This document shows positions 1 to 64,000 of a DNA stretch of 64,000 nucleotides, piece after piece (position 1 is the stretch's first letter; every line of letters begins with the position of its first letter). Location of the stretch: the NCBI RefSeq assembly GCF_007859765.1, contig NZ_SIHJ01000001.1:2109311-2173310 (forward strand). The letters run 5' to 3'. Source of the stretch: Posidoniimonas corsicana. Lineage in GTDB: Bacteria; Planctomycetota; Planctomycetia; Pirellulales; Lacipirellulaceae. The notes beneath the pieces are model-generated. The model was given only the letters and a program-made list of their open reading frames with translations, ran no database searches and had not been told where the DNA came from. Position numbers and translations under genes: made by a program.

Positions 1-3000
1 CCTCCAACTGTGGGGCGCGGTCGGCAAACTCGATCGCGATCTCACGAAGCCCACCTGACAGCACCCGCACCCTGGCCGCGACGTCGTGCTGAACGCCGCT
101 CTCGGTGCGCTGGTGGGTGGTCAGATGACTCACCTTGTAGCGGGTGGCGCCGGCCCGGATCGCCACGCGGGGCGGCGGCTGCTGCGCCGGCAGCTGAAAC
201 GTGCCGACCAGCATCTCGCGCTGCGCGGCCGCCGAAGCGTTGGAGTCATCCAAGGCCGGGGCATTCTCTTCGGCGAATCGCACCACGCAATCGGGCAGAC
301 GCCACAGCTCGACCCGCAGTGGGTCCGGCGTTCCAGTCGCCGCGCGCAGCACCGGCAGCGGTGTCGAGCGCCCGCTGGGCACGGACACCCTGCCGTAGAG
401 CTCCACCACCGATCCGGCCCCGAGCATCGCGTCCGCTGGTCGGAACACCACCACTCGGGAAGGCTGAGGCCGGGTTGCGCGCAGCGGTTGTGATCGTCCG
501 CCGGCCGTCAGCCGGCAGTCGATCAGCTCGAACGAAGTCGGCACACTGACCTCGAGCTTGCCGAGGGGCCATCCGGCGGGGTTGGCGCCAACCGTCAGCC
601 GCGCGGTCGACGCGGCCTGCCCAAGGACGAGCCTTAGCCGCTGATCGAGCGGGCCCGGCTCGACCGGCCGCATGTCCGACTGGACCTGCCAAAGAGCCAG
701 TGGGTCGGTCGCCGCCACCGCTCGATCGGGTGGCGATTCGGTCTCGTCGAGGGTCCACCGCGCGGCGAACTCCGCTGGGTCGAACGCGGCGACTCCTTCG
801 GTCGCTGGGGTCGTCACGACTAACTCGCGGCTGGAGGAAACCGCCATCATCCGCGATCGCAGATCAACTCCCGGCGGTGGCAGGGACGGGACCGAGAACC
901 GGCCCAGGCCGCCTCGCGGCAGCTCGACTGTGCCGGTGTAAACCAGTTGGGTCAGGCCGGGCTGCCACTCCGTCCGGGGCGACAGCTCGACTCGCCGCTG
1001 CGCGGTTTGGTCGGGGTCAGCCATCGGGAGGGTCGCCTGCAGAAGCTTCGGCAGCGGCGCCGTTCCCTCCAGCAGGCACCGCACTTCGAGCACCGCCCCG
1101 CCCGGCCGGAGGCTTAGCCACTGCAGTTGGTCGCACGCGAGCAGCTTGGCGGCGGCGTTCTTGCTTCCCGTTCCCCAACGCAGGAGCAATTCGTCAGTCC
1201 CCGAGAGGTCGGCCCGCAGCGCGCCCCCCGGCTCGATTGACTGCAGCGGCGTTGGCAGCTCCGGCGCTCGCACGTCGACGCTCGCGTCCGGAACCGACAG
1301 CCGCAACTCTGACAGGCTGCAACGCGGCAGGGCCAGACGCAGCACCGCCCCCGCGTCCTCCTCGCTCACGCTCGGGGTCAGCGAGAGCGTGACCCGGTGT
1401 GGGCCGGGCTCTGCGATAGTGACTGCGCAACCGTCGCCGTTGTCCCGCCACTCGAGCGGTGTGGCGATGCCGTCGATGTTGGCCTTTTCTCCCCACTTGG
1501 CTTCCGCCTGGCGGATCGCAAGCGGGAGCGGCGTGTCCCGGCGGCTGGTCCACACCTCGAGCGACAGCGTCCACGGATCAGCGTTCACGCCTTCGCCGGC
1601 CGTCAGCCCCTTGAGCGCCCCCTGGATCGAAATACGCTTCAACACCCACGCCGCGGGCGCCGCCGTGCGACCCCCGTCGGCGAGCTTGTTGAGCTGGTTG
1701 AGGAAGCCGCCTCGGAGGTACCACTTGTCGCCCTCCGGATTCCCGTCGGCGTCAACGGGGACGATCACCGTTTCGAGCGGCGGTTCTGCCACGGGCTGCG
1801 CCGCGACGGTTGGAGCGAAGGCGAGCAGGGCGAGGGCGGCGGAGGTCGGCGTTGCCGGCAGGGAAAACGAAGCCGCGTCTCGCATGGCCCGGAGCAATCC
1901 CGTCGACGCTTTCACGAGCGGGCAGAGCATCGCGCCCGCGACCAGCCCCAGCCACACCGCAGCGCCCCACACCGCTAGGGCGCCGGGCAGCAGCAACGCT
2001 AGAACCATCGCGGCCAGCGCGGCGGTGACCAGCGTGCGGGTCGCGTAGGGCCACCACCACGCGGATAGGCAAGCGATCAGCACACCGAGCGTCGCGGCGC
2101 CGCCCACAAGCTGGTCATGGTGGATAACCTTCAGCGCGGGCGCCGATGATCCGATGCACGCCACGTCGTAGCAGCGCCAGCCGGGCGGGCAGTCGGCAGC
2201 GCTGAACGCGTTGCCCTCTTCAGCTGGGGCGGTTGGCCACCAGGTTGCCGGATCGAACGGATCAAAGATGCCCGCCGGCAGCACGCTCGCGACCGGCCCG
2301 AGCAGGCGGTTGCGGTTGCTGGTTGGCTCGGGTCCGGCGTCCAACGACGGGCCGGACAACTCGTAAGAGCTGGGCAGCAGGAACCGCCAATTCCAGAACC
2401 CGGTGGCGTCTTCCACAACGCCGTCGAGCGGCAGCGGCGCGCCGGGCGCCCACTTCCGATTCGCGTCCTCGACCGCGATGTCGATCGTGCGAGTCGAATC
2501 GGCCGCGGGGAAGAGGAGCCGGTCGCGGTCCGCGTTGCGGTCTTCCTCGATTGGGAGTCCAAGTGTGTCCCGTGCGCTGAGCAGATTGGCGTTCTTCGGC
2601 AGCAGCAGGGAGCATGGCTGGGCCGCAGGGCGTACCCGGTAGGACAGCAGGTGAACCAGCCGCCCGGAGTCGAGCGCGCGGGTCTCGACGCGGAGGAGAC
2701 GCAGCGGCGGGTCTACCGGGCGACGCGACTGCCGAGTGAGCAGCGCTGAGAGGTCTTGGGCGCCGACACGCTCGGGGTCGTAGGCGAACGTCTTCTGATC
2801 GACATGAGCGGCCGTGTCGGCGTCCTGCGGCAGCGGGGTCAGCCCATTGCTGCGCAGCCCAGCGACGCCCGCCCCGGCGCCCACCAGGGTGAGCCGCCCC
2901 TGCTGGTCGCGTTCCCGCGTCAGCGACGGCAACGGGATGTCCAGCGGCGCCTGGTCTTGCGACGCGAAGGCGATCCGGAAGGTGGTGGTCGGCTGCCCGT

Positions 3001-5005
3001 CCAGCTTCAACGCGATGGCGCCGGACTGGTTGGGCAGCGAGTCGTCGCGTGGCGGCATCGGCGCCCGCTCGCCTAGGAGCAGCTCGGCCGACTCGGGCAG
3101 CGGCGGCTCAAATCGCACTAGTGCGATGCTGCTGGCGCCGTTGGCGGGGATTGTCAGGTCGGCCTGGTAGAGCCAGAGATCGCCCGAGTGCGAGACCCGA
3201 ACGTCGCAGCGGCTCAGGCGGCGGGCCGGTTCGCTCACCAGCTCCAACTCGCCGCCCGCCAGCAGCTGCGCTAATGGGATCTGCTGGGTCTTGAACAGCA
3301 GCGGCGCGTCCTCTTGGTCCTCGGGCGGCGGCGTCGGTTGCGGCGCGGAACGCAGCTGCACCTGCAGCGGCTCTGCCGCCGAGAGCTCGATCTGGTCGCT
3401 CACGACCCGGACACCACTCGGGTCGATCGCCAGCATCTCCGTGAGCGGCGTGCGGTCGCCGCGGAGGTAGCTGCGACGCGCCAGCGTCAGGGTGAGCGCC
3501 GGCGGCTGCTCGGCGAACGCGCCCGGCACCAGGCGGATGTCGATGTTCTTGGGGCCACGGTTCTCGTAGATATCCCACCGTTCGAGTGCCTCGGCGGGTT
3601 CGGCTTCGACTGCACGGACCGCCCAGCTGTCGCCGAGCGCGACACGCAGCCGCCGCAACGCGTGCTGACGGTCGCCGGCGAACTGGATCGTCACGGTCGA
3701 GTTGGCTAGGTGCAGGTCTCGCTGCCGGTCGATCCCGAGTTGGACGGAACGTGTCACGTTCACGGCGGGCGTTGCGACCCGGCGGCCGACCTGCAGCTGA
3801 ACCGACGCCTCGGGCCGGGAGAGGCGGAAGAACAGCTCCGCGCTTTCCTCTGCCGACGACGGCGCGGCGGCCGGAGTCGCGTAAGAGAGTTGAGCGATGT
3901 CCATCAGCGAGACCGGCTCCTCGAAGGCCACCGAGACGGCTCCCTCGGTCCAGCGGGCGTTGAGCAGCACGGGGGACGGGAGTGTGATCTGTCCGGACGC
4001 CTCGGGCGAGAGCAGCCACAGCTCGAGCAGGCAATCACCCTGCGGCGCCCGCGTGAGCGTGACGCGCGCGGTCGTTCCGCCCTCCTCTTCACTGAGGGTC
4101 CACTCCACCGGCAGCCCGTCCTGCGTTGCGCGGATCAGCCTGGCGCCGATTGGCAACGCGACCCGCACTGCGCCGGGCAGCGGCCGCGCCGAGCTGAGGC
4201 GGAACCGGCACTGGGTCTCGACCCCCGACTCGCGGATTGCGTGCCGCAGGTCCTGCGCCACGTCGATAGTCGCACGGGTGGTCGTGGGACGCGGACGCGA
4301 GAGCACCAGCCGGCCCGATGCGCCGGGCGCAACCTCGATCCGCCAGCGGGCCTGGCCTGCCCCCGGCGGCGCGGGCGTTGATGCGTCGCCGCCGGGCTCT
4401 TCCTCACGCACAATCGCGCGACTCATGCTGGGGGTCGTCCCCACCGGCAGGTCGAGTGCGAGGGTAGTGGTTGTCGCCGGCGGCAACCCAATCTGGTACT
4501 CCGACCGCGTATCGGAGACGCTTGCCGGCCGGCCTTCGAGCTCGAACCGGAGGTCGCCGCTGCGGTCGACCAGCACGCCGTGCGGCGCTGCTGGCGGCGG
4601 GCCCCAGTCGCCGAGCAACGCCGGCTCACCGCTTGGCGACCACGCGATTGAGGTGACCCTGGTCGCGCTGGCGGGCCAGGCGAGGAACGCCTCCGCGGCG
4701 CCGTTGAGGTCGACGCGTGCCTCGCCGGCGCCCGAGAGCACCGATCCGGTCAGACCGAGGTGCGCGCGGACGCTGTAAGCCGAGAACTGGTGCGAGGCCA
4801 TCGCGTCCGGCTCGCCCAGTCGCAGCAGCCGGAGCGCCTCCAACTGCGCGACCGGAACCCACGGTTCACCAGTCTTGGGCCACGCCTCGGGCTGATTGGC
4901 GGGGGCGAAGACCCGGCGGTACGGCGCTTCGGCGGGCTGTTCGGCGCCGGTGCCCGCAGCGCTAAGCGCGAACAGCAGTATCAGGGGTAAGGAGGTCGGA
5001 CGCAT
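1..5005 (-). CDS. Giant secreted/membrane protein, unknown function (3' end beyond the window)
   Basis: The frame is open from an ATG at 5005 to the window edge, giving more than 1,660 residues with no stop, so the C-terminus is missing. I do not recognise the family. An N-terminal signal peptide (about residues 1-21, ending near SAAGTGA) is followed by about 940 residues of beta-rich, Ala/Leu/Arg-rich sequence. A cluster of membrane segments lies near residues 963-1030, and a second signal-like stretch near 1043-1068 ends in a VAAQP-type site. A new module then begins near residue 1078 with VIVPVDADGNP. The gene starts 12 bp after the stop of the 1141-residue gene upstream, so the two are surely co-transcribed. 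Their shared layout (signal peptide, long beta-rich region, membrane cluster) suggests paralogy. The role is inferred only as envelope-associated. Confidence 0.85.
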   Translation of the reverse strand, partial: MRPTSLPLILLFALSAAGTGAEQPAEAPYRRVFAPANQPEAWPKTGEPWVPVAQLEALRLLRLGEPDAMASHQFSAYSVRAHLGLTGSVLSGAGEARVDLNGAAEAFLAWPASATRVTSIAWSPSGEPALLGDWGPPPAAPHGVLVDRSGDLRFELEGRPASVSDTRSEYQIGLPPATTTTLALDLPVGTTPSMSRAIVREEEPGGDASTPAPPGAGQARWRIEVAPGASGRLVLSRPRPTTTRATIDVAQDLRHAIRESGVETQCRFRLSSARPLPGAVRVALPIGARLIRATQDGLPVEWTLSEEEGGTTARVTLTRAPQGDCLLELWLLSPEASGQITLPSPVLLNARWTEGAVSVAFEEPVSLMDIAQLSYATPAAAPSSAEESAELFFRLSRPEASVQLQVGRRVATPAVNVTRSVQLGIDRQRDLHLANSTVTIQFAGDRQHALRRLRVALGDSWAVRAVEAEPAEALERWDIYENRGPKNIDIRLVPGAFAEQPPALTLTLARRSYLRGDRTPLTEMLAIDPSGVRVVSDQIELSAAEPLQVQLRSAPQPTPPPEDQEDAPLLFKTQQIPLAQLLAGGELELVSEPARRLSRCDVRVSHSGDLWLYQADLTIPANGASSIALVRFEPPLPESAELLLGERAPMPPRDDSLPNQSGAIALKLDGQPTTTFRIAFASQDQAPLDIPLPSLTRERDQQGRLTLVGAGAGVAGLRSNGLTPLPQDADTAAHVDQKTFAYDPERVGAQDLSALLTRQSRRPVDPPLRLLRVETRALDSGRLVHLLSYRVRPAAQPCSLLLPKNANLLSARDTLGLPIEEDRNADRDRLLFPAADSTRTIDIAVEDANRKWAPGAPLPLDGVVEDATGFWNWRFLLPSSYELSGPSLDAGPEPTSNRNRLLGPVASVLPAGIFDPFDPATWWPTAPAEEGNAFSAADCPPGWRCYDVACIGSSAPALKVIHHDQLVGGAATLGVLIACLSAWWWPYATRTLVTAALAAMVLALLLPGALAVWGAAVWLGLVAGAMLCPLVKASTGLLRAMRDAASFSLPATPTSAALALLAFAPTVAAQPVAEPPLETVIVPVDADGNPEGDKWYLRGGFLNQLNKLADGGRTAAPAAWVLKRISIQGALKGLTAGEGVNADPWTLSLEVWTSRRDTPLPLAIRQAEAKWGEKANIDGIATPLEWRDNGDGCAVTIAEPGPHRVTLSLTPSVSEEDAGAVLRLALPRCSLSELRLSVPDASVDVRAPELPTPLQSIEPGGALRADLSGTDELLLRWGTGSKNAAAKLLACDQLQWLSLRPGGAVLEVRCLLEGTAPLPKLLQATLPMADPDQTAQRRVELSPRTEWQPGLTQLVYTGTVELPRGGLGRFSVPSLPPPGVDLRSRMMAVSSSRELVVTTPATEGVAAFDPAEFAARWTLDETESPPDRAVAATDPLALWQVQSDMRPVEPGPLDQRLRLVLGQAASTARLTVGANPAGWPLGKLEVSVPTSFELIDCRLTAGGRSQPLRATRPQPSRVVVFRPADAMLGAGSVVELYGRVSVPSGRSTPLPVLRAATGTPDPLRVELWRLPDCVVRFAEENAPALDDSNASAAAQREMLVGTFQLPAQQPPPRVAIRAGATRYKVSHLTTHQRTESGVQHDVAARVRVLSGGLREIAIEFADRAPQLE

Positions 5006-5017
5006 TTCAAGAGGCGG

Positions 5018-8000
5018 TCAGGGCAGCGGGTTCGACACCTCAAGCGACACGGTCGGCGCGTTGGTTGAGACCGTGCCCCCGCCAACGTTGAGGTGGCCGT
5101 CCTGGTTCGTCGACGCGTGGCGGATCGACGTCGAGTCGTCGGAGAGGGTTACCAGCGTCTTCTTGCCGGGCGACAGGGTCAGCATCGCGACCCAGCCGGC
5201 GAACAACGCCACCAGGCCGATCGCCCCGGCCTGCGCCGCCATGGCGAGGTCGGCCGGCCGCCAGTAGCCAAAGAGCAGTATCAGCACGCACAAGAGCCCG
5301 ATTGCTACGTGGCGGACCCGCGGCGGGGAGTAGCCGATCACCAGGCCGATGGCCATCGCCAGCAGCGATGTCGCCAGCACAGCGATCTTCTGATCGATAG
5401 TTGTCACCCGCCAGGTCCCTTCAGGGAGGGCTAGCGCGGAGTAAAGGTACGCCCGCTCGCCGGCGTCGAGCGGCAGGTCTTGGTGGGTAGCGCCCACCCA
5501 CGACTCGAGCTGCGCGGAGTCCTTGACTGGGAGCCGGCGGAACCGGCCCTGCCGCCAGCCCGCGCGCCACGCCGGGCGGAGACCCTCGGGCGCCGAGAGC
5601 ATCCAGAGGTCGCTCGGCAGCACCACCTGCCAGTAGCACATGGCCTGCGAGGTGTCGGCCTGAATCTGCAGCGGGCGGAGGGTCATCTGACCACCGGACT
5701 CGCCGGACAGGGCCTCCACCCGGCGGGCCTCAACGGTGTGCTCGCCCGCCCCATCCTGCGGCAGCGGCACCCGCAGCGTGCGGGTGTCGAACGGCTCCGG
5801 CCGCACCGGCTGGCCATCAACCTGCACCACGATCGACTGCGGAGTCACGCTGGGCGGAGCCGTTAGCAGGACTTCTGGTTTGCCGGCCAGCACCCGCCAC
5901 GCGGAGCGTTGCTGAAGCGTCGCGCCGCGTCGCCAGCTCTGCCGCCACACGCGGGTGACCACGGTCGGCGTCTCAATCACTCGGCGGGGCGGAACGCGGG
6001 TCAGCCGCATTGCGCCCGCGCTGTTTGACCCCACCACGCGCAGCACACCCTCGCTCGATTCCTGCGTCTGCCAGGCGTCGGCCTCGTCGTCGACGCGGAG
6101 CGTCAGGGCGTCGGGCGACTCGATGGTGGCGTCGTGCTCGAAGGAACCTACCCCCGTGGGCGCCATTAGCGGTACGGACAGCGACCCCTGCTCGTCCGCC
6201 AGCTCGTCGGCGCCCGACGGCAGCCTGAAGCCCGCGACAAGGTTCAGAGCGCCGCTCCAGGGACGCGGCAGCTCCACCACGACACGCCGGCCGCCCGCCT
6301 GCAGCCGCCACTCAAGCTGCTCGCGGACGGTGGTGACCCGCGCGTCGTTGACCGACGGCGCGTCGGTCAGCAGGTAGAACGCCAGGTCGGTCCCATCGGT
6401 TATCGCGGGCGGCGCGTCGAACTCGATCCGCTCGCGGGGCTGCTTGCGGACCTCGAGGTAGAAGCTCTGCTCGACCGAGGTCTGGTCCTCGGCGATGGTC
6501 ACGCGGGCCCCCGCGGCGTTGGCGTGCAGCTCGCCGGCGCGGCGGGTGAGCACGCCGTACAGCCGCACAGCGCGGCCGGGGAGCTGGGCGTAGGCGTCGT
6601 CGCGGAAGCGGAACGTCTGCTGCGCCGTCGGCTCGCCGTCGGCGGCGGACGAAGGCGCCGGCTCGAGCATCTCGAACGTGCGAGGGTCGATGGTCAGCCA
6701 CAGGCTGGGGTCGACGGTGATCAGCAGGTCGCGGCGGTCGAGCGCGTAGGACGCCGGCTGGCGGGGCTGCGGCAGCACGACCTCGAAGGGATCGCCGTCG
6801 GGCGTCAGCGCGTAGCTGCGGGCGTGGAAGCCGACCGTGACGTTCCCCAGCCGCGGACGCAGCAACGCGAAGTCGAAGGTGCCGTCGTCGTCCTGCCCGA
6901 GCGAAGTGGCGTCGACCAGCTCGGCCGGTTCGATCGGGTCGGACGAGAGGGTCCAGCCGTTCAGGTCGAAGCCGAAGTCGAGGATCGGCGCGCCGATGAT
7001 CTGGTAGCGGGACGACACGTGCAGCAACGCCACGTCGGGCAGGATCTCGAGGTGGTAGCTGGGCGCCGCCTGGATGCGTGTCTCGCGTTGTCGCACCTCC
7101 ACCGGGATGCTGCCCTGGGGGCGGAAGCAGCGGACCGCGTAGTTCGGCTGTGGCGTCGCGAGCGAGGCGGGCAGATCCTCGACCGCGACCCGACGGGCGC
7201 CCCGCAGGTCGAACCATCTCAGACGCGTGTCCTCGTCAACGATGACGGCGTGGTAGCCTTCCTGGCGGACCGCGCCCAGCACCTCGAAACCCGCCAAATC
7301 GACACGCGACTGATTCGGCGGCTCGCTCCCCACGGCGCTGCCGATGGCCCGCTCGGTGGCGATCTCCACCGTCACGGGGCCGACCGTCCGCTCGGAGAGG
7401 AGCACCGTGCAGGTTCGCCCGTCAGCGCTCGGCTCGACACGCACGCCGTTGTCGGCGGCCGACTCAACCGGGATCCGCTTTGCGCCGGCGGGCAGGCGGA
7501 CCTGGAACCGATCGAACTCGCCGCCGAAGCTCCGCACCCGCAGCACCGCGGTCGACTTCACGCCTCCGCTGTCGATCGTGCTGGTGATCTCGCCTTCGGC
7601 GTCGAGCACCGTTTGCGCCGCGACCCGCGTCTGGTCCGGGCTGCGCCACCGCAGCCGCAGCGGGCCCACGCCCCCGGTGACCGACAGGCGGGCGCCCTCC
7701 TCCGCTTGGTCGACCTCCAGCAGCGCGCCCTCGATGGGCGCCACGTCGGTCGCCCTGCCTGAGAGTTGCAGCTGCAGCTTGGAGAGGATGGCGCGCGGCA
7801 GCGAGAGCGAGAGTTCGTTCGCTTGGCCCGACGTCCGGATCGGCGTCAGCAGGGAGAGCCCGATAGTGCGCGGCCCCTTGCCGGAGAGTGTCACGGCGTA
7901 AGCCTCGGCCTGGTCGGAGTAGCCGAACGCGTCGGTCGGCTGCAGGCCCGTGGGCTTCTTGTCGAGGACCGCGCCGCCGAACCCGATGGGCGCTTCGACC

Positions 8001-8443
8001 GGTTGGTCGGACAGCAGCTCCAGTTCAATGGTAACGTCGAATGCCGCGTGCCCGTTCTCCTGCCGCCCGCGGACGTCGACTTCGTTAAGTGTGAACCGCG
8101 GGCTCGCGGCCGCGGGGTCGCTCCCCTGGTAGGCCCGCCACGCCTTGGCGAACTCGTCGTAGGTCACGCCCACCACCGGGCGGGGCACGCCCGCGTCGTC
8201 GATCCAGATGGTGGTGTCGGGGCCGGCGGGCGCGGGCACCTTGGGCGGCGCGCTAGCGCCATCTTTCGGCGTTGGCGGCGGGGCGACCGGCGGCGGCGTT
8301 GCGGCGGTCGGGGCGGCTGGCTCGGCAACTGATTGAGCAGGCGCCGCTTGTCCGCCTAGCGTAGCCAGCAACGCCAGCGCGCAGCCGACCAGCCGCCACG
8401 ATCGGCGGATGGTGCGCGGCGGGCTCGTGGCGTCACTGGGCAT
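5018..8443 (-). CDS. Large secreted/membrane protein (1141 aa), unknown function
   Basis: The protein opens with Arg-rich residues and a hydrophobic stretch (VGCALALLATLGGQAAPAQ) typical of a Sec signal peptide. A Pro/Ala linker to about residue 65 precedes a long extracytoplasmic region predicted from its composition to be beta-rich. Three hydrophobic segments near residues 1015-1090 (LLAMAIGLVIGY, IGLLCVLILLFGYW, AIGLVALFAGWVAML) anchor the C-terminus, and a short polar tail follows. No catalytic motif was recognised. It is the first gene of a two-gene unit with the giant gene ending off the left edge (12-bp gap). No clear Shine-Dalgarno sequence precedes the ATG, which is common here. Planctomycetes carry many such large envelope proteins without known function, and a structural or cell-surface role is only a guess. 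Confidence 0.9.
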   Translation of the reverse strand: MPSDATSPPRTIRRSWRLVGCALALLATLGGQAAPAQSVAEPAAPTAATPPPVAPPPTPKDGASAPPKVPAPAGPDTTIWIDDAGVPRPVVGVTYDEFAKAWRAYQGSDPAAASPRFTLNEVDVRGRQENGHAAFDVTIELELLSDQPVEAPIGFGGAVLDKKPTGLQPTDAFGYSDQAEAYAVTLSGKGPRTIGLSLLTPIRTSGQANELSLSLPRAILSKLQLQLSGRATDVAPIEGALLEVDQAEEGARLSVTGGVGPLRLRWRSPDQTRVAAQTVLDAEGEITSTIDSGGVKSTAVLRVRSFGGEFDRFQVRLPAGAKRIPVESAADNGVRVEPSADGRTCTVLLSERTVGPVTVEIATERAIGSAVGSEPPNQSRVDLAGFEVLGAVRQEGYHAVIVDEDTRLRWFDLRGARRVAVEDLPASLATPQPNYAVRCFRPQGSIPVEVRQRETRIQAAPSYHLEILPDVALLHVSSRYQIIGAPILDFGFDLNGWTLSSDPIEPAELVDATSLGQDDDGTFDFALLRPRLGNVTVGFHARSYALTPDGDPFEVVLPQPRQPASYALDRRDLLITVDPSLWLTIDPRTFEMLEPAPSSAADGEPTAQQTFRFRDDAYAQLPGRAVRLYGVLTRRAGELHANAAGARVTIAEDQTSVEQSFYLEVRKQPRERIEFDAPPAITDGTDLAFYLLTDAPSVNDARVTTVREQLEWRLQAGGRRVVVELPRPWSGALNLVAGFRLPSGADELADEQGSLSVPLMAPTGVGSFEHDATIESPDALTLRVDDEADAWQTQESSEGVLRVVGSNSAGAMRLTRVPPRRVIETPTVVTRVWRQSWRRGATLQQRSAWRVLAGKPEVLLTAPPSVTPQSIVVQVDGQPVRPEPFDTRTLRVPLPQDGAGEHTVEARRVEALSGESGGQMTLRPLQIQADTSQAMCYWQVVLPSDLWMLSAPEGLRPAWRAGWRQGRFRRLPVKDSAQLESWVGATHQDLPLDAGERAYLYSALALPEGTWRVTTIDQKIAVLATSLLAMAIGLVIGYSPPRVRHVAIGLLCVLILLFGYWRPADLAMAAQAGAIGLVALFAGWVAMLTLSPGKKTLVTLSDDSTSIRHASTNQDGHLNVGGGTVSTNAPTVSLEVSNPLP

Positions 8444-8504
8444 GCGGAGCGGATGGAGGATGGAAGAAGAGACGAGGGCCTAGGGCGCCGATTCGCGGAA
8501 CTCC

Positions 8505-8541
8505 GGCCACACGCGTGAACGGCGGCCACACGCGTGAACGG
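8505..8541. repeat. Two tandem copies of an 18-bp repeat
   Basis: The 18-mer ggccacacgcgtgaacgg occurs at 8505-8522 and again at 8524-8541, separated by one base. It lies in the 247-bp gap upstream of the divergent-looking but co-oriented minus-strand genes at 5018-8443 and 8691-9482. Its core acgcgt is palindromic, so it could be a pair of protein-binding sites upstream of the 5018-8443 gene, or simple slippage. Nothing else was seen in this gap. Confidence 0.7.
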
Positions 8542-8690
8542 GTCGGACGGTGGTCGGTCGGACAGGGCTCCTCAACCTCCTATCCTACCGAGGAGCCGCA
8601 AGCCCTCAAAACAGAACGCCGCCGCGGTTTCCGTTGTTCAGGGCGTCCGCAGGCCGAACGGCCGGACCATTGTTGCGTCCTGCGCAACCG

Positions 8691-9482
8691 CTACCGCGTG
8701 AGCCGCGACACCATCTGCTGGTGGACAGCCGGGCTGCAGGCGGCGGTCAGGTTGGCCTGCCACAGGTCGAACGGCTCGCCCAACGGGCTTGATACGACGC
8801 CACCGGCCTCTTGGATCAGCAGAACGCCGGCCGCCACGTCCCAGGGCCGGATCTGCCGGGCCCAGTAGCCGTCGATCTTGCCGGCCGCCAGCCAGGCCAG
8901 GTTCATCGCAGCCGAGCCGGTGCGGCGGATCGCCCGGCACTGCGGGACCAGGGTTAGGAAGTCGAGCAGGTCGGGCGAGTCGGGCTGCACCTGAGGCGGC
9001 AGGCTCATCGACAGCAATGCGTCGCCCAACTGTCCAGTGCTACTGACTCGCAGCGGCTCTTCGTCGAGCCACGCGCCCTGCCCCGCGGCCGCCCAGTAGT
9101 GGTGCTCGCGTAGCGGGTCGTAGATGCAAGCCGCCACCGGTCGCGACGCCTGCACAGCGGCGATGGAAACCGCAAAGCAGGGGAACTGGTGCAGGTAGTT
9201 CGTGGTGCCGTCGAGCGGATCGACCACCCAGACAACGGCGTCGTCGTCGACGGGTGGGCGGTGGTTGTCGCCCTCCTCGCCCATCAAGAGGTGATCCGGG
9301 AAAGCCGACTGGATGCACTCGAACACTGCTTGTTGAGACGCAATGTCAGCATTGGTGACGAAGTCGTGCCGGCCCTTCTCGGAAACCTCGAACGAGTCCC
9401 GCAGTTCAATCAACCTTTGCCCACCCGCGCGGCCCGCCTGTTTCGCGACTTCAGCCAGCCTGTGTAGAAAGTTTGCGTCCAC
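8691..9482 (-). CDS. Inositol monophosphatase family protein
   Basis: This is a Mg-dependent phosphomonoesterase of the inositol monophosphatase (SuhB/CysQ/HisN-like) superfamily. The 263 residues match the usual length. Metal-binding signatures are intact: GEE at residues 68-70, DPLDGT at 88-93 and WDVAAG at 214-219. The substrate cannot be told from sequence; inositol-1-phosphate, histidinol phosphate or PAP are all possible within the family. The start is the ATG at 9482, which gives the normal N-terminal helix of the fold. It is cytoplasmic, with no signal peptide. The gene stands alone, with a 208-bp gap to the giant-protein pair downstream and a non-coding region with an RNA candidate upstream. 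Confidence 0.95.
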   Translation of the reverse strand: MDANFLHRLAEVAKQAGRAGGQRLIELRDSFEVSEKGRHDFVTNADIASQQAVFECIQSAFPDHLLMGEEGDNHRPPVDDDAVVWVVDPLDGTTNYLHQFPCFAVSIAAVQASRPVAACIYDPLREHHYWAAAGQGAWLDEEPLRVSSTGQLGDALLSMSLPPQVQPDSPDLLDFLTLVPQCRAIRRTGSAAMNLAWLAAGKIDGYWARQIRPWDVAAGVLLIQEAGGVVSSPLGEPFDLWQANLTAACSPAVHQQMVSRLTR

Positions 9483-9715
9483 AATGCACCTGAGGGAATA
9501 AGCCCCAACAGTCGGGGCGAAGGGTGGGTAGCAGGCGGCGGGTGATGACTCGTAAACCGTGCTGTCTTACGGTTTTGAGTAACGCGGCGCCTGCGGCGGG
9601 GAAGCGCCGGTGTGGGCAGAAGCGGCCCTTTCCGTAAACCCTGCCCAGGCGTGAGTTAAGGCCGCTTTTGATCCAGTCTGGCACATTTGGTCAAGGGTTT
9701 GAAGTGACAAAAGTC
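9483..9715. other. Intergenic stretch without a recognised gene
   Basis: This is the left part of the 496-bp gap between the phosphatase gene and the hypothetical gene at 9979. It probably holds the promoter of the minus-strand phosphatase gene, but no clear -35/-10 pair was picked out. No ORF in either strand looks protein-like. The rest of the gap holds the promoter, RNA and terminator listed next. Confidence 0.5.
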
Positions 9716-9743
9716 TGGACACGGCTCCCCGATCTGGTATCAT
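9716..9743 (+). promoter_or_regulatory. Sigma-70-like promoter for the RNA candidate
   Basis: A -35 box tggaca (9716-9721; five of six matches to TTGACA) and a -10 box tatcat (9738-9743) are separated by 16 bp. Transcription would start near 9750, just before the closing stem of the structured RNA. This is seen in the sequence only, and promoter consensus in planctomycetes is poorly known. Confidence 0.45.
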
Positions 9744-9749
9744 TTCAGA

Positions 9750-9899
9750 GGTGAAGAGAGAGGTCGATCCGCACGGATGGACCCCCGCAGATTTGCGGAA
9801 GGCGATTGCCTAATACCTATTATAAGATTGCGTTAGCACTCGGCCTCTTCTCTGTTCCGGCCCCGTCGCAACACCCTCGGGTGTTCGGCGGGGTTTTTT
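9750..9899 (+). ncRNA. Candidate structured small RNA or attenuating leader
   Basis: The roughly 150-nt segment is bounded by a promoter-like sequence and a strong intrinsic terminator and contains no plausible ORF. Positions 9755-9767 can pair with 9840-9853 (13 bp with one bulged T), closing a domain of about 70 nt. Within it, 9785-9798 forms a hairpin (ccgca and tgcgg arms around gatt) and 9801-9810 a smaller one. It does not show the marks of SRP RNA, tmRNA or RNase P RNA. A 6S-like RNA is conceivable from size and the closing stem but cannot be claimed. Because the 9979 gene begins 79 bp after the terminator, it could instead be a riboswitch-like leader of that gene. Confidence 0.45.
9861..9899 (+). 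terminator. Intrinsic terminator, very strong hairpin with T tract
   Basis: The left arm 9861-9876 pairs with the right arm 9879-9894 over about 15 bp, including one G-U pair and one bulged C, around a 2-nt nominal loop. Six Ts follow directly (9894-9899). It is oriented for plus-strand transcription and sits 80 bp upstream of the GTG start at 9979. It therefore ends a short independent RNA or attenuates that gene. Confidence 0.85.
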
Positions 9900-9978
9900 A
9901 TTGCGCATCCAACAACCGCGCGCTCGTCGAAGGCTCGCCCCGCGTGGCCGCTGCGTACCGCGGAGGAGCATCACCAAC

Positions 9979-10641
9979 GTGTGGCAGCTTGGCCAGGACG
10001 AAGCCGTCTTCACCGGCAGCGAACTCTCACTCTCTCTCGCGCCCTCAGACCCTGTCGCCGGTGGTAGGCTCGCGTTCAACGGCGCGGCATCCGTCGCCGA
10101 TCCCCTCTGGTCCTGGGCGCCGGTCGGGCATGTGGCGCCCAAGCTGAGCGAGGCCTACACCCGCGGCGCCGACCTGGTGCTGTTGTACGGACCCGGCGAA
10201 GGCTTTCCCTTCCACACCGACGCGTACTGGCGGTGCGAATCGTCGTCCGACGCGTTGGTTGTCAGCCTGACGCTGTCGGTTCGCACGCACAAGCTCGACA
10301 CGCACCCCGTGTTCGAAGTGGGCTCAACGCTCAACGCGCCCGGGCTAACCGAGTTATCCGACGGCGGGATAGTCGGCCGGCTTGCCGCCGCGGCCGACGG
10401 CGGTTGGTCCCTGATTGAGACCCCCTACCCGGGCGACATGAACCCCTTGCCGCCCTCCCCCGGGACCGACGCCGAGGGCGCGGTCGGCACGCGGTGGCGG
10501 CTGTTCGACCTGTTCATGGAGAAGGGCGTGATCCGCCGCTCGCGGATATCGCTCGCAATCACGCCGAGCGAGCTGACCGCCGACGCCGCGCTGGCGCTCG
10601 CTTGCCGGCTGCGCGCCGAGCCGGTCGCGTTGTCGACCTAG
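9979..10641 (+). CDS. Hypothetical protein (220 aa)
   Basis: I do not recognise this family. The start is set at GTG 9979 because a clear Shine-Dalgarno sequence (ggaggag, 9962-9968) precedes it at good spacing. The longer frame from 9901 would begin inside the terminator and has an Arg-rich, non-protein-like start. The product begins WQLGQDEAVF, shows alternating polar and hydrophobic residues suggesting a beta-rich globular domain, and has no signal peptide or membrane segment. No catalytic motif stands out. Its stop codon interlocks tail-to-tail with the stop of the lipoprotein gene on the other strand (shared CTAG at 10638-10641). Expression may be controlled by the upstream terminator. 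Confidence 0.8.
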   Translation: MWQLGQDEAVFTGSELSLSLAPSDPVAGGRLAFNGAASVADPLWSWAPVGHVAPKLSEAYTRGADLVLLYGPGEGFPFHTDAYWRCESSSDALVVSLTLSVRTHKLDTHPVFEVGSTLNAPGLTELSDGGIVGRLAAAADGGWSLIETPYPGDMNPLPPSPGTDAEGAVGTRWRLFDLFMEKGVIRRSRISLAITPSELTADAALALACRLRAEPVALST

Positions 10642-11966
10642 CGGCCCCCGTCGAGCGGCGCGGCGACTCGTGGGTTGGGCGCCGACAGGTCGTTGAGCTG
10701 CATCACGACGCCCTGCGCGTCGCGCGCGGCTTCGTAGGGCCGACCGGTGAGCGGGCTGATGCGGTACGGCGGCAGGTCGAAGTCCGCTGCGCTCGCCAGC
10801 GTGAGCAGCCACCCCTCGGTAATCGCGCGGTCCCGCGCAAGCGCCTCGATGGCGTCGCCGACGCCGACCAGGAACAGACCCGTAGCGAGCGGCGCCCGGG
10901 CGGCGGCCGGTGAGTCCGGCGCCGCCTGCGCGAGCACGGCCGACATCTCCTCTACCCGCCGGTGGTACGGGTCGTCGGCCAGGTCGACGAGCGCGGTCAT
11001 GGTCTTCAGGTAGGTCAGCTCGTCCTGGTCGATGGCCGACTGGTCCATCGCCCGGAGCTCGTCGAGCCTCCCGTCTTTGCTCAGCTTCTTCTTCTCGTCG
11101 ATCGTGATCACGCGGTCCAGCAGACCCAGGCGGATCGCCTCGTACGCGTGCAGCGTGATAGCGCGGTCGCCGACCAGCGCGTCGCGGTCGGACGGCCACG
11201 TGCGTAGCTGCCCGCGGAGCTGGTCGAAGACCGCCACGTAGTCGCGGTTCGGCGCCGGTTTGGCGAGCGCAACCGCGACCGCGGCGAACCACTGCCTCCG
11301 CAGCTGCGCGGCGAGCAGCCGCGGCTCGAGCCGACGCTCCTGCGCGAGCCAGTTGATCCACTTCGCGGCCAGGCCCAGCTCGTCCAGCATGGCGGTGCGG
11401 TCGCCGTCGGCCAGCGCGACGTGGGCGGCCACCAGGTGCAGGCGGGCCGCGAGGGTGGCGTCGTCCAGCAGGCGGTACCGGTCGAAGAACCCTCGCTCGA
11501 ACCGCACGCCCGAGGCGCACCTGGGTTTCGCGGAGGCCTGGCGAACCAGGTCGACCAGCGGCGCCTCGTCCCGCAGCAGGTCGGCCGCGGTGGCGAGCTG
11601 CTCGTCAGAAGGCCGGCCGCGTTCGAACGTGAGCAGCACCTCAAGCTGAGGCAGCATCCGCAGGCGGACCGCGTCGGTGAGTTCCGACGCCAGCACCGCG
11701 GCGGCGTTGACGTCGTCTGGGACCGGGTCGGCGGACAGATCGGCGGGCGCTTCGTGGCTGTTCTCGATCTGGGTCACCAGGTCGACCAGCTCCGGCAGGC
11801 TCGACCGGCGGGCGCCCTCAAGGTTGGCGGCGCGGAGCACCTTCGACTCGAGGTCCTCGCCCGAGCGGCCACAGCCGAGGGCCAGGCAGCAGGCTGCCGC
11901 CAGCGGGCAGAGCCAGGCGGCCGAGAGCGGCGGGCGTCCACGCCGCGATGCGACAAAGCGGGTCAT
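10638..11966 (-). CDS. Probable lipoprotein, alpha-helical, unknown function
   Basis: The start is the ATG at 11966, because ggaggt lies a few bases upstream and a signal sequence follows at once; the frame extends further upstream but overlaps the neighbouring gene. The N-terminus is MTRFVASRRGR, then a hydrophobic stretch ending in LALGC. This resembles a lipoprotein signal, although the lipobox is not perfect (Ala at -3, Leu at -2). The remaining roughly 400 residues are rich in Ala, Leu, Arg and Asp and look like helical repeats. No enzymatic motif was recognised. The gene starts 23 bp after the ClpP-like gene, so the two form an operon and may act together on proteins at the membrane; that link is inferred from position only. 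Confidence 0.85.
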   Translation of the reverse strand: MTRFVASRRGRPPLSAAWLCPLAAACCLALGCGRSGEDLESKVLRAANLEGARRSSLPELVDLVTQIENSHEAPADLSADPVPDDVNAAAVLASELTDAVRLRMLPQLEVLLTFERGRPSDEQLATAADLLRDEAPLVDLVRQASAKPRCASGVRFERGFFDRYRLLDDATLAARLHLVAAHVALADGDRTAMLDELGLAAKWINWLAQERRLEPRLLAAQLRRQWFAAVAVALAKPAPNRDYVAVFDQLRGQLRTWPSDRDALVGDRAITLHAYEAIRLGLLDRVITIDEKKKLSKDGRLDELRAMDQSAIDQDELTYLKTMTALVDLADDPYHRRVEEMSAVLAQAAPDSPAAARAPLATGLFLVGVGDAIEALARDRAITEGWLLTLASAADFDLPPYRISPLTGRPYEAARDAQGVVMQLNDLSAPNPRVAAPLDGGR

Positions 11967-11989
11967 CCTGACCTCCGGGGACGCGTGCC

Positions 11990-12610
11990 TCAGTTCGCGC
12001 GGCGGCCCTCCGCCGGCATGTGGGCCTTCAGCCGGCCCGCGGGGCGCTTCGCGGCGTCCTCGCTGCGGTCGAAGACCTCGTTGATCTTGTGCAGCTCGTT
12101 GAAGCGGACCAGCTCGGCCATGCCCGCCTCCGCGACCTCGCCGCCCGACACGTAGCGGCCGGGGCTGATCCACTCGGCCATGATCTCGCGCGACACGCCG
12201 AACAGGTCGCCCAGCAGGTCGTCCATCTCACGCTCGAGCTGGCCGAAGTGGCGGGCCCACTCGGCGGCCTCGGCGAGGCCGACGTTTTCTTCGCTCTGCC
12301 ACCGCATGGGGTGGAACAGCAGCACGCTGTACGGCGTGACGATCCGGCGCTCGCACGCGGCGAACGGCCACAGCGCCGCCGAAGAGCACTCGCCGGTCAC
12401 GACGCCCGTCGCGCGGATCCGCCGGATGCGGATCAGCGTCATTAGGCTCATCGCGCAGTAGGGGCTGCCGCCGGGCGAGTCGAAGTAGATCAGGCACTCG
12501 CCGCCGGGCTCAACTCCCAGCAGCTTCTCGGTCAGCTCGCTCTCGTTGTCGGTCAGGTCGCCGACGATTGCGATCTCAAGCGGCCCCTCTTGCTCGGTGT
12601 CTTGATCCAT
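11990..12610 (-). CDS. ClpP/SDH-family serine protease-like protein
   Basis: The 206-residue protein has the ClpP/crotonase-like fold signatures: FDSPGGSP near 43-50, a nucleophile region GECSSAAL (73-80) with Ser77 at the catalytic position, and LLFHPM with His100. Where ClpP carries its third catalytic residue (in DRFLSA), this protein has GRYVSG with Gly151, so the canonical Asp seems missing. It may therefore be a Ser-His dyad enzyme, a SppA/TepA-like variant, or an inactive scaffold. There is no signal peptide, so it is predicted cytoplasmic. It is first in an operon with the lipoprotein at 10638-11966. It is not the housekeeping clpP, which normally sits with clpX or tig. Confidence 0.85.
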   Translation of the reverse strand: MDQDTEQEGPLEIAIVGDLTDNESELTEKLLGVEPGGECLIYFDSPGGSPYCAMSLMTLIRIRRIRATGVVTGECSSAALWPFAACERRIVTPYSVLLFHPMRWQSEENVGLAEAAEWARHFGQLEREMDDLLGDLFGVSREIMAEWISPGRYVSGGEVAEAGMAELVRFNELHKINEVFDRSEDAAKRPAGRLKAHMPAEGRRAN

Positions 12611-12928
12611 AGTGCGTTGGGTCTTGGGGGAAGAAACGGCAGGCCGGGCGCGAGTAGTGCGTCAGTGTGAAAGGCGTATCAAAGAGGGCCAGCCGCTGGT
12701 TGCCCGTGCGATGGTCCGCAACTCCCAGTCTACGGATTAGCCCCGCCTGACACCAGCAATCGAAACCGGCCCCGGCAGGAATCCTTGTTTTCCCAGGAGG
12801 ACTAAACGGTATCACCGCGCCAGCCGGGCGGGCAATGGGGATTCGGGCGCCCGCCGGCGACGCGTCGCCGGCTGCATGGCTATACTGGCAAAGGAGTTCC
12901 GCTCAATCTGCAACCTCAACCCGCCGCT
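12611..12928. other. Intergenic region between divergent genes
   Basis: These 318 bp separate the minus-strand ClpP-like gene from the plus-strand zinc-ribbon gene, so they must hold both promoters. On the plus strand tatact at 12881-12886 is a good -10 box about 42 bp before the ATG, but no convincing -35 box precedes it. The stretch ggaggactaaacgg near 12796-12809 contains a variant of the ggacaaaac motif found as repeats elsewhere in this window. No ORF is convincing. Confidence 0.4.
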
Positions 12929-13918
12929 ATGGGAATCCGGTTTCAGTGCCCTAACGGGCACAAGCTGCACGTAAAGACGCAACTGGCTGGCCAGCACGGC
13001 TTCTGCCCAGAGTGCAATGCGCGGGTGCAGATTCCAACGCCCGCCCCCCAGGCCGCTAGCACGCCAGACAACGCCGCTGCTGCGGAGCAGCAGGGCGAGG
13101 CCCGCCCGCAAGCGGGCACGCAGCCCGGCCAGCCGGCGTTCGACCCGGAGTCCTCTGTCCGCGGCGAGAGCATCCTGGCGCCCCAGCCGGAGGTCCCGAA
13201 GGCGCGACCTAAGGCGATCCCGAAGGCGCGCCCCGTGCGGCCCGCCTCGCCACCGGCGAACTCCGCCCCCGCCGAGGCGGCGGCCCCGGAGCAGCCCTCC
13301 CCGCCGCCCGCACCGGCTCCCACGCCCCCGCCAACCGCTGACGCCCCGCCACCGCCCCCCACGCCCGCGCCCCAGGCGCAGTGGCACCTGCAGACCGCGA
13401 CCGGCGAGCAGCTCGGCCCGGCCACCGCGGCCGAGGTGGTCGGCTGGCAAACAGCGGGGCTGTTGATCGACGAGGCCCACATCTGGCGGACCGGGTGGCC
13501 CGAGTGGCGGACCGTCGGCGCTGCACGCGCGGAGCTGCCCACCTCCGCGCCGGGCGACTTCCCTTCGCTGCAGAAGCAGCCTCCGGCGGAGGAGGCCAAG
13601 CCGGAGTCGGTCGCCAGCCGCTACGTCGAGAAGCGCCGCCGCGCGGCGAAACGCCAAGTCTATGTCGCGGTGCTCCTGCTGGTGCTGGTGATCGGCATGG
13701 GAGTCGCGATGGCGATCGTGCTGAACCGCCCAACCCAGCCGGACGACCCGCTGCCGGCCGCCACCCCGGCCACGCCGGCCGAGGACGTCGCGCCGCCCCC
13801 CGAGCAGCCCTCCCACGCCGAAGCCGATGACGTCGACGCCGACGAGCTTGAAGACGACGGGGCGATGCCCGGCGACCCGATCATGGACGACGCGATGGAC
13901 GGCGAGATGTCCCAGTAG
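12929..13918 (+). CDS. Zinc-ribbon and GYF_2-domain membrane protein
   Basis: The protein has three visible parts. An N-terminal zinc ribbon has Cys7, His11 and the CPEC pair Cys26/Cys29, in the pattern CPNGH...CPEC common in planctomycete proteins. A long Pro/Ala-rich linker (about 35-150) follows. A GYF_2 (DUF4339-like) domain near 150-195 carries the WHLQTATGEQLGP...W...W pattern. One membrane segment near residues 240-262 (VAVLLLVLVIGMGVAMAIVL) is followed by an acidic tail rich in Asp and Glu. GYF_2 domains are thought to bind proline-rich peptides. The protein's job is unknown; an adaptor at the cytoplasmic membrane is the likeliest guess. Confidence 0.9.
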   Translation: MGIRFQCPNGHKLHVKTQLAGQHGFCPECNARVQIPTPAPQAASTPDNAAAAEQQGEARPQAGTQPGQPAFDPESSVRGESILAPQPEVPKARPKAIPKARPVRPASPPANSAPAEAAAPEQPSPPPAPAPTPPPTADAPPPPPTPAPQAQWHLQTATGEQLGPATAAEVVGWQTAGLLIDEAHIWRTGWPEWRTVGAARAELPTSAPGDFPSLQKQPPAEEAKPESVASRYVEKRRRAAKRQVYVAVLLLVLVIGMGVAMAIVLNRPTQPDDPLPAATPATPAEDVAPPPEQPSHAEADDVDADELEDDGAMPGDPIMDDAMDGEMSQ

Positions 13919-13990
13919 CCCCGGCCGCGGTTCTGGTACGATGAGTCACTGACCCCCTGCCCTGCTCTCCCCCTCAAACCGCCGATCGCA

Positions 13991-14587
13991 ATGATGCTCA
14001 AGCACCTGCTGCTCGCCGCCCTGCTGATCCTCCCCGGCCTCTCGCACGCCCAGACCGACACGGCCGCCCCCAAGCCAAAGGACGCCGCAGCGGCCAAGCC
14101 GAAGCCGCCCGTCATGGTGCCGCTCGCCGATGGCGACCTCGTCATGCCCGCCCCCGCCGACTGGAAGCAGGTGAAGCCCCGCAACCGGATCATCGAGCAG
14201 GAGTTCGCGGTCGCGATCAAGGAGGTCGACGCGCCCGCCCGCTTCACCGTGATGGCCTCCGGCGGCTCGATCGAGCAGAACGTCAACCGCTGGATCGGCC
14301 AGTTCAAGAAGCTCGCGCAGCCCGAAGAAGGCAAGCCGGGCGAGCTGCACGACCTGGAGGTCAACGGCATGAAGGCCCACTGGGTCGACCTGGCGGGCGA
14401 CTACCTCGACAGCCCCCGCGGCCCGTTCGGCCCGAAGGTCGAGAAGAAGGACTACCGCGTGCTGGCCGCCATCGTCGAGACCAAAGACTCCGGCAACTAC
14501 TTCTTCAAGCTGGTCGGACCCGACAAGGTGGTCGCCAAGCACAAGGACGCGTTCCTGACGATGCTCAAGGGCGTGAAAGCGAAGTAG
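13991..14587 (+). CDS. Small exported protein, unknown function (198 aa)
   Basis: A clear signal peptide (MMLKHLLLAALLILPGLSHA) precedes a Lys/Pro/Ala-rich linker. A domain of about 150 residues follows with patterns such as MPAPADWKQV, FTVMASGGSIEQNVNRW and NYFFKLVGPDKVV. This matches a recurrent planctomycete protein type of unknown role; the layout resembles small periplasmic domains that test for a fit of protein or ligand. Two adjacent ATGs (13991 and 13994) are possible starts. The gene follows the zinc-ribbon gene after 72 bp and is probably transcribed on its own or as the second gene of a unit. Confidence 0.85.
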   Translation: MMLKHLLLAALLILPGLSHAQTDTAAPKPKDAAAAKPKPPVMVPLADGDLVMPAPADWKQVKPRNRIIEQEFAVAIKEVDAPARFTVMASGGSIEQNVNRWIGQFKKLAQPEEGKPGELHDLEVNGMKAHWVDLAGDYLDSPRGPFGPKVEKKDYRVLAAIVETKDSGNYFFKLVGPDKVVAKHKDAFLTMLKGVKAK

Positions 14588-14600
14588 GCGGCGTGTTGTT

Positions 14601-14773
14601 AACCACGAAGGCGCGAAGACACTAGGTGAACGGCGACGGAGCTGCGAGTGGGATGCTCGTCGGTTCGTATCAAGGAAGGTGATTGTCAGGACTACCGTCC
14701 CCCTGTGCTGCCTGCGAACGCAGGAGAGTCAGCCGACAATCGGATTCCTTCGTGCCTTCGTGACTTAGTGGTT
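14601..14773. repeat. Hairpin-forming intergenic repeat with nested inverted repeats
   Basis: The outer arms are imperfect inverted repeats: aaccacgaaggcgcgaag at 14601-14618 against the complement of 14746-14773, which has an extra 8-base insert next to aaccac. Inside them, aaggaaggtgattgtc near 14674-14689 pairs with the complement of a gacaatcggattcctt block near 14733-14751, with three mismatches. A central cctgcg/cgcagg hairpin lies near 14711-14724. It occupies almost the whole gap between the exported-protein gene and the HIT gene. It could be a non-autonomous mobile repeat or a transcribed structured element. The accacgaaggcacgaag type of sequence looks like a dispersed planctomycete repeat, but that is from memory. 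Confidence 0.5.
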
Positions 14774-14799
14774 CCCACTTAGAACGGTCTTACTTGCGA

Positions 14800-15339
14800 A
14801 TGGACGAGCAACGCCTGTGGGCGCCCTGGCGGTTGAGCTACATCAAGGGCCAGCAGAAAGAGCCGGCGCCGCCGGCGCCCTCGTCATGGCGGGACGGCGC
14901 CAAGCACGACTGCTTCCTGTGCCGCGCGGCGGCCGAGTACGACGACCAGCCCACGGCCAACGAGCGGCTGCTGGTGTTCTTCCGCGGCGCGCACGCGCAG
15001 GGCGTGCTGAACCGCTACCCCTACAGCAACGGCCACCTGCTGCTGGCGCCGCTGCGGCACGTGGCCGACCTGGGCGAGCTGACCGACGACGAGCACCTGG
15101 AGCTGATGCACACGCTGGCTCAAACCAAGCAGCAGCTCACCGAGCGGCTCGCCGCGCAGGGATTCAACATCGGCCTGAACCTCGGCCAGATCGCCGGCGC
15201 CGGCGTGCCCGGGCACCTGCACTGGCACCTGGTGCCCCGCTGGCCGGGCGACCACAACTTCATGAGCACCACCGCCGGCGCGCGGGTGATCCCGCAGGCG
15301 CTCGATGAGCTGTGGCGGGTGCTGTGTGGTTGCGATTGA
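14800..15339 (+). CDS. HIT family nucleotide hydrolase/phosphorylase
   Basis: This is a histidine-triad protein acting on nucleotidyl substrates. The N-terminal RLWAPWRLSYI (5-15) is characteristic of the Ap4A-phosphorylase-like branch of HIT proteins. A CxxC pair at 38/41 probably binds zinc. The histidine triad H-L-H-W-H lies at 139-143, preceded by the usual GFNIGLNLGQIAGAG. The length of 179 residues fits this branch. The start is the ATG at 14800, because the frame upstream (TTG 14794) adds only two residues. It is cytoplasmic. Substrate specificity is inferred, not shown. Confidence 0.93.
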   Translation: MDEQRLWAPWRLSYIKGQQKEPAPPAPSSWRDGAKHDCFLCRAAAEYDDQPTANERLLVFFRGAHAQGVLNRYPYSNGHLLLAPLRHVADLGELTDDEHLELMHTLAQTKQQLTERLAAQGFNIGLNLGQIAGAGVPGHLHWHLVPRWPGDHNFMSTTAGARVIPQALDELWRVLCGCD

Positions 15340-15456
15340 CTACGCTTAGGGGGAAGGCGCGCCGCAATGGACCAGAACCCGTAGGAGTCACCACGGAGCA
15401 ACGATTGGGCGCCACCTAGGAAGGCGTCCGACCGTACTCATCGGAGCGTTTCCGAC

Positions 15457-15747
15457 GTGCTCCTGTGGTCTTCGGTTGGCGTCGTGGGCGTTGCCTACCT
15501 GTTGATAGCCGCGTTTCTCCTTATTGCATTTCAGACTTCAGGAAGGCTGGGGTTCACGAAAGCGGCGACCCTAGCGGTACTCGCCGTAGACGCGACCATC
15601 CTTGGCCCGGGGGCAAGCCTTGTAGGTTTTGGCGTTCTCGCGTTCGGGCCGCAACGTCGACGACCGCCGTGGGTAGCGGGGGTGCTTTCCCTTGGACTCT
15701 TGGCAGGACTCATCGCACTCATTCTTGGTCCTACAATTCATAGCTAG
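15457..15747 (+). CDS. Small hydrophobic membrane protein (96 aa), hypothetical
   Basis: The frame begins with GTG and encodes three hydrophobic stretches (VVGVAYLLIAAFLLIAF, ATLAVLAVDATILGPGASLV and a C-terminal GVLSLGLLAGLIALIL), as in a small integral membrane protein. GC content is visibly lower than in the neighbours and no strong ribosome-binding site is present. I recognise no family. Hydrophobic organisation over the full length argues for a real gene, but it could be a recent arrival or a relic. It stands between the HIT and sulfatase genes in the same orientation. Confidence 0.5.
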   Translation: MLLWSSVGVVGVAYLLIAAFLLIAFQTSGRLGFTKAATLAVLAVDATILGPGASLVGFGVLAFGPQRRRPPWVAGVLSLGLLAGLIALILGPTIHS

Positions 15748-15856
15748 GAATCGCTTCAGACTAAGCGTGGGATGGAATGAGCAGTTTGCGGCGCCATCCG
15801 TTCGCCGCGTAGGATAGGGCGGGTCCCGAACTCATCTTACGCAGGTGCAGGCAGCC

Positions 15857-17368
15857 ATGACTCGACGCTTCTCGTTCGCCCTGTTGCTGTTGGCGTGCCC
15901 CGCGATGGTTCTCGCCGCGGACGATCCGCCGCCCAACATCGTGCTGATCTACGCCGACGACCTGGGCTACGGCGATGTCTCGTGCTACGGCGGTCGGGTC
16001 GCTACGCCCAACATCGATCGGCTGGCCACGCAGGGGCTGCGGCACCTGGACGCCCACTGCTCGGCGGCGACCTGCACCCCGTCGCGGTACACGCTGCTCA
16101 CCGGTTCGTACGCGTTCCGCCAGAAGGGGACCGGGATCCAGCCGGGCGATGCGAACCTGATTATCCGCCCCGGCTCGGCGACGCTGCCGTCGCTGCTCCG
16201 CGACGCGGGCTACGACACCGCCGTGGTCGGCAAGTGGCACCTCGGGCTGGGCGATGGTCCGATCGACTGGAACGGCCGCGTCGCGCCCGGCCCGGAGGCG
16301 GTCGGCTTCGACTACCACTTCCTGGTGCCGGCCACCGGCGACCGCGTGCCGTGCGTGTACGTTGAGGAGAATCGGGTGGTGGACCTCGACCCGGCGGACC
16401 CGATCACCGTGCGGTACGGCCGGCCAGTAGGCGATGAGCCCACCGGCGTGAGCCACCCCGAGCGATTGAAGATGAAGCCCTCACACGGCCACGCCGACGC
16501 CATCGTCAATGGAATCTCGCGGATCGGTTTCATGACCGGCGGCGAGTCCGCGCGGTGGATCGACGAGGACATGGCCGACGTGCTCTCCGCCAAGGCGGTC
16601 GGTTTCATTGAGCGGCAGCGTGAGGCGCCGTTCTTCCTGTTCTTCTCCACGCACGACATCCACGTGCCCCGCGTGCCCCACTCGCGGTTCGCCGGCTCCA
16701 CCGGCCGCGGCCCACGGGGCGACGCCATCGCGCAGCTCGACTGGTGCGTCGGCCAGGTCGTCGAGGCGTTGGAGCGGGCCGGCCTGGCGGACAGCACGCT
16801 GCTGATTGTTTCGTCGGACAACGGCGCCGTGCTGGACGACGGCTACGTCGACCAGGCGAACGAGCTGCTGGGCGACCACCGGCCGTCGGGCGGCCTGCGG
16901 GGCGGCAAGTACTCGAAGTTCGAGGGGGGCACGCGCGTGCCGACCGTCGTGCGGTGGCCCGGCCGCGTCCCGCCCGGCTCCGAGAGCGGGGCCCTGGTCG
17001 GGCAGGTCGACTGGGCCGCTTCGCTGGTCTCACTGGCGGGCGGAGAAGTTCCGCCGGGGGCGTTGCCGGACAGCCGCGACCAGCTGCCCGCGCTGCTCGG
17101 CGATGAAGCGGTCGGCAGGCCCCACCTGGTGGAGCAGGCAGGTGGGCTGTCGCTGCGTCAGGGCCGGTGGAAGTTCGTCCCGCCGGGCCAGTCGCGCGAG
17201 CGACTCGGCCCCTGGCGGAGCCACAAGTTCGACCCGCCCGGCGCGCTCTTCGATCTGCAAACGGACCCCGGCGAGCAGCACAACGTGGCCGCCGACCACC
17301 CCGACCGCGTCGAACAGATGCGCGCGCTCTTGAAGCGGCTGCGATCCACGCCCGACGGTGGTCGGTAG
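15857..17368 (+). CDS. Sulfatase (arylsulfatase family, exported)
   Basis: This is a type I sulfatase that hydrolyses sulfate esters, probably on polysaccharides in the periplasm. A signal peptide (residues 1-20, ending VLAA) precedes metal-binding Asp34-Asp35 in NIVLIYADDLGYGD. The active-site motif C73-T-P-S-R77 has the Cys that must be converted to formylglycine; a maturase gene is not in this window. GKWHLG and the later SDNG motif are also present. At 503 residues it is of normal length. The ATG at 15857 is chosen over GTG 15845 because the signal peptide begins there. Many sulfatases are a planctomycete hallmark. The gene appears monocistronic. Confidence 0.95.
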   Translation: MTRRFSFALLLLACPAMVLAADDPPPNIVLIYADDLGYGDVSCYGGRVATPNIDRLATQGLRHLDAHCSAATCTPSRYTLLTGSYAFRQKGTGIQPGDANLIIRPGSATLPSLLRDAGYDTAVVGKWHLGLGDGPIDWNGRVAPGPEAVGFDYHFLVPATGDRVPCVYVEENRVVDLDPADPITVRYGRPVGDEPTGVSHPERLKMKPSHGHADAIVNGISRIGFMTGGESARWIDEDMADVLSAKAVGFIERQREAPFFLFFSTHDIHVPRVPHSRFAGSTGRGPRGDAIAQLDWCVGQVVEALERAGLADSTLLIVSSDNGAVLDDGYVDQANELLGDHRPSGGLRGGKYSKFEGGTRVPTVVRWPGRVPPGSESGALVGQVDWAASLVSLAGGEVPPGALPDSRDQLPALLGDEAVGRPHLVEQAGGLSLRQGRWKFVPPGQSRERLGPWRSHKFDPPGALFDLQTDPGEQHNVAADHPDRVEQMRALLKRLRSTPDGGR

Positions 17369-17970
17369 GCGGGAGTAGCGAAGCGACCGGACCGTTGCGA
17401 ACCCGCGGGAGCAGTGGCCCGCGCGCTGATCGTTCCCAGCGCAGGTTGCGCGAAGGGCGGCGGTTGTTGGTTGGGTCGCGACCAATCGAGCGAGGCGCCC
17501 GCCCGATTGGTGTGGTGGTCCAGATCGCCTAGCCGTCAGGCCTTAGTACGCGGGCGTTTTTCGCTCCGGTTTCTCGCCGGAATCCTGTCGAAACCGGCCA
17601 CCCAGCGCGGTCAAATAATAGAGCTCGTCAGTGTCTTTCTAGCCCTGTTGGCGGGGGGCTGGTGCTTGTTCGGGAGGGGGTCGCGGGTGCTAGTTTTGTC
17701 CCTATGGCGCGCAGCGGTGGACAAAAGTCGCCGACTTTTGTCCACCGCCGTGCGAGTTTCACCCTGCTATTGCAGAGCGGGCGTGGATTGAGGGGGGACA
17801 AAACGGGCCGACTTTAGTCCCTAAAAATCGATGTCGGACAAAGGGACAAAACTCCCAGGCACCCGCAACAAGCGCGGCTCTGGCGGCGGTTGTAACAACA
17901 GCGGCCGGTCAGCGTTTAAGAAGGACCTGCCAAGACCGCGTTGTCCCCAAGCTATGGAGTTGGCGCTACG
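17369..17970. other. Long intergenic region carrying inverted repeats
   Basis: No convincing gene lies in these 602 bp; the 125-codon plus-strand frame at 17414-17791 shows no protein-like pattern. An 8-bp hairpin is formed by accaatcg (17481-17488) and cgattggt (17504-17511). The right half holds the ggacaaaac/gttttgtcc repeats listed separately. The promoter of the 17971 gene should be at its right end, but no clear boxes were found. Confidence 0.55.
17693..17852. repeat. Cluster of GGACAAAA/TTTTGTCC inverted repeats
   Basis: The 9-mer gttttgtcc or close variants and its complement occur repeatedly: 17693-17701 (gttttgtcc), 17719-17727 (ggacaaaag), 17735-17743 (cttttgtcc), 17796-17804 (ggacaaaac), 17812-17820 (ctttagtcc) and 17844-17852 (ggacaaaac). 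The central pair belongs to a perfect 16-bp inverted repeat (17715-17730 and 17732-17747) with a one-base centre. The same motif family recurs at 25305-25458. It looks like a dispersed palindromic repeat family, a set of protein-binding sites, or both. Confidence 0.7.
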
Positions 17971-18420
17971 ATGAACGAAACGGATCGATCCGTCGGGGCG
18001 GCCACGGCCGCGTTCGACCGGGACCTCGCCGTGCCAGCCGGCCGCACCAAGGGTGCGACGCCGATTGGCTGCGCGGTGTGTGGAGCGGAGCACCAGATCA
18101 AACTCGCGGCCGCCGGCCCCGACGCCCCCTGCCCCGCCTGCGGCTGCCTGCTGCGGGAGGGATCGCAGCAGGCCGAGCGGCTGTGCCACCGCCTGTCCGA
18201 GGCGTTCGGCGTCGGACCGGAAGAGGTCGCGCCGGACACCCTGATCAGCGACGTGGCCGACGACTCGCTCGCCCGCGTGGAGCTGGTGATGGAGCTGGAG
18301 GACGAGCTCGAGCAGCAGGGGGCCGACACGCGGCTGTCCACCGAGGAGGTCGAGCAGATCCGCACCGTGGGTGACGCCCTGCGGCTGCTGATCGAGAAGC
18401 AGCGGCCGGCGGGGGATTGA
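17971..18420 (+). CDS. Zinc-ribbon protein fused to an acyl-carrier-protein domain
   Basis: The N-terminal third carries two CxxC pairs (Cys34/Cys37 and Cys54/Cys57) that form a zinc ribbon. The C-terminal half (about 68-145) looks like an acyl carrier protein. It is acidic and helical, with D98-S99-L100 followed by ARVELVMELEDEL. Ser99 is the expected 4'-phosphopantetheine attachment site, since ACPs have DSLxxVELxMxLE. The fusion is unusual because stand-alone ACPs are about 80 residues. It sits away from fatty-acid genes, so it may serve a special acylation or polyketide pathway or be regulatory. The ATG at 17971 is used; an upstream TTG in frame is less likely. Confidence 0.8.
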   Translation: MNETDRSVGAATAAFDRDLAVPAGRTKGATPIGCAVCGAEHQIKLAAAGPDAPCPACGCLLREGSQQAERLCHRLSEAFGVGPEEVAPDTLISDVADDSLARVELVMELEDELEQQGADTRLSTEEVEQIRTVGDALRLLIEKQRPAGD

Positions 18421-18545
18421 TTAGCCTGTGACGCTGGGGCGCCCTATGGTAAAGGGTGGGTGCTGCGCCCGCGGCCGCACGCCGGCCGGGGTCGCGCGCC
18501 CGTCGCAACCCTCCCCCCAGCCGCGCTGCTAGCACGCCCCCACCC

Positions 18546-19643
18546 ATGATCCTCGAGTCCGACCCGCTGGCGCCCTACGCGATGCACCCGGAGGATTCGG
18601 CCGGACGCGTACACCCGGAGCCGCCGCACCGCTACCGCTCTCCCTACCAGCGCGACCGCGACCGGATTGTGCACAGCTCGGCGTTCCGCCGGCTGAGCCA
18701 CAAGACGCAGGTGTTCACCGGCGAGATGGGCGACTACCACCGCTCGCGCCTGACGCACACGATGGAGGTGGCGTCGCTCGCGCGGACCATGGCCCGGGCG
18801 CTTCGCGTCAACGAGGACCTGGTCGAGGCGCTCGCCCTGGCGCACGACATCGGCCACCCGCCGTTCGGCCACGCCGGCGAGGACCTGCTGGACGAGCGGC
18901 TCGGCGGCGCGGAAGGCGGGCACGGCGGCTTCAACCACAACGCGCAGGCGCTGCGGCTGTTCGAGCTGCTCGAGGTGCGGTACGTGGAGTTCCCCGGGCT
19001 GAATTTGACGCTCGAGGTGCTGGAGGGCCAGCGCCGCCGCGCCGACAAGACGCCCGACGGCAGCCTGCGGAGCCCGACCATCGAGGCGCAGATTGTCGAC
19101 GCCGCAGACAGCATCGCCTACGACGCGCACGACGCCGACGACGCGCTGGAGCTCGGCCTGCTGGAGCTGGGCGAGCTGCGCGAGCTGGCGCTGTGGGACG
19201 AGGCGGCCCGGCGGGTGGAGGACCGGTACGCCAGCCTCACGCCGCTGGAGCTGCGCCGCGCGACCATCCACGAGCTGCTGGACTGGCAGGTGAGCGACCT
19301 GCTGGGCGTCGCGCAGCAGCGCCTGGAGGAGCTCGACCTGCCGAGCGCCGACGCGGCCCGGTCGGCGCCCATCGTGGCGACCGTGTCGCGCGGGGTGGCC
19401 GGCAAGAAGCGGGAGCTGGAACGGTTCCTGTTCGACCGCGTGTACCGGCACCCGCTGGTGCTCTCGCACCGCATGGAGGCGACCGCGGCGCTCGGCGAGC
19501 TGTTCGACCGCTGCGTGGCCGACCCGGGGCGGATCCCGGAGCACTACCGCCAGTCGAACCCGGGCGACGAGCCCCGCGCGGCGGCTGACTATCTTTCCGG
19601 CATTACCGATCGTTACGCTTTAGAGGCGTTCCGGTCGCTGTAG
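18546..19643 (+). CDS. dgt: dGTPase-like HD-domain triphosphohydrolase
   Basis: This belongs to the deoxyguanosinetriphosphate triphosphohydrolase-like HD superfamily, which removes triphosphate from dNTPs. The conserved start RYRSPYQRDRDRIVHSSAFRRLSHKTQVF (first blocks at 29-57) is followed by the HD-domain residues His71, His100-Asp101 (AHDIGHPPFGHAGED) and the downstream NHNAQ and DAADSIAYDAHDADDA blocks. The 365-residue length fits the short dGTPase-like class. The ATG at 18546 is preferred because the upstream extension is Arg/Pro-rich and unconserved in character. It is cytoplasmic. Nucleotide specificity cannot be read from sequence; the symbol is used for the family. Confidence 0.93.
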   Translation: MILESDPLAPYAMHPEDSAGRVHPEPPHRYRSPYQRDRDRIVHSSAFRRLSHKTQVFTGEMGDYHRSRLTHTMEVASLARTMARALRVNEDLVEALALAHDIGHPPFGHAGEDLLDERLGGAEGGHGGFNHNAQALRLFELLEVRYVEFPGLNLTLEVLEGQRRRADKTPDGSLRSPTIEAQIVDAADSIAYDAHDADDALELGLLELGELRELALWDEAARRVEDRYASLTPLELRRATIHELLDWQVSDLLGVAQQRLEELDLPSADAARSAPIVATVSRGVAGKKRELERFLFDRVYRHPLVLSHRMEATAALGELFDRCVADPGRIPEHYRQSNPGDEPRAAADYLSGITDRYALEAFRSL

Positions 19644-19773
19644 CGGCGGCCGCCGGAGCGGCATTTAAGGTAGGCGTCCCGGACCGCGGCGGGGTACAAT
19701 TGAGCGTCTAGAGGTCCTCCGTTGAGCGGCCCGCGCGGCCGCCTTACCCATTTCGCTGTCCCCGGAACACCGC

Positions 19774-20814
19774 ATGGCCCTGCTGATACTCCGCCTGGTG
19801 TTCCTGATGGTGGCCGCGGGTCTGGGCGCTCAGCTCGTGCGGTCGGGCACGCTGCCGGGGGAGGACGAGGGCTGGCCGACCACGCTGCCGGCGCTGGCGT
19901 TCGCCGGGATCATGCTGCTGGCGGTCGCGACCATCGCGATCGACGTCGTGTCCCGCCGCAAGCGGCTGGACGTGATCACGTCGGTCTACTTCGGGTTGAT
20001 CATCGGGCTGTTCCTGACGTACGTCTCGAAGCTGGCGATCAGCCCGGTGCTGCCGTCGGGCGCGTCGGAGGCTTCGACCTGGATCTCGCTGATCCTCGGC
20101 ATGGTGCTCTGCTACGCGTGCACCAGCGTGCTGATGCAGACCCGCAACGACTTCCGCTTCATCATCCCCTACGTCGAGTTCGCCAAGCAGCTCAAGGGGG
20201 TCAAGCCGCTGGTGCTGGACACCAGCGTGGTGATCGACGGCCGCATCGCCGACCTGGTCGAGACCCGCGTCATCGACAACCAGCTGGTGATGCCGCAGTT
20301 CGTCATCGCCGAGCTGCAGGCGATCGCCGACTCGAGCGACAAGCTCCGCCGCAGCAAGGGCCGCCGCGGGCTGGACATCCTCAACCGCCTGCGGAGCGAC
20401 CAGCACGTGGAGCTGGTGATCTTCGACCGCGAGCTGCCCGAGTTCGGCGACCAGCCGGTCGACCAGAAGCTGGTGATCCTGGCCAAGCACCTCGAGGGCA
20501 AGGTGGTCACCAACGACTACAACCTGAACAAGGTGGCCAAGCTCCAGAACGTCGGCGTGGTGAACCTGAACGACGTCGCCAACGCCCTCAAGCCGGTGTT
20601 CCTGCCGGGCGAGAAGGTGGACGTGCGGATTATCAAGCCAGGCGAGGAGTCGAGCCAGGGCGTCGGGTACCTGGACGACGGCACGATGGTCGTGATCGAC
20701 GGCGGCCGCGACCACATCAACGAGCAGGTCAGCTCGGTCGTGACCAGCGTGCTGCAGACCAGCGCCGGCCGGATGGTGTTCGCGAAGTTCGAACGCGTGA
20801 GTGGGGCGGCGTAG
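19774..20814 (+). CDS. PIN-TRAM membrane protein (YacL-like)
   Basis: Four hydrophobic segments in the first 125 residues anchor the protein. A PIN domain follows (about 146-260) with acidic residues Asp149 and Asp155 (LVLDTSVVIDGR), Glu180 (VIAELQAI) and Asp248 (VTNDYN), the expected metal-binding set for an RNase-type nuclease. A TRAM domain (about 275-335; EKVDVRIIKPG...GYLDDGTMVVIDGGR) would bind RNA. This order is the YacL family pattern known from Firmicutes, Actinobacteria and planctomycetes. The target RNA is unknown. It lies 130 bp after the dGTPase gene, with tacaat near 19694-19699 as a possible -10 box. Confidence 0.93.
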   Translation: MALLILRLVFLMVAAGLGAQLVRSGTLPGEDEGWPTTLPALAFAGIMLLAVATIAIDVVSRRKRLDVITSVYFGLIIGLFLTYVSKLAISPVLPSGASEASTWISLILGMVLCYACTSVLMQTRNDFRFIIPYVEFAKQLKGVKPLVLDTSVVIDGRIADLVETRVIDNQLVMPQFVIAELQAIADSSDKLRRSKGRRGLDILNRLRSDQHVELVIFDRELPEFGDQPVDQKLVILAKHLEGKVVTNDYNLNKVAKLQNVGVVNLNDVANALKPVFLPGEKVDVRIIKPGEESSQGVGYLDDGTMVVIDGGRDHINEQVSSVVTSVLQTSAGRMVFAKFERVSGAA

Positions 20815-20829
20815 CGGCGGCTACCAAAG

Positions 20830-20909
20830 CAGCCGATGGATTACATCCATCGGAGATGCTGGGCGTAAGCCAAGCCGGTGGGCATCCGACGGATGTAATC
20901 CGTCGGCTG
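20830..20909. repeat. Paired hairpins with complementary loops between convergent genes
   Basis: Hairpin 1 is ccgatgga-ttaca-tccatcgg (20833-20853). Hairpin 2 is ccgacgga-tgtaa-tccgtcgg (20886-20906). The loops ttaca and tgtaa are complementary, so the whole block is also a long imperfect inverted repeat (cagcc...ggctg, 20830-20909). It fills the gap between the PIN-TRAM and argS stops and could act as a bidirectional transcription end, although no T tract follows. The layout also fits a dispersed repeat element. Confidence 0.7.
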
Positions 20910-20919
20910 TTCAGACCGC

Positions 20920-22881
20920 TTACATCCGCTCCACGGTACGAATGCCAAGCAGCCCCAGGCCAAGCTCGATCGTCCGCCCCACCAGGTCGCACAGCAGCAG
21001 TCGGCTGTCGCGCAGCTCGTCGGACTCGGCCTTCAGCACCGGGCAGTTGACGAAGAATTCGGAGTAGCAGCTCGCCAGGTCGAACAGGTAGGCGGTCAGG
21101 TGGTTGGGGCGATAGTCGGCCGCCACGCGTTCGAGCGCCTCGGAGAATCGCAGCAGCGCAACGCCCAGCGCCCGCTCGGCCGGAGCGGAAAACTGGATCT
21201 TGGCGCCGGCGCCGCGGAGCGCCTGGATGTCGACCCCGCCGCGGGAAAAAATCCCGCGCACCCGGGCGCACGAGTACTGCATGTACGCGGCGGTGTTGCC
21301 GTTCATCGCGAGCATCTTGTCGTAGCTGAACACGTAGTCGCTGGTCCGGTTGTGCGCCAGGTCGGCGTACTTGATGGCGCCGATGCCGATCCGCTCGGCC
21401 ACCTCCTGCCGCTCGCCTTCGGACGTGAGCACCTCGCTCTTGTCGGCGATCGTCCGGGCGCGGTCAACCGCTTCGTCCAGCAGGCTCATCAGTCCAACCG
21501 ATGCGCCGGTGCGGGTCTTGAACGGCCGGGATTTCTCATCCATCACGGTGCCGAACGCGACGTGCTGCAGCTCCAAGTCTTCGTAGCCCCACTTGCGGGC
21601 GGTGGCGAACAGCTGGTCGAAGTGCTGGCTCTGCCGGTGGTCCACCACGTACAGCAGCGCGTCGGGCGCCCACTCGTTCATCCGGTACTGGATGGTCGCC
21701 AGGTCGGTCGTGGCATAGAGGAACGCGCCGTCCTGCTTACGGACGATGAACGGCGCCTCGTGGCCCTCGGTGAACACGCACATCGCGCCGTCGCTCTCGG
21801 TCGCCAGGCCCTTGGCGGCCAGGTCGTCGACCACCTTCGCCAGCAGCGGCTGGTAGAAGCTCTCGCCGAGCGTGTGGTCGAATGTGACGCCGAGCCGGTC
21901 GTACGTGGCGTTGATCTCGTCCAGGCACGCGGGCAGGAACCGGTCCCACAGGTCGCGGTTCTCGGCGTCTCCGGCGTGGAGCTTGGCGGTCTCGCCGATG
22001 GCGTCCTTGCCGATGTTCGGGTGGTCGGCGGCCAGCTTGGCGAGCTTCGGGTCGCCTTCCACGGCGGCCACTTTTTCTTCCAGTGAGGCCAGCTCGCCCC
22101 GCAGCCCCGCGAGCTGCGCCTGAGCGGCCTTCAGCTTCTTGGCAGCCTGCTTGTCGGCCTTCTTGTCGCCGGTCGGCTCGACGGCTTCCAGCTCGGCGAG
22201 CCCGGCCTCGCGTTCGGCGATCTTGGCCCGCAGGTCGGGGATGCCGCGACGCTGCGCGTCGTGGTGCTCGATCAGCTGGTTGACCAGTTTGTACAACCGG
22301 GTCAGCTCGGGAACGATCGCCTTGGCGAGCGCCGCCTCGTCGACGAAGTGCTTGTACCCGTAGATGATCATGCCGAACTGGGCGCCCCAGTCGCCGATGT
22401 GGTTGTCGGTGATCACCCGGTCGCCGAGGAACCGCAGCACACGGGCGAGCGCGTCGCCGATGACGGTCGAGCGGATGTGGCCCACGTGCATCGGCTTCGC
22501 GACGTTCGGCGAAGAGAAGTCGAGCACGATGGTCCGCGGCGCATCGGTCTGCTCCACGCCCAGCCGTTCGGCATCGCGGCTGGCGGCCGCGAGCTGTTCG
22601 AGCAGGTAGGCGTCCTTCACGCGCAGGTTGATGAACCCGGGGCCCGCCACCTCCGGCGGGTCGCACATGTCGGACAGGTCGAGCCGGCCGATGATCTCGT
22701 CCGCCACCTCGCGCGGCTTGCGGCCCAACTGCTTGGCGAGGGGCATCGCGCAGTTGGCCTGGTAGTCGCCGAACTTGGCGTCCTTGCTCGGCAGGATCAA
22801 CTCCAGCAGCGGCGCAGGATCGTCAGCCAGCGGCTTGAGCGCCGTCGAGAAGCGGGTACGGATTTCGCGAAGCAGATTCAT
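20920..22881 (-). CDS. argS: Arginyl-tRNA synthetase
   Basis: This charges tRNA-Arg with arginine. Class I features are present: an N-terminal Add-1-type domain (PSKDAKFGDYQANCAMPLAKQL), the HIGH motif as H132-V-G-H135 in AKPMHVGHIRST, and an EKSRPFKTRTG segment in place of KMSKS, as in many ArgRS. The C-terminal anticodon-binding domain ends with LGLGLLGIRTVERM. The protein is 653 residues, longer than the usual 550-600. The excess is a charged, coiled-coil-like insert near residues 200-285 (ERE/KKADKQAAKKLKAAQAQL), a common type of planctomycete insertion. The ATG at 22881 fits the family start. rsfS lies upstream in the same direction, 79 bp away. Confidence 0.97.
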   Translation of the reverse strand: MNLLREIRTRFSTALKPLADDPAPLLELILPSKDAKFGDYQANCAMPLAKQLGRKPREVADEIIGRLDLSDMCDPPEVAGPGFINLRVKDAYLLEQLAAASRDAERLGVEQTDAPRTIVLDFSSPNVAKPMHVGHIRSTVIGDALARVLRFLGDRVITDNHIGDWGAQFGMIIYGYKHFVDEAALAKAIVPELTRLYKLVNQLIEHHDAQRRGIPDLRAKIAEREAGLAELEAVEPTGDKKADKQAAKKLKAAQAQLAGLRGELASLEEKVAAVEGDPKLAKLAADHPNIGKDAIGETAKLHAGDAENRDLWDRFLPACLDEINATYDRLGVTFDHTLGESFYQPLLAKVVDDLAAKGLATESDGAMCVFTEGHEAPFIVRKQDGAFLYATTDLATIQYRMNEWAPDALLYVVDHRQSQHFDQLFATARKWGYEDLELQHVAFGTVMDEKSRPFKTRTGASVGLMSLLDEAVDRARTIADKSEVLTSEGERQEVAERIGIGAIKYADLAHNRTSDYVFSYDKMLAMNGNTAAYMQYSCARVRGIFSRGGVDIQALRGAGAKIQFSAPAERALGVALLRFSEALERVAADYRPNHLTAYLFDLASCYSEFFVNCPVLKAESDELRDSRLLLCDLVGRTIELGLGLLGIRTVERM

Positions 22882-22960
22882 GACTCAGCAATTGGCAGGA
22901 GGCGAAATGCCCATGGCGGCCGCGTGAAGCGTTGCGGCCCCGCCGCGAACGGAAGCTCTA

Positions 22961-23371
22961 CTATTCTTTTTCCGCCTCGTCTGCGGGCTCGTCCCACGGC
23001 AGCGGCACGCGCGTGGCGCCGGACCAGAGCTCCTCCAGGGCGTAGAAGCCGCGGACCTCTTCGTCGAACATGTGCACCACCAGGTTGCCGTAGTCCAGCA
23101 GGATCCACCGGCTCTCACGGTAGCCCTCGATGCCCATACGGGCGTCGCCCAGGTCGTGCTCCAGCACGTGGTCGATTTCTTCGCTGATCGCGTGCAGCTG
23201 CCGTCGGCTCGAGCCGGTGACCAGCAGGAAGTAGTCGAACACCGGCGTCAGCTCGCGCATGTCCAGCAGCACGATGTCCGTCCCCCGGTTGTCGTGGGCG
23301 GCCTTGGCGGCGGCCATCGCGAGCTCGAGGCTCCGGCGCTGGGATTCTTCGATGGATAGTTCGTCAGAAAT
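22961..23371 (-). CDS. rsfS: Ribosomal silencing factor RsfS (Iojap family), apparent ATT start
   Basis: RsfS binds ribosomal protein L14 and keeps the subunits apart in starvation. The core is clear: DIVLLDMRELTPVFDYFLL, TGSSRRQLHAISEEI, MGIEGYRESRWILLDYGNLVVHMF and ALEELW. The start is a puzzle. The first in-frame ATG (23317) would cut off the N-terminal helix RRSLELAMAAAKAA. No ATG, GTG, TTG or CTG lies between it and an Arg/Pro-rich, unlikely extension. An ATT codon at 23369-23371 has ggag seven bases upstream and gives a 136-residue protein with the helix intact, so I place the start there, as known for infC. If the ATG is used the protein is 118 residues. A C-terminal acidic tail is present. 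Confidence 0.85.
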   Translation of the reverse strand: MSDELSIEESQRRSLELAMAAAKAAHDNRGTDIVLLDMRELTPVFDYFLLVTGSSRRQLHAISEEIDHVLEHDLGDARMGIEGYRESRWILLDYGNLVVHMFDEEVRGFYALEELWSGATRVPLPWDEPADEAEKE

Positions 23372-23629
23372 GGCGGGGCTCCAGTCGCGTAGCGAGGGGC
23401 GAGCTCTGGGTGGAATCGCCCAGTTTACCCCGTGTTCCGCCGGGCAGCGAGCCGCCTCTGAGCGGCAACGAGCGGGGCTGGGCACGGCGGCGCCACCCGG
23501 TTGGGGGCCGGCCCGGGGCGCCTCGCGGGCGGTTGCCACCCCGCTAGAATCCATTAGTGACGAAGCCGGCCGGCTCAGCGCCGGCGGCCCAACGAACGAA
23601 TCCCGCTCTGATATGCAAGGAAACACCCC

Positions 23630-24112
23630 ATGAGCGACACTCCCTGGGTCGAGGCTGGCGACAAAGCGCCAGCGTTCACACTGACATCCGACGCGGGCGA
23701 AAAGGTTCAGCTGACCGCGCTGAAGGGCCAGCCCGTGGTGCTGTACTTCTACCCCAAAGACGACACCCCCGGCTGCACCCGCGAGGCGTGCGCCTTCCGC
23801 GACCAAGCCAAGCCTCTCGCCAAGCTGGGGGCCGTGGTGCTCGGCGTCAGCCCGGACGACGTCGCGAGTCACGAGAAGTTCCGCGACAAGTACAAGCTGA
23901 ATTTCCCCTTGCTCGCGGACCCGGACCACAAGATCGCCGAGAAATACGGCGCCTGGCGGGAGAAGAACATGTACGGGAAGAAGTCGATGGGCGTCCAGCG
24001 AAGCACCTTTCTGATTGACGCGGCTGGCAAGGTGGCCAAAGTATGGAAACGGGTTAAGGTGGATGGACACGATCAGCAGGTCCTCGACGCGTTGGGCGAA
24101 CTGCCGAAATAA
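23630..24112 (+). CDS. bcp: Thioredoxin-dependent peroxiredoxin (BCP/PrxQ family)
   Basis: This reduces hydrogen and organic peroxides with thiols from thioredoxin. The sequence has the BCP/PrxQ pattern FYPKDDTPGCTREACAFRD, with the peroxidatic Cys49 and the resolving Cys54 five residues on, the typical Q-type spacing. The length of 160 residues fits. A good Shine-Dalgarno sequence (aaggaa) precedes the ATG at 23630. The protein has no signal and should be cytoplasmic. It diverges from rsfS with a 258-bp gap that must contain both promoters; tagaat at 23545-23550 is a possible -10 box. Confidence 0.97.
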   Translation: MSDTPWVEAGDKAPAFTLTSDAGEKVQLTALKGQPVVLYFYPKDDTPGCTREACAFRDQAKPLAKLGAVVLGVSPDDVASHEKFRDKYKLNFPLLADPDHKIAEKYGAWREKNMYGKKSMGVQRSTFLIDAAGKVAKVWKRVKVDGHDQQVLDALGELPK

Positions 24113-24225
24113 GGCCATTTCGCTCTAGCAGCCGGTTGTGTCGATCCGGTAGATTCGGGGGCTAGGCGGGAGGCTGTTCTTATCTGGTATGGCTCGGCAA
24201 CTCCGTGACGCCGGGGGGCCTTCTC

Positions 24226-24642
24226 ATGAATTGTGACCAAGTCTTCAACGTCCTGACCCGCGGGCCCTTCCCTTCCGGATCGCCTGAGGACTTCCACGTT
24301 CAGCAGCACCTGGATGGCTGCCTGGACTGCTGGCGGATCGCCGAGGCGCTCCGCCCCGCCGAGCACCTGTTCCAGGAGGCCATCCCCCCGTCCGAGACCC
24401 GCGACCTGCCCGGCTACTGGGGCGACTCCACCCCGCCGGCGACCCTGCTCGACCAGATCGCTAGCGACACCGCCAAGACCGCCGTCGCGCCCAAGCTCCG
24501 CCGCGCAACCGAGCAACGGCAGATCGAGATCGTCTACGACCGCACCGCCCGCCGCACCGACATGCTGTACGTCGGCGCCATCCTGCTGGGCACCCTGACC
24601 ATGCCGCTGCTCGCCTGGTGGCTGATGTCCGTGCCCGAGTAG
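24226..24642 (+). CDS. Small membrane-anchored protein with Cys/His (anti-sigma-like) motif
   Basis: The N-terminus MNCDQVFNVL...HVQQHLDGCLDCWRI carries Cys3, a His pair near 24-28, and Cys32/Cys35. This is the H-x3-C-x2-C arrangement of zinc-binding anti-sigma (zf-HC2/ZAS) domains. One C-terminal membrane segment (MLYVGAILLGTLTMPLLAWWLM) ends the 138-residue protein. This suggests a membrane-tethered regulator, but no sigma factor gene adjoins it. The ATG at 24226 is chosen over GTG 24205 since Cys3 lies directly behind it. Function is inferred from the motif layout only. Confidence 0.75.
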   Translation: MNCDQVFNVLTRGPFPSGSPEDFHVQQHLDGCLDCWRIAEALRPAEHLFQEAIPPSETRDLPGYWGDSTPPATLLDQIASDTAKTAVAPKLRRATEQRQIEIVYDRTARRTDMLYVGAILLGTLTMPLLAWWLMSVPE

Positions 24643-24884
24643 GGACCGGGGTAGGGTTGTGCTGCTTCTGGCGGTCCCGCCGGACCGCCGGTGCTCCCGC
24701 GTCTGACAATCCGCACCACGGCGTTTGCCAACCACGCCCCGCGGGCTACGCTTCAGCAACGGTGCTGCGTGCGGACCCCTCCCGCCGTCCGCCGGTTCTG
24801 CTCCTCGCGGCCCTCACTCTGCTTTTCGTTGCGCCCGGGCCGCCGCGCCACCATTGTCCGGTTCCCTCGAACCCCAGGCACGCG

Positions 24885-25286
24885 ATGCTGACGACCGACG
24901 CCGCACTCCCGGCCGCCGCGCACGTTGCGCACGCCCCACCCACCGCCCGGCAGCGACTCATCCGGGCGCTGACCCCGCAGGTCGATCGCCGCCGCGCGAC
25001 CCGGGTGGCCGCCCCCTACCTGATGAAGATGACCCCGCTGGTGGACCTCGGCCGCGGCCGACCCGGCCCGCCCGCCGGCCCATCGCTTACGGTGGTGGGC
25101 AAGGACCTCAGCGAGCGCGGGTTCTGCTTCTACCACGAGCAGCCACTCTCCTTCCGGTTCGTCCGTCTGACCCTCGACGACCCGCACATTGGCCGGTTCG
25201 AGCTCGACGTGCAGCTCGACCGCACGCTGTTCAGCAAGCTCGGCTGGTACGAATCCGCCGGCCGCGTGCTGACCGTACGCGGCTAG
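24885..25286 (+). CDS. PilZ-like protein (133 aa)
   Basis: A short Ala/Pro N-terminus leads into a segment with RRRATRVAAPYLMKMTPL, then VVGKDLSERGFCFYHEQPLSFRFVRLTL and DVQLDRTLFSKLGWYESAGRVL. RxxxR followed by D-x-S-x-x-G is the c-di-GMP-binding pattern of PilZ domains, and DLSERGF matches the second half well. Whether it binds c-di-GMP is unproven, and the upstream RxxxR is a loose match. The ATG at 24885 is used; the in-frame sequence before it looks non-coding. It is cytoplasmic and follows the anti-sigma-like gene after 242 bp. It might report on surface-attachment signalling for the polysaccharide operon that starts 500 bp later. Confidence 0.65.
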   Translation: MLTTDAALPAAAHVAHAPPTARQRLIRALTPQVDRRRATRVAAPYLMKMTPLVDLGRGRPGPPAGPSLTVVGKDLSERGFCFYHEQPLSFRFVRLTLDDPHIGRFELDVQLDRTLFSKLGWYESAGRVLTVRG

Positions 25287-25788
25287 TCAGTCTTCGGGCC
25301 CCGAGTTTTGTCCGATTTTCTCACCGGAGCGGACAAAACCCCACCTTAGAGAGCCGGTCTGTTTCCCCTAAGTCCTTACACAGAGGTTGCTTGCGGCAGA
25401 CGACCAAATAGGCAGCAGGAGGGTTTTGTCCTGTCGGTGTGGTGAGAGGGGACTAAACGGGCACGCGACTCGACCGATCATCGATTGACGCGTCGGTCGT
25501 GGCCCCAAAGCGCGAGGGATCCCCCCTCACCTGCCCCTATTGGACCGCAGATAGTGGCCGGTTTCCCGCTAAATCCGCCCTGAAATTGCCGCCGTTGGTG
25601 GCGCCCGCGGCGCCCGGCCGCCGCCGTGTATCCGGTTTCACCGTTGCAGCCGGCGCCGCCGCCCAGGTTTCCCGCCGGCGGCCCAAGCCCCATCACTCGT
25701 CGCCCCCTGGGGGGTCGTGTAGCATGGAGTTTCTGCCCCTCCGCTTCTCCCGACTTCCCTCTATCTGGCTGTCCCGCGGCCCTCGCAC
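25287..25788. other. Intergenic region upstream of the polysaccharide operon
   Basis: These 502 bp hold the repeat cluster listed separately and a 7-bp inverted repeat cgaccga (25471-25477) / tcggtcg (25493-25499), and then a Pro/Arg-rich non-coding stretch up to the GTG at 25789. The operon promoter is expected here. No ORF is persuasive; the plus-strand frame at 25499-25840 overlaps the operon start and lacks protein character. Confidence 0.5.
25305..25458. repeat. Second cluster of GTTTTGTCC/GGACAAAAC inverted repeats
   Basis: gttttgtcc at 25305-25313 is followed after 17 bases by ggacaaaac at 25331-25339. A second pair is gttttgtcc at 25423-25431 and, after 18 bases, the variant ggactaaac at 25450-25458. 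The 17/18-base spacing equals that between 17693-17701 and 17719-17727 in the other cluster, so this is a repeat unit of fixed size, 35 to 36 bp long. It lies upstream of the polysaccharide operon and may be a dispersed element or operator. Confidence 0.7.
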
Positions 25789-27327
25789 GTGCCCCGCCAA
25801 GTCGACTACTTCTGCAGCGACGCGATACGCCAGGACCTGAAGGGCAAGACCGTGCGGGGCGGGGTTGTCTCGGGCATCGGGCAGGTGATTCGCATCGCCA
25901 TTGGCCTCGCGGCGGTCCCAATCCTGACGAGGCTGCTCGACCCGACGGCCTTTGGCCTGTTGGCGATGGTGGCGTTCTTCACGAACTTCGCCGCGATGTT
26001 TGTCGACGCCGGGATGTCGATGGCGACCGTCCAGCGCGACCAGATCTCCCACCGGCAGGTCACCAACTTGTTCTGGCTGTCGTCGGCGCTCGGCCTGGCC
26101 ATCGCCGTCGTGGTCGCGGCGTTGGCGCCAGGGATCGCGTGGTTCTACGGCGAGCCCAGGCTGACCGCGATTACCTGCGCGCTGGCGCTCTCCTACCTGC
26201 TCAGCGGGTTGGCAGTCCAGCACCAGGCGCTGCTGCGGCGGGCGATGCAGTTCAAGGAGTTGGCGGTCGCCAACGTCGCCTCGATGGCGATGGCGCAGGT
26301 CGCCGCGGTCGGGTGGGCCTTCCGGTTCCGCGACACCGCACTCGACTACTGGGCGTTGGTGCTCATCCCGCTGGTCTCAGCGGCGGTGCGTCTGGTGCTG
26401 CTGTGGTGGTATTGCGCGTGGCGGCCGGGGTGGCCCGCACGGGAAGCGGGAACCGGTGGCCTGGTCACGTTCGGCGCCAACCTGACGGGCTTCAACTTCG
26501 TGAACTACTTCGCGCGGAACCTCGACAACCTGCTCATCGGGTGGTGGTGGGGAGGCGCTGCGCTCGGCTTCTACGACCGGGCGTACCGCCTGATGATGAT
26601 CCCGCTGCAGCAGATCAACAGCCCCCTGACCGGCGTGGTGGTGCCCGCACTAAGCCGCCTCGCCGGAGAACCCGAACGCTACCGGCGGGCGTACACGTGG
26701 ACGATGGAGCGGATCCTGCTGATTGCGTGCCCGATGATGGCCTACATCGGCGTCGCCGCCCCCTGGGTGGCGGTTGTCTATCTCGGCGAGGACTTCGCCG
26801 CGTCCGGGCCGATCCTGCAGTGGCTGTCGGTGGCCGCCTTGTGGCAGACCCTCTCGGCCTCAGTCGGATGGCTGTTCATAAGCCAAGGGCGAGACCGCGA
26901 GATGCTGCGGTGGGGGTGCATCCACTCGCTGCTGGTCGCCGGCTCGTTTGTGGCGGGGGCGCCCTTCGGCGCCGTCGGGGTGGCGAAGGCGTACGCCCTG
27001 GTCTTCAACCTGGCGTGCCTGCCGCTGGCTTTCTGGATGATCGGCAGGTCCGGTCAGGTTCGCGCACGCGACCTAGTCAACCTCATGTGGAGAGTGGCGC
27101 CCGCGCCGCTGGCGGTGGCGTTGGTGACCGGCGGCGTCCGGCTTGCGCTCCCGCAAGCGCCGCCGGTGCGGCTGTTGCTGATCTCGCTCGGGTGCGCAGC
27201 GGTCGCGTGGGCGATCGCGGTGCTGAGCACCGAGGTAGGCAGGACGGCGGCCCGGGAGCTGGCGGCGAGCCTCCGCCAGACGCAAGCAAAGCTCCGTCAC
27301 GGGATCTGGCCTGGGGGGAGTCGGTAG
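25789..27327 (+). CDS. Polysaccharide flippase (Wzx/MATE-like)
   Basis: This is an integral membrane protein of the MOP superfamily that flips lipid-linked oligosaccharide repeat units across the inner membrane. It has about 12-14 hydrophobic segments over 512 residues. Family marks include GKTVRGGVVSGIGQVIRI...PILTRLLDPTAFGLLAMV at the N-terminus and NFVNYFARNLDNLLIGWWWGGAALGFYDRAYR in the middle. The start is GTG 25789. It is the first gene of a five-gene plus-strand operon (flippase, Fe-S protein, pyruvyl transferase, GT2, GT4) with short gaps. Confidence 0.94.
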   Translation: MPRQVDYFCSDAIRQDLKGKTVRGGVVSGIGQVIRIAIGLAAVPILTRLLDPTAFGLLAMVAFFTNFAAMFVDAGMSMATVQRDQISHRQVTNLFWLSSALGLAIAVVVAALAPGIAWFYGEPRLTAITCALALSYLLSGLAVQHQALLRRAMQFKELAVANVASMAMAQVAAVGWAFRFRDTALDYWALVLIPLVSAAVRLVLLWWYCAWRPGWPAREAGTGGLVTFGANLTGFNFVNYFARNLDNLLIGWWWGGAALGFYDRAYRLMMIPLQQINSPLTGVVVPALSRLAGEPERYRRAYTWTMERILLIACPMMAYIGVAAPWVAVVYLGEDFAASGPILQWLSVAALWQTLSASVGWLFISQGRDREMLRWGCIHSLLVAGSFVAGAPFGAVGVAKAYALVFNLACLPLAFWMIGRSGQVRARDLVNLMWRVAPAPLAVALVTGGVRLALPQAPPVRLLLISLGCAAVAWAIAVLSTEVGRTAARELAASLRQTQAKLRHGIWPGGSR

Positions 27328-27379
27328 ACGCATCGCTTCGCGGGAGCGGAACGGACGCGGCGCATCCGGAGGCCGGGCC

Positions 27380-28822
27380 ATGAATCACAAGCAGCAACCG
27401 CCGAACCACACCCCGAGCGAGTCGCCTAGCGGCGGTCTCGCCGCGGCCGTCACACGCCAGCAGGTCGTGGCCAGCGGCTGCTGCATCGGCTGCGGCGCCT
27501 GCGCGGCGGCATCGCCGACGCTGCACCATATCGAGCTGAACCCCTACGGCGAGTTGCAGGCGATCGGCGCCGACGCCGACGACCCCAAGTTCGCCGTGGT
27601 CTGCCCCTTCTCCGGCGACGGGCCGGACGAGGACGCGATCGCGGCGTCCCTCTACGGATCGCCCGCCACGGCGCGGGACGATCAGATCGGCTACTACCGC
27701 GCCTGCTACGCCGGCGCTGTCGCCGAAGGCGATTTCCGCGACCGTGGGAGCTCGGGCGGCATGGGGAGCTGGATCGTGACCCAGCTGCTGAGCTCGGGCG
27801 AGGTCGACGGCGTGGTGCACGTGAAGGAGCAAACGCAATCCGACGGCGATGCGAAGTTTGCCTACGCGATCTCACGGACCCCGGCCGAGGTTCGGCAGGG
27901 CGCTAAGTCCCGCTACTACCCGGTTGAGATGTCGCAGGTGCTGGCGGAGATGATCGCCACGCCCGGCCGCTACGCGGTGGTGGGGATCCCCTGCTTCATC
28001 AAAGCGGTGCGGCGGCTGGCCCTGGAGAATGAAGAGCTGGCCGCGCGGGTCGCGTACTGCGTCGCGATTGTGTGTGGGCACCTGAAGAGCGCGGCGTTCG
28101 CCGACGCGATCGCCTGGGAGATGGGCGTTCCGCCGGGCGAGCTGGCGGGCATCGACTTCCGGCACAAGCTCGAGGGCCGGAAGGCCAGCCAGTACGGCGT
28201 GCGCGTCAGCACGAGAAGCGGCGAGGAGCTGGTGCGGCCGATGGAGGGACTGGTCACCAAGGATTGGGGAATCGGCCTCTTCAAGTACCCTGCGTGCGAC
28301 ATGTGCGACGACGTCGTCGGAGAGACAGCCGACATCTCCATCGGCGACGCGTGGCTGCCTGGTTTCGAGGACGACGCACGCGGCGCCAATGTGGTGGTGG
28401 TGCGCAACGCCCGACTCGGGGAGATCGTCGAGCGGGGCGTGCGTGACGGCAAGCTGCAGTTCACTCCCCTGGCCGCCGCCGACGTGGCGCGATCCCAGGC
28501 GGGCGGCTTCAGGCACCGACGCCTTGGGCTGGCCTACCGATTGTGGCTGCGTCAGCGGCAGGGCCGGTGGTCCCCGGCCAAGCGGGTCGAGCCGTCGGAC
28601 CGGGGGATGGACGCCCGCCAGAAGGCGATCTTTGAGCTGCGGATGGAGATCGTAAGCGGCGGTCGTGAAGCCTTCCGAAAGGCGAGAGAAAGCGGTCGGT
28701 TCGAGCGCTTCCTCGAGTGGTTCCGACCGGTCGAATCGCGGTACCGCGCCCTTTATCAGAAGCCTTTCCACCAACGAGTCATCGGAGCCGCCAAGGCGCG
28801 GCTCAGACGCCTGCTGAGTTAG
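27380..28822 (+). CDS. Coenzyme F420 hydrogenase/dehydrogenase beta-subunit-like Fe-S protein
   Basis: This resembles FrhB/FdhB family proteins that bind an iron-sulfur cluster and F420 or FAD. The cluster motif is at 34-41 (CCIGCGAC, Cys35, Cys38, Cys41); the usual following CP is not obvious. The C-terminal part has GIPCFIKAV, KYPACDMCDDVVGETADISIGDAW, the standard FrhB_FdhB_C blocks. Such genes lie in capsule clusters beside polysaccharide pyruvyl transferases, as here, and are thought to serve a redox or sugar-modifying role that has not been established. The gene starts 52 bp after the flippase and has no signal peptide. No F420 biosynthesis gene is in the window. Confidence 0.9.
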   Translation: MNHKQQPPNHTPSESPSGGLAAAVTRQQVVASGCCIGCGACAAASPTLHHIELNPYGELQAIGADADDPKFAVVCPFSGDGPDEDAIAASLYGSPATARDDQIGYYRACYAGAVAEGDFRDRGSSGGMGSWIVTQLLSSGEVDGVVHVKEQTQSDGDAKFAYAISRTPAEVRQGAKSRYYPVEMSQVLAEMIATPGRYAVVGIPCFIKAVRRLALENEELAARVAYCVAIVCGHLKSAAFADAIAWEMGVPPGELAGIDFRHKLEGRKASQYGVRVSTRSGEELVRPMEGLVTKDWGIGLFKYPACDMCDDVVGETADISIGDAWLPGFEDDARGANVVVVRNARLGEIVERGVRDGKLQFTPLAAADVARSQAGGFRHRRLGLAYRLWLRQRQGRWSPAKRVEPSDRGMDARQKAIFELRMEIVSGGREAFRKARESGRFERFLEWFRPVESRYRALYQKPFHQRVIGAAKARLRRLLS

Positions 28823-28877
28823 GCGGCGGGCGGCGTTCCCTAAACGAATCCCAACCATCGAGAAGCACCCAAACACC

Positions 28878-30128
28878 ATGTCGATCGTTCTGTCTGGCTG
28901 CAACGGCTTCAGGAACCGAGGCGTCGAAGCGCTCATCGCGCCCAGCGTGGCGGAGCTCCACAAGCGCTTCCCCGGGGGGGAGGTCACGGTGTTGAGCGGG
29001 CAGCCGGCCTACGACGAAACCCGCGATGTCGACGCGGCCTTCGTGCTCGACCCGTTTATTGGGAAGGTTCGGTCGCTCCCCGTCCGGCGGGTGGGCGCCG
29101 GAATCGCGCCGCGCGTCTTCCGCTCAGAGGCCAGGGCGATCAGCGCGATCCGCGCCGCGGACGCGGTGATCGCCTCCGGCGGCGACAACTTCTCGTCCGA
29201 CTACGGCGACTTCCGCATGCACCTCGAGCCGCTGAAGGTCGCGCAGAAGGCCGGCAAGGCCACGTTCATGCTCGCGCAGTCGGTGGGGCCCTTCAAGAGC
29301 GACGAGCAGCGCAACCACTTCTGCTCCGTGGCCAAGGCCGTGTCGCTGATCACTGTGCGGGAGAGCAGGTCCTACGACTATGTCACGAAGGACCTGGGGC
29401 TGCCGTCTGACCGGGTGCACCTCACGGCCGACCCCGCGTTCCTGCTGCAGCCGTCCGGGGAAGACCGCGTGCAGAGGCTCCTGCGTCGGTACGGCGTCGA
29501 CCCCGCCGCGCCCTACGTGACGATCGCGATGAGCCGCGGGATCGCCAGGTTCCCAGGGCTGACGACCAGCGGCGCCGAGACGGCTCAGACGCACCTCGCC
29601 GTGCTCGGCCGGTTGGTCCGGCACGTGCTTGATGAGCTGGGGGCGCAGGTGCTGCTGATCCCGCACGTGCAGGAGACCCTGCCCAAGAACAACGACCTGA
29701 TCCTCGCTGAGGAGATCGTCGACGCGTTAGAAGACGATCGCATCCGCGTCGCCTGGGGCGACCACTCGGCAGCCGACTTCAAGGGGCTGATCGCGGCGGC
29801 GACGCTGAACGTGGCGGAACGCATGCACGCGGCGATCGCGGGCGTCTCAACCGCGACGCCAACCATGGTGGTGCGCTACTCCGTGAAGGCCGACGGCATC
29901 ATCGGCGACCTGCTCGGCGCGAGCGCCCGGGAGGACGGCGCGATCGTCCCGTTCGAGGAGTACCTGCGGGGCGAAGGGGCTGGCGCCGTCGAAACATTCC
30001 AGAACGCGTGGGACAACCGCGGGAAGCTCCGCGAGACCCTGGAGGCGAAGCTGCCCGAAGTGCGCCGCCTGTCGGAGTCGAACTACGACCTCTTCCAAGA
30101 GGTCCTCAGCAGTGGCGGGAGGGGGTGA
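28878..30128 (+). CDS. Polysaccharide pyruvyl transferase family protein
   Basis: Members (CsaB, WcaK) transfer pyruvate from phosphoenolpyruvate to sugar residues, adding negative charge to exopolysaccharide. The 416-residue protein has the N-terminal GCNGFRNRGVEALI, ASGGDNFSSDYGD, LAQSVGPFKSDE and ITVRESRSYDYV, which fit the GT-B-like family. AERMHAAIAGVSTATPTMVVRYSVKADGI near residue 320 matches the C-terminal conserved RxHaxi block. It is cytoplasmic. It follows the F420-like gene by 55 bp and precedes GT2 by only 3 bp. Confidence 0.93.
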   Translation: MSIVLSGCNGFRNRGVEALIAPSVAELHKRFPGGEVTVLSGQPAYDETRDVDAAFVLDPFIGKVRSLPVRRVGAGIAPRVFRSEARAISAIRAADAVIASGGDNFSSDYGDFRMHLEPLKVAQKAGKATFMLAQSVGPFKSDEQRNHFCSVAKAVSLITVRESRSYDYVTKDLGLPSDRVHLTADPAFLLQPSGEDRVQRLLRRYGVDPAAPYVTIAMSRGIARFPGLTTSGAETAQTHLAVLGRLVRHVLDELGAQVLLIPHVQETLPKNNDLILAEEIVDALEDDRIRVAWGDHSAADFKGLIAAATLNVAERMHAAIAGVSTATPTMVVRYSVKADGIIGDLLGASAREDGAIVPFEEYLRGEGAGAVETFQNAWDNRGKLRETLEAKLPEVRRLSESNYDLFQEVLSSGGRG

Positions 30129-30131
30129 CGC

Positions 30132-31040
30132 GTGGCGGCCGACGTGCGTATCTCTGTCGTGATCCCAACCTACAACCGCGCGCACCTGCTGCGCGGCTGC
30201 CTGGAGTCCGCGCTCGGTCAGACACGGCCCGCCGATGGGGTGGTGCTGGTGGACGACGGGTCGACCGACGACACCGACGCGGTGGCCGCGGAGTACGGCG
30301 ACCGCATCGTGTACATCCGGCAGGAGAACGCCGGGCCCGGCGCGGCGCGGAACAACGGCGCCGCCCACGCCAGCGGAGACTTCATCGCGTTCCTCGACAG
30401 CGACGACTCCTGGGCGCCATGGACCCTCGAGTACGTCGCGGCGGCGATCAGCGAACACAACCCCCGCCTGCTGCTCCTGACGCCCGACATCCTCGCCGAT
30501 CCGAGCGACTGGCGGTGCGACGACAAGCAGCCCCTCGTGGCGCGTGGATACCCCGACTTCCTGGCCGCCGCGAAGCACGGTCTGTACTGCGGATCCAACG
30601 TGATGGTGGTGCACCGGGAGCGGATGCTGGAGGTCGGCGGGTTCCACCCGTCGCTGAAGTGCGCGGAGGACCAGGTGCTGGTGCTGCGCATGGGGGTCGA
30701 CCCGGGGTTCTGCCAGATCGTGTCGCCCCCGCTGGTCGGCGTGCTGCGGCACGAGGTGAGCCTGATGGAATCGTGCGACGGGATCGTCGGCGGCCTCAAC
30801 TACCTGATCGACGCGGAGCAGAAGGGCGAGTTTCCCGGCGGCGCCGAACGGCGTAGCGACCGCCGCGACTACCTGACGTTCCTTATGCGGGGCCTGACCC
30901 ACCGCCTCATCAAGCAGGGGCACCCACGCGAGGCCCGCCGGCTGTATCGGCGCGTGTTCGGGTGGAACCTCCAGCGGCTCCGCTTCAGGTACCTGCTCGG
31001 TTTGCCCCTGCTGTCGATCCTGCCAGTCAAACGAAAGTGA
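30132..31040 (+). CDS. Glycosyltransferase family 2
   Basis: This is a GT-A fold glycosyltransferase adding sugars to a growing oligosaccharide. The N-terminus has ISVVIPTYNRAHLLRGCLESAL, VVLVDDGSTDDT and QENAGPGAARNNGA; the DxD-like FLDSDDSW binds metal and nucleotide sugar. At 302 residues it is of normal length. The start is GTG 30132, with a purine-rich gggaggggg sequence about 7 bases before it inside the end of the pyruvyl transferase gene. This suggests translational coupling. Donor and acceptor sugars are unknown. Confidence 0.96.
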   Translation: MAADVRISVVIPTYNRAHLLRGCLESALGQTRPADGVVLVDDGSTDDTDAVAAEYGDRIVYIRQENAGPGAARNNGAAHASGDFIAFLDSDDSWAPWTLEYVAAAISEHNPRLLLLTPDILADPSDWRCDDKQPLVARGYPDFLAAAKHGLYCGSNVMVVHRERMLEVGGFHPSLKCAEDQVLVLRMGVDPGFCQIVSPPLVGVLRHEVSLMESCDGIVGGLNYLIDAEQKGEFPGGAERRSDRRDYLTFLMRGLTHRLIKQGHPREARRLYRRVFGWNLQRLRFRYLLGLPLLSILPVKRK

Positions 31041-31047
31041 GCGTCGT

Positions 31048-32238
31048 GTGACGGACGGCGGCCCGCCGACGGGCCTGCCCTGCCAGAGCGGACGCGGGAT
31101 AGCGCGCAATATGATCACGCCTGAAAACGTCGCAATGCTCGTCAAAGGCGACGAGGTCTACGGCATCGGCACCATCGAGCGGCTCTACGCCGAGGGGTGG
31201 CCGGGGATGACCTTCGTCTGCATGAGCCGTGGCTACACGCACGACTGGCTGGTGGAGCACGGCGCCCGGGTGGAGCTGGTCGAGGGGCTCGCCGCGTTCC
31301 GCGACGGCAACTCGGTCCGCGCTGTCACCACGGCGCCGCTCGCGATGCGGCAGGCCAAACGCGATGCGCGGCGGGTCCACGCGTTGCTCAGCGGCCGGGG
31401 CGTCAAGATCGTCCACACCCAGTGGAAGCCGCAGCAGATGATCGCGGGGCACATGCGTCGGCTGGGATACAAGTCGGTCTGGCAGATCAATAACAACATG
31501 AAGCCGCAGCGGCTTGGCGGTCTGGGCGGCGTGCTCAGCCACCGGTTTGCGCGCTGGGGCGCCGACCTGCTGATGCCTGCCAGCGACTTTATCGCGGCCA
31601 ACTGGCGCGGCTGCGGGGTCCGAGCGGTCACGATCCGCAACGCGGCGCCGAAGCTGTTCGACCAGCTGTCGCCCGTGCCCGACGCGCCGCCCACCCGCTG
31701 CCTGGTGGCGGGCAGGCTGCAGGAGAGCAAGGGGCACCACACCGCGGTCGAGGCGGTGATCGCCGCGCGCGAGCGCGGGCACGACGTGCGGCTGGATATC
31801 TTCGGCGGGCCGTTGGAGGAGAACGCTTATGCGGACGGGCTGCGCCGGCGGATCGCCGGCGCCGGCGCCGAAGACGCCATTACCTTCCAAGGGTTCTGCA
31901 CCGATCTCCGCGAGCGGCACCAGTCGTACCACCTGGGGCTGCAGTGCCGCATCGACCCAGAGCCCTGCAGCCTGTGGGTGTGCGAGACAATGGTCGACGG
32001 CCTGCCGCTGCTGGCTTCGGCGACCGGCGGCACGCCCGAGCTGGTGGCCGACGGCGACACCGGCCGGCTGTACCCCGCCGGCGACGCCGACGCGCTAGCC
32101 GGACTGCTGTCGGAACTCGCCGCTGACCCGGCCGAGCTGGCCCGGATGCGCGAGGCCGCCTACCGCCGGGGCCAGGAGCAGTTCCTCAACACGCGGATGC
32201 TCGACCAGACACTCGAAGCCTACAACTCGCTCTTCTAG
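31048..32238 (+). CDS. Glycosyltransferase family 4
   Basis: This GT-B glycosyltransferase is the last gene of the polysaccharide operon. Conserved marks include VAGRLQESKGHHTAVEA, LDIFGGPLEENAY, FQGFC and the donor-binding EPCSLWVCETMVDGLPLLASATGGTPELV (an E-x7-E type region near residues 310-335). GTG 31048 is 7 bp after the previous stop; an ATG at 31111 (MITPENVAMLVKGDE) is a plausible alternative that gives a more usual N-terminus. The stop interlocks with that of the convergent metal-binding-like gene in a CTAG (32235-32238). Confidence 0.94.
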   Translation: MTDGGPPTGLPCQSGRGIARNMITPENVAMLVKGDEVYGIGTIERLYAEGWPGMTFVCMSRGYTHDWLVEHGARVELVEGLAAFRDGNSVRAVTTAPLAMRQAKRDARRVHALLSGRGVKIVHTQWKPQQMIAGHMRRLGYKSVWQINNNMKPQRLGGLGGVLSHRFARWGADLLMPASDFIAANWRGCGVRAVTIRNAAPKLFDQLSPVPDAPPTRCLVAGRLQESKGHHTAVEAVIAARERGHDVRLDIFGGPLEENAYADGLRRRIAGAGAEDAITFQGFCTDLRERHQSYHLGLQCRIDPEPCSLWVCETMVDGLPLLASATGGTPELVADGDTGRLYPAGDADALAGLLSELAADPAELARMREAAYRRGQEQFLNTRMLDQTLEAYNSLF

Positions 32239-32609
32239 TTCTGGCGGGTGGGGCGCTGCGCCGTCTTCTCCACCTTCTTCTCGAAGTCCTTCGCCACGAA
32301 CGTCCGGGCGCCGATCCGCAGCTCGACGGGCTTGGCGTCCTTCAGCTGGGTGGCCTGCCACACGCGGGCCAGGTCCAGCTGCTTCTTGGGCTGGGCCGTG
32401 ATCCAGATCTGGTCCTTCTTCAGGTCCGCGCGGACGCGCATCACGCCGGGCGTGCGGTACAGGTTCCGCGAGATCTGCTTCGCGCAGCTCGGGCAGTGCA
32501 GCGTGTCGAGCTGCACCATCAGCTGGCCGGGCGGCAGCGGCTTGGGCGCGGGCGCCTTGGCTTGGGGTTCGGCGGCGACCGCTAGCACGAGCAGCAGAGC
32601 AAACATCAT
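32235..32609 (-). CDS. Exported heavy-metal-associated (HMA-like) CxxC protein
   Basis: A signal peptide (MMFALLLVLAVAAEPQA) precedes a domain with LDTLHCPSCAKQISRNLYRTPGV, where Cys39 and Cys42 form the CxxC of a heavy-metal-associated or copper-chaperone-type fold (beta-alpha-beta). The 124-residue product would be periplasmic. A strong aggagg lies upstream of two adjacent ATGs (32609 and 32606); spacing favours the second. It is preceded at 48 bp by the lipoprotein gene at 32658-33239 in the same direction, so both may handle metal or redox chemistry. Metal binding is inferred. Confidence 0.85.
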   Translation of the reverse strand: MMFALLLVLAVAAEPQAKAPAPKPLPPGQLMVQLDTLHCPSCAKQISRNLYRTPGVMRVRADLKKDQIWITAQPKKQLDLARVWQATQLKDAKPVELRIGARTFVAKDFEKKVEKTAQRPTRQN

Positions 32610-32657
32610 GACCTCCTTGTCATGCGTGTGGCTTGTCGGAGTGTGGGTGGTTGTCGA

Positions 32658-33239
32658 CTATCTTCGGACGTACAGCCCGTCCGCGTCCAGCACGAGCAGC
32701 TCGCCGTTGATCCGTTTGGCGAAGCCCTTCACCACGACGATGTCGTTGGCCTTGATGTCGAACAGCTTGCGGGCGTCGACCGGCAGGGGCTTGCCGTCCG
32801 GTCCGTTGAAGCTGACGGCCGCCACCGCGTGGACGCTGTCGGCGGCGCGCTTCTGGCAGAACACGCAGTCAGAGTGGTCCTCGCCTGCCTCGTGTTCGTG
32901 ACCGGAAAACTCCGCCACGGTGGACGGGTCGACTACAAAGAATGAGGCCTCGCCCTCACGCCAGGGGAAACCGGACTCGGCGTCGCCCCACGGGTTGGGC
33001 ATGCCGCCGACCTGCCCGACCAGCACCACCTCGCCCTCGCTGAAGCCGCCCTCCTGCTCGCGGAGGTCGAGGGCCGTCTGCACGTCGGCGGGCTCCTCGG
33101 AGAGCATCAGCGTCTCGCGGGCGGCCCCCACGTCGACGCTCGACTCGGGCTCATCGGGCCCGCAGCCGACCACGAGGACCGCGCCCAGCGTGCAAGCGAC
33201 CAAGGGAGCAAATAAACGGCGGCGGCAGCGGCTTTGCAT
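32658..33239 (-). CDS. Lipoprotein, unknown function
   Basis: The signal sequence RCRRRLFAPLVACTLGAVLVVGC ends in a VVGC lipobox, so the mature protein should begin at that Cys and be lipid-anchored. The ATG at 33239 places the signal peptide at the very start; an upstream ATG at 33281 would add 14 residues. The mature part has a beta-rich region (EVVLVGQVGGMPNPW, ASFFVVD) and a His/Cys-rich segment with HEHEAGEDHSDCVFC. It ends in NDIVVVKGFAKRINGELLVLDADGLYV, which resembles an OB-fold-like barrel. The His/Cys segment could bind metal. It is first of a pair with the HMA-like gene. Confidence 0.85.
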   Translation of the reverse strand: MQSRCRRRLFAPLVACTLGAVLVVGCGPDEPESSVDVGAARETLMLSEEPADVQTALDLREQEGGFSEGEVVLVGQVGGMPNPWGDAESGFPWREGEASFFVVDPSTVAEFSGHEHEAGEDHSDCVFCQKRAADSVHAVAAVSFNGPDGKPLPVDARKLFDIKANDIVVVKGFAKRINGELLVLDADGLYVRR

Positions 33240-33759
33240 GGGGAATGCTTGTTGAGGGGCGTGCGGCTGGAACCGGTCCATTACGTATCGTCCGGCATCA
33301 GGGTTCGCGTGATTTTACCCCAAAACGGGGGGGGTGACACCTGAAGGCCGCACAAGGCCCTCCTGGGGGTGGGAGCTGCTATGCCGCCAGCCAGCTGTGC
33401 CGGGGCGTGGCGCCTGGCTCGTCCACGCCGCGACAGCTGGCTGCGATTCTCGGCAATCCGCATCAAATCAGGGCACCGGCACGACTCTCACAAGGCGTCG
33501 CTGCGTTGCCCATGGCGGCTGCATTCTATCGAAAATCAGGGGAATTGAGCGAATCCCGCGGTAGACGCCGCCGCGTCGCCAGTGGGGGAGAAAAATCTCG
33601 GGCGTTCCCAAGATGGCCGGCAGGGCGGCGAATTCCTTACCAGATAGCCGGCAGGTCTCCCCCGTGGGACGCCGGCGTCGGCCAGAACTCACGTTTTCCA
33701 GTGCCGCCCCGCGACTCCGATCCAGCGGGCGGCGCCACCCGTTTCGGAGCGAGCGAGCC
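33240..33759. other. Intergenic region with possible structured leader
   Basis: This 520-bp gap lies between divergent genes. No ORF is convincing; the reading frame before 33760 is Arg/Pro-rich and non-protein-like. Positions 33564-33591 can pair with 33657-33679 over about 22 bases with bulges, and enclose about 65 bases containing two gccggc palindromes. If transcribed, it would lie in the leader of the coiled-coil gene. No known riboswitch consensus was recognised. Confidence 0.45.
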
Positions 33760-34578
33760 ATGTTGAAGAAGATCATTGTCACCGGCCTGGGAGCGTGCCT
33801 GGCCGGCGGGTTGTTGTTCGGGACCAACGCAGTCAGCTACGTCAAAACCGCCTACCGCGGCGTGACCACCAGCGTCGAGCAGAGCGTGCCGATCGAGTTC
33901 CAGATCGAGCGGGCCAGCAACATGGTGGCGGACCTGACCCCGGAGATCCGGCACTCGATGCACGTGATCGCCAAGGAAGAGATTGAGCTGGACCAGCTCA
34001 ACGAGCGGATCGCCTCCGCCGAGCAGCTGGCCGAGAAGAGCAAGTCGGAGATCATGCGGCTGCAGTCCGACCTGCAGGACGGCGGCAATGTGTTCACGTA
34101 CGCCAGCCGCACCTACAGCCGCGAGGAGGTCACCGCCGACCTCAGCCGCCGCTTCGAGCGCCACAAGGTGAGCGACGAGACCCTCTCGCACCTTACCAGC
34201 ATGCGTGACGCCCGGACGCAGAACCTGGATGCCGCGCGTCAGAAGCTGACCGCCATGGTCAGCGCGCAGCAGAAGCTCGAGACCGACATCACCAATCTGC
34301 AGGCCAAGCGCAAGCTGGTTGAGGTGGCCCAGGCCTCGAGCGAGGTGGTGTTCGACGACAGCCAGCTGGCCCGCGCCAAGGAGCTGATCACCGACATCCG
34401 CACGCGGCTGGACGTGGCGGCCAAGCTGGCCAACGCGGACGTCAACTACGCGGCCGAGATCCCGCTGGACGCGGCCGACTCGCAGGATGTGACCGAGCAG
34501 GTCGCGGCCTACTTCGGCGGCGAGCAGCCCTCGCAGCCGGAGAGCCGGGTGCTGACCGCCAGCATCGAGCTGGAGTAA
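33760..34578 (+). CDS. Coiled-coil membrane-anchored protein
   Basis: The N-terminus is MLKKIIVTGLGACLAGGLLFG, a signal anchor or uncleaved membrane segment. It is followed by roughly 200 residues that form long coiled coils with heptad-like Glu/Lys/Leu patterns (EIELDQLNERIASAEQLAEKSKSEI and LDAARQKLTAMVSAQQKLETDIT). The 272-residue protein has an acidic C-terminus. Such proteins in planctomycetes are of unknown role; a phage-shock PspA-like or envelope-spacing role is only a guess. ggag lies 11 bases before the ATG. A strong terminator follows the stop, so the gene is likely its own unit. Confidence 0.88.
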   Translation: MLKKIIVTGLGACLAGGLLFGTNAVSYVKTAYRGVTTSVEQSVPIEFQIERASNMVADLTPEIRHSMHVIAKEEIELDQLNERIASAEQLAEKSKSEIMRLQSDLQDGGNVFTYASRTYSREEVTADLSRRFERHKVSDETLSHLTSMRDARTQNLDAARQKLTAMVSAQQKLETDITNLQAKRKLVEVAQASSEVVFDDSQLARAKELITDIRTRLDVAAKLANADVNYAAEIPLDAADSQDVTEQVAAYFGGEQPSQPESRVLTASIELE

Positions 34579-34599
34579 CTCCCACTCCACGTGTGTGTT

Positions 34600-34632
34600 C
34601 GCAGCCGGGGCGCCCCGCCCCGGCTGCGTTTT
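34600..34632 (+). terminator. Intrinsic terminator after the coiled-coil gene
   Basis: A perfect 12-bp stem (34600-34611 with 34617-34628) around gcccc is followed by tttt, then more T-rich sequence. It lies 21 bp after the stop at 34578 and separates the coiled-coil gene from the FHA gene. Confidence 0.88.
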
Positions 34633-34666
34633 CTAGTTCTTCGCAATCTTGGAAGCGGTCGGTCCC

Positions 34667-36151
34667 ATGCTCCAGTGGCGGCTGAAACTACGCGAGGCCC
34701 GGCAGGCCCTGCAGGCCGGGCGGTACGAAGAGGCCCTCGGCGCCCTCAATGATCCGCAGCTGAGGGAGTTCCTGCCCGCCAAGCGGCTGGCGGACGACCT
34801 CGCCCAGAAGTACGCCGACCGGGCCGCCCGGCGGATCGAGTGGGGCCAGAGCTGCGCCGGCTTCGCCGACCTGGCCGCGGTGGACCAGCTGGGCGTTCAC
34901 CGCGATCGGGCCGACGCCATCCGGCTGGAGTACACGGGCCGCGTCGAGCAGCAGGCGCACGACCGGCTCGCCGCCGGCGCGCCCGACTCGGCGCTAGCCC
35001 TGCTGCGGCGCTCCAAACGCCGCGGCGTCGACAGCCCCACCCTGCGTCTGTTGGGCGAGGTCGCGCGGCTGTGGGCCGAGAGCCTCGAGCAGCTCGACAG
35101 CGGCGACGGCGCCCGCGCCGCGGCCGGCATGCAGGGCTGCCTGGCGGTGCTCCGCTCGGGCGCCGCCGGCGGCGCGCCGGCCCAGCTGCTGCCCCCGCTG
35201 CAGCGCGCCCACGACGACCTCGCCGAACGCGCCGAGCGTCACCGCCGCGCGTCGGACACGCTCCGCTCCGCGGCCTCCGGCCGCGACTGGTCCGCCGTGC
35301 TCCGCGCGGCCGACGACGCGCTGGCCGCCGCCCCCCGCGACGCCGAGGCGGCCCGCCTCCGCCGCCGCGCGTGGCGCGAGCTGGAGCTCGACGAAACCCG
35401 CCCCTACCAGCCTTTGCGTCGCGAGGGTGAATCTGACAGGATGAACGGACGCGCCCCCCGGCCCTCGGACCACCGGAGGCCCGACGCCCGGCGTTTGGCC
35501 CGGGCGATCCGCGACACCAGCCACGCCCCGCCGCGATCCAAGGAAGACACCTCCGTGGGCAAGCCCCCCGCCGACCGCCGGATGCTGTGGGTGGACTCCG
35601 TGGGGGGCTTCCTGGTTTGCCTAGACGACGAGATCGTCATCGGCCAGCCCGCCGGCGGCGCCACGCCCGACCTGCCGATCCTGGCCGATATTTCCCGCCG
35701 GCACGCGGTGCTGCGGCGCCAGAACGGGACGTACGTGCTTGAGCCCATCGGATCGACTAAGCTAGATGGGGAGCCGCTGACCGGCCCCGCGGTGCTGGCA
35801 GCCGAGCACGTGATCCAGCTCGGCGACAGCGTCCGGATCCGGTTCGCCAAGCCCCACGCCCTCAGCGCCACGGCGCGGCTGGTGATCGAGAGCGGGCACA
35901 AGACCGCCCCCTCGGCCGACGCGGTGCTGCTGATGGCCGAGAGCTGCGTGCTGGGCCCCGGACGGCACAGCCACGCCTGGTGCCGGCACTGGAGCGCCGA
36001 CCTGGTCCTCTACCGCCAGGACGGCGAGCTCTGCTGCCGCTCGTCGGCGCCGCTGACGGTCGACGGGCGTCAGGTGGAGGGCCCGGCCACCCTGGGCGAA
36101 TCGTCCCGGTTGGAGGGGCAAGATTTCTCCGTCAGCGTCGAACTAGTCTAG
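34667..36151 (+). CDS. FHA-domain protein with TPR-like N-terminus
   Basis: The 494-residue protein starts with helical repeats (about 1-240; REARQALQAGRYEEALGAL) of TPR or similar type. A charged linker follows, then an FHA domain (about 300-390) with IVIGQPAGG, ISRRHAVLRRQNG and the conserved S-R-R-H at about 341-344. FHA domains bind phosphothreonine peptides. The last 85 residues (VLGPGRHSHAWCRHWSADLVL...LTVDGRQV) look like a second, divergent FHA-like fold. It lies next to the Ser/Thr kinase at 36278, so it is a natural reader of that kinase's phosphorylation. The ATG at 34667 is used. Confidence 0.88.
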   Translation: MLQWRLKLREARQALQAGRYEEALGALNDPQLREFLPAKRLADDLAQKYADRAARRIEWGQSCAGFADLAAVDQLGVHRDRADAIRLEYTGRVEQQAHDRLAAGAPDSALALLRRSKRRGVDSPTLRLLGEVARLWAESLEQLDSGDGARAAAGMQGCLAVLRSGAAGGAPAQLLPPLQRAHDDLAERAERHRRASDTLRSAASGRDWSAVLRAADDALAAAPRDAEAARLRRRAWRELELDETRPYQPLRREGESDRMNGRAPRPSDHRRPDARRLARAIRDTSHAPPRSKEDTSVGKPPADRRMLWVDSVGGFLVCLDDEIVIGQPAGGATPDLPILADISRRHAVLRRQNGTYVLEPIGSTKLDGEPLTGPAVLAAEHVIQLGDSVRIRFAKPHALSATARLVIESGHKTAPSADAVLLMAESCVLGPGRHSHAWCRHWSADLVLYRQDGELCCRSSAPLTVDGRQVEGPATLGESSRLEGQDFSVSVELV

Positions 36152-36277
36152 AGAGAGCCACGTCGAAGCAACCACAGCCTACGCGGGCGCCAGCATCCAG
36201 GGGGAACGGCGCCCCGCCCTCAGGCGGCGACGCCCGCCTGCTCCCCAGCGATTCCTCAAACGGCCCGCCGCCCGACT

Positions 36278-38365
36278 ATGAACCTCCCCATTTCTGATCC
36301 CGGTCAAGCCGCCCTCTCTGGGTCCAACGGCGGACAGGCGGACGGAGGATTAGACGACGGCGCGGGACCCGACCTCCCGCCCCGGCAGCCGGCCAAGTTC
36401 CTCTACCCGAGCGGCTCCAAGCCGCTGGACGGCTACACGATCAAACGCGGCGTCGGCCGCGGCGGCTTCGGCGAGGTCTACTTCGCCACCAGCGACGCCG
36501 GCAAGGAGGTCGCGCTGAAGCTCATCCGCCGCAACCTGGACGTCGAGCTGCGCGGCGTGCGGCACTGCCTGAACCTCAAGCACCAGAACCTGATCGACCT
36601 GTACGACATCCGCGTCGACGACCTCGACGACCAGTGGGTCGTGATGGAGTACGTCAGCGGTCAGTCGCTCGAGGAGGCCATCGAGGCCCACCCCAACGGC
36701 ATGCCGCTGGAGCTGGTCGAATGGTGGATCCGCGGCATCGCCGGCGGCGTGGGCTACCTGCACGACCACGGCATCGTCCACCGCGACCTGAAGCCCGGCA
36801 ACATCTTCCTCGACGCCGGCGGCGCCGCCCTGGGCGACTCGGGCACCATCAAGATCGGCGACTACGGCCTTTCAAAGTTCATCTCGTGCAGCCGCCGCAG
36901 CGGCCAGACCGAGAGCGTCGGCACGGTGCACTACATGGCGCCGGAGATCGCCAACGGCCGCTACGGCCGCGAGATCGACACCTACGCGCTGGGCGTGATC
37001 CTGTACGAGATGCTCACCGGCCACGTACCGTTCGAGGGCGAGAGCGTCGGCGAGGTGCTGATGAAGCACCTGACCGCCGAGCCCAACCTGGACGCGGTCC
37101 ACGAGCCCTACCGCGAGATCGTCAGCCGCGCGCTGGCCAAGGACCCCGAGGTCCGGCTCAACAGCGTGCACGAGATCGTGGCGATGCTGCCGGCCGACGG
37201 CGCCGCCCCGCGGCCCAACCCCGCGCCAGGCCCCGACCGCGGCGGCGCGTCCTACGGGTCCGACCGGTCCGCAGGCCCCAGCCACGGCCCGAGTCGCCAC
37301 AGCGCCCGCCCGCGGGCGACCGTCGAGGAGCCGATGTACGCCGCGCTCCGCGACGTGGTCAACAAGGCCAAGGCCGGCTGGCACGACGCCAACATGCCGC
37401 CGCTGGTGCAGGGGCTGCTCATCGTGGCGGGCATCATTGCGCTGCTGAGCACCATCACGCTGTGGGGGCCGCTCACGATCATGGTCGGCATCTTCTACGC
37501 GATTTACTACGCCGTGTGGTCGATCGTCCTGAAGCCCGGCCTGCGCGCCAAGGCGACCCGCAGCGAAGCGCCCACCACCTACTCGCCCCTGCCCAAGCCG
37601 CAGCCCGTCCGCGCCCAGCCGATCGCCCACCGCCCGCGGCCCAAGCCGTGGCGCGAGGTGGTGCACGAGCGTCTCCGCAGGAAGCCGACCCGCGAACGCG
37701 TGACCCAGCTGCTGGGGTCGATGTTCGCCTCCGCGTTGCTCTGCCTGCTCGTTTCCGCCGCCGCGGCCACGTGGCTGGTGTCCGGCGAGACCTCCGGCGA
37801 CTGGCCCGCCGTGCACATGTGGCTGTCGATCGTCACCACGCTCGGCTGCTGGGGCGTGCTGGCCGTCAACACGCTCACCGAGGCCCGCGCCGAGGACCAG
37901 GCGCCCATGCGTGCGATCCTGCTGGGCGTGGGCGCCATGATCGGGCTGATCGCGTTCAGCGTCACCGACGGCCTGTCGCTGGAGCTGCCGATCTCCAGGG
38001 ATATGGGCCCGTCGCCAACCGACAGCATGATGGACAAAGCCGTGGCAGGGCACCGCGAGCTGCACGACGGCTGGAAACGCGGCGTCAGCGCCCCGGGCGC
38101 GGCGGTCTCGATGACCTACTTCGCGCTGCTGTTCGCCATCCCCCGCTGGTGGCGGCTCGCCGAGTACACCCGCAACAAGCGGTTCAGCCTGTGGTCGGTG
38201 GCGGTGCTGGTGCTGGCCGCCTGGCTGCTGCACCTCCTGTGGTGGTACCCGCAGCCGGTGGGCATGGTGGTGGCCGGCACGGTCGCCGCGGTCACGATGC
38301 TGGCCAGCCCGTGGTTCCCGCCCAGCAAGCGGGTGGAGCTGGCCCGGGCCCGCGCGGCGATCTGA
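36278..38365 (+). CDS. Transmembrane Ser/Thr protein kinase (about 8 membrane segments)
   Basis: The cytoplasmic kinase domain spans about 52-310: glycine loop GVGRGGFG (58-65), catalytic Lys81 in VALKLI, HRDLKPGN (168-175) and GTVHYMAPE (215-223). The metal-binding triad is DYG (195-197) instead of DFG. A Pro-rich linker follows, then about eight hydrophobic segments from residue 380 to the C-terminus (695), an unusual architecture since many bacterial PASTA kinases have one. The phosphorylation target is unknown; the adjacent FHA protein is a likely partner. It is probably co-transcribed with the FHA gene (126-bp gap). Confidence 0.95.
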   Translation: MNLPISDPGQAALSGSNGGQADGGLDDGAGPDLPPRQPAKFLYPSGSKPLDGYTIKRGVGRGGFGEVYFATSDAGKEVALKLIRRNLDVELRGVRHCLNLKHQNLIDLYDIRVDDLDDQWVVMEYVSGQSLEEAIEAHPNGMPLELVEWWIRGIAGGVGYLHDHGIVHRDLKPGNIFLDAGGAALGDSGTIKIGDYGLSKFISCSRRSGQTESVGTVHYMAPEIANGRYGREIDTYALGVILYEMLTGHVPFEGESVGEVLMKHLTAEPNLDAVHEPYREIVSRALAKDPEVRLNSVHEIVAMLPADGAAPRPNPAPGPDRGGASYGSDRSAGPSHGPSRHSARPRATVEEPMYAALRDVVNKAKAGWHDANMPPLVQGLLIVAGIIALLSTITLWGPLTIMVGIFYAIYYAVWSIVLKPGLRAKATRSEAPTTYSPLPKPQPVRAQPIAHRPRPKPWREVVHERLRRKPTRERVTQLLGSMFASALLCLLVSAAAATWLVSGETSGDWPAVHMWLSIVTTLGCWGVLAVNTLTEARAEDQAPMRAILLGVGAMIGLIAFSVTDGLSLELPISRDMGPSPTDSMMDKAVAGHRELHDGWKRGVSAPGAAVSMTYFALLFAIPRWWRLAEYTRNKRFSLWSVAVLVLAAWLLHLLWWYPQPVGMVVAGTVAAVTMLASPWFPPSKRVELARARAAI

Positions 38366-38466
38366 TTTCTCGCGGCAAGATCGTCGCCCGCGGGGCGAAG
38401 TGCTAGAGAAGGGCCTCCGGTGGGCCCGTGGTGTTCCCGCGTAGGGCTTCTTCAAACGGTGACGAA

Positions 38467-40146
38467 ATGGCGGTCGCAGGTCCGAGTCTGTTGTTGCTGC
38501 TGGTCCTGGGCGGCATGGTGCTGGGCGGGCTGGCGTTGCTGGTGGGCCTGGTCGTCAACAAGCAGACGCGCCCGTTCGGCATTGCGCTGCTCGGCGCCGG
38601 CGCGCTGATGGTCGTGATGGTCGTCGGCTGGACCACCGCGTCGCGCCGGGTGGACCGTCAGATCCACGCGGTGAGCGTGTCGGCGGACGCGGCCGCTCAC
38701 CAGCAAATCGCACACGAGTTGGGCCATCACAGCGAACTCTCGCCGGTCGACGCGGCGGCGTTCCGCGTCTCCGGTCCAACCCGGCTGCGCCTCGGGTCGT
38801 GGGCGGCCATCGGCATGCTGATAATTGGCGTCGGTTTTGCCTACGCGGTCATGAAAGGGCTGAACAACAAGCAGGGCCGCCGTTCGCTGTTTGCGCTGGG
38901 CGGCGCCGGACTGGCGGCGGCGGCGGTGGTGCTGACGCTGGTGGCCCGCGCCTCAGAGCTCCGTGAGTCCGCCAGGAGGGCCGAGGCGGTCGCTATCGCG
39001 CAGAACCAGGCCGCGATGTCCGCCGCCGAGGCCTGGGACGAGCTCACGCGTCCGCGGATCCAGCTCGAGGGGCCGACCGACAAGATCGCGATCCGCGGCC
39101 CCAGCATGACGGTCTACGTGTCGAAAGAAGATTCGAACGAGCGACTCGCCGACCATATCCGCATGCAGCAGGCCGTTCTCGGGGCAGGCGAGGAGTTAAC
39201 CGTCAACATCGGCGGCCAGACCTTTACCGCCCGCGGCCGCACGTCGCGCGACGTGATCCTCCGCCGGATCGATGAGGCGCGGGCCAAGTACGCCGATTCC
39301 GTCGCCCACGACGCCGAGCCCGCTGCCGACGCAACCCTGTTAGTCGTGGTGAATGGTCAGGAGTTGAAGTTCGAGCCGGGCGCCTCCACTTCGGAGATCG
39401 CCAAGCGGGTCATCGAGGCCGGCGGCACGGACGCGGACCGGGTCGAGGTCAAGATGAACGGGGCCACCATGCGTTTCAGCCCCGGCTCGCCGGTGGGAGC
39501 GGTTGAGAATCTCGTCGAGGCCGCCCGCCCGTCGACTCCGGCGGTCGCGCCCGAGAGCCACGGGGAGTCGGTCGTCGAAACGCCAGTCGCCGACGCCGAG
39601 CCCGAGGCCATGCCCACCTGGGTCGACCAACCCGATAGCCGCCTCGGTGAGGTCTACCGCCAGGTGATCACCACCGAGCCTTTCGTGACGGCCGACGAGT
39701 GCTACGCCGACTTCATGGTCAAGCTGCGTGAGGCGACCAACAAGTTCGCCGAGGAGCACCTCAACTTCTACGGCGACGCGGTCGCCGCCAGCGGGCTGGC
39801 GCCCGGCGAGCTGGCCAGCGCAGTCAGCGTTGACGAGCACCTGGAGACCTACCAGAGCAGCGCCGGCCCGATGAAGCGGCTGCACGTCCGCGTCGAGTTC
39901 GACGAGGACTTCAAGGACCAGCTGAAGCGAGCCTTCACGCTCCGCAAGCGGGCGGGCGCGCTCGACAGCCTGACGCTGGTCGGGGGACTGGTGCTGCTGC
40001 TGGTTGGCGGCGTGCTGGGGCTGCTCAAGCTCGACGAGGCGACGAAGGGGTACTACTCGAAGCGGTTGTTTATCGGCGTCCCGGCGGTGATAATCGGGCT
40101 GCTGCTGCTCTTTGTCACCCTCGACGCCGTGGGCGTCAGGTTTTGA
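38467..40146 (+). CDS. Multi-pass membrane protein, unknown function (559 aa)
   Basis: Four hydrophobic segments lie in the first 160 residues (LLLLLVLGGMVLGGLALLVG, FGIALLGAGALMVVMVVG, AAIGMLIIGVGFAYAVM, LFALGGAGLAAAAVVLTLV) and two at the C-terminus (TLVGGLVLLLVGGVLGLL, FIGVPAVIIGLLLLFVTL). Between them is a soluble region rich in Glu, Val and Thr with a repeated shape: NIGGQTFTARGRTS...LRRIDEARAK and VNGQELKFEPGASTSEIAKRVIE. I do not recognise the family. The ATG at 38467 has ggtga upstream; a GTG at 38428 is possible. It lies 101 bp after the kinase gene and 39 bp before the sigma factor gene. Confidence 0.85.
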   Translation: MAVAGPSLLLLLVLGGMVLGGLALLVGLVVNKQTRPFGIALLGAGALMVVMVVGWTTASRRVDRQIHAVSVSADAAAHQQIAHELGHHSELSPVDAAAFRVSGPTRLRLGSWAAIGMLIIGVGFAYAVMKGLNNKQGRRSLFALGGAGLAAAAVVLTLVARASELRESARRAEAVAIAQNQAAMSAAEAWDELTRPRIQLEGPTDKIAIRGPSMTVYVSKEDSNERLADHIRMQQAVLGAGEELTVNIGGQTFTARGRTSRDVILRRIDEARAKYADSVAHDAEPAADATLLVVVNGQELKFEPGASTSEIAKRVIEAGGTDADRVEVKMNGATMRFSPGSPVGAVENLVEAARPSTPAVAPESHGESVVETPVADAEPEAMPTWVDQPDSRLGEVYRQVITTEPFVTADECYADFMVKLREATNKFAEEHLNFYGDAVAASGLAPGELASAVSVDEHLETYQSSAGPMKRLHVRVEFDEDFKDQLKRAFTLRKRAGALDSLTLVGGLVLLLVGGVLGLLKLDEATKGYYSKRLFIGVPAVIIGLLLLFVTLDAVGVRF

Positions 40147-40150
40147 ACAT

Positions 40151-40170
40151 CGGCGGGCCGTTGCCCGCCG
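40151..40170. terminator. Hairpin in the gap before the sigma factor gene
   Basis: cggcgggc (40151-40158) and gcccgccg (40163-40170) form a perfect 8-bp stem around cgtt. There is no T tract, so it may pause transcription or mark the end of the membrane-protein gene. The sigma factor gene starts 15 bases later. Confidence 0.4.
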
Positions 40171-40185
40171 GCTATTGATCAAAGC

Positions 40186-40830
40186 ATGCCCGAAACCACC
40201 AACCCCGACGCCCTGCTCATCCAACAGATCCGCCTCGGCAAGCCCGACGCGTGGGATCGGCTGATTGGTGAGTACGAGGGCCGGCTGCTGGCGTTTGTCG
40301 AGAGCCGCCTGCGGCGCCGCGCCGCGAGCGAAGACGTTGTGCAGGAAACCTTCATCGGCTTCCTTACCAGCCTGCCCAACTACGACGCGCGGCGGCCGCT
40401 GGAGGGCTACCTGTTCTCCATCGCGGCGCACAAGCTGACCGACTACCTCCGCCGCGAGGGACGCCGCCCCGCCCTGCCGCTCAGCTCGACCGACGGCTCC
40501 GACGGCGAGGCCTGGGAGCTGCCCGGCGGCGCACGCGGCGCCAGCAGCATCGCCCGCAGCGGCGAGCGCAAGGGCCTGGAGGAGCTCGCCCTGGCAGAGG
40601 CGCTCGAGGACCAGTTCGAGCGCTGGCGCGAAAAGGACGACTACCAGAAGATCATGGTCATGGAGCTGCTGTTCACCCGCGGCTGGGGCAACAAGCAGGT
40701 CGCCGGCGAGCTGGGCCTGAGCGAGCAGCAGGTGGCCAACTTCAAGTACGACTTCCTCGCCCGCCTGCGGTCGCAGGTCCGCAAGCAGCAGCTTAGCGAG
40801 GACGTGTTCCCGGAGCTGTATGAGGAGTAG
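40186..40830 (+). CDS. ECF-like RNA polymerase sigma factor
   Basis: Region 2 is visible at about 10-85: IRLGKPDAWDRLIGEYEGRLLAFVESRLRRR, EDVVQETFIGFLTSLP and EGYLFSIAAHKLTDYLRRE. Region 4 at about 160-205 has the helix-turn-helix QVAGELGLSEQQVANFKYDFLARLRSQV. The linker between (Ser/Gly/Ala-rich, about 90-120) is longer than usual. The 214-residue size fits ECF factors. It directs RNA polymerase to a dedicated promoter set. The small Cys/His protein at 40937 lies 106 bp downstream and is the likely partner or anti-sigma factor. Confidence 0.92.
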   Translation: MPETTNPDALLIQQIRLGKPDAWDRLIGEYEGRLLAFVESRLRRRAASEDVVQETFIGFLTSLPNYDARRPLEGYLFSIAAHKLTDYLRREGRRPALPLSSTDGSDGEAWELPGGARGASSIARSGERKGLEELALAEALEDQFERWREKDDYQKIMVMELLFTRGWGNKQVAGELGLSEQQVANFKYDFLARLRSQVRKQQLSEDVFPELYEE

Positions 40831-40936
40831 TTGGAAGTTCGCGGTGAACTCAATCCTCCTCTGAACTCTCCCTGCTGGGGAGGCTGGGGTAAGTCCAACG
40901 CCCTGCAACCACCCACGACCCACCACAAACCACCCC

Positions 40937-41338
40937 ATGCCCACGCCCACCGAACTCGAAGCCTACCTCGACGAGGCCCTGCCGCCCGAGCAGATGGGCG
41001 TGATCGAGCAGGCGCTGCGGGATGACCCCGCGCTGGCCGACGAGCTGAAGCAGATCAACGCCCGGCGTGACGCCGGCGTGCACTCGCTGGGCGCGGTCTG
41101 GCGCCGCCGGCGGCTGACCTGCCCCAGCCGCGAGCAGCTGGGCAGCTACGTGCTGGGCGTGCTGGGCCGGGGCCACGCCGAGTACGTGCGGTTCCACCTC
41201 GAGACCGTCGGCTGCCGGCTGTGCAGCGCCAGCCTGCAGGACCTTACCGAGCGGCAGAACGCCGCCGAGGGCGAGCAGGAGGTGCGCCGCAAGAAGTACT
41301 TCCAGTCCACCGTTGGGCGGCTCAAACGCGAGTCGTAG
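40937..41338 (+). CDS. Small Cys/His protein, possible anti-sigma or sigma partner
   Basis: The 133-residue acidic-to-basic protein has an N-terminal helical part (ELEAYLDEALPPEQMGVIEQALRDDPALADEL) as in anti-sigma-like proteins. A second part, CPSREQLGSYVLGVL...HAEYVRFHLETVGCRLCSASL, has Cys, His and a CxxC pair that could bind zinc. No membrane segment is present, so it would be cytoplasmic. Position after the sigma gene suggests a regulator of that factor. The conserved role is inferred from neighbourhood and layout, not from a recognised family. Confidence 0.8.
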   Translation: MPTPTELEAYLDEALPPEQMGVIEQALRDDPALADELKQINARRDAGVHSLGAVWRRRRLTCPSREQLGSYVLGVLGRGHAEYVRFHLETVGCRLCSASLQDLTERQNAAEGEQEVRRKKYFQSTVGRLKRES

Positions 41339-41345
41339 CGGCCGG

Positions 41346-42548
41346 CTACCACGCGCCGTCGTCCAACTCCAGCTCGCCCTCCTGCTGCAGCACGCGGGCC
41401 TTGGCGGCAATCTTCTTGGCCAGCTTGAGGTGCTCTGGCGAGAGCCGCTTGGCGTCCACCTGCCCGAGCAGCTCGAGCGCGCGTGCGGGCTTGTTGATCT
41501 CCACCACGCAGATCTGCGCGAGCTTCAGCCGCACCGGGTCCGCGGCGTGGTCGCCGCGGAGCTCGATGAGCCGCGCCATGAACTGGGCCGACTCGCGGTA
41601 CTTGCCCGCCTGGTGCAACAGCCGGATCAGCGGGACCAGCTCGGCCTCGTCCAGCTCGATCGTGACCTCGTGGTCATGCTGCAGCTTGTCCATCAGCTTC
41701 AGCGCCGCCAGCCCGTTGGCGTTTTGCAGGTAGACCCGCAGCTGCCCCAACGCGTCGACCGCCAGCTGCTGCCGCTGGGTCTGCTCCTTCTCGCGGCGCT
41801 TCTTCGAGAACTCGAGGTCCTTCTCGGTTTCCTTGTCGACGCTTGGCGTCTCGCCGGCCCACACGTGGAACAGGTCCCAGCCCTCGCAGTCGACCGACTT
41901 GGTCTTCAGCAGGAATACGGCGATCGGGAACCCCAGGAACAACCCAGCCAGGTGCAGCCAGCCCGAGGCCGAACCGGCTACGCCGCCCAGCAGGTGGAAC
42001 AGCACGAGCCCCAGGACGTCCAGCCCGATGTAGATCAGGCACAGCACGACGATCGGCACGTCGGCCGATCCCATGAACAGCAGGAACACCCAGATCAGGT
42101 ACCAGACCTGGATCTCGTTCCGCGGGGCCCAAACCAGCGCCATGGCCATGATGCCGTAGATCGCGGTCGACGCGCCGAGCGAACCGCTTGCCGGCCCCTG
42201 GTAACCGAGGAAGAGCAGCTGCTCGATTGCCGACTCCAGCACGGCGATGCCGAGGTAGCACGCCAGGAATCGGCCAGAGCCGAGCTTGCCCTCGACCACT
42301 AAGCCGAACACCCAGAGGAACACCATGTTCCCAACCAGGTGGAACACGTCCTCGTGCATGAACGCCGACAGCAGCCACTGAACGGGGTTGAGCTCGCCGT
42401 AGTTCAACACCCATGCCGCGTCCAACCCCGGCAGCACGCCCAGCACCGCGAGGAAGAACGTCACGAGGTTCACGACGATCAGCCCTACGGTCGCGAACGG
42501 CCAGTAGTACACCGGCGCGTCGGTCGATACGGGCAGGAAGAAGAACAC
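41346..42548 (-). CDS. Rhomboid-family intramembrane serine protease with TPR-like tail
   Basis: Rhomboids cleave membrane proteins inside the lipid bilayer. The catalytic serine is Ser127 in GASTAIYG (G-x-S-x), and the partner is His199 in WLHLAGLFLG. HEDVFHLVGNMVFLWVFG (65-82) matches the conserved H-x4-HLxxNM block. About six membrane segments fill the first 220 residues. The C-terminal 170 residues are charged and helical, resembling a TPR-like soluble tail. The gene is convergent with the sigma cluster, 7 bp from the small Cys/His gene. A role in releasing a membrane-held regulator is possible but unproven. Confidence 0.92.
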   Translation of the reverse strand: MFFFLPVSTDAPVYYWPFATVGLIVVNLVTFFLAVLGVLPGLDAAWVLNYGELNPVQWLLSAFMHEDVFHLVGNMVFLWVFGLVVEGKLGSGRFLACYLGIAVLESAIEQLLFLGYQGPASGSLGASTAIYGIMAMALVWAPRNEIQVWYLIWVFLLFMGSADVPIVVLCLIYIGLDVLGLVLFHLLGGVAGSASGWLHLAGLFLGFPIAVFLLKTKSVDCEGWDLFHVWAGETPSVDKETEKDLEFSKKRREKEQTQRQQLAVDALGQLRVYLQNANGLAALKLMDKLQHDHEVTIELDEAELVPLIRLLHQAGKYRESAQFMARLIELRGDHAADPVRLKLAQICVVEINKPARALELLGQVDAKRLSPEHLKLAKKIAAKARVLQQEGELELDDGAW

Positions 42549-42659
42549 GCCGGGCCGCCTGGTCGGGGGTCGAATCGCTCAGTCGATCGCAAGACCTAAG
42601 AATAAGCGACCCGCCGGCGCGATGCGAACAGAATCTGTCCTGCTCGGCCGCCCGTCGCC

Positions 42660-43487
42660 TCAGCCGCCCGTCGCCCGCAGCCAGAGCTGCCACGCGGTCA
42701 CCGCGACGCCCAGCGGAACGAGGTACCAGCAGAACAACGCCAGCCGGCCCTGCCGCACAAACTTCAACAGCTGCCACAACGCCAGGTAGCCCACCGCGAA
42801 CGACACCACCGCCGCGATCGCCAGGTCGAGCGGCGCCACGGACGACGCGGCGGACTCCTCGCCGGACCGCTTGATGAGCTTCACTACTTCGATCAGGCCC
42901 GGCCCGCCGATCGCGGGCACGGCCAGCAGGAACGCGAACGTGCCGGCCGCCTGTCGGCTCAGCCCGGCCGCCAGCCCGCCGGCGATGGTCGAGCCGCTCC
43001 GCGAGATGCCCGGCAGCAGCGCCAGCGCCTGCATCGCGCCGATGCCCAGCACGCGGCCGTAGCTGAGGTCCTGGTAGTCGGCGCCGCCGTCGTCCTGCCG
43101 CACGCGGCTGCCGAAGTAGAGGATGGCCGCGGTGACCGGGAACATCAGCCCGGCCAGCAGCGGGCTGTTGAGCGTCTCCTCGGCGAAGTGCTTGAGTGGG
43201 AAGCCGATTACGGCCGCCGGGATGGTCCCCACGATCAGCAGCAGCGCCACGCGGCGGTCGGTGGTGAGCAGCCGGGTCAGCTCCCGCCAGTAGAACGCCA
43301 CCACGGCCAGCAGCGTGCCGACGTGCAGCACGATGTTGACCTCCAGCATCTGGTCGAAGTCAACCTGCTCGCCGCCCAGCGCCTGCAGCACCGCGTTGGT
43401 GACCACCAGGTGCCCGGAGGAGCTGACCGGCAAGAACTCGGTAAGGCCCTGCACAATAGCCAGCAGGATCAGGTCGAAGAGCGGCAC
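42660..43487 (-). CDS. uppP: Undecaprenyl-diphosphatase UppP
   Basis: This recycles undecaprenyl pyrophosphate to undecaprenyl phosphate, the lipid carrier for cell-wall and capsule synthesis. It has the family blocks VQGLTEFLPVSSSGHLV (12-28), with Glu17, and LPGISRSGSTIAGGL (158-172), with Arg163. Seven to eight membrane segments are present over 275 residues. GTG 43487 is preferred over GTG 43553, since the added 22 residues are Arg/Pro-rich and absent from the usual start near PLFDLILLAIVQG. The carrier would serve the flippase and glycosyltransferases encoded at 25789-32238. Confidence 0.95.
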   Translation of the reverse strand: MPLFDLILLAIVQGLTEFLPVSSSGHLVVTNAVLQALGGEQVDFDQMLEVNIVLHVGTLLAVVAFYWRELTRLLTTDRRVALLLIVGTIPAAVIGFPLKHFAEETLNSPLLAGLMFPVTAAILYFGSRVRQDDGGADYQDLSYGRVLGIGAMQALALLPGISRSGSTIAGGLAAGLSRQAAGTFAFLLAVPAIGGPGLIEVVKLIKRSGEESAASSVAPLDLAIAAVVSFAVGYLALWQLLKFVRQGRLALFCWYLVPLGVAVTAWQLWLRATGG

Positions 43488-43633
43488 TTGGGGGTCTTTG
43501 GGGTGTCGGTGGGGACGGGACGCAGGGCGAGCCAGCCGCCGCGGCGGAGTCACTATGTTAACCTACGAGGTCTTTCCCAGCACCGGTGGCATCGTTCCGA
43601 TCCTCGCCGAAACCCGAGTCCTGAATCCCGAAC

Positions 43634-44611
43634 GTGTTCCACTACGAAAACGGCCTGATGCTGACCCGCCCGCGGTTGGCGATCGACATCCCGCGTCGGC
43701 AGCCGCGGGCGTTCGTTTCGCACGCGCACGCGGACCACATCGCGCGGCACGAGCTGGCCCTCTGCACGCCGGACACGGCCGCGCTGTACCGCCATCGGCT
43801 CGGCGCCGGCCGGCGGGTGATCGAGATGCCCTACGGCCGGCCGGTCGACTACGCCGGCGCCAGGCTGACCGCGTTGCCGGCGGGCCATTGCCTGGGCTCG
43901 GCGATGCTGCTGGTGGAGTTCGAGGGCCGGCGGCTGCTCTACACGGGCGACTTCAAGCTGGGCGAATCGCTCACCGCCGAGCGGGCCGACCCGCCGCGGG
44001 CGGACATGCTGGTCATGGAGACCACCTTCGGCCACCCCAGCCGCCGGATGCCGCCGCGGGCGGAGGTCATCGCGGAGCTGATCGGGCTGGTGCACCGGAT
44101 CCTGGCCGACGGCAAGACGCCGGTTGTCCACGCGTACCAGCTCGGCAAGTCGCAGGAGGTGACCGCCATCCTTACCTCGCACGGGCTGCCGGTGCTGCAG
44201 CACCCATCGATCTACGAGGTGACCCGCGTGTACCAGCGGCGGGGCGTTGAGCTGGACAACGATGACGCGGGCGTCGGCGCGTACCAGGGCGCCCCGCTGG
44301 CGGGCCACGTGGTGGTAACGCTCCCCCGCTCGATGAAGGCCTACCGGCTGGCGAACCTGGGCGCGGTCGAGTCGATCGCGCTGACCGGCTGGGCGGTCGA
44401 CGACGGCGCACGGTTCCGGCTGGGCGTCGACCACGCGTTGCCGCTGTCCGACCACGCCGACTTTGACGAGCTGGTGGAGCTCGCCCGCATCGTTCAGCCC
44501 GAGCGGATCGCGACCACCCACGGCCCACCCGGTTTCGACGAGCACCTGCGCGCGCTGGGCTTCGACGCGCAGCCGCTCGCGCCCGACGCGCAGCGGCGGC
44601 TGTTCGAGTGA
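43634..44611 (+). CDS. Metallo-beta-lactamase-fold exonuclease (mRNA 3'-end-processing-like)
   Basis: The metal-binding motif HAHADH lies at residues 30-35. GHCLGSAMLL, YTGDFKL, METTFGHP and, near residue 275, LSDHADFDEL complete the beta-lactamase fold signature. These last blocks match exonuclease/RNase-type (YSH1-like) and DNA-ligase-associated exonuclease proteins. It likely acts on RNA or DNA ends. At 325 residues it is short for beta-CASP RNases. The start is GTG 43634. It stands divergently from uppP with a 146-bp gap, and no ligase gene is adjacent. Confidence 0.9.
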   Translation: MFHYENGLMLTRPRLAIDIPRRQPRAFVSHAHADHIARHELALCTPDTAALYRHRLGAGRRVIEMPYGRPVDYAGARLTALPAGHCLGSAMLLVEFEGRRLLYTGDFKLGESLTAERADPPRADMLVMETTFGHPSRRMPPRAEVIAELIGLVHRILADGKTPVVHAYQLGKSQEVTAILTSHGLPVLQHPSIYEVTRVYQRRGVELDNDDAGVGAYQGAPLAGHVVVTLPRSMKAYRLANLGAVESIALTGWAVDDGARFRLGVDHALPLSDHADFDELVELARIVQPERIATTHGPPGFDEHLRALGFDAQPLAPDAQRRLFE

Positions 44612-44830
44612 CGCGGATGAACATCGATGCTGGCGCCGCTGGCGCCCGGCCGCGGGCCGGACGGGTCCGGCTGTGACGGATGCGCCGGCGCGGGCCCCCG
44701 GGTGGGGTGAGGATCACGCCGCTTTTGCTGCTTGTGGCGGAGCCGCGGCGTCGAATGGGACACTGTGCGGCGTTGCCTCGGGATGGCGACGCCCCCGGCA
44801 AGGACGCCGCAGATCGAGCGCAAGGAAGGC

Positions 44831-46471
44831 ATGAACGCAGGCCCCACGCAACGCCAGCCCAGCAACTTCGTGTTGTGTGCGACGGCTCTGCTCTGCGGCT
44901 CGACGCTGTTGTGGGCCTACCGCGACCGCGCGTCGCGGCTGGCGGCGGAGTCGTACGCGCCCCCACGCACGACGCAGTCCGCGCTGCCCGAGCTGAAGCT
45001 GAGCCCGAGCTGGATCGACGCGGTCGACCCGCCGGCCGCGCCGCCGGCGGGCCCGCTGCTGATCCCTGCCCCGCCCGCGTCCGACGCCGAAGAGGCGCCC
45101 GCCGCGGTGGTGGACGCCGCGCCCTGGCTGCCCGCCGCCGATGAGCTCAACGCCGACCGGTCGTCCGACGAGGAGCTCGAGGTGCTGGTCCCCACGCCGA
45201 CCCGCCTGGACCCACGCGACCTGTTCACCGAGGAGCAGTCGGTGCTCGTCGCCCCGCCGGCTCCCGCGGCCCAGCCGGCCGCGCCGAGCGTCGCGTCCGC
45301 GCCGACTCCGAAGCCCGTAACCGCCCGGCCGGCGCCCCCCGCAGCAGAGATCACGCCGATCGGTCCGTCCGATGAGGATGCGTACTACGAGGACGACGCC
45401 GCGGCCCTGGTCGCCAGCACGCCGCACGACGAGCTGCTGACCTACACGCCGGCCGCCACCGAGATCAGCCAGCGGGTGATCGGCGAGGTCCAGACCGCCT
45501 TTGCGCTGGGGCGGCACGGCGCGCTGTACGCCGCCCGCGGGCGGTTCATCGAGGTGATCCGCGTCATCGCGTTGGCGAAGGACGCCGAGCAGTCGACCGA
45601 CCGCTACAGCCGCGCCCTCGACGAGGGGCTGACCGCGCTGGCCGAGGCGCAGGACTTCCTGCCGGGCGGCGTGGTCAGCAAGGAGCTGAGCGTGGCGGAG
45701 GTCGCCGCGTCGCACCGCACGCCGATGCTCCGTGGCAAGCCACGCTCCACGTGGGCCCTGCCCCAGGAGGCGGCGGCCATGTACTACCGCTACGCGGAGC
45801 AGAAGCTCGCCACCGCGGTCGCCGGCGAGCAGGCCGGGTCGATGGCGCTGTACGGGCTTGGCAAGACGCACGACCGCCTGGCCGCGGTTGAGAACTCGTC
45901 GGCGGAGCGCCAGATCTCCCTCGCGATGCACCGCGCGGCGATCACTGCACACCATGGCAACCACCTGGCGTCCAACGAGCTGGGCGTTGGCCTGGCGCGG
46001 GTGGGCCGGTACGAGAAGGCGGCCGCGGAGTTGCAGAAGTCGATCAACCAGGGCGGCGGTTCGACCGTGTACCACAACCTGGCGCACGTGCAGCACAAGC
46101 TGGGCCAGCCCCGGCTGGCCGCCGAATCCGCGCGGCAGGCCGAGCGGATCGCCTCGCGGGAGCGGGCCGCGGGCGAGTTCAGCCGCCAGCGGGGCGTCGA
46201 GTGGGTGGCGCCCGACGAGCTGGCGCGGCAGTCGTCGCCAGCCGGAGCGCCGCCCCAGCCTCAGCCCCAGTCGCCGCCGACCATCGCCGCCGCGCCGGCG
46301 CCGCCCGAGCCCGACCGGGGCGGCCCGCTGAGCGGCGTGACGCGGTTCGCCAAGCGGATCCTGGTTGGCGAGCCCGCCCCGGCGGCCGCGCCCGCGATCA
46401 GCCAGCCAATGGACACGCTCCAGTCGAACCGCACCGCCTCGCCGGCCCGCAGCCAGACCACCATCCGCTAA
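44831..46471 (+). CDS. Membrane-anchored TPR protein, Pro/Ala-rich
   Basis: A single membrane segment (FVLCATALLCGSTLLWAY, about 12-29) precedes a long Pro/Ala-rich linker. From about residue 215 come helical repeats of TPR type, for example EAAAMYYRYAEQKLATAVAGEQAGSMALYGLGKTH, HHGNHLASNELGVGLARVGRYEKAAAEL and VYHNLAHVQHKLGQPRLAAESA. aaggaaggc is upstream of the ATG at 44831. TPR proteins are assembly scaffolds. The gene is 19 bp before the export-protein gene and should act with it, possibly as a periplasmic or inner-membrane scaffold for polysaccharide secretion. Confidence 0.9.
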   Translation: MNAGPTQRQPSNFVLCATALLCGSTLLWAYRDRASRLAAESYAPPRTTQSALPELKLSPSWIDAVDPPAAPPAGPLLIPAPPASDAEEAPAAVVDAAPWLPAADELNADRSSDEELEVLVPTPTRLDPRDLFTEEQSVLVAPPAPAAQPAAPSVASAPTPKPVTARPAPPAAEITPIGPSDEDAYYEDDAAALVASTPHDELLTYTPAATEISQRVIGEVQTAFALGRHGALYAARGRFIEVIRVIALAKDAEQSTDRYSRALDEGLTALAEAQDFLPGGVVSKELSVAEVAASHRTPMLRGKPRSTWALPQEAAAMYYRYAEQKLATAVAGEQAGSMALYGLGKTHDRLAAVENSSAERQISLAMHRAAITAHHGNHLASNELGVGLARVGRYEKAAAELQKSINQGGGSTVYHNLAHVQHKLGQPRLAAESARQAERIASRERAAGEFSRQRGVEWVAPDELARQSSPAGAPPQPQPQSPPTIAAAPAPPEPDRGGPLSGVTRFAKRILVGEPAPAAAPAISQPMDTLQSNRTASPARSQTTIR

Positions 46472-46490
46472 CGCACCGGACGCCCGCGTG

Positions 46491-47792
46491 ATGTCACTGA
46501 ACCACCTCCGTACCCCGGCCCTGGCGGGCATGCTCGCCGTGACGCTCGTCGCGGTGGTGCTGCGTCCAATGTCGACCAAGCCCCCGGCCACGGAGAGCCA
46601 GCCCACGCCTGTGACCAAGGTCGCCGCCGAGCAGCGGACGGTCGCCGGCAAGGCCACGCCGGTGCGGCTCTGCCAGGCGCTGGGACCCGCGGCGCCGCAC
46701 TCGATCTGGTCGGTCGACAGCGCCCGCGGCGGCTGCCGGTACGAGGTCGGCTGGGACGCCCGCGGCTGCGGCGACTGGCAGTCCTACGCGCAGGGCGAGT
46801 ACGTCGGGCACGCCCGGCCGGCGCACGTGCCGGAGTACCGGCTGCGTGTCGACGACACCCTGTCGGTGTTCTACCTCCGCACCCGCGACATCCAGCCCGG
46901 CTCGTACGCCCTGCAGGTGGGCGACGTGGTGCAGGTCGAGTCGCTGACCGCCGGCGGTTCGGCCACGGCCGGTGCCGGCGCGACTGGCGCGGCGGGCGTT
47001 GACGACTCGCTCAACCGACAGGTCATCATCCAGCCGGACGGCACCATCAAGCTGCCGCTGGTTAATCGCGTGCCGGCCGCCGGACGCACGATCGACGCGC
47101 TGCAAGAGGACCTGGAGGAACGCTACAAGAAGTACTACCGGGCGCCTACGATCACGGTGAGCCCCATCCAGGTGAACACGCGGCTGGAGGACCTGCTCGA
47201 CACGGTCGACTCGCGCGGCGCAATCAACGGCGGCCGGCAGCTGTCGGCGGTGGTCACCCCGGCCGGCAAGATCCAGCTCCCCGGCCTCGGCAGCGTGTAC
47301 GTGCAGGGGCTGACCCTCTCGGAGGCGAAGCTCGAGATCGACTCGCGCTACGCCCAGACCATCCCCGGCGTTACGGTGACGTGCGACCTGACCCAGCGGG
47401 CGCCGCGGTTCATCTACGTGGTGGGCGAGGTCGCCCAGCCCGGGCGATTCGAGCTGGAGGGCCCGACCACGGCCATGCAGGCGATCGCGCTGGCCGGCGG
47501 CTGGGAGGTGGGCGCCAACCTGCGGCAGGTGGTGGTGTTCCGCCGCGGCCCCGACTGGCGGCTGATGGCCACCATGCTCGACCTCCGCGGCGCGCTGTAC
47601 GGCCGCCGCCCCGTGCCAGCCGACGAGATCTGGCTGAACGACTCGGACATCGTGCTCATCCCCAAGACGCCGATCCAGGTGGTCGACGAGGTGGTGGAGC
47701 AGGTCTTCACCCGCGGCATCTACGCCGCGGTGCCGCTGGAGCTGATGTGGGGCCAGGGCTTCGCCACGGTCAGCTCGATCATCACGCAGTAG
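46491..47792 (+). CDS. Polysaccharide export protein (Wza-like, SLBB domains)
   Basis: An N-terminal hydrophobic segment (LAGMLAVTLVAVVL) starts the protein; a lipobox Cys is not present, unlike E. coli Wza. The Poly_export domain is at about 145-225 (LQVGDVVQVESL...IIQPDGTIKLPLVNRVPAAGRTIDALQEDLEERY). SLBB-type domains follow (VTPAGKIQLPGLGSVYVQGLTLSEAK and IYVVGEVAQPGRFELEGPTTAMQAIALAGG). Such proteins form the outer-membrane channel for capsule or exopolysaccharide. The ATG at 46491 is used. It probably works with the polysaccharide operon at 25789-32238. Confidence 0.93.
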   Translation: MSLNHLRTPALAGMLAVTLVAVVLRPMSTKPPATESQPTPVTKVAAEQRTVAGKATPVRLCQALGPAAPHSIWSVDSARGGCRYEVGWDARGCGDWQSYAQGEYVGHARPAHVPEYRLRVDDTLSVFYLRTRDIQPGSYALQVGDVVQVESLTAGGSATAGAGATGAAGVDDSLNRQVIIQPDGTIKLPLVNRVPAAGRTIDALQEDLEERYKKYYRAPTITVSPIQVNTRLEDLLDTVDSRGAINGGRQLSAVVTPAGKIQLPGLGSVYVQGLTLSEAKLEIDSRYAQTIPGVTVTCDLTQRAPRFIYVVGEVAQPGRFELEGPTTAMQAIALAGGWEVGANLRQVVVFRRGPDWRLMATMLDLRGALYGRRPVPADEIWLNDSDIVLIPKTPIQVVDEVVEQVFTRGIYAAVPLELMWGQGFATVSSIITQ

Positions 47793-47856
47793 CAGGCGTC
47801 GTCCCTCGACCAAGTGTTTCTACGGTTCTGCTCAAAGGTTGCGCCGCCGCCGGCGG

Positions 47857-50448
47857 TCACTTGGCCCACGCCTCCAGCTCGGTGAGCCCGCTGCGGGCGT
47901 CGCCTTGGTGGGTGAATACGACCCGGACCGACGGAGTCTCGACCTGGTCAAAGCGGACCGTGTTCCGCGCGCCGCCCGTGGGGTCTGCCGGGCTCCGATG
48001 GACGCCGGTCACCGGGCGCCACTCTCCGTCTTGCTCGAACTCGATGCGGTAGTCCCGCGGCGTCTGCACGCCCCCGCGGTCGTCGTATAGGTAGAGCTCC
48101 AACCGGCCGACGCGGGTTGGTTCTCCAAACTCGACCATGAGCCAGTCGGTGGGCGTGCCGGACTCGTAGCTGGTCCAGCGGTTGGTTGGCGTCGGTGAGA
48201 AGACGATCCGTCCGTCGAGGGCGTTCTCTGGCGTGCCGCCGAAGCGGTCGCTGTGCGACGCCGAGGCGCGGGGGAACTCTCGGCCGCCGGGGTTGTACGC
48301 CAGGTTGCCCGCGGGCGGGGGCGCGGTCTCGACCGGCAGCGACGCGTCCCCCCAGACCTCCAGCTCGGTGAGCCCCGCGGGGCCGTCCGCCGAGTGGTGC
48401 AGCGTGACACGGATCGCCGACGCGGCGTGCGGCTCGACGCGGACCTCGGTCGGGCGGTGGCCGGCGGGCGCGGTGAGCGCTTCGGAGTCGACCACGATCG
48501 GCGACCAGACCCCGTCCACCAGCGATTCGAGCTCGACACGCTCGGGCGGGCGGATCGGCGAGAGGGCGTCGGCGCCCGCCCCGCCCGGATGAGATTCACC
48601 GGAGGAGTCATCCAGCAGGTAGAGCTTCACCGTGTGGATGACCCGCGGCTTCCCAAACTCGAGCAGCAGCCAGTCGCTAGCCGAGTTGGTTCCTTCGCAG
48701 GTCCAGCGGTTGGGCGGGTGGCGGTGGTACCAGTAGTTGCCGTCGATGATCTTCCCGAGCGGGAACCCCGTCGTGACGTGCGACGCCTCGAGCCTGGGGT
48801 AGTAGTGGCCGTCGTTGTTGACGGCGAAGTTGACCGGGGTGAGGCCGTTCGGCTCCGGCGCCCGCTTGTCGGCCGCCAACGGCACCGCTCCTTCAATGAC
48901 CAGCCCCTCGAGCCCGTCGGCGGCGCCGACCTGCCGGCCATCCACCAGGACCCGCAGGCCCGGGCCGAGGCCGTAGCGGTCGCCGGTCTTGTCCCACACG
49001 ATGCTGATCAGGTGGCCGCGGTAGGGGGCGTCGTCCAGTGCGAAGTAGTCCCATTCTTCCAACGCGAGTGGGCGGACCTCGAGGGCGTCGTCGTCGCGCG
49101 GCCGCAGCCCCGCCAGGCCCGTGATGACCAGGTCGCAGAACGACGAGTGCAGGTAGTGCTCGGAGTGGTTGTAGGCGTCGTGCCCCTCGAAGGACCCGGT
49201 GTCGGGGTGCAGGGCCTCGGCCAGGTACGGGCGGCCGTTCTTGCGGTGCGAGCGTGCGAAGATCTGTAGCAGGTCAACGTAGTCCTCGCGGGAGAGGTCG
49301 AGCTCACCGGCCTGCAACGCGTTGGCCAACGCCTTGAGCGTCTGCGAGGTGGCGAACGGCCACGACTGGCCGCTCCACCAGCAGCAGGATTTCTTCAGCA
49401 GGAACATGGGGTCGTTGCGTTCGACGGTCGATGGTCCGTAGTCCGCGTAGAACCCGTCCCGGTCCATCAGCTTCTTCCACGCGACGTCGAACCGCGAGTT
49501 GGCATCGATCATGTTGAACTGCCACGGCACGTAGCCGATCAGTTCCCTGCCGTGCGGGTCGCCGGCAAACCGACCCGACTCGTAGGTCTTGGTCATCGCC
49601 CTGACCGTGTGGCCGTCACGCTCCTCGTCGTCGCGGAACACGGGGAAGAAGAACCGGCGGTTGTCGTCCCACAGGAGCTCGATCATTCGCTGCTTGATCG
49701 CGGCGGCCTTCCCCTCGAAGCGGGCCGCGACGGCCGGCTGGCCGGCGAGTGTCGCGATCCGTGCGATCGCGACCGCGTCGGCCCACATGTACGCATTGAA
49801 CGACGGGCGGTAGCTCGGCGCGCCGCGGAGGATGTCCTGGGTCTGCCGGCTGTTGATGTTGAACTCCATGCCGTCGTCGTGACCGGTCTGCCAGAACAGC
49901 CCGACCTCCTCAACAAAGTGCCGCTGCTCCCAACGCTCGAAGTTCTGCACCAGGTCCGCCAGCAGGTCGGTCACAAACGCCGGGTCCGGGTGCACGCGGT
50001 GCACCGCCCACGCCGAGTCGGCGAGCCAGGTCGAGTAGTTGCGCGGCTGGGCGCCGGGCGTGCGGTGCCAGTACCTCGAGTAGTCGTTTGCGATCCGCGG
50101 CGAACGCAGCCACCGCGCCTCGTAGAGCTGGTGCCCGGCCGGGCAGCTGATCGCGCCGTAGGCGCCGCTCCAGAACGGCCGGTCGATGAACTCCGTGAAC
50201 GAGTACCCGCTGTTGGGCGACCCGTACGTGAGGTGCTTGGTGAGCAGCTCCCAGCGGTAGTAGTACGTGGTGGTGATGTCCGCCTCGGAGCACTCGAAGA
50301 ACGGGATGTTCTTGCTGTACCACCGCCAGTCCTGGTTGTCCCAGAATGTCTGCTGTTGCAATTGCTGCTGCTTGTCGAGCACTTCGCCGAAGGCAATCGG
50401 TGCGGCGGCCACAGCGGCGGCAATAGCGGTGGCGAGGAGCTTCAACAC
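47857..50448 (-). CDS. Exported six-hairpin glycoside hydrolase (MGH1-like) with two discoidin-type domains
   Basis: A signal peptide follows the GTG at 50448 (LKLLATAIAAAVAAAPIAFG), with ggag 8 bases upstream. The frame extends further but into an unlikely Arg-rich segment. The catalytic (alpha/alpha)6 region (about 25-500) has TYYYRWELLTKHLTYG, FNAYMWADAVAIARIA, and GYVPWQFNMIDANSRFD, patterns of MGH1/GH63-like enzymes. Two F5/8 type C (discoidin, CBM32-like) modules are at about 600-720 and 745-863, each ending in LTELE-W. It degrades or trims a glycan outside the cytoplasm; the substrate is unknown. Confidence 0.9.
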   Translation of the reverse strand: MLKLLATAIAAAVAAAPIAFGEVLDKQQQLQQQTFWDNQDWRWYSKNIPFFECSEADITTTYYYRWELLTKHLTYGSPNSGYSFTEFIDRPFWSGAYGAISCPAGHQLYEARWLRSPRIANDYSRYWHRTPGAQPRNYSTWLADSAWAVHRVHPDPAFVTDLLADLVQNFERWEQRHFVEEVGLFWQTGHDDGMEFNINSRQTQDILRGAPSYRPSFNAYMWADAVAIARIATLAGQPAVAARFEGKAAAIKQRMIELLWDDNRRFFFPVFRDDEERDGHTVRAMTKTYESGRFAGDPHGRELIGYVPWQFNMIDANSRFDVAWKKLMDRDGFYADYGPSTVERNDPMFLLKKSCCWWSGQSWPFATSQTLKALANALQAGELDLSREDYVDLLQIFARSHRKNGRPYLAEALHPDTGSFEGHDAYNHSEHYLHSSFCDLVITGLAGLRPRDDDALEVRPLALEEWDYFALDDAPYRGHLISIVWDKTGDRYGLGPGLRVLVDGRQVGAADGLEGLVIEGAVPLAADKRAPEPNGLTPVNFAVNNDGHYYPRLEASHVTTGFPLGKIIDGNYWYHRHPPNRWTCEGTNSASDWLLLEFGKPRVIHTVKLYLLDDSSGESHPGGAGADALSPIRPPERVELESLVDGVWSPIVVDSEALTAPAGHRPTEVRVEPHAASAIRVTLHHSADGPAGLTELEVWGDASLPVETAPPPAGNLAYNPGGREFPRASASHSDRFGGTPENALDGRIVFSPTPTNRWTSYESGTPTDWLMVEFGEPTRVGRLELYLYDDRGGVQTPRDYRIEFEQDGEWRPVTGVHRSPADPTGGARNTVRFDQVETPSVRVVFTHQGDARSGLTELEAWAK

Positions 50449-50523
50449 GGCATCGACTCCGGTGCGTTCTTGAAGGGGGCGCCCGGCCGGGCATGACAAG
50501 AGGGGATACAGTACATGTGCCAA

Positions 50524-50533
50524 TGTGCACAAT
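50524..50533. promoter_or_regulatory. Possible operator TGTGCACAAT upstream of the glycosidase gene
   Basis: The 10-mer tgtgcacaat has the palindromic core tgtgcaca and lies about 75 bp upstream of the glycosidase start on the minus strand. It sits inside a larger inverted repeat (catgtgcca near 50514-50522 against tggcatg near 50533-50539). The same 10-mer occurs at 56588-56597 before the aminotransferase gene. This suggests a shared regulator but two copies may be chance. Confidence 0.3.
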
Positions 50534-50639
50534 GGCATGATAGCGGGGCGCCCATTGCAAAGCAAATGTCCGCGGCGTGGTCCCGCGGCAAGCGATGGAC
50601 AGAAGCAGCGGCCTGCTCTGGGGAGCAGAGAGCATCGCG

Positions 50640-50819
50640 CTACCCGGAAGTCTCGCGCTGCTCCGCCTGGAGCCGCATCTCGCGCGTGGTCACCACCCAC
50701 GCCAGGACGACGCCGATAACAACGCACGTTCCGATGGCGTCAGGGGAGCGATCGGCGTCTGGTGGGAGCAGGTTGAGAGCCAGTGTGCCGCCTACGACCG
50801 ACACCAGGTTCCGCGTCAT
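50640..50819 (-). CDS. Small membrane protein (59 aa), doubtful
   Basis: MTRNLVSVVGGTLALNLLPP then IGTCVVIGVVLAWVVTTREMRL gives two hydrophobic segments with a charged tail, typical of a small membrane peptide. ggaagg lies just before the ATG at 50819, a little too close. The gene starts 17 bp after the stop of the PEP-CTERM-like gene, so it might be its downstream partner. The frame extends upstream only inside that gene. I recognise no family. Confidence 0.4.
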   Translation of the reverse strand: MTRNLVSVVGGTLALNLLPPDADRSPDAIGTCVVIGVVLAWVVTTREMRLQAEQRETSG

Positions 50820-50836
50820 GGCCTTCCAGTAGTCGT

Positions 50837-51700
50837 TCACAGTCCATGTGTCCCAACGACTGGCCGCTGGGGGCGGTGGGACCGGGCCGCGGTACGGCCG
50901 CCTTGCGCCAACGCGATCAGCAGGAGCGACACGGCGGCCGGTGCTGGCGCGGGCTGCGCTGCCGAGGCGGTCGCGCCGTAGTTGGCGACCCATTCGTCGT
51001 AGTCGCTGGCTTCGTAGGCGTCGCCCAGGCCGTCACGCCAGACCGTGTAGTCGGCGGCGTCGACCGAGCCGTCGTTGTTGAAGTCGCCGGGGGGGCTGGG
51101 CGGTCCAACCGGGGTGAGCGCGGTGATGATCGCCTCGACGCTGAACGAGAACTCGTAGTTGAGCGTTTCCGGGTTGAACCACTCGCCTGTCAGGAACAGG
51201 TTGGCCTCCTCAAAGTCGGCGAGATCAATTGATCCCGGCAGTGCGTCGCTGGAGAGAGCGTCCTGGTCGTAGTCGATCAGCTCGACGTCAAGGTCGATGT
51301 ACTCGACCGCGGGGTGCTCCAACGCGGAAGGGGTCGTGTCGCCCGATCCGTAGAACAGCAAGTAGTCGGCGCCCCACGGGGCGTTGTCCTCCACATAGGC
51401 GCCGAAGAAGTCGAGAGTCTCGAAGTTGCCGCTGGCGCCATTGGTGCCGTTGATGTAATTGTCGCTGGGGGCATCCGCCGAGAAGCTCCCGATGCTGGGA
51501 TCGTCGGACTCGTCAGCAAGCGACAAGTCGTACTGCATCACGCCCGTCAGGATGTCTTCTAGTTGCACGGCGTCCCCCAAGATTTCGAACGGGTCGTCCA
51601 CGTCGATCACCTCGGCGGTGATCGTGTAGGCGACCAGTTGGGCCTCGGCGGCGAGCGGCAGGGCGAGGGACAGAGCCAGTCCAGCGATCGTGTTCTTCAT
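50837..51700 (-). CDS. PEP-CTERM-like exported protein with dockerin-type repeat
   Basis: A signal peptide (MKNTIAGLALSLALPLAAEA) starts the 287-residue product at ATG 51700. A beta-rich acidic domain follows. GDFNNDGSVDAADYTVW near residue 215 is the dockerin-like calcium-binding repeat seen in many planctomycete proteins; it is usually followed by WRxxxG as here. The tail (PAPAPAAVSLLLIALAQGGRTAARSHR) has a short hydrophobic stretch and a basic end resembling a PEP-CTERM sorting signal, but the PEP tripeptide is replaced by PAP. The protein is probably surface-located, sorted by an exosortase not present here. Confidence 0.88.
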   Translation of the reverse strand: MKNTIAGLALSLALPLAAEAQLVAYTITAEVIDVDDPFEILGDAVQLEDILTGVMQYDLSLADESDDPSIGSFSADAPSDNYINGTNGASGNFETLDFFGAYVEDNAPWGADYLLFYGSGDTTPSALEHPAVEYIDLDVELIDYDQDALSSDALPGSIDLADFEEANLFLTGEWFNPETLNYEFSFSVEAIITALTPVGPPSPPGDFNNDGSVDAADYTVWRDGLGDAYEASDYDEWVANYGATASAAQPAPAPAAVSLLLIALAQGGRTAARSHRPQRPVVGTHGL

Positions 51701-51992
51701 TGCGATATCCGGCGTGGTCAGGCGAGAAGAGACCGCCGCATTGTAGCCGAAGTCGCCGATCGTGGTGCCCGGACTCGAGGTTCTCGCCGTTGCCGTGAGG
51801 TTCGGATTTCCTTGCAGGCGCCCCGGCGACCCGCGGGCGTTCGCTTGCAACCACCCCTCCGATCCGCCACCATGATGGTCCTGGCGGCGCGTAGGGGTTG
51901 CGCCTGATCGATCCCACCCGGCTCCGGCCGAAACTGCCTCACCACCCAACCGAACCGGCTTTCCGGCCGGTTCTTGCCGAGGGAACGCCCTG
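51701..51992. other. Divergent intergenic region
   Basis: These 292 bp separate two divergent exported-protein genes and should carry both promoters. No convincing -35/-10 pair, ORF or repeat was found. The in-frame extension of the PEP-CTERM-like gene into this stretch has no signal or protein-like pattern and is rejected. Confidence 0.45.
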
Positions 51993-53237
51993 ATGAAGAC
52001 GCTGCTCTGTGTCGTCGGCCCGCTGGCCCTGCTGCTCTCGCTGTCGCCGCCCTGCCCCGCCGCGGAGTACGACTGGCCCCAGTGGATGGGCCCCAACCGC
52101 GATGGTCTGTCGCAGGAGAAGGGCCTGCTGCAGAAGTGGCCCGAAGAGGGCCCGCCGCAGACGTGGCTGGTCCGCTCGGTCGGGCTGGGGTACGCGGGGC
52201 CGTCGATCGCCGAGGGCAAGATCTACATCCTCGGCGCGCTGGACGGCGTGACCCACCTGATGTGTCTGGACGAGGCGACCGGCGAGCGGCAGTGGGCCAC
52301 GCCGATCGGCCCCGAGTACGAGAACGACTGGGGCAACGGCCCCCGCTGCACCCCCACCTACGACGGCGACCACGTGTACGCGATGAGCGGAACGGGCCAG
52401 CTGATCTGCTGCCAGACGGCCGACGGCAAGAAGGTCTGGCAGGTGGCGATGCAAGACTTCGGCGGCAAGACCCCGCAGTGGGGCTACTGCGAGTCGCCCC
52501 TGGTGGACGGCGAGAGGGTGGTGGTCACGCCCGGCGGTGAGAAGGGGTCGATGATCGCGCTCAACAAGCAGACCGGCAGCCTGCTGTGGCAGAGCCAGGG
52601 CGTGACCGAGGGCGCGCAGTACGCGTCGATCGTGAAGAGCTCGGCCGGCGGCCGCGACCAGTACGTGCAGCTGCTGCACAAGGTGTTCGGCGTGAACCCC
52701 GACGACGGGTCCGTGCTGTGGCAGCAGGACTGGCAGGGCCTGGCCGTGATCCCGACGCCGCTCATCCGCGGCAACAAGGTGTACGTGTCGACCGGCTACG
52801 GCGTCGGCTGCCGGCTGATCGACCTGGGCGAGTCGGGGACCGACCCGACCACGGTCTACGACAACAAGGTCATGAAGAACAAGCACGACGGCCTGGCATT
52901 GCTAGGCGACCACCTCTACGGCTACTCCGACGGCGTCGGCTGGCTGTGCCAGGACTTCAACACCGGCGAGCGCGTGTGGCGCGAGCGCAACGCGCTCGGC
53001 AAGGGGTCGATCGGCTACGCCGATGGGCGGCTGTACTGCCTGAGCGAGGACGAGGGCGAGGTGGTGCTGATCAACGCCACGCCGGAGGGGTGGGAGGAGC
53101 ACGGCCGCTTCAAGCTGAGCCCGCAGACCGAGCAGCGCAAGCCGCGGGGCCGCATCTGGGTGCACCCGGTGATCGCCAACGGCAAGCTCTACCTGCGCGA
53201 CCAGGAGCTGCTGTTCCAGTTCAACGTGAAGCAGTAG
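51993..53237 (+). CDS. Exported PQQ-like beta-propeller repeat protein
   Basis: A signal peptide (MKTLLCVVGPLALLLSLSPPCPA) starts the 414-residue protein. The start of the mature part, WPQWMGPNRDGLSQEKGLLQKWPEEGP, is the common opening of planctomycete PQQ-like propeller proteins. Repeats follow with W-x-x-x-TG and G-x-L-x-C/A-x-x-x-TG shapes: LDEATGERQWATPIG, CQTADGKKVWQVAM, LNKQTGSLLWQSQG, VNPDDGSVLWQQDW and QDFNTGERVWRERN. These are blades of an eight-bladed propeller. No evidence of a PQQ cofactor or catalytic site is seen, so it may bind proteins or surface ligands. It ends 22 bp before the convergent YihY gene. Confidence 0.92.
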   Translation: MKTLLCVVGPLALLLSLSPPCPAAEYDWPQWMGPNRDGLSQEKGLLQKWPEEGPPQTWLVRSVGLGYAGPSIAEGKIYILGALDGVTHLMCLDEATGERQWATPIGPEYENDWGNGPRCTPTYDGDHVYAMSGTGQLICCQTADGKKVWQVAMQDFGGKTPQWGYCESPLVDGERVVVTPGGEKGSMIALNKQTGSLLWQSQGVTEGAQYASIVKSSAGGRDQYVQLLHKVFGVNPDDGSVLWQQDWQGLAVIPTPLIRGNKVYVSTGYGVGCRLIDLGESGTDPTTVYDNKVMKNKHDGLALLGDHLYGYSDGVGWLCQDFNTGERVWRERNALGKGSIGYADGRLYCLSEDEGEVVLINATPEGWEEHGRFKLSPQTEQRKPRGRIWVHPVIANGKLYLRDQELLFQFNVKQ

Positions 53238-53259
53238 CGGACGGGCCCTGCGGTTCGCT

Positions 53260-54180
53260 CTACACGCCGAGGTACGAGGGCTTCTGCTCCGCTGGCTCGC
53301 GGACCGTCTTGCTGACGACCTTCACGGCGCCGTCGGCCGGCTTCACGCCGGGCCCGATCCGCTTGGCCCAAACCTGGGTGAACTCGGCGCCGAGCAGGAA
53401 GATCATCGCCGTGTAATAGACCCACACGAGGATCAACGCCAGCGAGCCGGCCGCGCCGTAGGTGCTCTCCATGTTCTTGCTGCCGAGGTAGGCGCCCATC
53501 GCGAACTTGCCGACCGTGAACAGCACGGCGGTCAGCAGCGCGCCGACGGCCACGTCACGCCACCGCACGTGGGCGTCGGGCAGGAACTTGAACATCACCG
53601 CAATCAGCATCGCGATGACCAGCGTCGACGCCACGGCGTACAGCGTCTGCAGCAGCGGCTGCGAGAACCCCTCGGGCAGTCGGCCGGCGATGGTGTCGCC
53701 CGCGGCCGCCAGGACGGAACTCAGCACCAGCGACACCAGCAGCAGGAACGCCACGCCGAGGATCATGGCGAGCGAGAGCACGCGCTTGATCACAAAGTTG
53801 CGGATCCCGCCCTGCTCGGGGTCGGGACGCACCTCCCAGGTCTCGTTGAGGGCGGCCTGGAGCTGGCCCACCAGCCCGGTGGCGCCCCACAGCAGCATCA
53901 CCGCCGAGAGGACCGAGGCGGTCACGCCGCCCTCTGAGCGGGTCGCGTTGTCGAGCATCACGTCGATCTGCCGCGCGCCGTCGGCGCCGACCACCGACTG
54001 CACCTCCCTGGCCACCGTGCCGCGTATGTCGGCCGGGTCCCAGAGGAAGCCGCAGATCGCGATGATGATGATCAGCAGCGGCGCGAGCGAGAACACCGTG
54101 TAGTAGGCCAACGCGGCCGCCATCCGCGGACAGTTGTCCTCGCTGAAATCGAGAATCGTTTGTTTCAGGAACGACCACAT
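53260..54180 (-). CDS. YihY/BrkB-family inner-membrane protein
   Basis: Six hydrophobic segments over 306 residues match the YihY (formerly RNase BN) family. Signature blocks: MAAALAYYTVFSLAPLLIIIIAI near 20-42, LLWGATGLVGQLQAALNETW near 97-117, RWRDVAVGALLTAVLFTVGKFAMGAYL near 210-237 and YGAAGSLALILVWVYYTAMIFLLGAEF near 245-270. The family's function is not settled; it is not a nuclease. The ATG at 54180 is the natural start, with MWSFLKQTILDFSEDN before the first segment. It is convergent with the propeller gene. Confidence 0.95.
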   Translation of the reverse strand: MWSFLKQTILDFSEDNCPRMAAALAYYTVFSLAPLLIIIIAICGFLWDPADIRGTVAREVQSVVGADGARQIDVMLDNATRSEGGVTASVLSAVMLLWGATGLVGQLQAALNETWEVRPDPEQGGIRNFVIKRVLSLAMILGVAFLLLVSLVLSSVLAAAGDTIAGRLPEGFSQPLLQTLYAVASTLVIAMLIAVMFKFLPDAHVRWRDVAVGALLTAVLFTVGKFAMGAYLGSKNMESTYGAAGSLALILVWVYYTAMIFLLGAEFTQVWAKRIGPGVKPADGAVKVVSKTVREPAEQKPSYLGV

Positions 54181-54332
54181 CGCACGCTGTCCGAGCGGGG
54201 TGAGCGGGCCGGCGTCAGCTGGGGCCGTCCGAGCCGGCGGTCGGCGGCGGTGGGGAAGGATGCAAATGCAGCGCCGGGCGGGTCCGGACCGATCACGGGG
54301 CGAGCGAGTGCGCTCTGCTTCGCGCCCAGCGT

Positions 54333-54857
54333 TCAGGCGCCACGCGTATCGACGTCCTGCCCGCCGATTTGCTGGGCGGTGGCCTGTATCTCACGGTTGT
54401 GCCGCGCACCCAGAGCGGCGCCGCTGACAACCGCGGCGAAGCTGACCAGCATCAGCAGGATGAACAGCGGCACGTTGTTGCTGCTGCCGACGGCGAGCGA
54501 CCCGAGCAGCGTTGCGATGGCGCCCTGGATGACGCCGGTCCTAAGCTCGTTGCGTTTCACCATCCGGGCCGCGACGTAGCCGGCCAGCACCGACACCAGC
54601 AGCCCCAGCGCGGACAACACATAGGACCACACGCCGGTCGTGAGCATCTCGGTGAGCCGGCCCTCCATCGTCCCCGGCCCAACGCCGCGGGTCGCCAGGT
54701 AGACGGCCGCGGCGATCGAGACCCCGATGCTGATTGCGATGGTGCCGGCGAAGTCGATCGCCAGCCCGGCCAGCACCGCCACCCACGGCCGCACCCCGGC
54801 ACGCTGCGTGAGAGCGGGTTCATTGGTAGCCGGCGAGGCGTAAGGGTTTTCGGTCAT
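54333..54857 (-). CDS. NPYASP-type small membrane protein
   Basis: The start MTENPYASPATNEPAL is a recurrent N-terminal motif of planctomycete membrane proteins. Four hydrophobic segments follow (AVLAGLAIDFAGTIAISIGVSIAAAVYL, YVLSALGLLVSVLAGYVAARM, QGAIATLLGSLAVG and VPLFILLMLVSFAAVVSGAALG). At 174 residues it is short. No catalytic residues were seen; DUF-type planctomycete protein of unknown function. The ATG at 54857 is chosen since it begins the motif; the upstream extension to 55010 overlaps the next gene. It follows the GH43-like gene by 31 bp. Confidence 0.85.
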   Translation of the reverse strand: MTENPYASPATNEPALTQRAGVRPWVAVLAGLAIDFAGTIAISIGVSIAAAVYLATRGVGPGTMEGRLTEMLTTGVWSYVLSALGLLVSVLAGYVAARMVKRNELRTGVIQGAIATLLGSLAVGSSNNVPLFILLMLVSFAAVVSGAALGARHNREIQATAQQIGGQDVDTRGA

Positions 54858-54888
54858 GCCCGGAGGGGATTGGAGGTATCGGCGTGCG

Positions 54889-55980
54889 CTACGGCCGCTG
54901 GACCGTACTGTTGGGCGTGGCGGCGCGTGCCTGGAGGTCGCGGTCGAGGGCTTCGCCGTCGAACGGGACCACAATGACTTTGCTGCCGTGGGCGTCGTCG
55001 CGGCGGTCATCGTCCTTCGGGGCGTCGAGAACCGAGAAGCTAAAGTGCGTGACGTGCCCGTCTTCGATGAGCACGCCGGGACGCTCGATCTTGTACCAGT
55101 GGTTTACCGTGCCGTTGGTGTGGCGCAGGAAGTCGGTGGTTGGGTCGTACGCCAGCCCGCGGAAGGTCCAGTCGTTGACCCCATCGGGCGACGTGAGGTG
55201 GTAGGCCTTCCGCGTGCTCCAGCCGTTGACCACCACGTGGTACAGGCCGCCGCTGTGCCAGATCACTGGGTCCTCGAGGTCGCGGAGCGGCAGGCCCTTG
55301 ACGGTCGGGTAGATGCTCGGGCCCTGCACCGTGTAGGGCCCGAGGATGCCCGAGTCGCTGATCCAGATGGCGCCGGAGCGGGCGATGACCATGAAGCGGC
55401 CGTCCGGGCGGTGCATGATGCTGACATTTGACATGCGGCCCAGGTCACTGTGCTCGCCCTCGGCCACCTGCAGCCGCCCGAGGTGACTCCACGGCCCCTC
55501 GGGCGAGTCGGCGACAAACACGTCACCGGGGCGGGTCTCGCTGACGACGACGGCGCAACGCCCGTCGGGCAGCTTGAGCGCCGTGACGTTGTGCCCCTTG
55601 CCGCCCTGGTCGCTGGGCCAGCACAGGCCCTGGTCGGTGTAGGGGCCTACGGGGCTGTCGCTGACCGCTCGCACGGCCATCGACCGCGTCCACCCGTGGT
55701 GGCCCAGCGCCTGGTCCCACCGGCTAGCGAACATGTGGAAGCGGCCGTCCGGTGACTTGATAAGTTGGCCGTCCCAGTACGACCAGCTGCTCATCTCTGG
55801 GTCGTCGAGCCCGTTCTGTGGGTCCCGTGGCAGAACCCCCGACGCGCCCCAAACCTTGGACGTGAGTTTGCCCTGGATGGGCATCGGCCGGAAGTAGTCG
55901 ATCAGAGTCTTCTCGTCGGCCGCCGCCGCGGCGCTCAGCACCGCAACCAGGACACACGCGAGGTAGTAGGGCAGGTTCAT
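54889..55980 (-). CDS. Exported GH43-like glycoside hydrolase (five-bladed propeller)
   Basis: A signal peptide (MNLPYYLACVLVAVLSAAAAA) follows the ATG at 55980. The mature region has the short blade motifs of GH43/GH117-type enzymes: SWSYWDGQLIKSPDGRFHMFASRW, YTDQGLCWPSDQGG, DVFVADSPEGPWSHLG, MHRPDGRFMVIARSG and LEDPVIWHSGGLYHVVV. Acidic Asp residues at ends of such blades usually form the active site, and DLEDPVIW is a strong candidate. The substrate is unknown. Together with the six-hairpin hydrolase, it points to carbohydrate breakdown outside the cytoplasm. It precedes the NPYASP gene and may share its transcript. Confidence 0.88.
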   Translation of the reverse strand: MNLPYYLACVLVAVLSAAAAADEKTLIDYFRPMPIQGKLTSKVWGASGVLPRDPQNGLDDPEMSSWSYWDGQLIKSPDGRFHMFASRWDQALGHHGWTRSMAVRAVSDSPVGPYTDQGLCWPSDQGGKGHNVTALKLPDGRCAVVVSETRPGDVFVADSPEGPWSHLGRLQVAEGEHSDLGRMSNVSIMHRPDGRFMVIARSGAIWISDSGILGPYTVQGPSIYPTVKGLPLRDLEDPVIWHSGGLYHVVVNGWSTRKAYHLTSPDGVNDWTFRGLAYDPTTDFLRHTNGTVNHWYKIERPGVLIEDGHVTHFSFSVLDAPKDDDRRDDAHGSKVIVVPFDGEALDRDLQARAATPNSTVQRP

Positions 55981-56106
55981 CGCTGTCGCCTGAAGGAGAA
56001 GGGGCGGAATGCAACCGCGGGCCAGCACGTCGGCGGTTGGCGTCGGCCGAACATTCTACCCGCGTCGGGCGCCCGGCACCAAATCGACGCTCCGTGGCGC
56101 TGAAAC

Positions 56107-56135
56107 TTGCCGGCCCAGGCGCGTCGCGCCATAAT
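56107..56135 (+). promoter_or_regulatory. Sigma-70-like promoter of the STAS gene
   Basis: A -35 box ttgccg (56107-56112) and a -10 box cataat (56130-56135) are separated by 17 bp, the optimal spacing, and match five of six bases at -10. Transcription would begin near 56142, giving a 48-base leader before the ATG at 56190. Confidence 0.5.
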
Positions 56136-56189
56136 GCGGCGCGGGGGCGATCGGCCCCGCAGAAGCCGCCTTTGACAGGAGGAAGCGGG

Positions 56190-56555
56190 ATGCTCGAACA
56201 CACCCTCGACGCCCAGCGGGGCGTGCTCTACCTGACGCCCCACGGGCCGCTTGCGGCCGAGGACTTCCAGAGGGTCGCGGCCGAGGTCGACCCGCTCATC
56301 GCCGATCACGACCTCAACGGCCTGATGATCGCCGCGGACAAGTTCCCCGGCTGGAGCGACTTCGCCGCGCTGTCGACGCACCTCCGCTTCGTCCGCGAGC
56401 ACCACAAGCACATCCGCCGGGTGGCGATCGTGTCGGACGATTCGCTGCTGAGCACGCTGCCGTCGGTGGCGTCGCACTTTGTCGCGGCGGAGGTGAAGCA
56501 CTTCCCGTCCGCGGACCGCGCCGAGGCCGACGCGTGGCTGCAGGCAGCGGGGTAG
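56190..56555 (+). CDS. STAS/SpoIIAA-like domain protein
   Basis: An excellent Shine-Dalgarno sequence (aggagg) precedes the ATG at 56190. The 121-residue product is a single alpha/beta domain with MLEHTLDAQRGVLYLTPHGPLAAEDFQRV, GLMIAADKFPGW and RVAIVSDDSLLSTLPSV. It fits the SpoIIAA-like/STAS-like fold used for anti-sigma antagonism or lipid/nucleotide binding. A conserved phosphorylatable Ser cannot be identified with confidence. The protein is cytoplasmic. It stands alone between a divergent GH43-like gene and the aminotransferase gene. Confidence 0.85.
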   Translation: MLEHTLDAQRGVLYLTPHGPLAAEDFQRVAAEVDPLIADHDLNGLMIAADKFPGWSDFAALSTHLRFVREHHKHIRRVAIVSDDSLLSTLPSVASHFVAAEVKHFPSADRAEADAWLQAAG

Positions 56556-56691
56556 CCGCCGCTCAGTCCGGGCGTCATTTTTTATTTTGTGCACAATTAC
56601 ACTTTCCGGTGGGATGGGTTGTCACTAGGGGCGAGCGACAGGCGTACGGTCGACTGGCGGCGACCAACCCCTTCCCGATCGCGGCGCCGCC

Positions 56692-57867
56692 ATGCCCCTC
56701 GACCCATCCCCGTCCGGTCCAATCCCCGCCGGCCCCAGCCGCCGCGCCTTCCTTGGAGGCGCTGCCGCCGCCACCGCAGCGCTAGGCCTTAGCCCAGGCG
56801 GGGCGGCTGCGAGCAAGCCCCGCGTCCCCGGACTGGTGTCCGTGTCGGACGAGGCCGAGTACGATCGGCTGGTTAAGCTCTGCTACAACGAGAACCCCTA
56901 CGGGCCGTCGGAGTCCGTGCTGCGGGCGCTCGAGCACGCCACACGGTACGCCAACCGCTACCTCTGCCCAGACAGCGGGGTGCTGCAGGCGATCGCGGCG
57001 CACCACGGCGTGGCCCCAGAGAACGTGCTGCTGGGCGCGGGCTCGACGGAGGTGCTGGGGATCGCCGCGCGGGCGTTCTTGGCGGAGGGACAGCAGATCA
57101 TCGGCTCGACGCCGACCTTCGAACTGGTCTACCAGTTCGCGACAGGTGTGCAGGCGGCGGCGCACCGGCTGCCGCTGCTGGGGGACTACCGCCAGGACGT
57201 CAAGGCGATCGCCGCCGCCGCCAGGCGGCCGGACGCCGGGTTCGTGTACGTCTGCAACCCGAACAACCCAACCGGTCTGATCGTGACCCGTGACGAGGTC
57301 GCGGAGCTGGTCGACGCCGCGGCCAGCGACACGCCGCTGGTCATCGACGAGGCGTACTGCGACTTCGCGGACTCCGACGCCTACCGGTCGGCCCTGCCCT
57401 ACGTGCGGTCCGGCGAACCGGTGGTGGTGGTGCGGACCTTCTCCAAGGCCTACGGCATGGCCGGCGTGCGGCTGGGCTACGCGGTCGCACCGCCTGAGCT
57501 GATCGAGCGGATGTCCCGCCACGCGGGCGACATGAGCGTCAGCGTGCTCGCCCGCTGGGCCGGCGCGGCCGCGATCGCCGACCAGCAGGCGCGTCAGCGG
57601 GTCTGCGAGGAGACCATCCGGTTGCGTCGCGAGGTGACCGGTGAGCTCCGCGGCCTGGGCTACGAGAGCCTCGACTCCCAGGCCAGCTTCTTCATGGTGG
57701 ACCTCAAGCGGCCGGTCAAGCCGGTGATCGACGCGTTCCGTACCGAGGGGGTGCTGGTCGGCCGGCCGTTCCCCCCCATGCTGAACCACTTGCGGGTGTC
57801 GATCGGCGCCCCCGCAGAGATGCAGCGCTTCTTGGACGCGTTCAAGAAGATCCTCCCGGCCGCCTAG
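56692..57867 (+). CDS. PLP-dependent aminotransferase (HisC-like) with Tat signal
   Basis: The fold-type I aminotransferase domain is clear: LCYNENPYGPSE, GSTEVLGIAARAFL, YVCNPNNPTGLI, DEAYCDFADS and the PLP lysine Lys252 in TFSKAYGMAGVRLGYAV. It is closest in pattern to histidinol-phosphate aminotransferases. The N-terminus has SRRAFLGGAAAATAALG (16-32), a twin-arginine signal, unexpected for a cytoplasmic biosynthetic enzyme. It may act in the periplasm on an amino acid or amino sugar, or the signal may be a membrane anchor. A downstream EamA transporter gene starts 28 bp later. tgtgcacaat at 56588-56597 lies about 100 bp before the ATG. Confidence 0.93.
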   Translation: MPLDPSPSGPIPAGPSRRAFLGGAAAATAALGLSPGGAAASKPRVPGLVSVSDEAEYDRLVKLCYNENPYGPSESVLRALEHATRYANRYLCPDSGVLQAIAAHHGVAPENVLLGAGSTEVLGIAARAFLAEGQQIIGSTPTFELVYQFATGVQAAAHRLPLLGDYRQDVKAIAAAARRPDAGFVYVCNPNNPTGLIVTRDEVAELVDAAASDTPLVIDEAYCDFADSDAYRSALPYVRSGEPVVVVRTFSKAYGMAGVRLGYAVAPPELIERMSRHAGDMSVSVLARWAGAAAIADQQARQRVCEETIRLRREVTGELRGLGYESLDSQASFFMVDLKRPVKPVIDAFRTEGVLVGRPFPPMLNHLRVSIGAPAEMQRFLDAFKKILPAA

Positions 57868-57895
57868 CCCACCCCCGCCCCCCGAGGAGCCGCGC

Positions 57896-58798
57896 ATGGA
57901 CCGCGTCGCCGCCGCCCGCCAACCAATCGACACGCGTGGGGCGCTCACGATGGCGGCGGTGTGCGCCTGCTGGAGCCTGCAGCACATCGCGATCAAGCTC
58001 GCCGCCGCCGACATGACGCCGGTGATGCAGGTGGGGGTGCGGTCGGCGCTGGCCGGCCTGCTGGTTTGGGCGGAGATGACCCGGCGGCGGATCCGCGTGT
58101 CGCCCCGCGACCCGACGCTGGTCCCGGGGGCGGCGATCGGCGTGCTGTTCGCCGGCACGTTTCTGTGTGTGGGGGTGGGGCTGTCGCTGACGTCCGCGAG
58201 CCGCACGATGGTGTCCCTCTACTCGGCGCCACTGTTCACCGCGATTGGGCTGCACCTGCTGGTCCCCGAGGAGCGGCTGTCCCGCCTGCAGTGGGCCGGC
58301 GCGGCGTTGGCGTTTGCGGGGCTCGCGGTCGCGCTACACTCCGGCGAGGAAGCGTCGGGCGAGGCGGCCGCGTCGTCCGCGGTGGGGGACCTCGCCGCGC
58401 TGGCGGCCGGTGTGCTGTGGGGGGCCACCACGGTGGTCATCCGGACGACCACGCTGGCGTCGACGCCGGCGATCAAGACGCTGCTCTACCAGCTCGTGGG
58501 TGCCGGTCTCTTGGTAACGGCCTTCGCGGTCGCTACCCACCAGGGCGTCGTCGAGCGGCTGACCCCGCGGCTCGGCGCGAGCCAGGCGTTCCAGGTGGTG
58601 GTGGTCGGCTTCGCCAGCTTCCTCGCCTGGTTCTCGATGCTCCGCAAGTACCTGGCGTCGCGCCTGTCGGTCATGGCGTACATGACGCCCGTGTTCGGCG
58701 CCGTGTTCGGGGCGCTAATCCTGGGCGAGCACCTGGACGCGACCTTCGTGACCGGGGCGGCGTTGATGCTGGCGGGCGTGCTATTGGTCAACCGCTGA
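57896..58798 (+). CDS. DMT-superfamily transporter (EamA)
   Basis: Ten hydrophobic segments in two EamA repeats over 300 residues: first half with MAAVCACWSLQHIAIKLAA and SLTSASRTMVSLYSAPLFTAIGLHLLVPEE, second half with LAAGVLWGATTVVIRTT and LSVMAYMTPVFGAVFGALILGEHL. These match the drug/metabolite transporter family, which commonly exports amino acids or related compounds. It likely exports or imports something related to the aminotransferase encoded just before it. The ATG at 57896 has no strong ribosome-binding site (ggagccgc upstream is moderate). Confidence 0.95.
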   Translation: MDRVAAARQPIDTRGALTMAAVCACWSLQHIAIKLAAADMTPVMQVGVRSALAGLLVWAEMTRRRIRVSPRDPTLVPGAAIGVLFAGTFLCVGVGLSLTSASRTMVSLYSAPLFTAIGLHLLVPEERLSRLQWAGAALAFAGLAVALHSGEEASGEAAASSAVGDLAALAAGVLWGATTVVIRTTTLASTPAIKTLLYQLVGAGLLVTAFAVATHQGVVERLTPRLGASQAFQVVVVGFASFLAWFSMLRKYLASRLSVMAYMTPVFGAVFGALILGEHLDATFVTGAALMLAGVLLVNR

Positions 58799-58804
58799 CG
58801 CGGC

Positions 58805-60367
58805 TCACCGTTCCGTGAGCCACGACTCGAGCACCGCCGCCTGCCGCGGCGTGGGTGATTCGATCGGCACGAGCCGCGCTCCGCCCTCCGGGCCGCGGTC
58901 CAGCTCCAGCCGCAGGCCGCCGTAGCCGAGGTAGGTGTCGTAGTCGATCGGCGCCGTGTTCCACGCGTAGCCCAGCACGTCGGTCAGCGGCTCGCCGGCG
59001 GCCTGCTCGCAGGCGGCGCGGAATTCATCGGGGGTGTAGCCGCGGCCGAGTTTCTTGTGGTAGTCGAAGTACAGCGTGCGCATCACGTCGTCCAGCGACC
59101 GCTCGTTGCCGGACGCGTGACGGATGGCGAAGTCGATCAGCAGCGCCAGGCCGGCGCCCTTGTCGTAGCACGAGATCTTGTCCTCGCCGGCGCCGAACGG
59201 GCCGTCGGTCCACGTGTTCCAGCTGGCGTCGGCGGCCGACTGCAGCAGCCTCCCCGGCTTCGACTCGTACCCGTAGATCGGCCGCGCCAGGCTGGCGAGC
59301 ATGTCCTCGGTGGTGGTGAGCCCCGCGCGGCGCAGGATGAGGTGCTCGTAGTACATCGTGAAGCCCTCCGCCACCCACAGCATCCGCGTGCGGTTGGGCC
59401 CGCTGTAGTCGAACGGCCCCAGCTCGACCGGCCGGATCCGCTTGGCGTTGAACAGGTGGAAGTACTCGTGCGTGACGAAGTTCATGAACCGCGGGCTGCG
59501 CGTGGGCGAGCGGCCGTCGGACGGCGAGTAGCCGATCACGCAGCTGTTGCCGTGCTCGATGCCGCCCGGGCCGGGGCCGATCCCCAGGAACTGGTAGCTC
59601 TGGTAAGGAGTCTCGCCGATGAGCGCGGCGGCCGACTCGATCATCCGCGTCATGTGGTGGGTGAACTCGGCGCGGTCGAACCGCCCCAGCTCCGGCGCGA
59701 TCATCGCGTGGGGCACGCCGTTGACGTCGAAGTCGATCCGCTCGAGCGTGCCCATGAGGATCGGCCGGTCGTACAGCTGGTCGAAGTCGTCGGCGCGGAA
59801 TCGGTTGGCGTCGACTCCGCCGACGCGGGTGAGCCCGGTGGCGGCCTGCCAGCCGCTGGGCAGCTCGAGCCGCACCTCGGCCGGCTGATCAAGCCGCCCA
59901 TCCTGGTAGAGGAACACGCCGGTGGGGCAGGCGTAGCCGTACTTGGCGTCGAGGTAGCTGTTGGCGCAGAACTGCTTAGCCGCCCGCACGCGGTAGCGGA
60001 CTGTCAGCTCACCGGCGCCGCCGGTCTGCACCCGCCAGCAGTTGGGCTCGTCGTGCGTCCACCCGAGCGCCTCGCCAGTGGACGTGGTCGCGTCGAACCC
60101 GCTCACCTCCTTGGCGTAGTCGACCAGTTGGTAGTAGCCCGGCGTCCAGGTGGGCATGCAGAGGGTGACCGCGTCGGCGTTGGGGGCGTGCAGCCGCATC
60201 GTGACCGCGAACTGCTGGCTAGCGCCGTCGAGCGCCGACAGCTCGAACTTCACCGGCTCCGCGGCCGGCAGCGGCGCCGTGGTCGCCAGCAGGGTGATGG
60301 CCGCCAGCGAGGCGGAGCAGAAGGCAGCGGGCGGGGAGAAGGGGCGGAGCGGGCGGGGGCTTCTCAA
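58805..60367 (-). CDS. M61-family-like metallopeptidase, exported
   Basis: A signal peptide (about 15-36, ending ATTAPLPAAE) starts the 520-residue product; the only usable start is TTG 60367, since the next in-frame ATG lies past residue 55. An N-terminal beta domain precedes the peptidase domain. The zinc-binding motif HEYFH is at 300-304, with the third ligand Glu probably in WVAEGFTMYYE near 330. The pattern matches glycyl aminopeptidase-like M61 proteins, which also usually have a PDZ domain; that is absent here, so it is a short version. It likely acts on peptides in the periplasm. Confidence 0.9.
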   Translation of the reverse strand: MRSPRPLRPFSPPAAFCSASLAAITLLATTAPLPAAEPVKFELSALDGASQQFAVTMRLHAPNADAVTLCMPTWTPGYYQLVDYAKEVSGFDATTSTGEALGWTHDEPNCWRVQTGGAGELTVRYRVRAAKQFCANSYLDAKYGYACPTGVFLYQDGRLDQPAEVRLELPSGWQAATGLTRVGGVDANRFRADDFDQLYDRPILMGTLERIDFDVNGVPHAMIAPELGRFDRAEFTHHMTRMIESAAALIGETPYQSYQFLGIGPGPGGIEHGNSCVIGYSPSDGRSPTRSPRFMNFVTHEYFHLFNAKRIRPVELGPFDYSGPNRTRMLWVAEGFTMYYEHLILRRAGLTTTEDMLASLARPIYGYESKPGRLLQSAADASWNTWTDGPFGAGEDKISCYDKGAGLALLIDFAIRHASGNERSLDDVMRTLYFDYHKKLGRGYTPDEFRAACEQAAGEPLTDVLGYAWNTAPIDYDTYLGYGGLRLELDRGPEGGARLVPIESPTPRQAAVLESWLTER

Positions 60368-60412
60368 ATGACAATGTGCGATTGAGTTCTGGTGGCGCCT
60401 GTCTCCGGTAGT

Positions 60413-60751
60413 TTAGTCGAACCACTCGTCGTCCGGGTCAAACGCCGGCACGGGGACGTTCAGGAACTTCATGTCGCCGATCAGCCGGTGACGGCAGAGC
60501 GGCTTAATCAGCACCGCGGTGCCGGGCCGCACCGTGAAGGTCTGGCCGTCGAGCTCCATCTGCCCCTCGCCTTCCAGGATGTAGTAGATCTCGGTCAGCC
60601 GCTTGTGGTAGTGCGTGCGGGCCTCGCCGCTGGTGGTGACCACGTGAAGCGAAGCGGTCTGGTCGGGGTCGTCGACAAATGCGCGGCGGGTCGTGCCGCA
60701 GGGGCACGGCGTCAGGGGGACGTCATCGAGGTGCAGCAGCTGGTACTTCAT
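60413..60751 (-). CDS. Small cupin protein
   Basis: One cupin beta-barrel makes up the 112 residues: THYHKRLTEIYYILEGEGQMELDG has the metal ligands His47, His49 and probably Glu54, and RPGTAVLIKPLCRHRLIG gives His88. The N-terminus holds PCPCGTTRRAF. Cupins of this size can be dioxygenases, isomerases or sugar/ligand sensors; no specific role can be assigned. It lies 45 bp upstream of the M61-like gene on the same strand, so both may be co-transcribed. Confidence 0.92.
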   Translation of the reverse strand: MKYQLLHLDDVPLTPCPCGTTRRAFVDDPDQTASLHVVTTSGEARTHYHKRLTEIYYILEGEGQMELDGQTFTVRPGTAVLIKPLCRHRLIGDMKFLNVPVPAFDPDDEWFD

Positions 60752-61589
60752 TCGGTTTCCGAGCGGCGGGGGTTACTAAGGCCGCATCATACCGAATCAG
60801 CCGCCTGGAAAATAATCGCCGCGCGGCAAACAACCGGCGAACCCGGTCCGTAGCAGAGGGAAGAACGCCGAGTTAACGGCGCCCGCCAGAGGGCGTCTCC
60901 TTCTTGGGTGCACTCCACCGCAGGGAATACATCGCACGCCCACAGCGAAGAAGACCACAGAGCAATCAACGCGAGCAGCACTGCGCAAGAAGAACTGCGC
61001 AAGAAAAAAGGAGACTCGACGAGCCCTCCAACCGCACGACGGGCTGAGAATCAAAGATGCCTAACCCAGGGTGTCGTACTTGGAGCGTTTATCGATTGGG
61101 GGAACCCAGTCGTGACGCCCGACGATTGGCGGAGGGCTCGTCCAGCCTCCTTTATTTCAACGCAGCTCTTCCTCAACGCTGACGGCCGAATACGCTACGC
61201 ATTCCGACCGCGGCTTCCGGTGAGAGGAGTGGCGGCTTCTGCTCGGCCGGTCGTGCCAGCCGATGAGAGATGCCCGCCGGATCGAAAGCCGATGGCTCTT
61301 GTAAGGCGGACCGGCCTGCTTGCACTGGTCACCGCCTGAGGTGCTTCTTAAGGGCCGACAATCACTGGCCCGTCGTTCCTGGGTCACCCGTTCAGGCGGC
61401 GTCGCTTGCGGGGATTCCCCTACTCGATGAGCCGCCTGTTCGACCCTTACGCACGGTAAACCTGGGTGCGCTGGGCGTCAATCTTTCGGGCCGCTTTTTC
61501 ACCGAATTTTAGCGTTCCGCGAGCACTGCTGCCGCGGTGGCGGTTATCCCACCAACGCGAGTATCGGCGAGCCTGATACTGCAGGCGGT
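60752..61589. other. 838-bp stretch without a recognised gene
   Basis: No ORF here shows protein-like composition; frames at 60908-61339 (plus) and 61157-61387 (minus) are Arg/Ser-rich and lack signals or motifs. GC content is lower than in the rest of the window. A 12-bp direct repeat actgcgcaagaa occurs at 60980-60991 and 60994-61005. ggagg/cctcc arms near 61131-61150 followed by a T-rich run form a weak plus-strand terminator candidate. It may be a decayed gene or a regulatory spacer. Confidence 0.5.
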
Positions 61590-64000
61590 CTACCGCACCG
61601 GGGGGCCGGGCCGCTGGGCGGAATTCATCCCCCCGGAGCTGCCACGGCTGAAACCGCCAACATAGACGGTGCCCGTCTTCAGCTCGTAGCGGAGGGTCTG
61701 GTACTCGCTCACGTTGGGGCGCGCGCCGGGCGAATCTTGCTGGTAGAGCTTGGCGACCGACTGACCGTTGCCCTCCAGCACGAACTCTTCTTTGGCGCGG
61801 CTGTAGCTGGCCGAGTGCGCGTACGCGGTGAACAGCCCTTTGCCTTCCGCCGCGCCCATGATCTGCACGTTGCCAACGGCGCGGAGTTCGATCGGCCCAA
61901 GCCCGTCGGCGCCGGTTGGGGTCATGCTGCCCGGCATTCGCGCCAGCGGGTCCTCGTTGACGGTTAGCTGTTCGCACTTAAGCGTGCCGGTGTTGGGCGG
62001 CAGCCCGTTGGGGTAGATCATCGGCAGCTCCTGCTCCCACTCCATCACCGGTCCATACACCGACTCAACCGAGCCGTGGAAGCTGACCTGACGGCGGCCG
62101 GCCAGGATGTTGCCGGTGACGCCGCGGAGGAATTTCACGCGCAGGAAGTGCAGCCCCTTGCCCGGCTTGGCGGCGGCCGCCGCGCCCGGCGTCACGGCCG
62201 CCACCGGGCCGCCGGCGCTCTCCAGCCGCACCGAGCGGATCCAGCCCGGGCCCTGCCCGCTGATCTCGCCGGTGGTGCGGTTGATCGACAGCGTGGCGAT
62301 CTTGCCGTGCTCGTGCGAGGTCTGCCCGCCGGGGTCGATGGTGCGGTGGTCCATGGTCACGCCGCCCTCGCAGTCGATCTGCGCGATCTCGATGTCGCTC
62401 GAGCTGGCGCCGCGCGAGTCGGTGAAGTTGATGGGACGCGACAGCGTCGCGGTGACCTGCTGGCAGCGGACCCAGTCGTGCGGGCCCTCGCCCAGCACGT
62501 CCTGCTTGACGACGATGGTCTCGCCGTCGAAGTTGAGTCCGCCCTGCCACTTCAGGTGGAGCGTGGTGGCGGCGTTGGTCGCCTGGCCGAACAGGTCGCG
62601 GCCGGCGTTGACCGTGGCGTTGCCGGCGCCGTCGGCCCACAGCCGGTTGGCGGCCTGGTCGAGCTTCACCGTGGCCGCCTTGAGCGTCAGGCCCTGCGCG
62701 ACGATCTCCGCTAGCGCGGCCGACTGGATGCCCGATGAAGCGGCCTGCTGGCCCGCGCCGGCGATCTCGACCTGCACCGAGCCGGACTCCAGGTTGTTGA
62801 CGCGGAGCCGCTGGCCCTCGACGCTGAGCGGGGTCTGGGCGGCGCCGGGGGATGGGTCCTCGCTGAACTTCACGCCGCCCTGGCAGATGAGGTTGGCCGG
62901 CGTCGCGCGGCTGCCCCGCAGCAGCAGATCCATCTGCATCTTCTGCGACACCAGGTGATACGTCTTCTGGGCCGGACCGTCCTGGCGGACGCCGGCCGCC
63001 CGCCCGCCCGACGCGCCGGTGAACACCGACGCGGCGTCGCCCCGCGCTGGGCCTGCCAGCTCGGGCTGGTCCGCTTGTGGTCGGACCCACACGACGAGCT
63101 CGCCGGTCCGGCCGTTGAGCTCGGGGGAGCGGAGCTGCACCGCGCCCAGCGCGTTGATTCGTTCGGGGAGCAGCGCGAGTTGATCGCCGCCGCCGCTCAT
63201 CTCGATCGCCGGCCCGTCCTTGCCGTCCGGCGCCACCTCGCGGAAGGCCACCCGCATGCGGTCGCTGGTGAGCTCGCCGATGCGCGAGCTCGTGACCTGC
63301 GGCCGCCCCTCGATCATGAGCACGGGCTGGCCGGTCTCGCGGGTGAGCTGCACAGGGTACTCAACGCCCGGCACGGCGTTCCACCGCGCCTGGACGACGT
63401 CGTGTGGGCTCTCTTCCTTCGGCACGACGCGCATCTGCCCCGGCCCAGCCAGCCACAGACGGCCGATCGGCGCGGGGTCGCCTTTGGCCGGGTGCTGGTA
63501 CTTGATGACCGGCGCGCGCAGCAGGTTGTCGCCCTGCAGCAGGTAGGGGGCGCCGCCGCTGAGCGTCAGTCGGCGTGTGACGAGGTTGATCTTGAGCTCT
63601 CCTGCGCGGGCCTCGGCGTCGCGGGAGGGCGAGTCCATCTTTACCGGCTTGCCGGTGGCCACGATGAAGGTGGGCTGAAGGTTGGACAGCGCGCTGCGCT
63701 GCTGATCGGCGAAGTCGGGGTCGTTCTGCGGCGAGATGGCGCCGTCCTCGTCGGTGAAGTGGATGGCGAGCTGGTCGCAGGCGAGCTGGTCGCTCTGCCC
63801 GGTGAGGTTGAGCTGGGTCGCCACAACTTTTTTGTCGAACGTGGCGGTGAAGTCGAGGAAGCTGAGGTGGAACGAGCCCTCGCACGTCACCTCCAGCGGC
63901 GGCGAGTTCGGCGCCACCTGGGGGCGGGCGGCAACGCGCGGCGCCTGGTATACCGAGGGCGCCCCGCCGCCGATCCAGGCCTCGGCGCCGGAGTCCGCCG
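61590..64000 (-). CDS. Large LptA/OstA-like repeat protein (5' end beyond the window)
   Basis: The frame runs open to the right edge, so the N-terminus is missing. The visible 800 residues have repeating beta-strand units: TCEGSFHLSFLDFTATFDKKVVA...GQSDQLACDQLAIHF, TLHLKWQGGLNFDGETIVVKQDVLGEG...WVRCQQVTATL and ELPMIYPNGLPPNTGTLKCEQLTV. Each pairs a strand with a 'C-x-Q/D-L' turn, as in OstA/LptA beta-jellyroll proteins that carry lipopolysaccharide. Ends with a Gly/Ser-rich tail. It is probably secreted, and may serve outer-membrane lipid transport or another planctomycete envelope role; that link is inference. In-frame GTG at 63917 is internal, not the start. Confidence 0.85.
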   Translation of the reverse strand, partial: ADSGAEAWIGGGAPSVYQAPRVAARPQVAPNSPPLEVTCEGSFHLSFLDFTATFDKKVVATQLNLTGQSDQLACDQLAIHFTDEDGAISPQNDPDFADQQRSALSNLQPTFIVATGKPVKMDSPSRDAEARAGELKINLVTRRLTLSGGAPYLLQGDNLLRAPVIKYQHPAKGDPAPIGRLWLAGPGQMRVVPKEESPHDVVQARWNAVPGVEYPVQLTRETGQPVLMIEGRPQVTSSRIGELTSDRMRVAFREVAPDGKDGPAIEMSGGGDQLALLPERINALGAVQLRSPELNGRTGELVVWVRPQADQPELAGPARGDAASVFTGASGGRAAGVRQDGPAQKTYHLVSQKMQMDLLLRGSRATPANLICQGGVKFSEDPSPGAAQTPLSVEGQRLRVNNLESGSVQVEIAGAGQQAASSGIQSAALAEIVAQGLTLKAATVKLDQAANRLWADGAGNATVNAGRDLFGQATNAATTLHLKWQGGLNFDGETIVVKQDVLGEGPHDWVRCQQVTATLSRPINFTDSRGASSSDIEIAQIDCEGGVTMDHRTIDPGGQTSHEHGKIATLSINRTTGEISGQGPGWIRSVRLESAGGPVAAVTPGAAAAAKPGKGLHFLRVKFLRGVTGNILAGRRQVSFHGSVESVYGPVMEWEQELPMIYPNGLPPNTGTLKCEQLTVNEDPLARMPGSMTPTGADGLGPIELRAVGNVQIMGAAEGKGLFTAYAHSASYSRAKEEFVLEGNGQSVAKLYQQDSPGARPNVSEYQTLRYELKTGTVYVGGFSRGSSGGMNSAQRPGPPVR

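Follow-up and report, generated by a model that had tools for sequence, protein, structure and literature searches.

The window (the whole 64,000-nucleotide stretch of Posidoniimonas corsicana DNA analysed) holds, between a divergent gene of the inositol monophosphatase family and a hypothetical gene, a block at 9716-9899 in which a promoter, a variable stretch, a seed and a terminator follow one another (Table 1). The inositol monophosphatase gene beside this block is syntenic across much of the order. A short direct repeat, CCACACGCGTGAACGG, occurs twice within ~35 bases (8509-8539) between the same gene and the large gene at 5018-8443. An earlier note, made from the sequence alone, had claimed a -35/-10 pair within the block. 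This pair is the sole promoter-like site within 9450-10100, where shuffling gives an expectation of 0.1, and a sigma70-type promoter is found again in relatives 5' of the same RNA, hereafter A. The terminator with a T6 tract that the note described is also present; its predicted fold is a long stem with one bulge, which a simple terminator scan did not pick up. The statement that the block lacks an ORF stands, as no ORF within it looks genuine. In the window, A has a predicted length of ~149 nt, and the whole block has a predicted folding energy of -74.3 kcal/mol (z = -3.1).

Table 1. Coordinates of RNA A, its neighbours and the RNA B locus of the same genome (window positions unless a contig or locus is named).
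Feature	Position	Strand	Remarks
Inositol monophosphatase family gene, divergent neighbour	8691..9482	-	PF00459, 8.8e-63
Sigma70-type promoter of A	9716..9743	+	TGGACA-16 nt-TATCAT, extended -10 (TG before -10)
Variable 5' extension of A	9751..9842	+	~90 nt; start near 9751 predicted from the -10 box
Seed of A, GCCUCUUCUCUGUUCCGG	9843..9860	+	Shared by most A copies across the class; matched by complementary sites in B
Intrinsic terminator of A	9861..9899	+	CCCCGUCG..CGGCGGGG, then T6
Hypothetical gene downstream of A	9979..10641	+	Not a conserved partner of A
B of the window's own genome	Contig C3, ~104,890-105,037 and beyond; L031 ~2754-3039	-	~Four complementary sites

The covariance search proposed in the earlier note was run against Rfam 15 (4227 families) and placed A in no known family, with zero matches at the gathering threshold in the window. 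A relaxed scan of 9600-10000 returned chance-level matches only, and a scan of the related loci yielded a single match, an RNase P RNA lying at one edge of L034. These results agree with the note's view that A is not an SRP, tmRNA or RNase P RNA.

BLAST located the 3' part of A in 56 of 59 close relatives (E <= 0.1), and in most of these copies GCCTCTTCTCTGTTCCGGCCCC is intact, with a GC stem and a T run after it. R1, a 60-position covariance model of the seed and terminator, detected both in 109 of the 198 genomes sampled from the class, usually with an unchanged seed. The carriers belong to the Pirellulales and to Gemmataceae- and Isosphaeraceae-type families, such labels being inferred from matches to named contigs in a GTDB scan. 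Among the matches listed in the exact GTDB scan, nearly all are planctomycetes, including Pirellulaceae, Thermoguttaceae, Gemmataceae and Isosphaera/Singulisphaera/Paludisphaera contigs. When a sample of the phylum was searched with R1, strong matches were confined to the class; by the same model, most genomes in a large family (f21) lack A, as do some Pirellulales.

The alignment for compensatory changes that the earlier note had called for gave a divided answer. The terminator stem covaries: across 44 divergent sequences, 98.3% of the pairing in its eight basal pairs is retained, and each of the four basal pairs that vary shows double-sided changes. The 5' region, however, hardly aligns even inside the window's family. 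Some copies have altered terminators (L261 and L262) and others altered seeds (L252, L256 and L257), which shows that the seed and terminator evolve separately. In L257 and L258 (genomes G432 and G343), the seed is 3 nt shorter (GCCTCTTTGTTCCGG), with promoter and terminator intact; a search for a partner of this shortened seed in the two genomes gave A itself and chance matches only. Some genomes carry two or three copies of A with unrelated 5' parts (L069 and L070; L122 and L103; L154 and L164). A chance promoter and terminator that make no functional RNA would hardly be conserved and covarying in this way, and such an origin is extremely improbable.

For A copies from the window's order, the predicted start usually lies 60-110 nt 5' of the seed. 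A TTGACA/TATAAT promoter directly adjoins the seed in Gemmataceae-type genomes, so A would there be only ~60 nt long with a free seed at its 5' end; in such short forms the seed is predicted to be largely unpaired (mean pairing 0.21). In the longer forms, the 5' end can, by prediction, pair with the seed. The closing stem of 13 bp and the two inner hairpins claimed earlier do appear in the predicted fold. The closing stem is nevertheless weakly supported, because its pairing in the window (0.69) is not above that with a shuffled 5' end (0.73), the gain over 88 long forms is small (0.55 versus 0.47) and the 5' region aligns poorly. It was dropped as a conserved feature, a weak trend at most. 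Within the 5' extension, a block at 9801-9827 (AGGCGATTGCCTAAT..TATYAT; GGCGATTGCCTAAT.. at ~9803-9826) is kept in the window's family and not beyond, and CCCC comes after it in most other members of that family.

Outside A, the strongest antisense match to recur in these genomes is another undescribed RNA, B. Its layout comprises a sigma54 promoter (TTGGCAC-N5-TTGC), one to four sites complementary to the seed, a hairpin whose loop is C-rich, and a terminator. The site CGGGGCCGGAACAGAGAAGAG is complementary to A, and in the window's order a second site, GGGGYCGG-N6-GAAGAGGC, is often added; the CCCC in the 5' arm of the A terminator is also complementary to the GGGG of the B sites. B usually has two sites in the window's order, and in most Gemmataceae-type B there is a single extended site, often carrying a 2-nt gap. 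The anti-seed site lies 37-66 nt 3' of the sigma54 -12 element at 23 B loci, 19 from the window's order and four of the Gemmataceae type. Four of 20 imperfect anti-seed loci tested in other families show this arrangement, as Gemmataceae-type B. Several other loci of the window's order, among them L036, L045, L055 and L056, were rejected as B: they lack a sigma54 promoter at that distance and resemble coding sequence or chance matches. The B loci of the window's order were among weaker BLAST matches to the seed away from A in the same relatives. Sense copies of the A motif were likewise rejected as an explanation of the B loci, since the orientation of the sigma54 promoter and terminator points to the antisense strand as the likely B RNA. 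The terminator and C-rich hairpin of B are kept with compensatory changes in the consensus fold, and much of the B site lies unpaired in loops in single-sequence folds. In the window's own genome, B (L031) sits in a gap with a gene on the same strand on one side and a small opposite-strand frame on the other. At L341 (G301:C65, ~30223-30311, minus strand), a sigma54 promoter and an A-like complementary site stand directly 5' of a thioredoxin-like frame, with no separate RNA gene at this locus.

The earlier note had offered a second reading of the block, an attenuator riboswitch controlling the gene at 9979, and this is very unlikely. Homologues of that gene are syntenic with A at 83 of 193 A loci, but only in part of the order; they flank none of 17 short-form loci, where seed and terminator are still kept, and none of 21 further loci, mostly of Gemmataceae and Isosphaeraceae type. 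The terminator is invariably strong and full, a conserved anti-terminator was not seen in non-exhaustive modelling, and the ~60-nt A of Gemmataceae-type genomes leaves no room for a sensor. Moreover, the conserved partner of A lies in trans. The note's other suggestion, a small RNA of about 150 nt, fared better, given the predicted length, deep conservation, covarying terminator and conserved complementary partner RNA. A has its own promoter and intrinsic terminator and no conserved ORF, as an intrinsically terminated sRNA does, and its conserved seed is complementary to a separate transcript unit, as that of a trans-acting sRNA is. As far as sequence can tell, 9716-9899 is thus a real small-RNA gene rather than an attenuator.

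A and B occur together. R2, a sequence model of B, found matches starting at a sigma54 promoter in 49 genomes, all 49 of which carry A, and the 89 genomes that lack A yielded no R2 match at all (Fisher 5e-16, with relatedness ignored and with anti-A sites contained in R2 by construction). The many R2 matches on the antisense strand of A were left out of the B counts. Further B genes were found by pattern beyond the 49 genomes. B was not seen in every genome with A, and Isosphaeraceae-type genomes with A gave no convincing B by model or pattern.

B carries at least one site complementary to the A seed, as a sponge would. Its best duplex with the 18-nt seed averages -28.8 kcal/mol (range -24 to -38), against shuffle means of -16 to -21; for each of 23 B sequences, at most five of 50 shuffles equalled the duplex energy, and for most none did. 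Because the B loci were first chosen by their match to A, site 1 cannot be counted as evidence. With the first site left out, 21 of 46 B sequences still have a significant second site, most of them from the window's order. A clear compensatory change between the two RNAs was found in one genome only, G372, where the A seed has two changes (ACCUCUUUUC..) and both are compensated in each of two tandem B sites (..AAAAGAGGU). The duplex of this genome's own A and B is 3.4 kcal/mol more stable than that with the canonical seed (-34.7 versus -31.3 kcal/mol). G330 has an A-B match of 22 bp with no mismatch.

Since B carries the complement of the core sequence of A, the two RNAs probably bind and control each other. 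Alternatively, the shared sequence could be a site on A for an RNA-binding protein or RNA polymerase, with B unrelated. The 18-22 identical bases kept across the class, which exceed most base-pairing seeds, would fit such a site; yet B holds the complement rather than the same sequence, several times over, and in G372 it has changed along with A. An account without pairing is therefore improbable.

Hfq was detected in none of the 198 class genomes, although the search controls were found, and A was accordingly rejected as an Hfq-dependent sRNA. RpoN is present in 195 of the 198. B has a -24/-12 promoter (TGGCAC-N5-TTGC) and its hosts have RpoN, the two features sought in a sigma54-dependent RNA. 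On balance, and by a narrow preference, we read A as an Hfq-independent trans-acting sRNA that would be titrated by a sigma54-controlled sponge, B. We infer the transcription of A and B, their pairing in the cell, the direction of control and the action of A on mRNAs from their sequences. A would be made from a housekeeping-type promoter and present an 18-nt pyrimidine-rich seed with the terminator directly after it. Sigma54 and its activator would switch on B, whose seed-complementary sites, shown in loops, would sequester A through a ~20-bp duplex. This duplex would probably lead to RNase III-type decay, and the sequestering of A would free whatever A represses. We lean to the same slight degree towards an ancient Hfq-less circuit of sRNA and sponge, with ~20-bp pairing and sigma54 control, kept in Pirellulales and Gemmataceae-type families with A and B co-evolving.

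The main rival to A as the regulator is the reversed direction, which we consider possible and clearly the less probable of the two. B would then be the main regulator, with a C-rich loop such as UCCCUCCCC covering Shine-Dalgarno sequences, and A, with comparably limited likelihood, a constitutive antisense RNA that silences B until sigma54 makes B in excess. This arrangement would account for the conserved B hairpin with its CUCCC-type loop and covarying stem, for the similar C-rich stretches of Gemmataceae-type B and for the short forms of A, which hold little beyond the anti-B sequence and terminator. It also fits the search for mRNA targets of A, in which none stood out: sites of the one pattern searched, AGAGAAGAGG-N3-10-ATG, numbered 10 outside A versus 7 in the control, which is no excess. 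However, the C-rich loop is absent in some B sequences (L038, L053 and L328). In addition, the A seed is more invariant than the B sites, which suggests that B is not the only partner of A.

Copies of CTCTTC-N6-CCGGCCCC in the window's own genome, with two mismatches allowed, showed no excess over the control. At L340 (G301:C29, ~2248-2267, minus strand), a site GACCGGAACAGAGTGGAGGC lies just 5' of the ATG of a predicted secreted protein, and the mRNA of this gene may be a target of the two A variants that G301 carries.

If the pairing holds, A and B would open a direct way to study how bacteria with no detectable Hfq regulate genes post-transcriptionally, and what role sigma54 plays in planctomycetes. 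A literature search with few subscription journals in its scope found no paper on A. In one review table, the whole PVC group (Planctomycetes, Verrucomicrobia and Chlamydiae) accounts for eight of the sRNAs counted (PMC9029176). The Rhodopirellula-1 motif of Weinberg was graded as probably cis-regulatory (PMC2864571). A is a new, class-wide and near-invariant family; an sRNA with a sponge is an already known kind of molecule, here in an unusual setting.

Some small RNAs with CU-rich seeds cover Shine-Dalgarno sequences. The CCUCUUC of A and the CUCCC of B could likewise pair with purine-rich ribosome-binding sites; unlike those sRNAs, A matches no Rfam family and shows no target excess for the one pattern searched. 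The closest functional parallels are CrcZ and GlmY/GlmZ, which are homologues by no test made. CrcZ and CrcY of Pseudomonas are sigma54- and CbrB-dependent decoy RNAs and, like the proposed B, sigma54-controlled untranslated RNAs that remove a post-transcriptional repressor (PMC8871633). However, CrcZ binds the Crc/Hfq protein complex, whereas B has complementarity to an RNA and comes from genomes in which no Hfq was detected. GlmY and GlmZ of E. coli resemble A and B in that each circuit has two RNAs, one a decoy for the pathway of the other; GlmY, a mimic of GlmZ, competes for the protein RapZ (PMC7073468), whereas A and B have complementary sequences. A sponge of Vibrio cholerae titrates a small RNA through complementary sites, as B would (PMC9732341). 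Base-pairing sponges of Hfq-containing bacteria are described as Hfq-associated (e.g., PMC9732341), whereas Hfq was not detected here. The A-B pairing region, which spans ~18-22 nt and is near-invariant across the class, further sets this pair apart from the Hfq-associated sponges.
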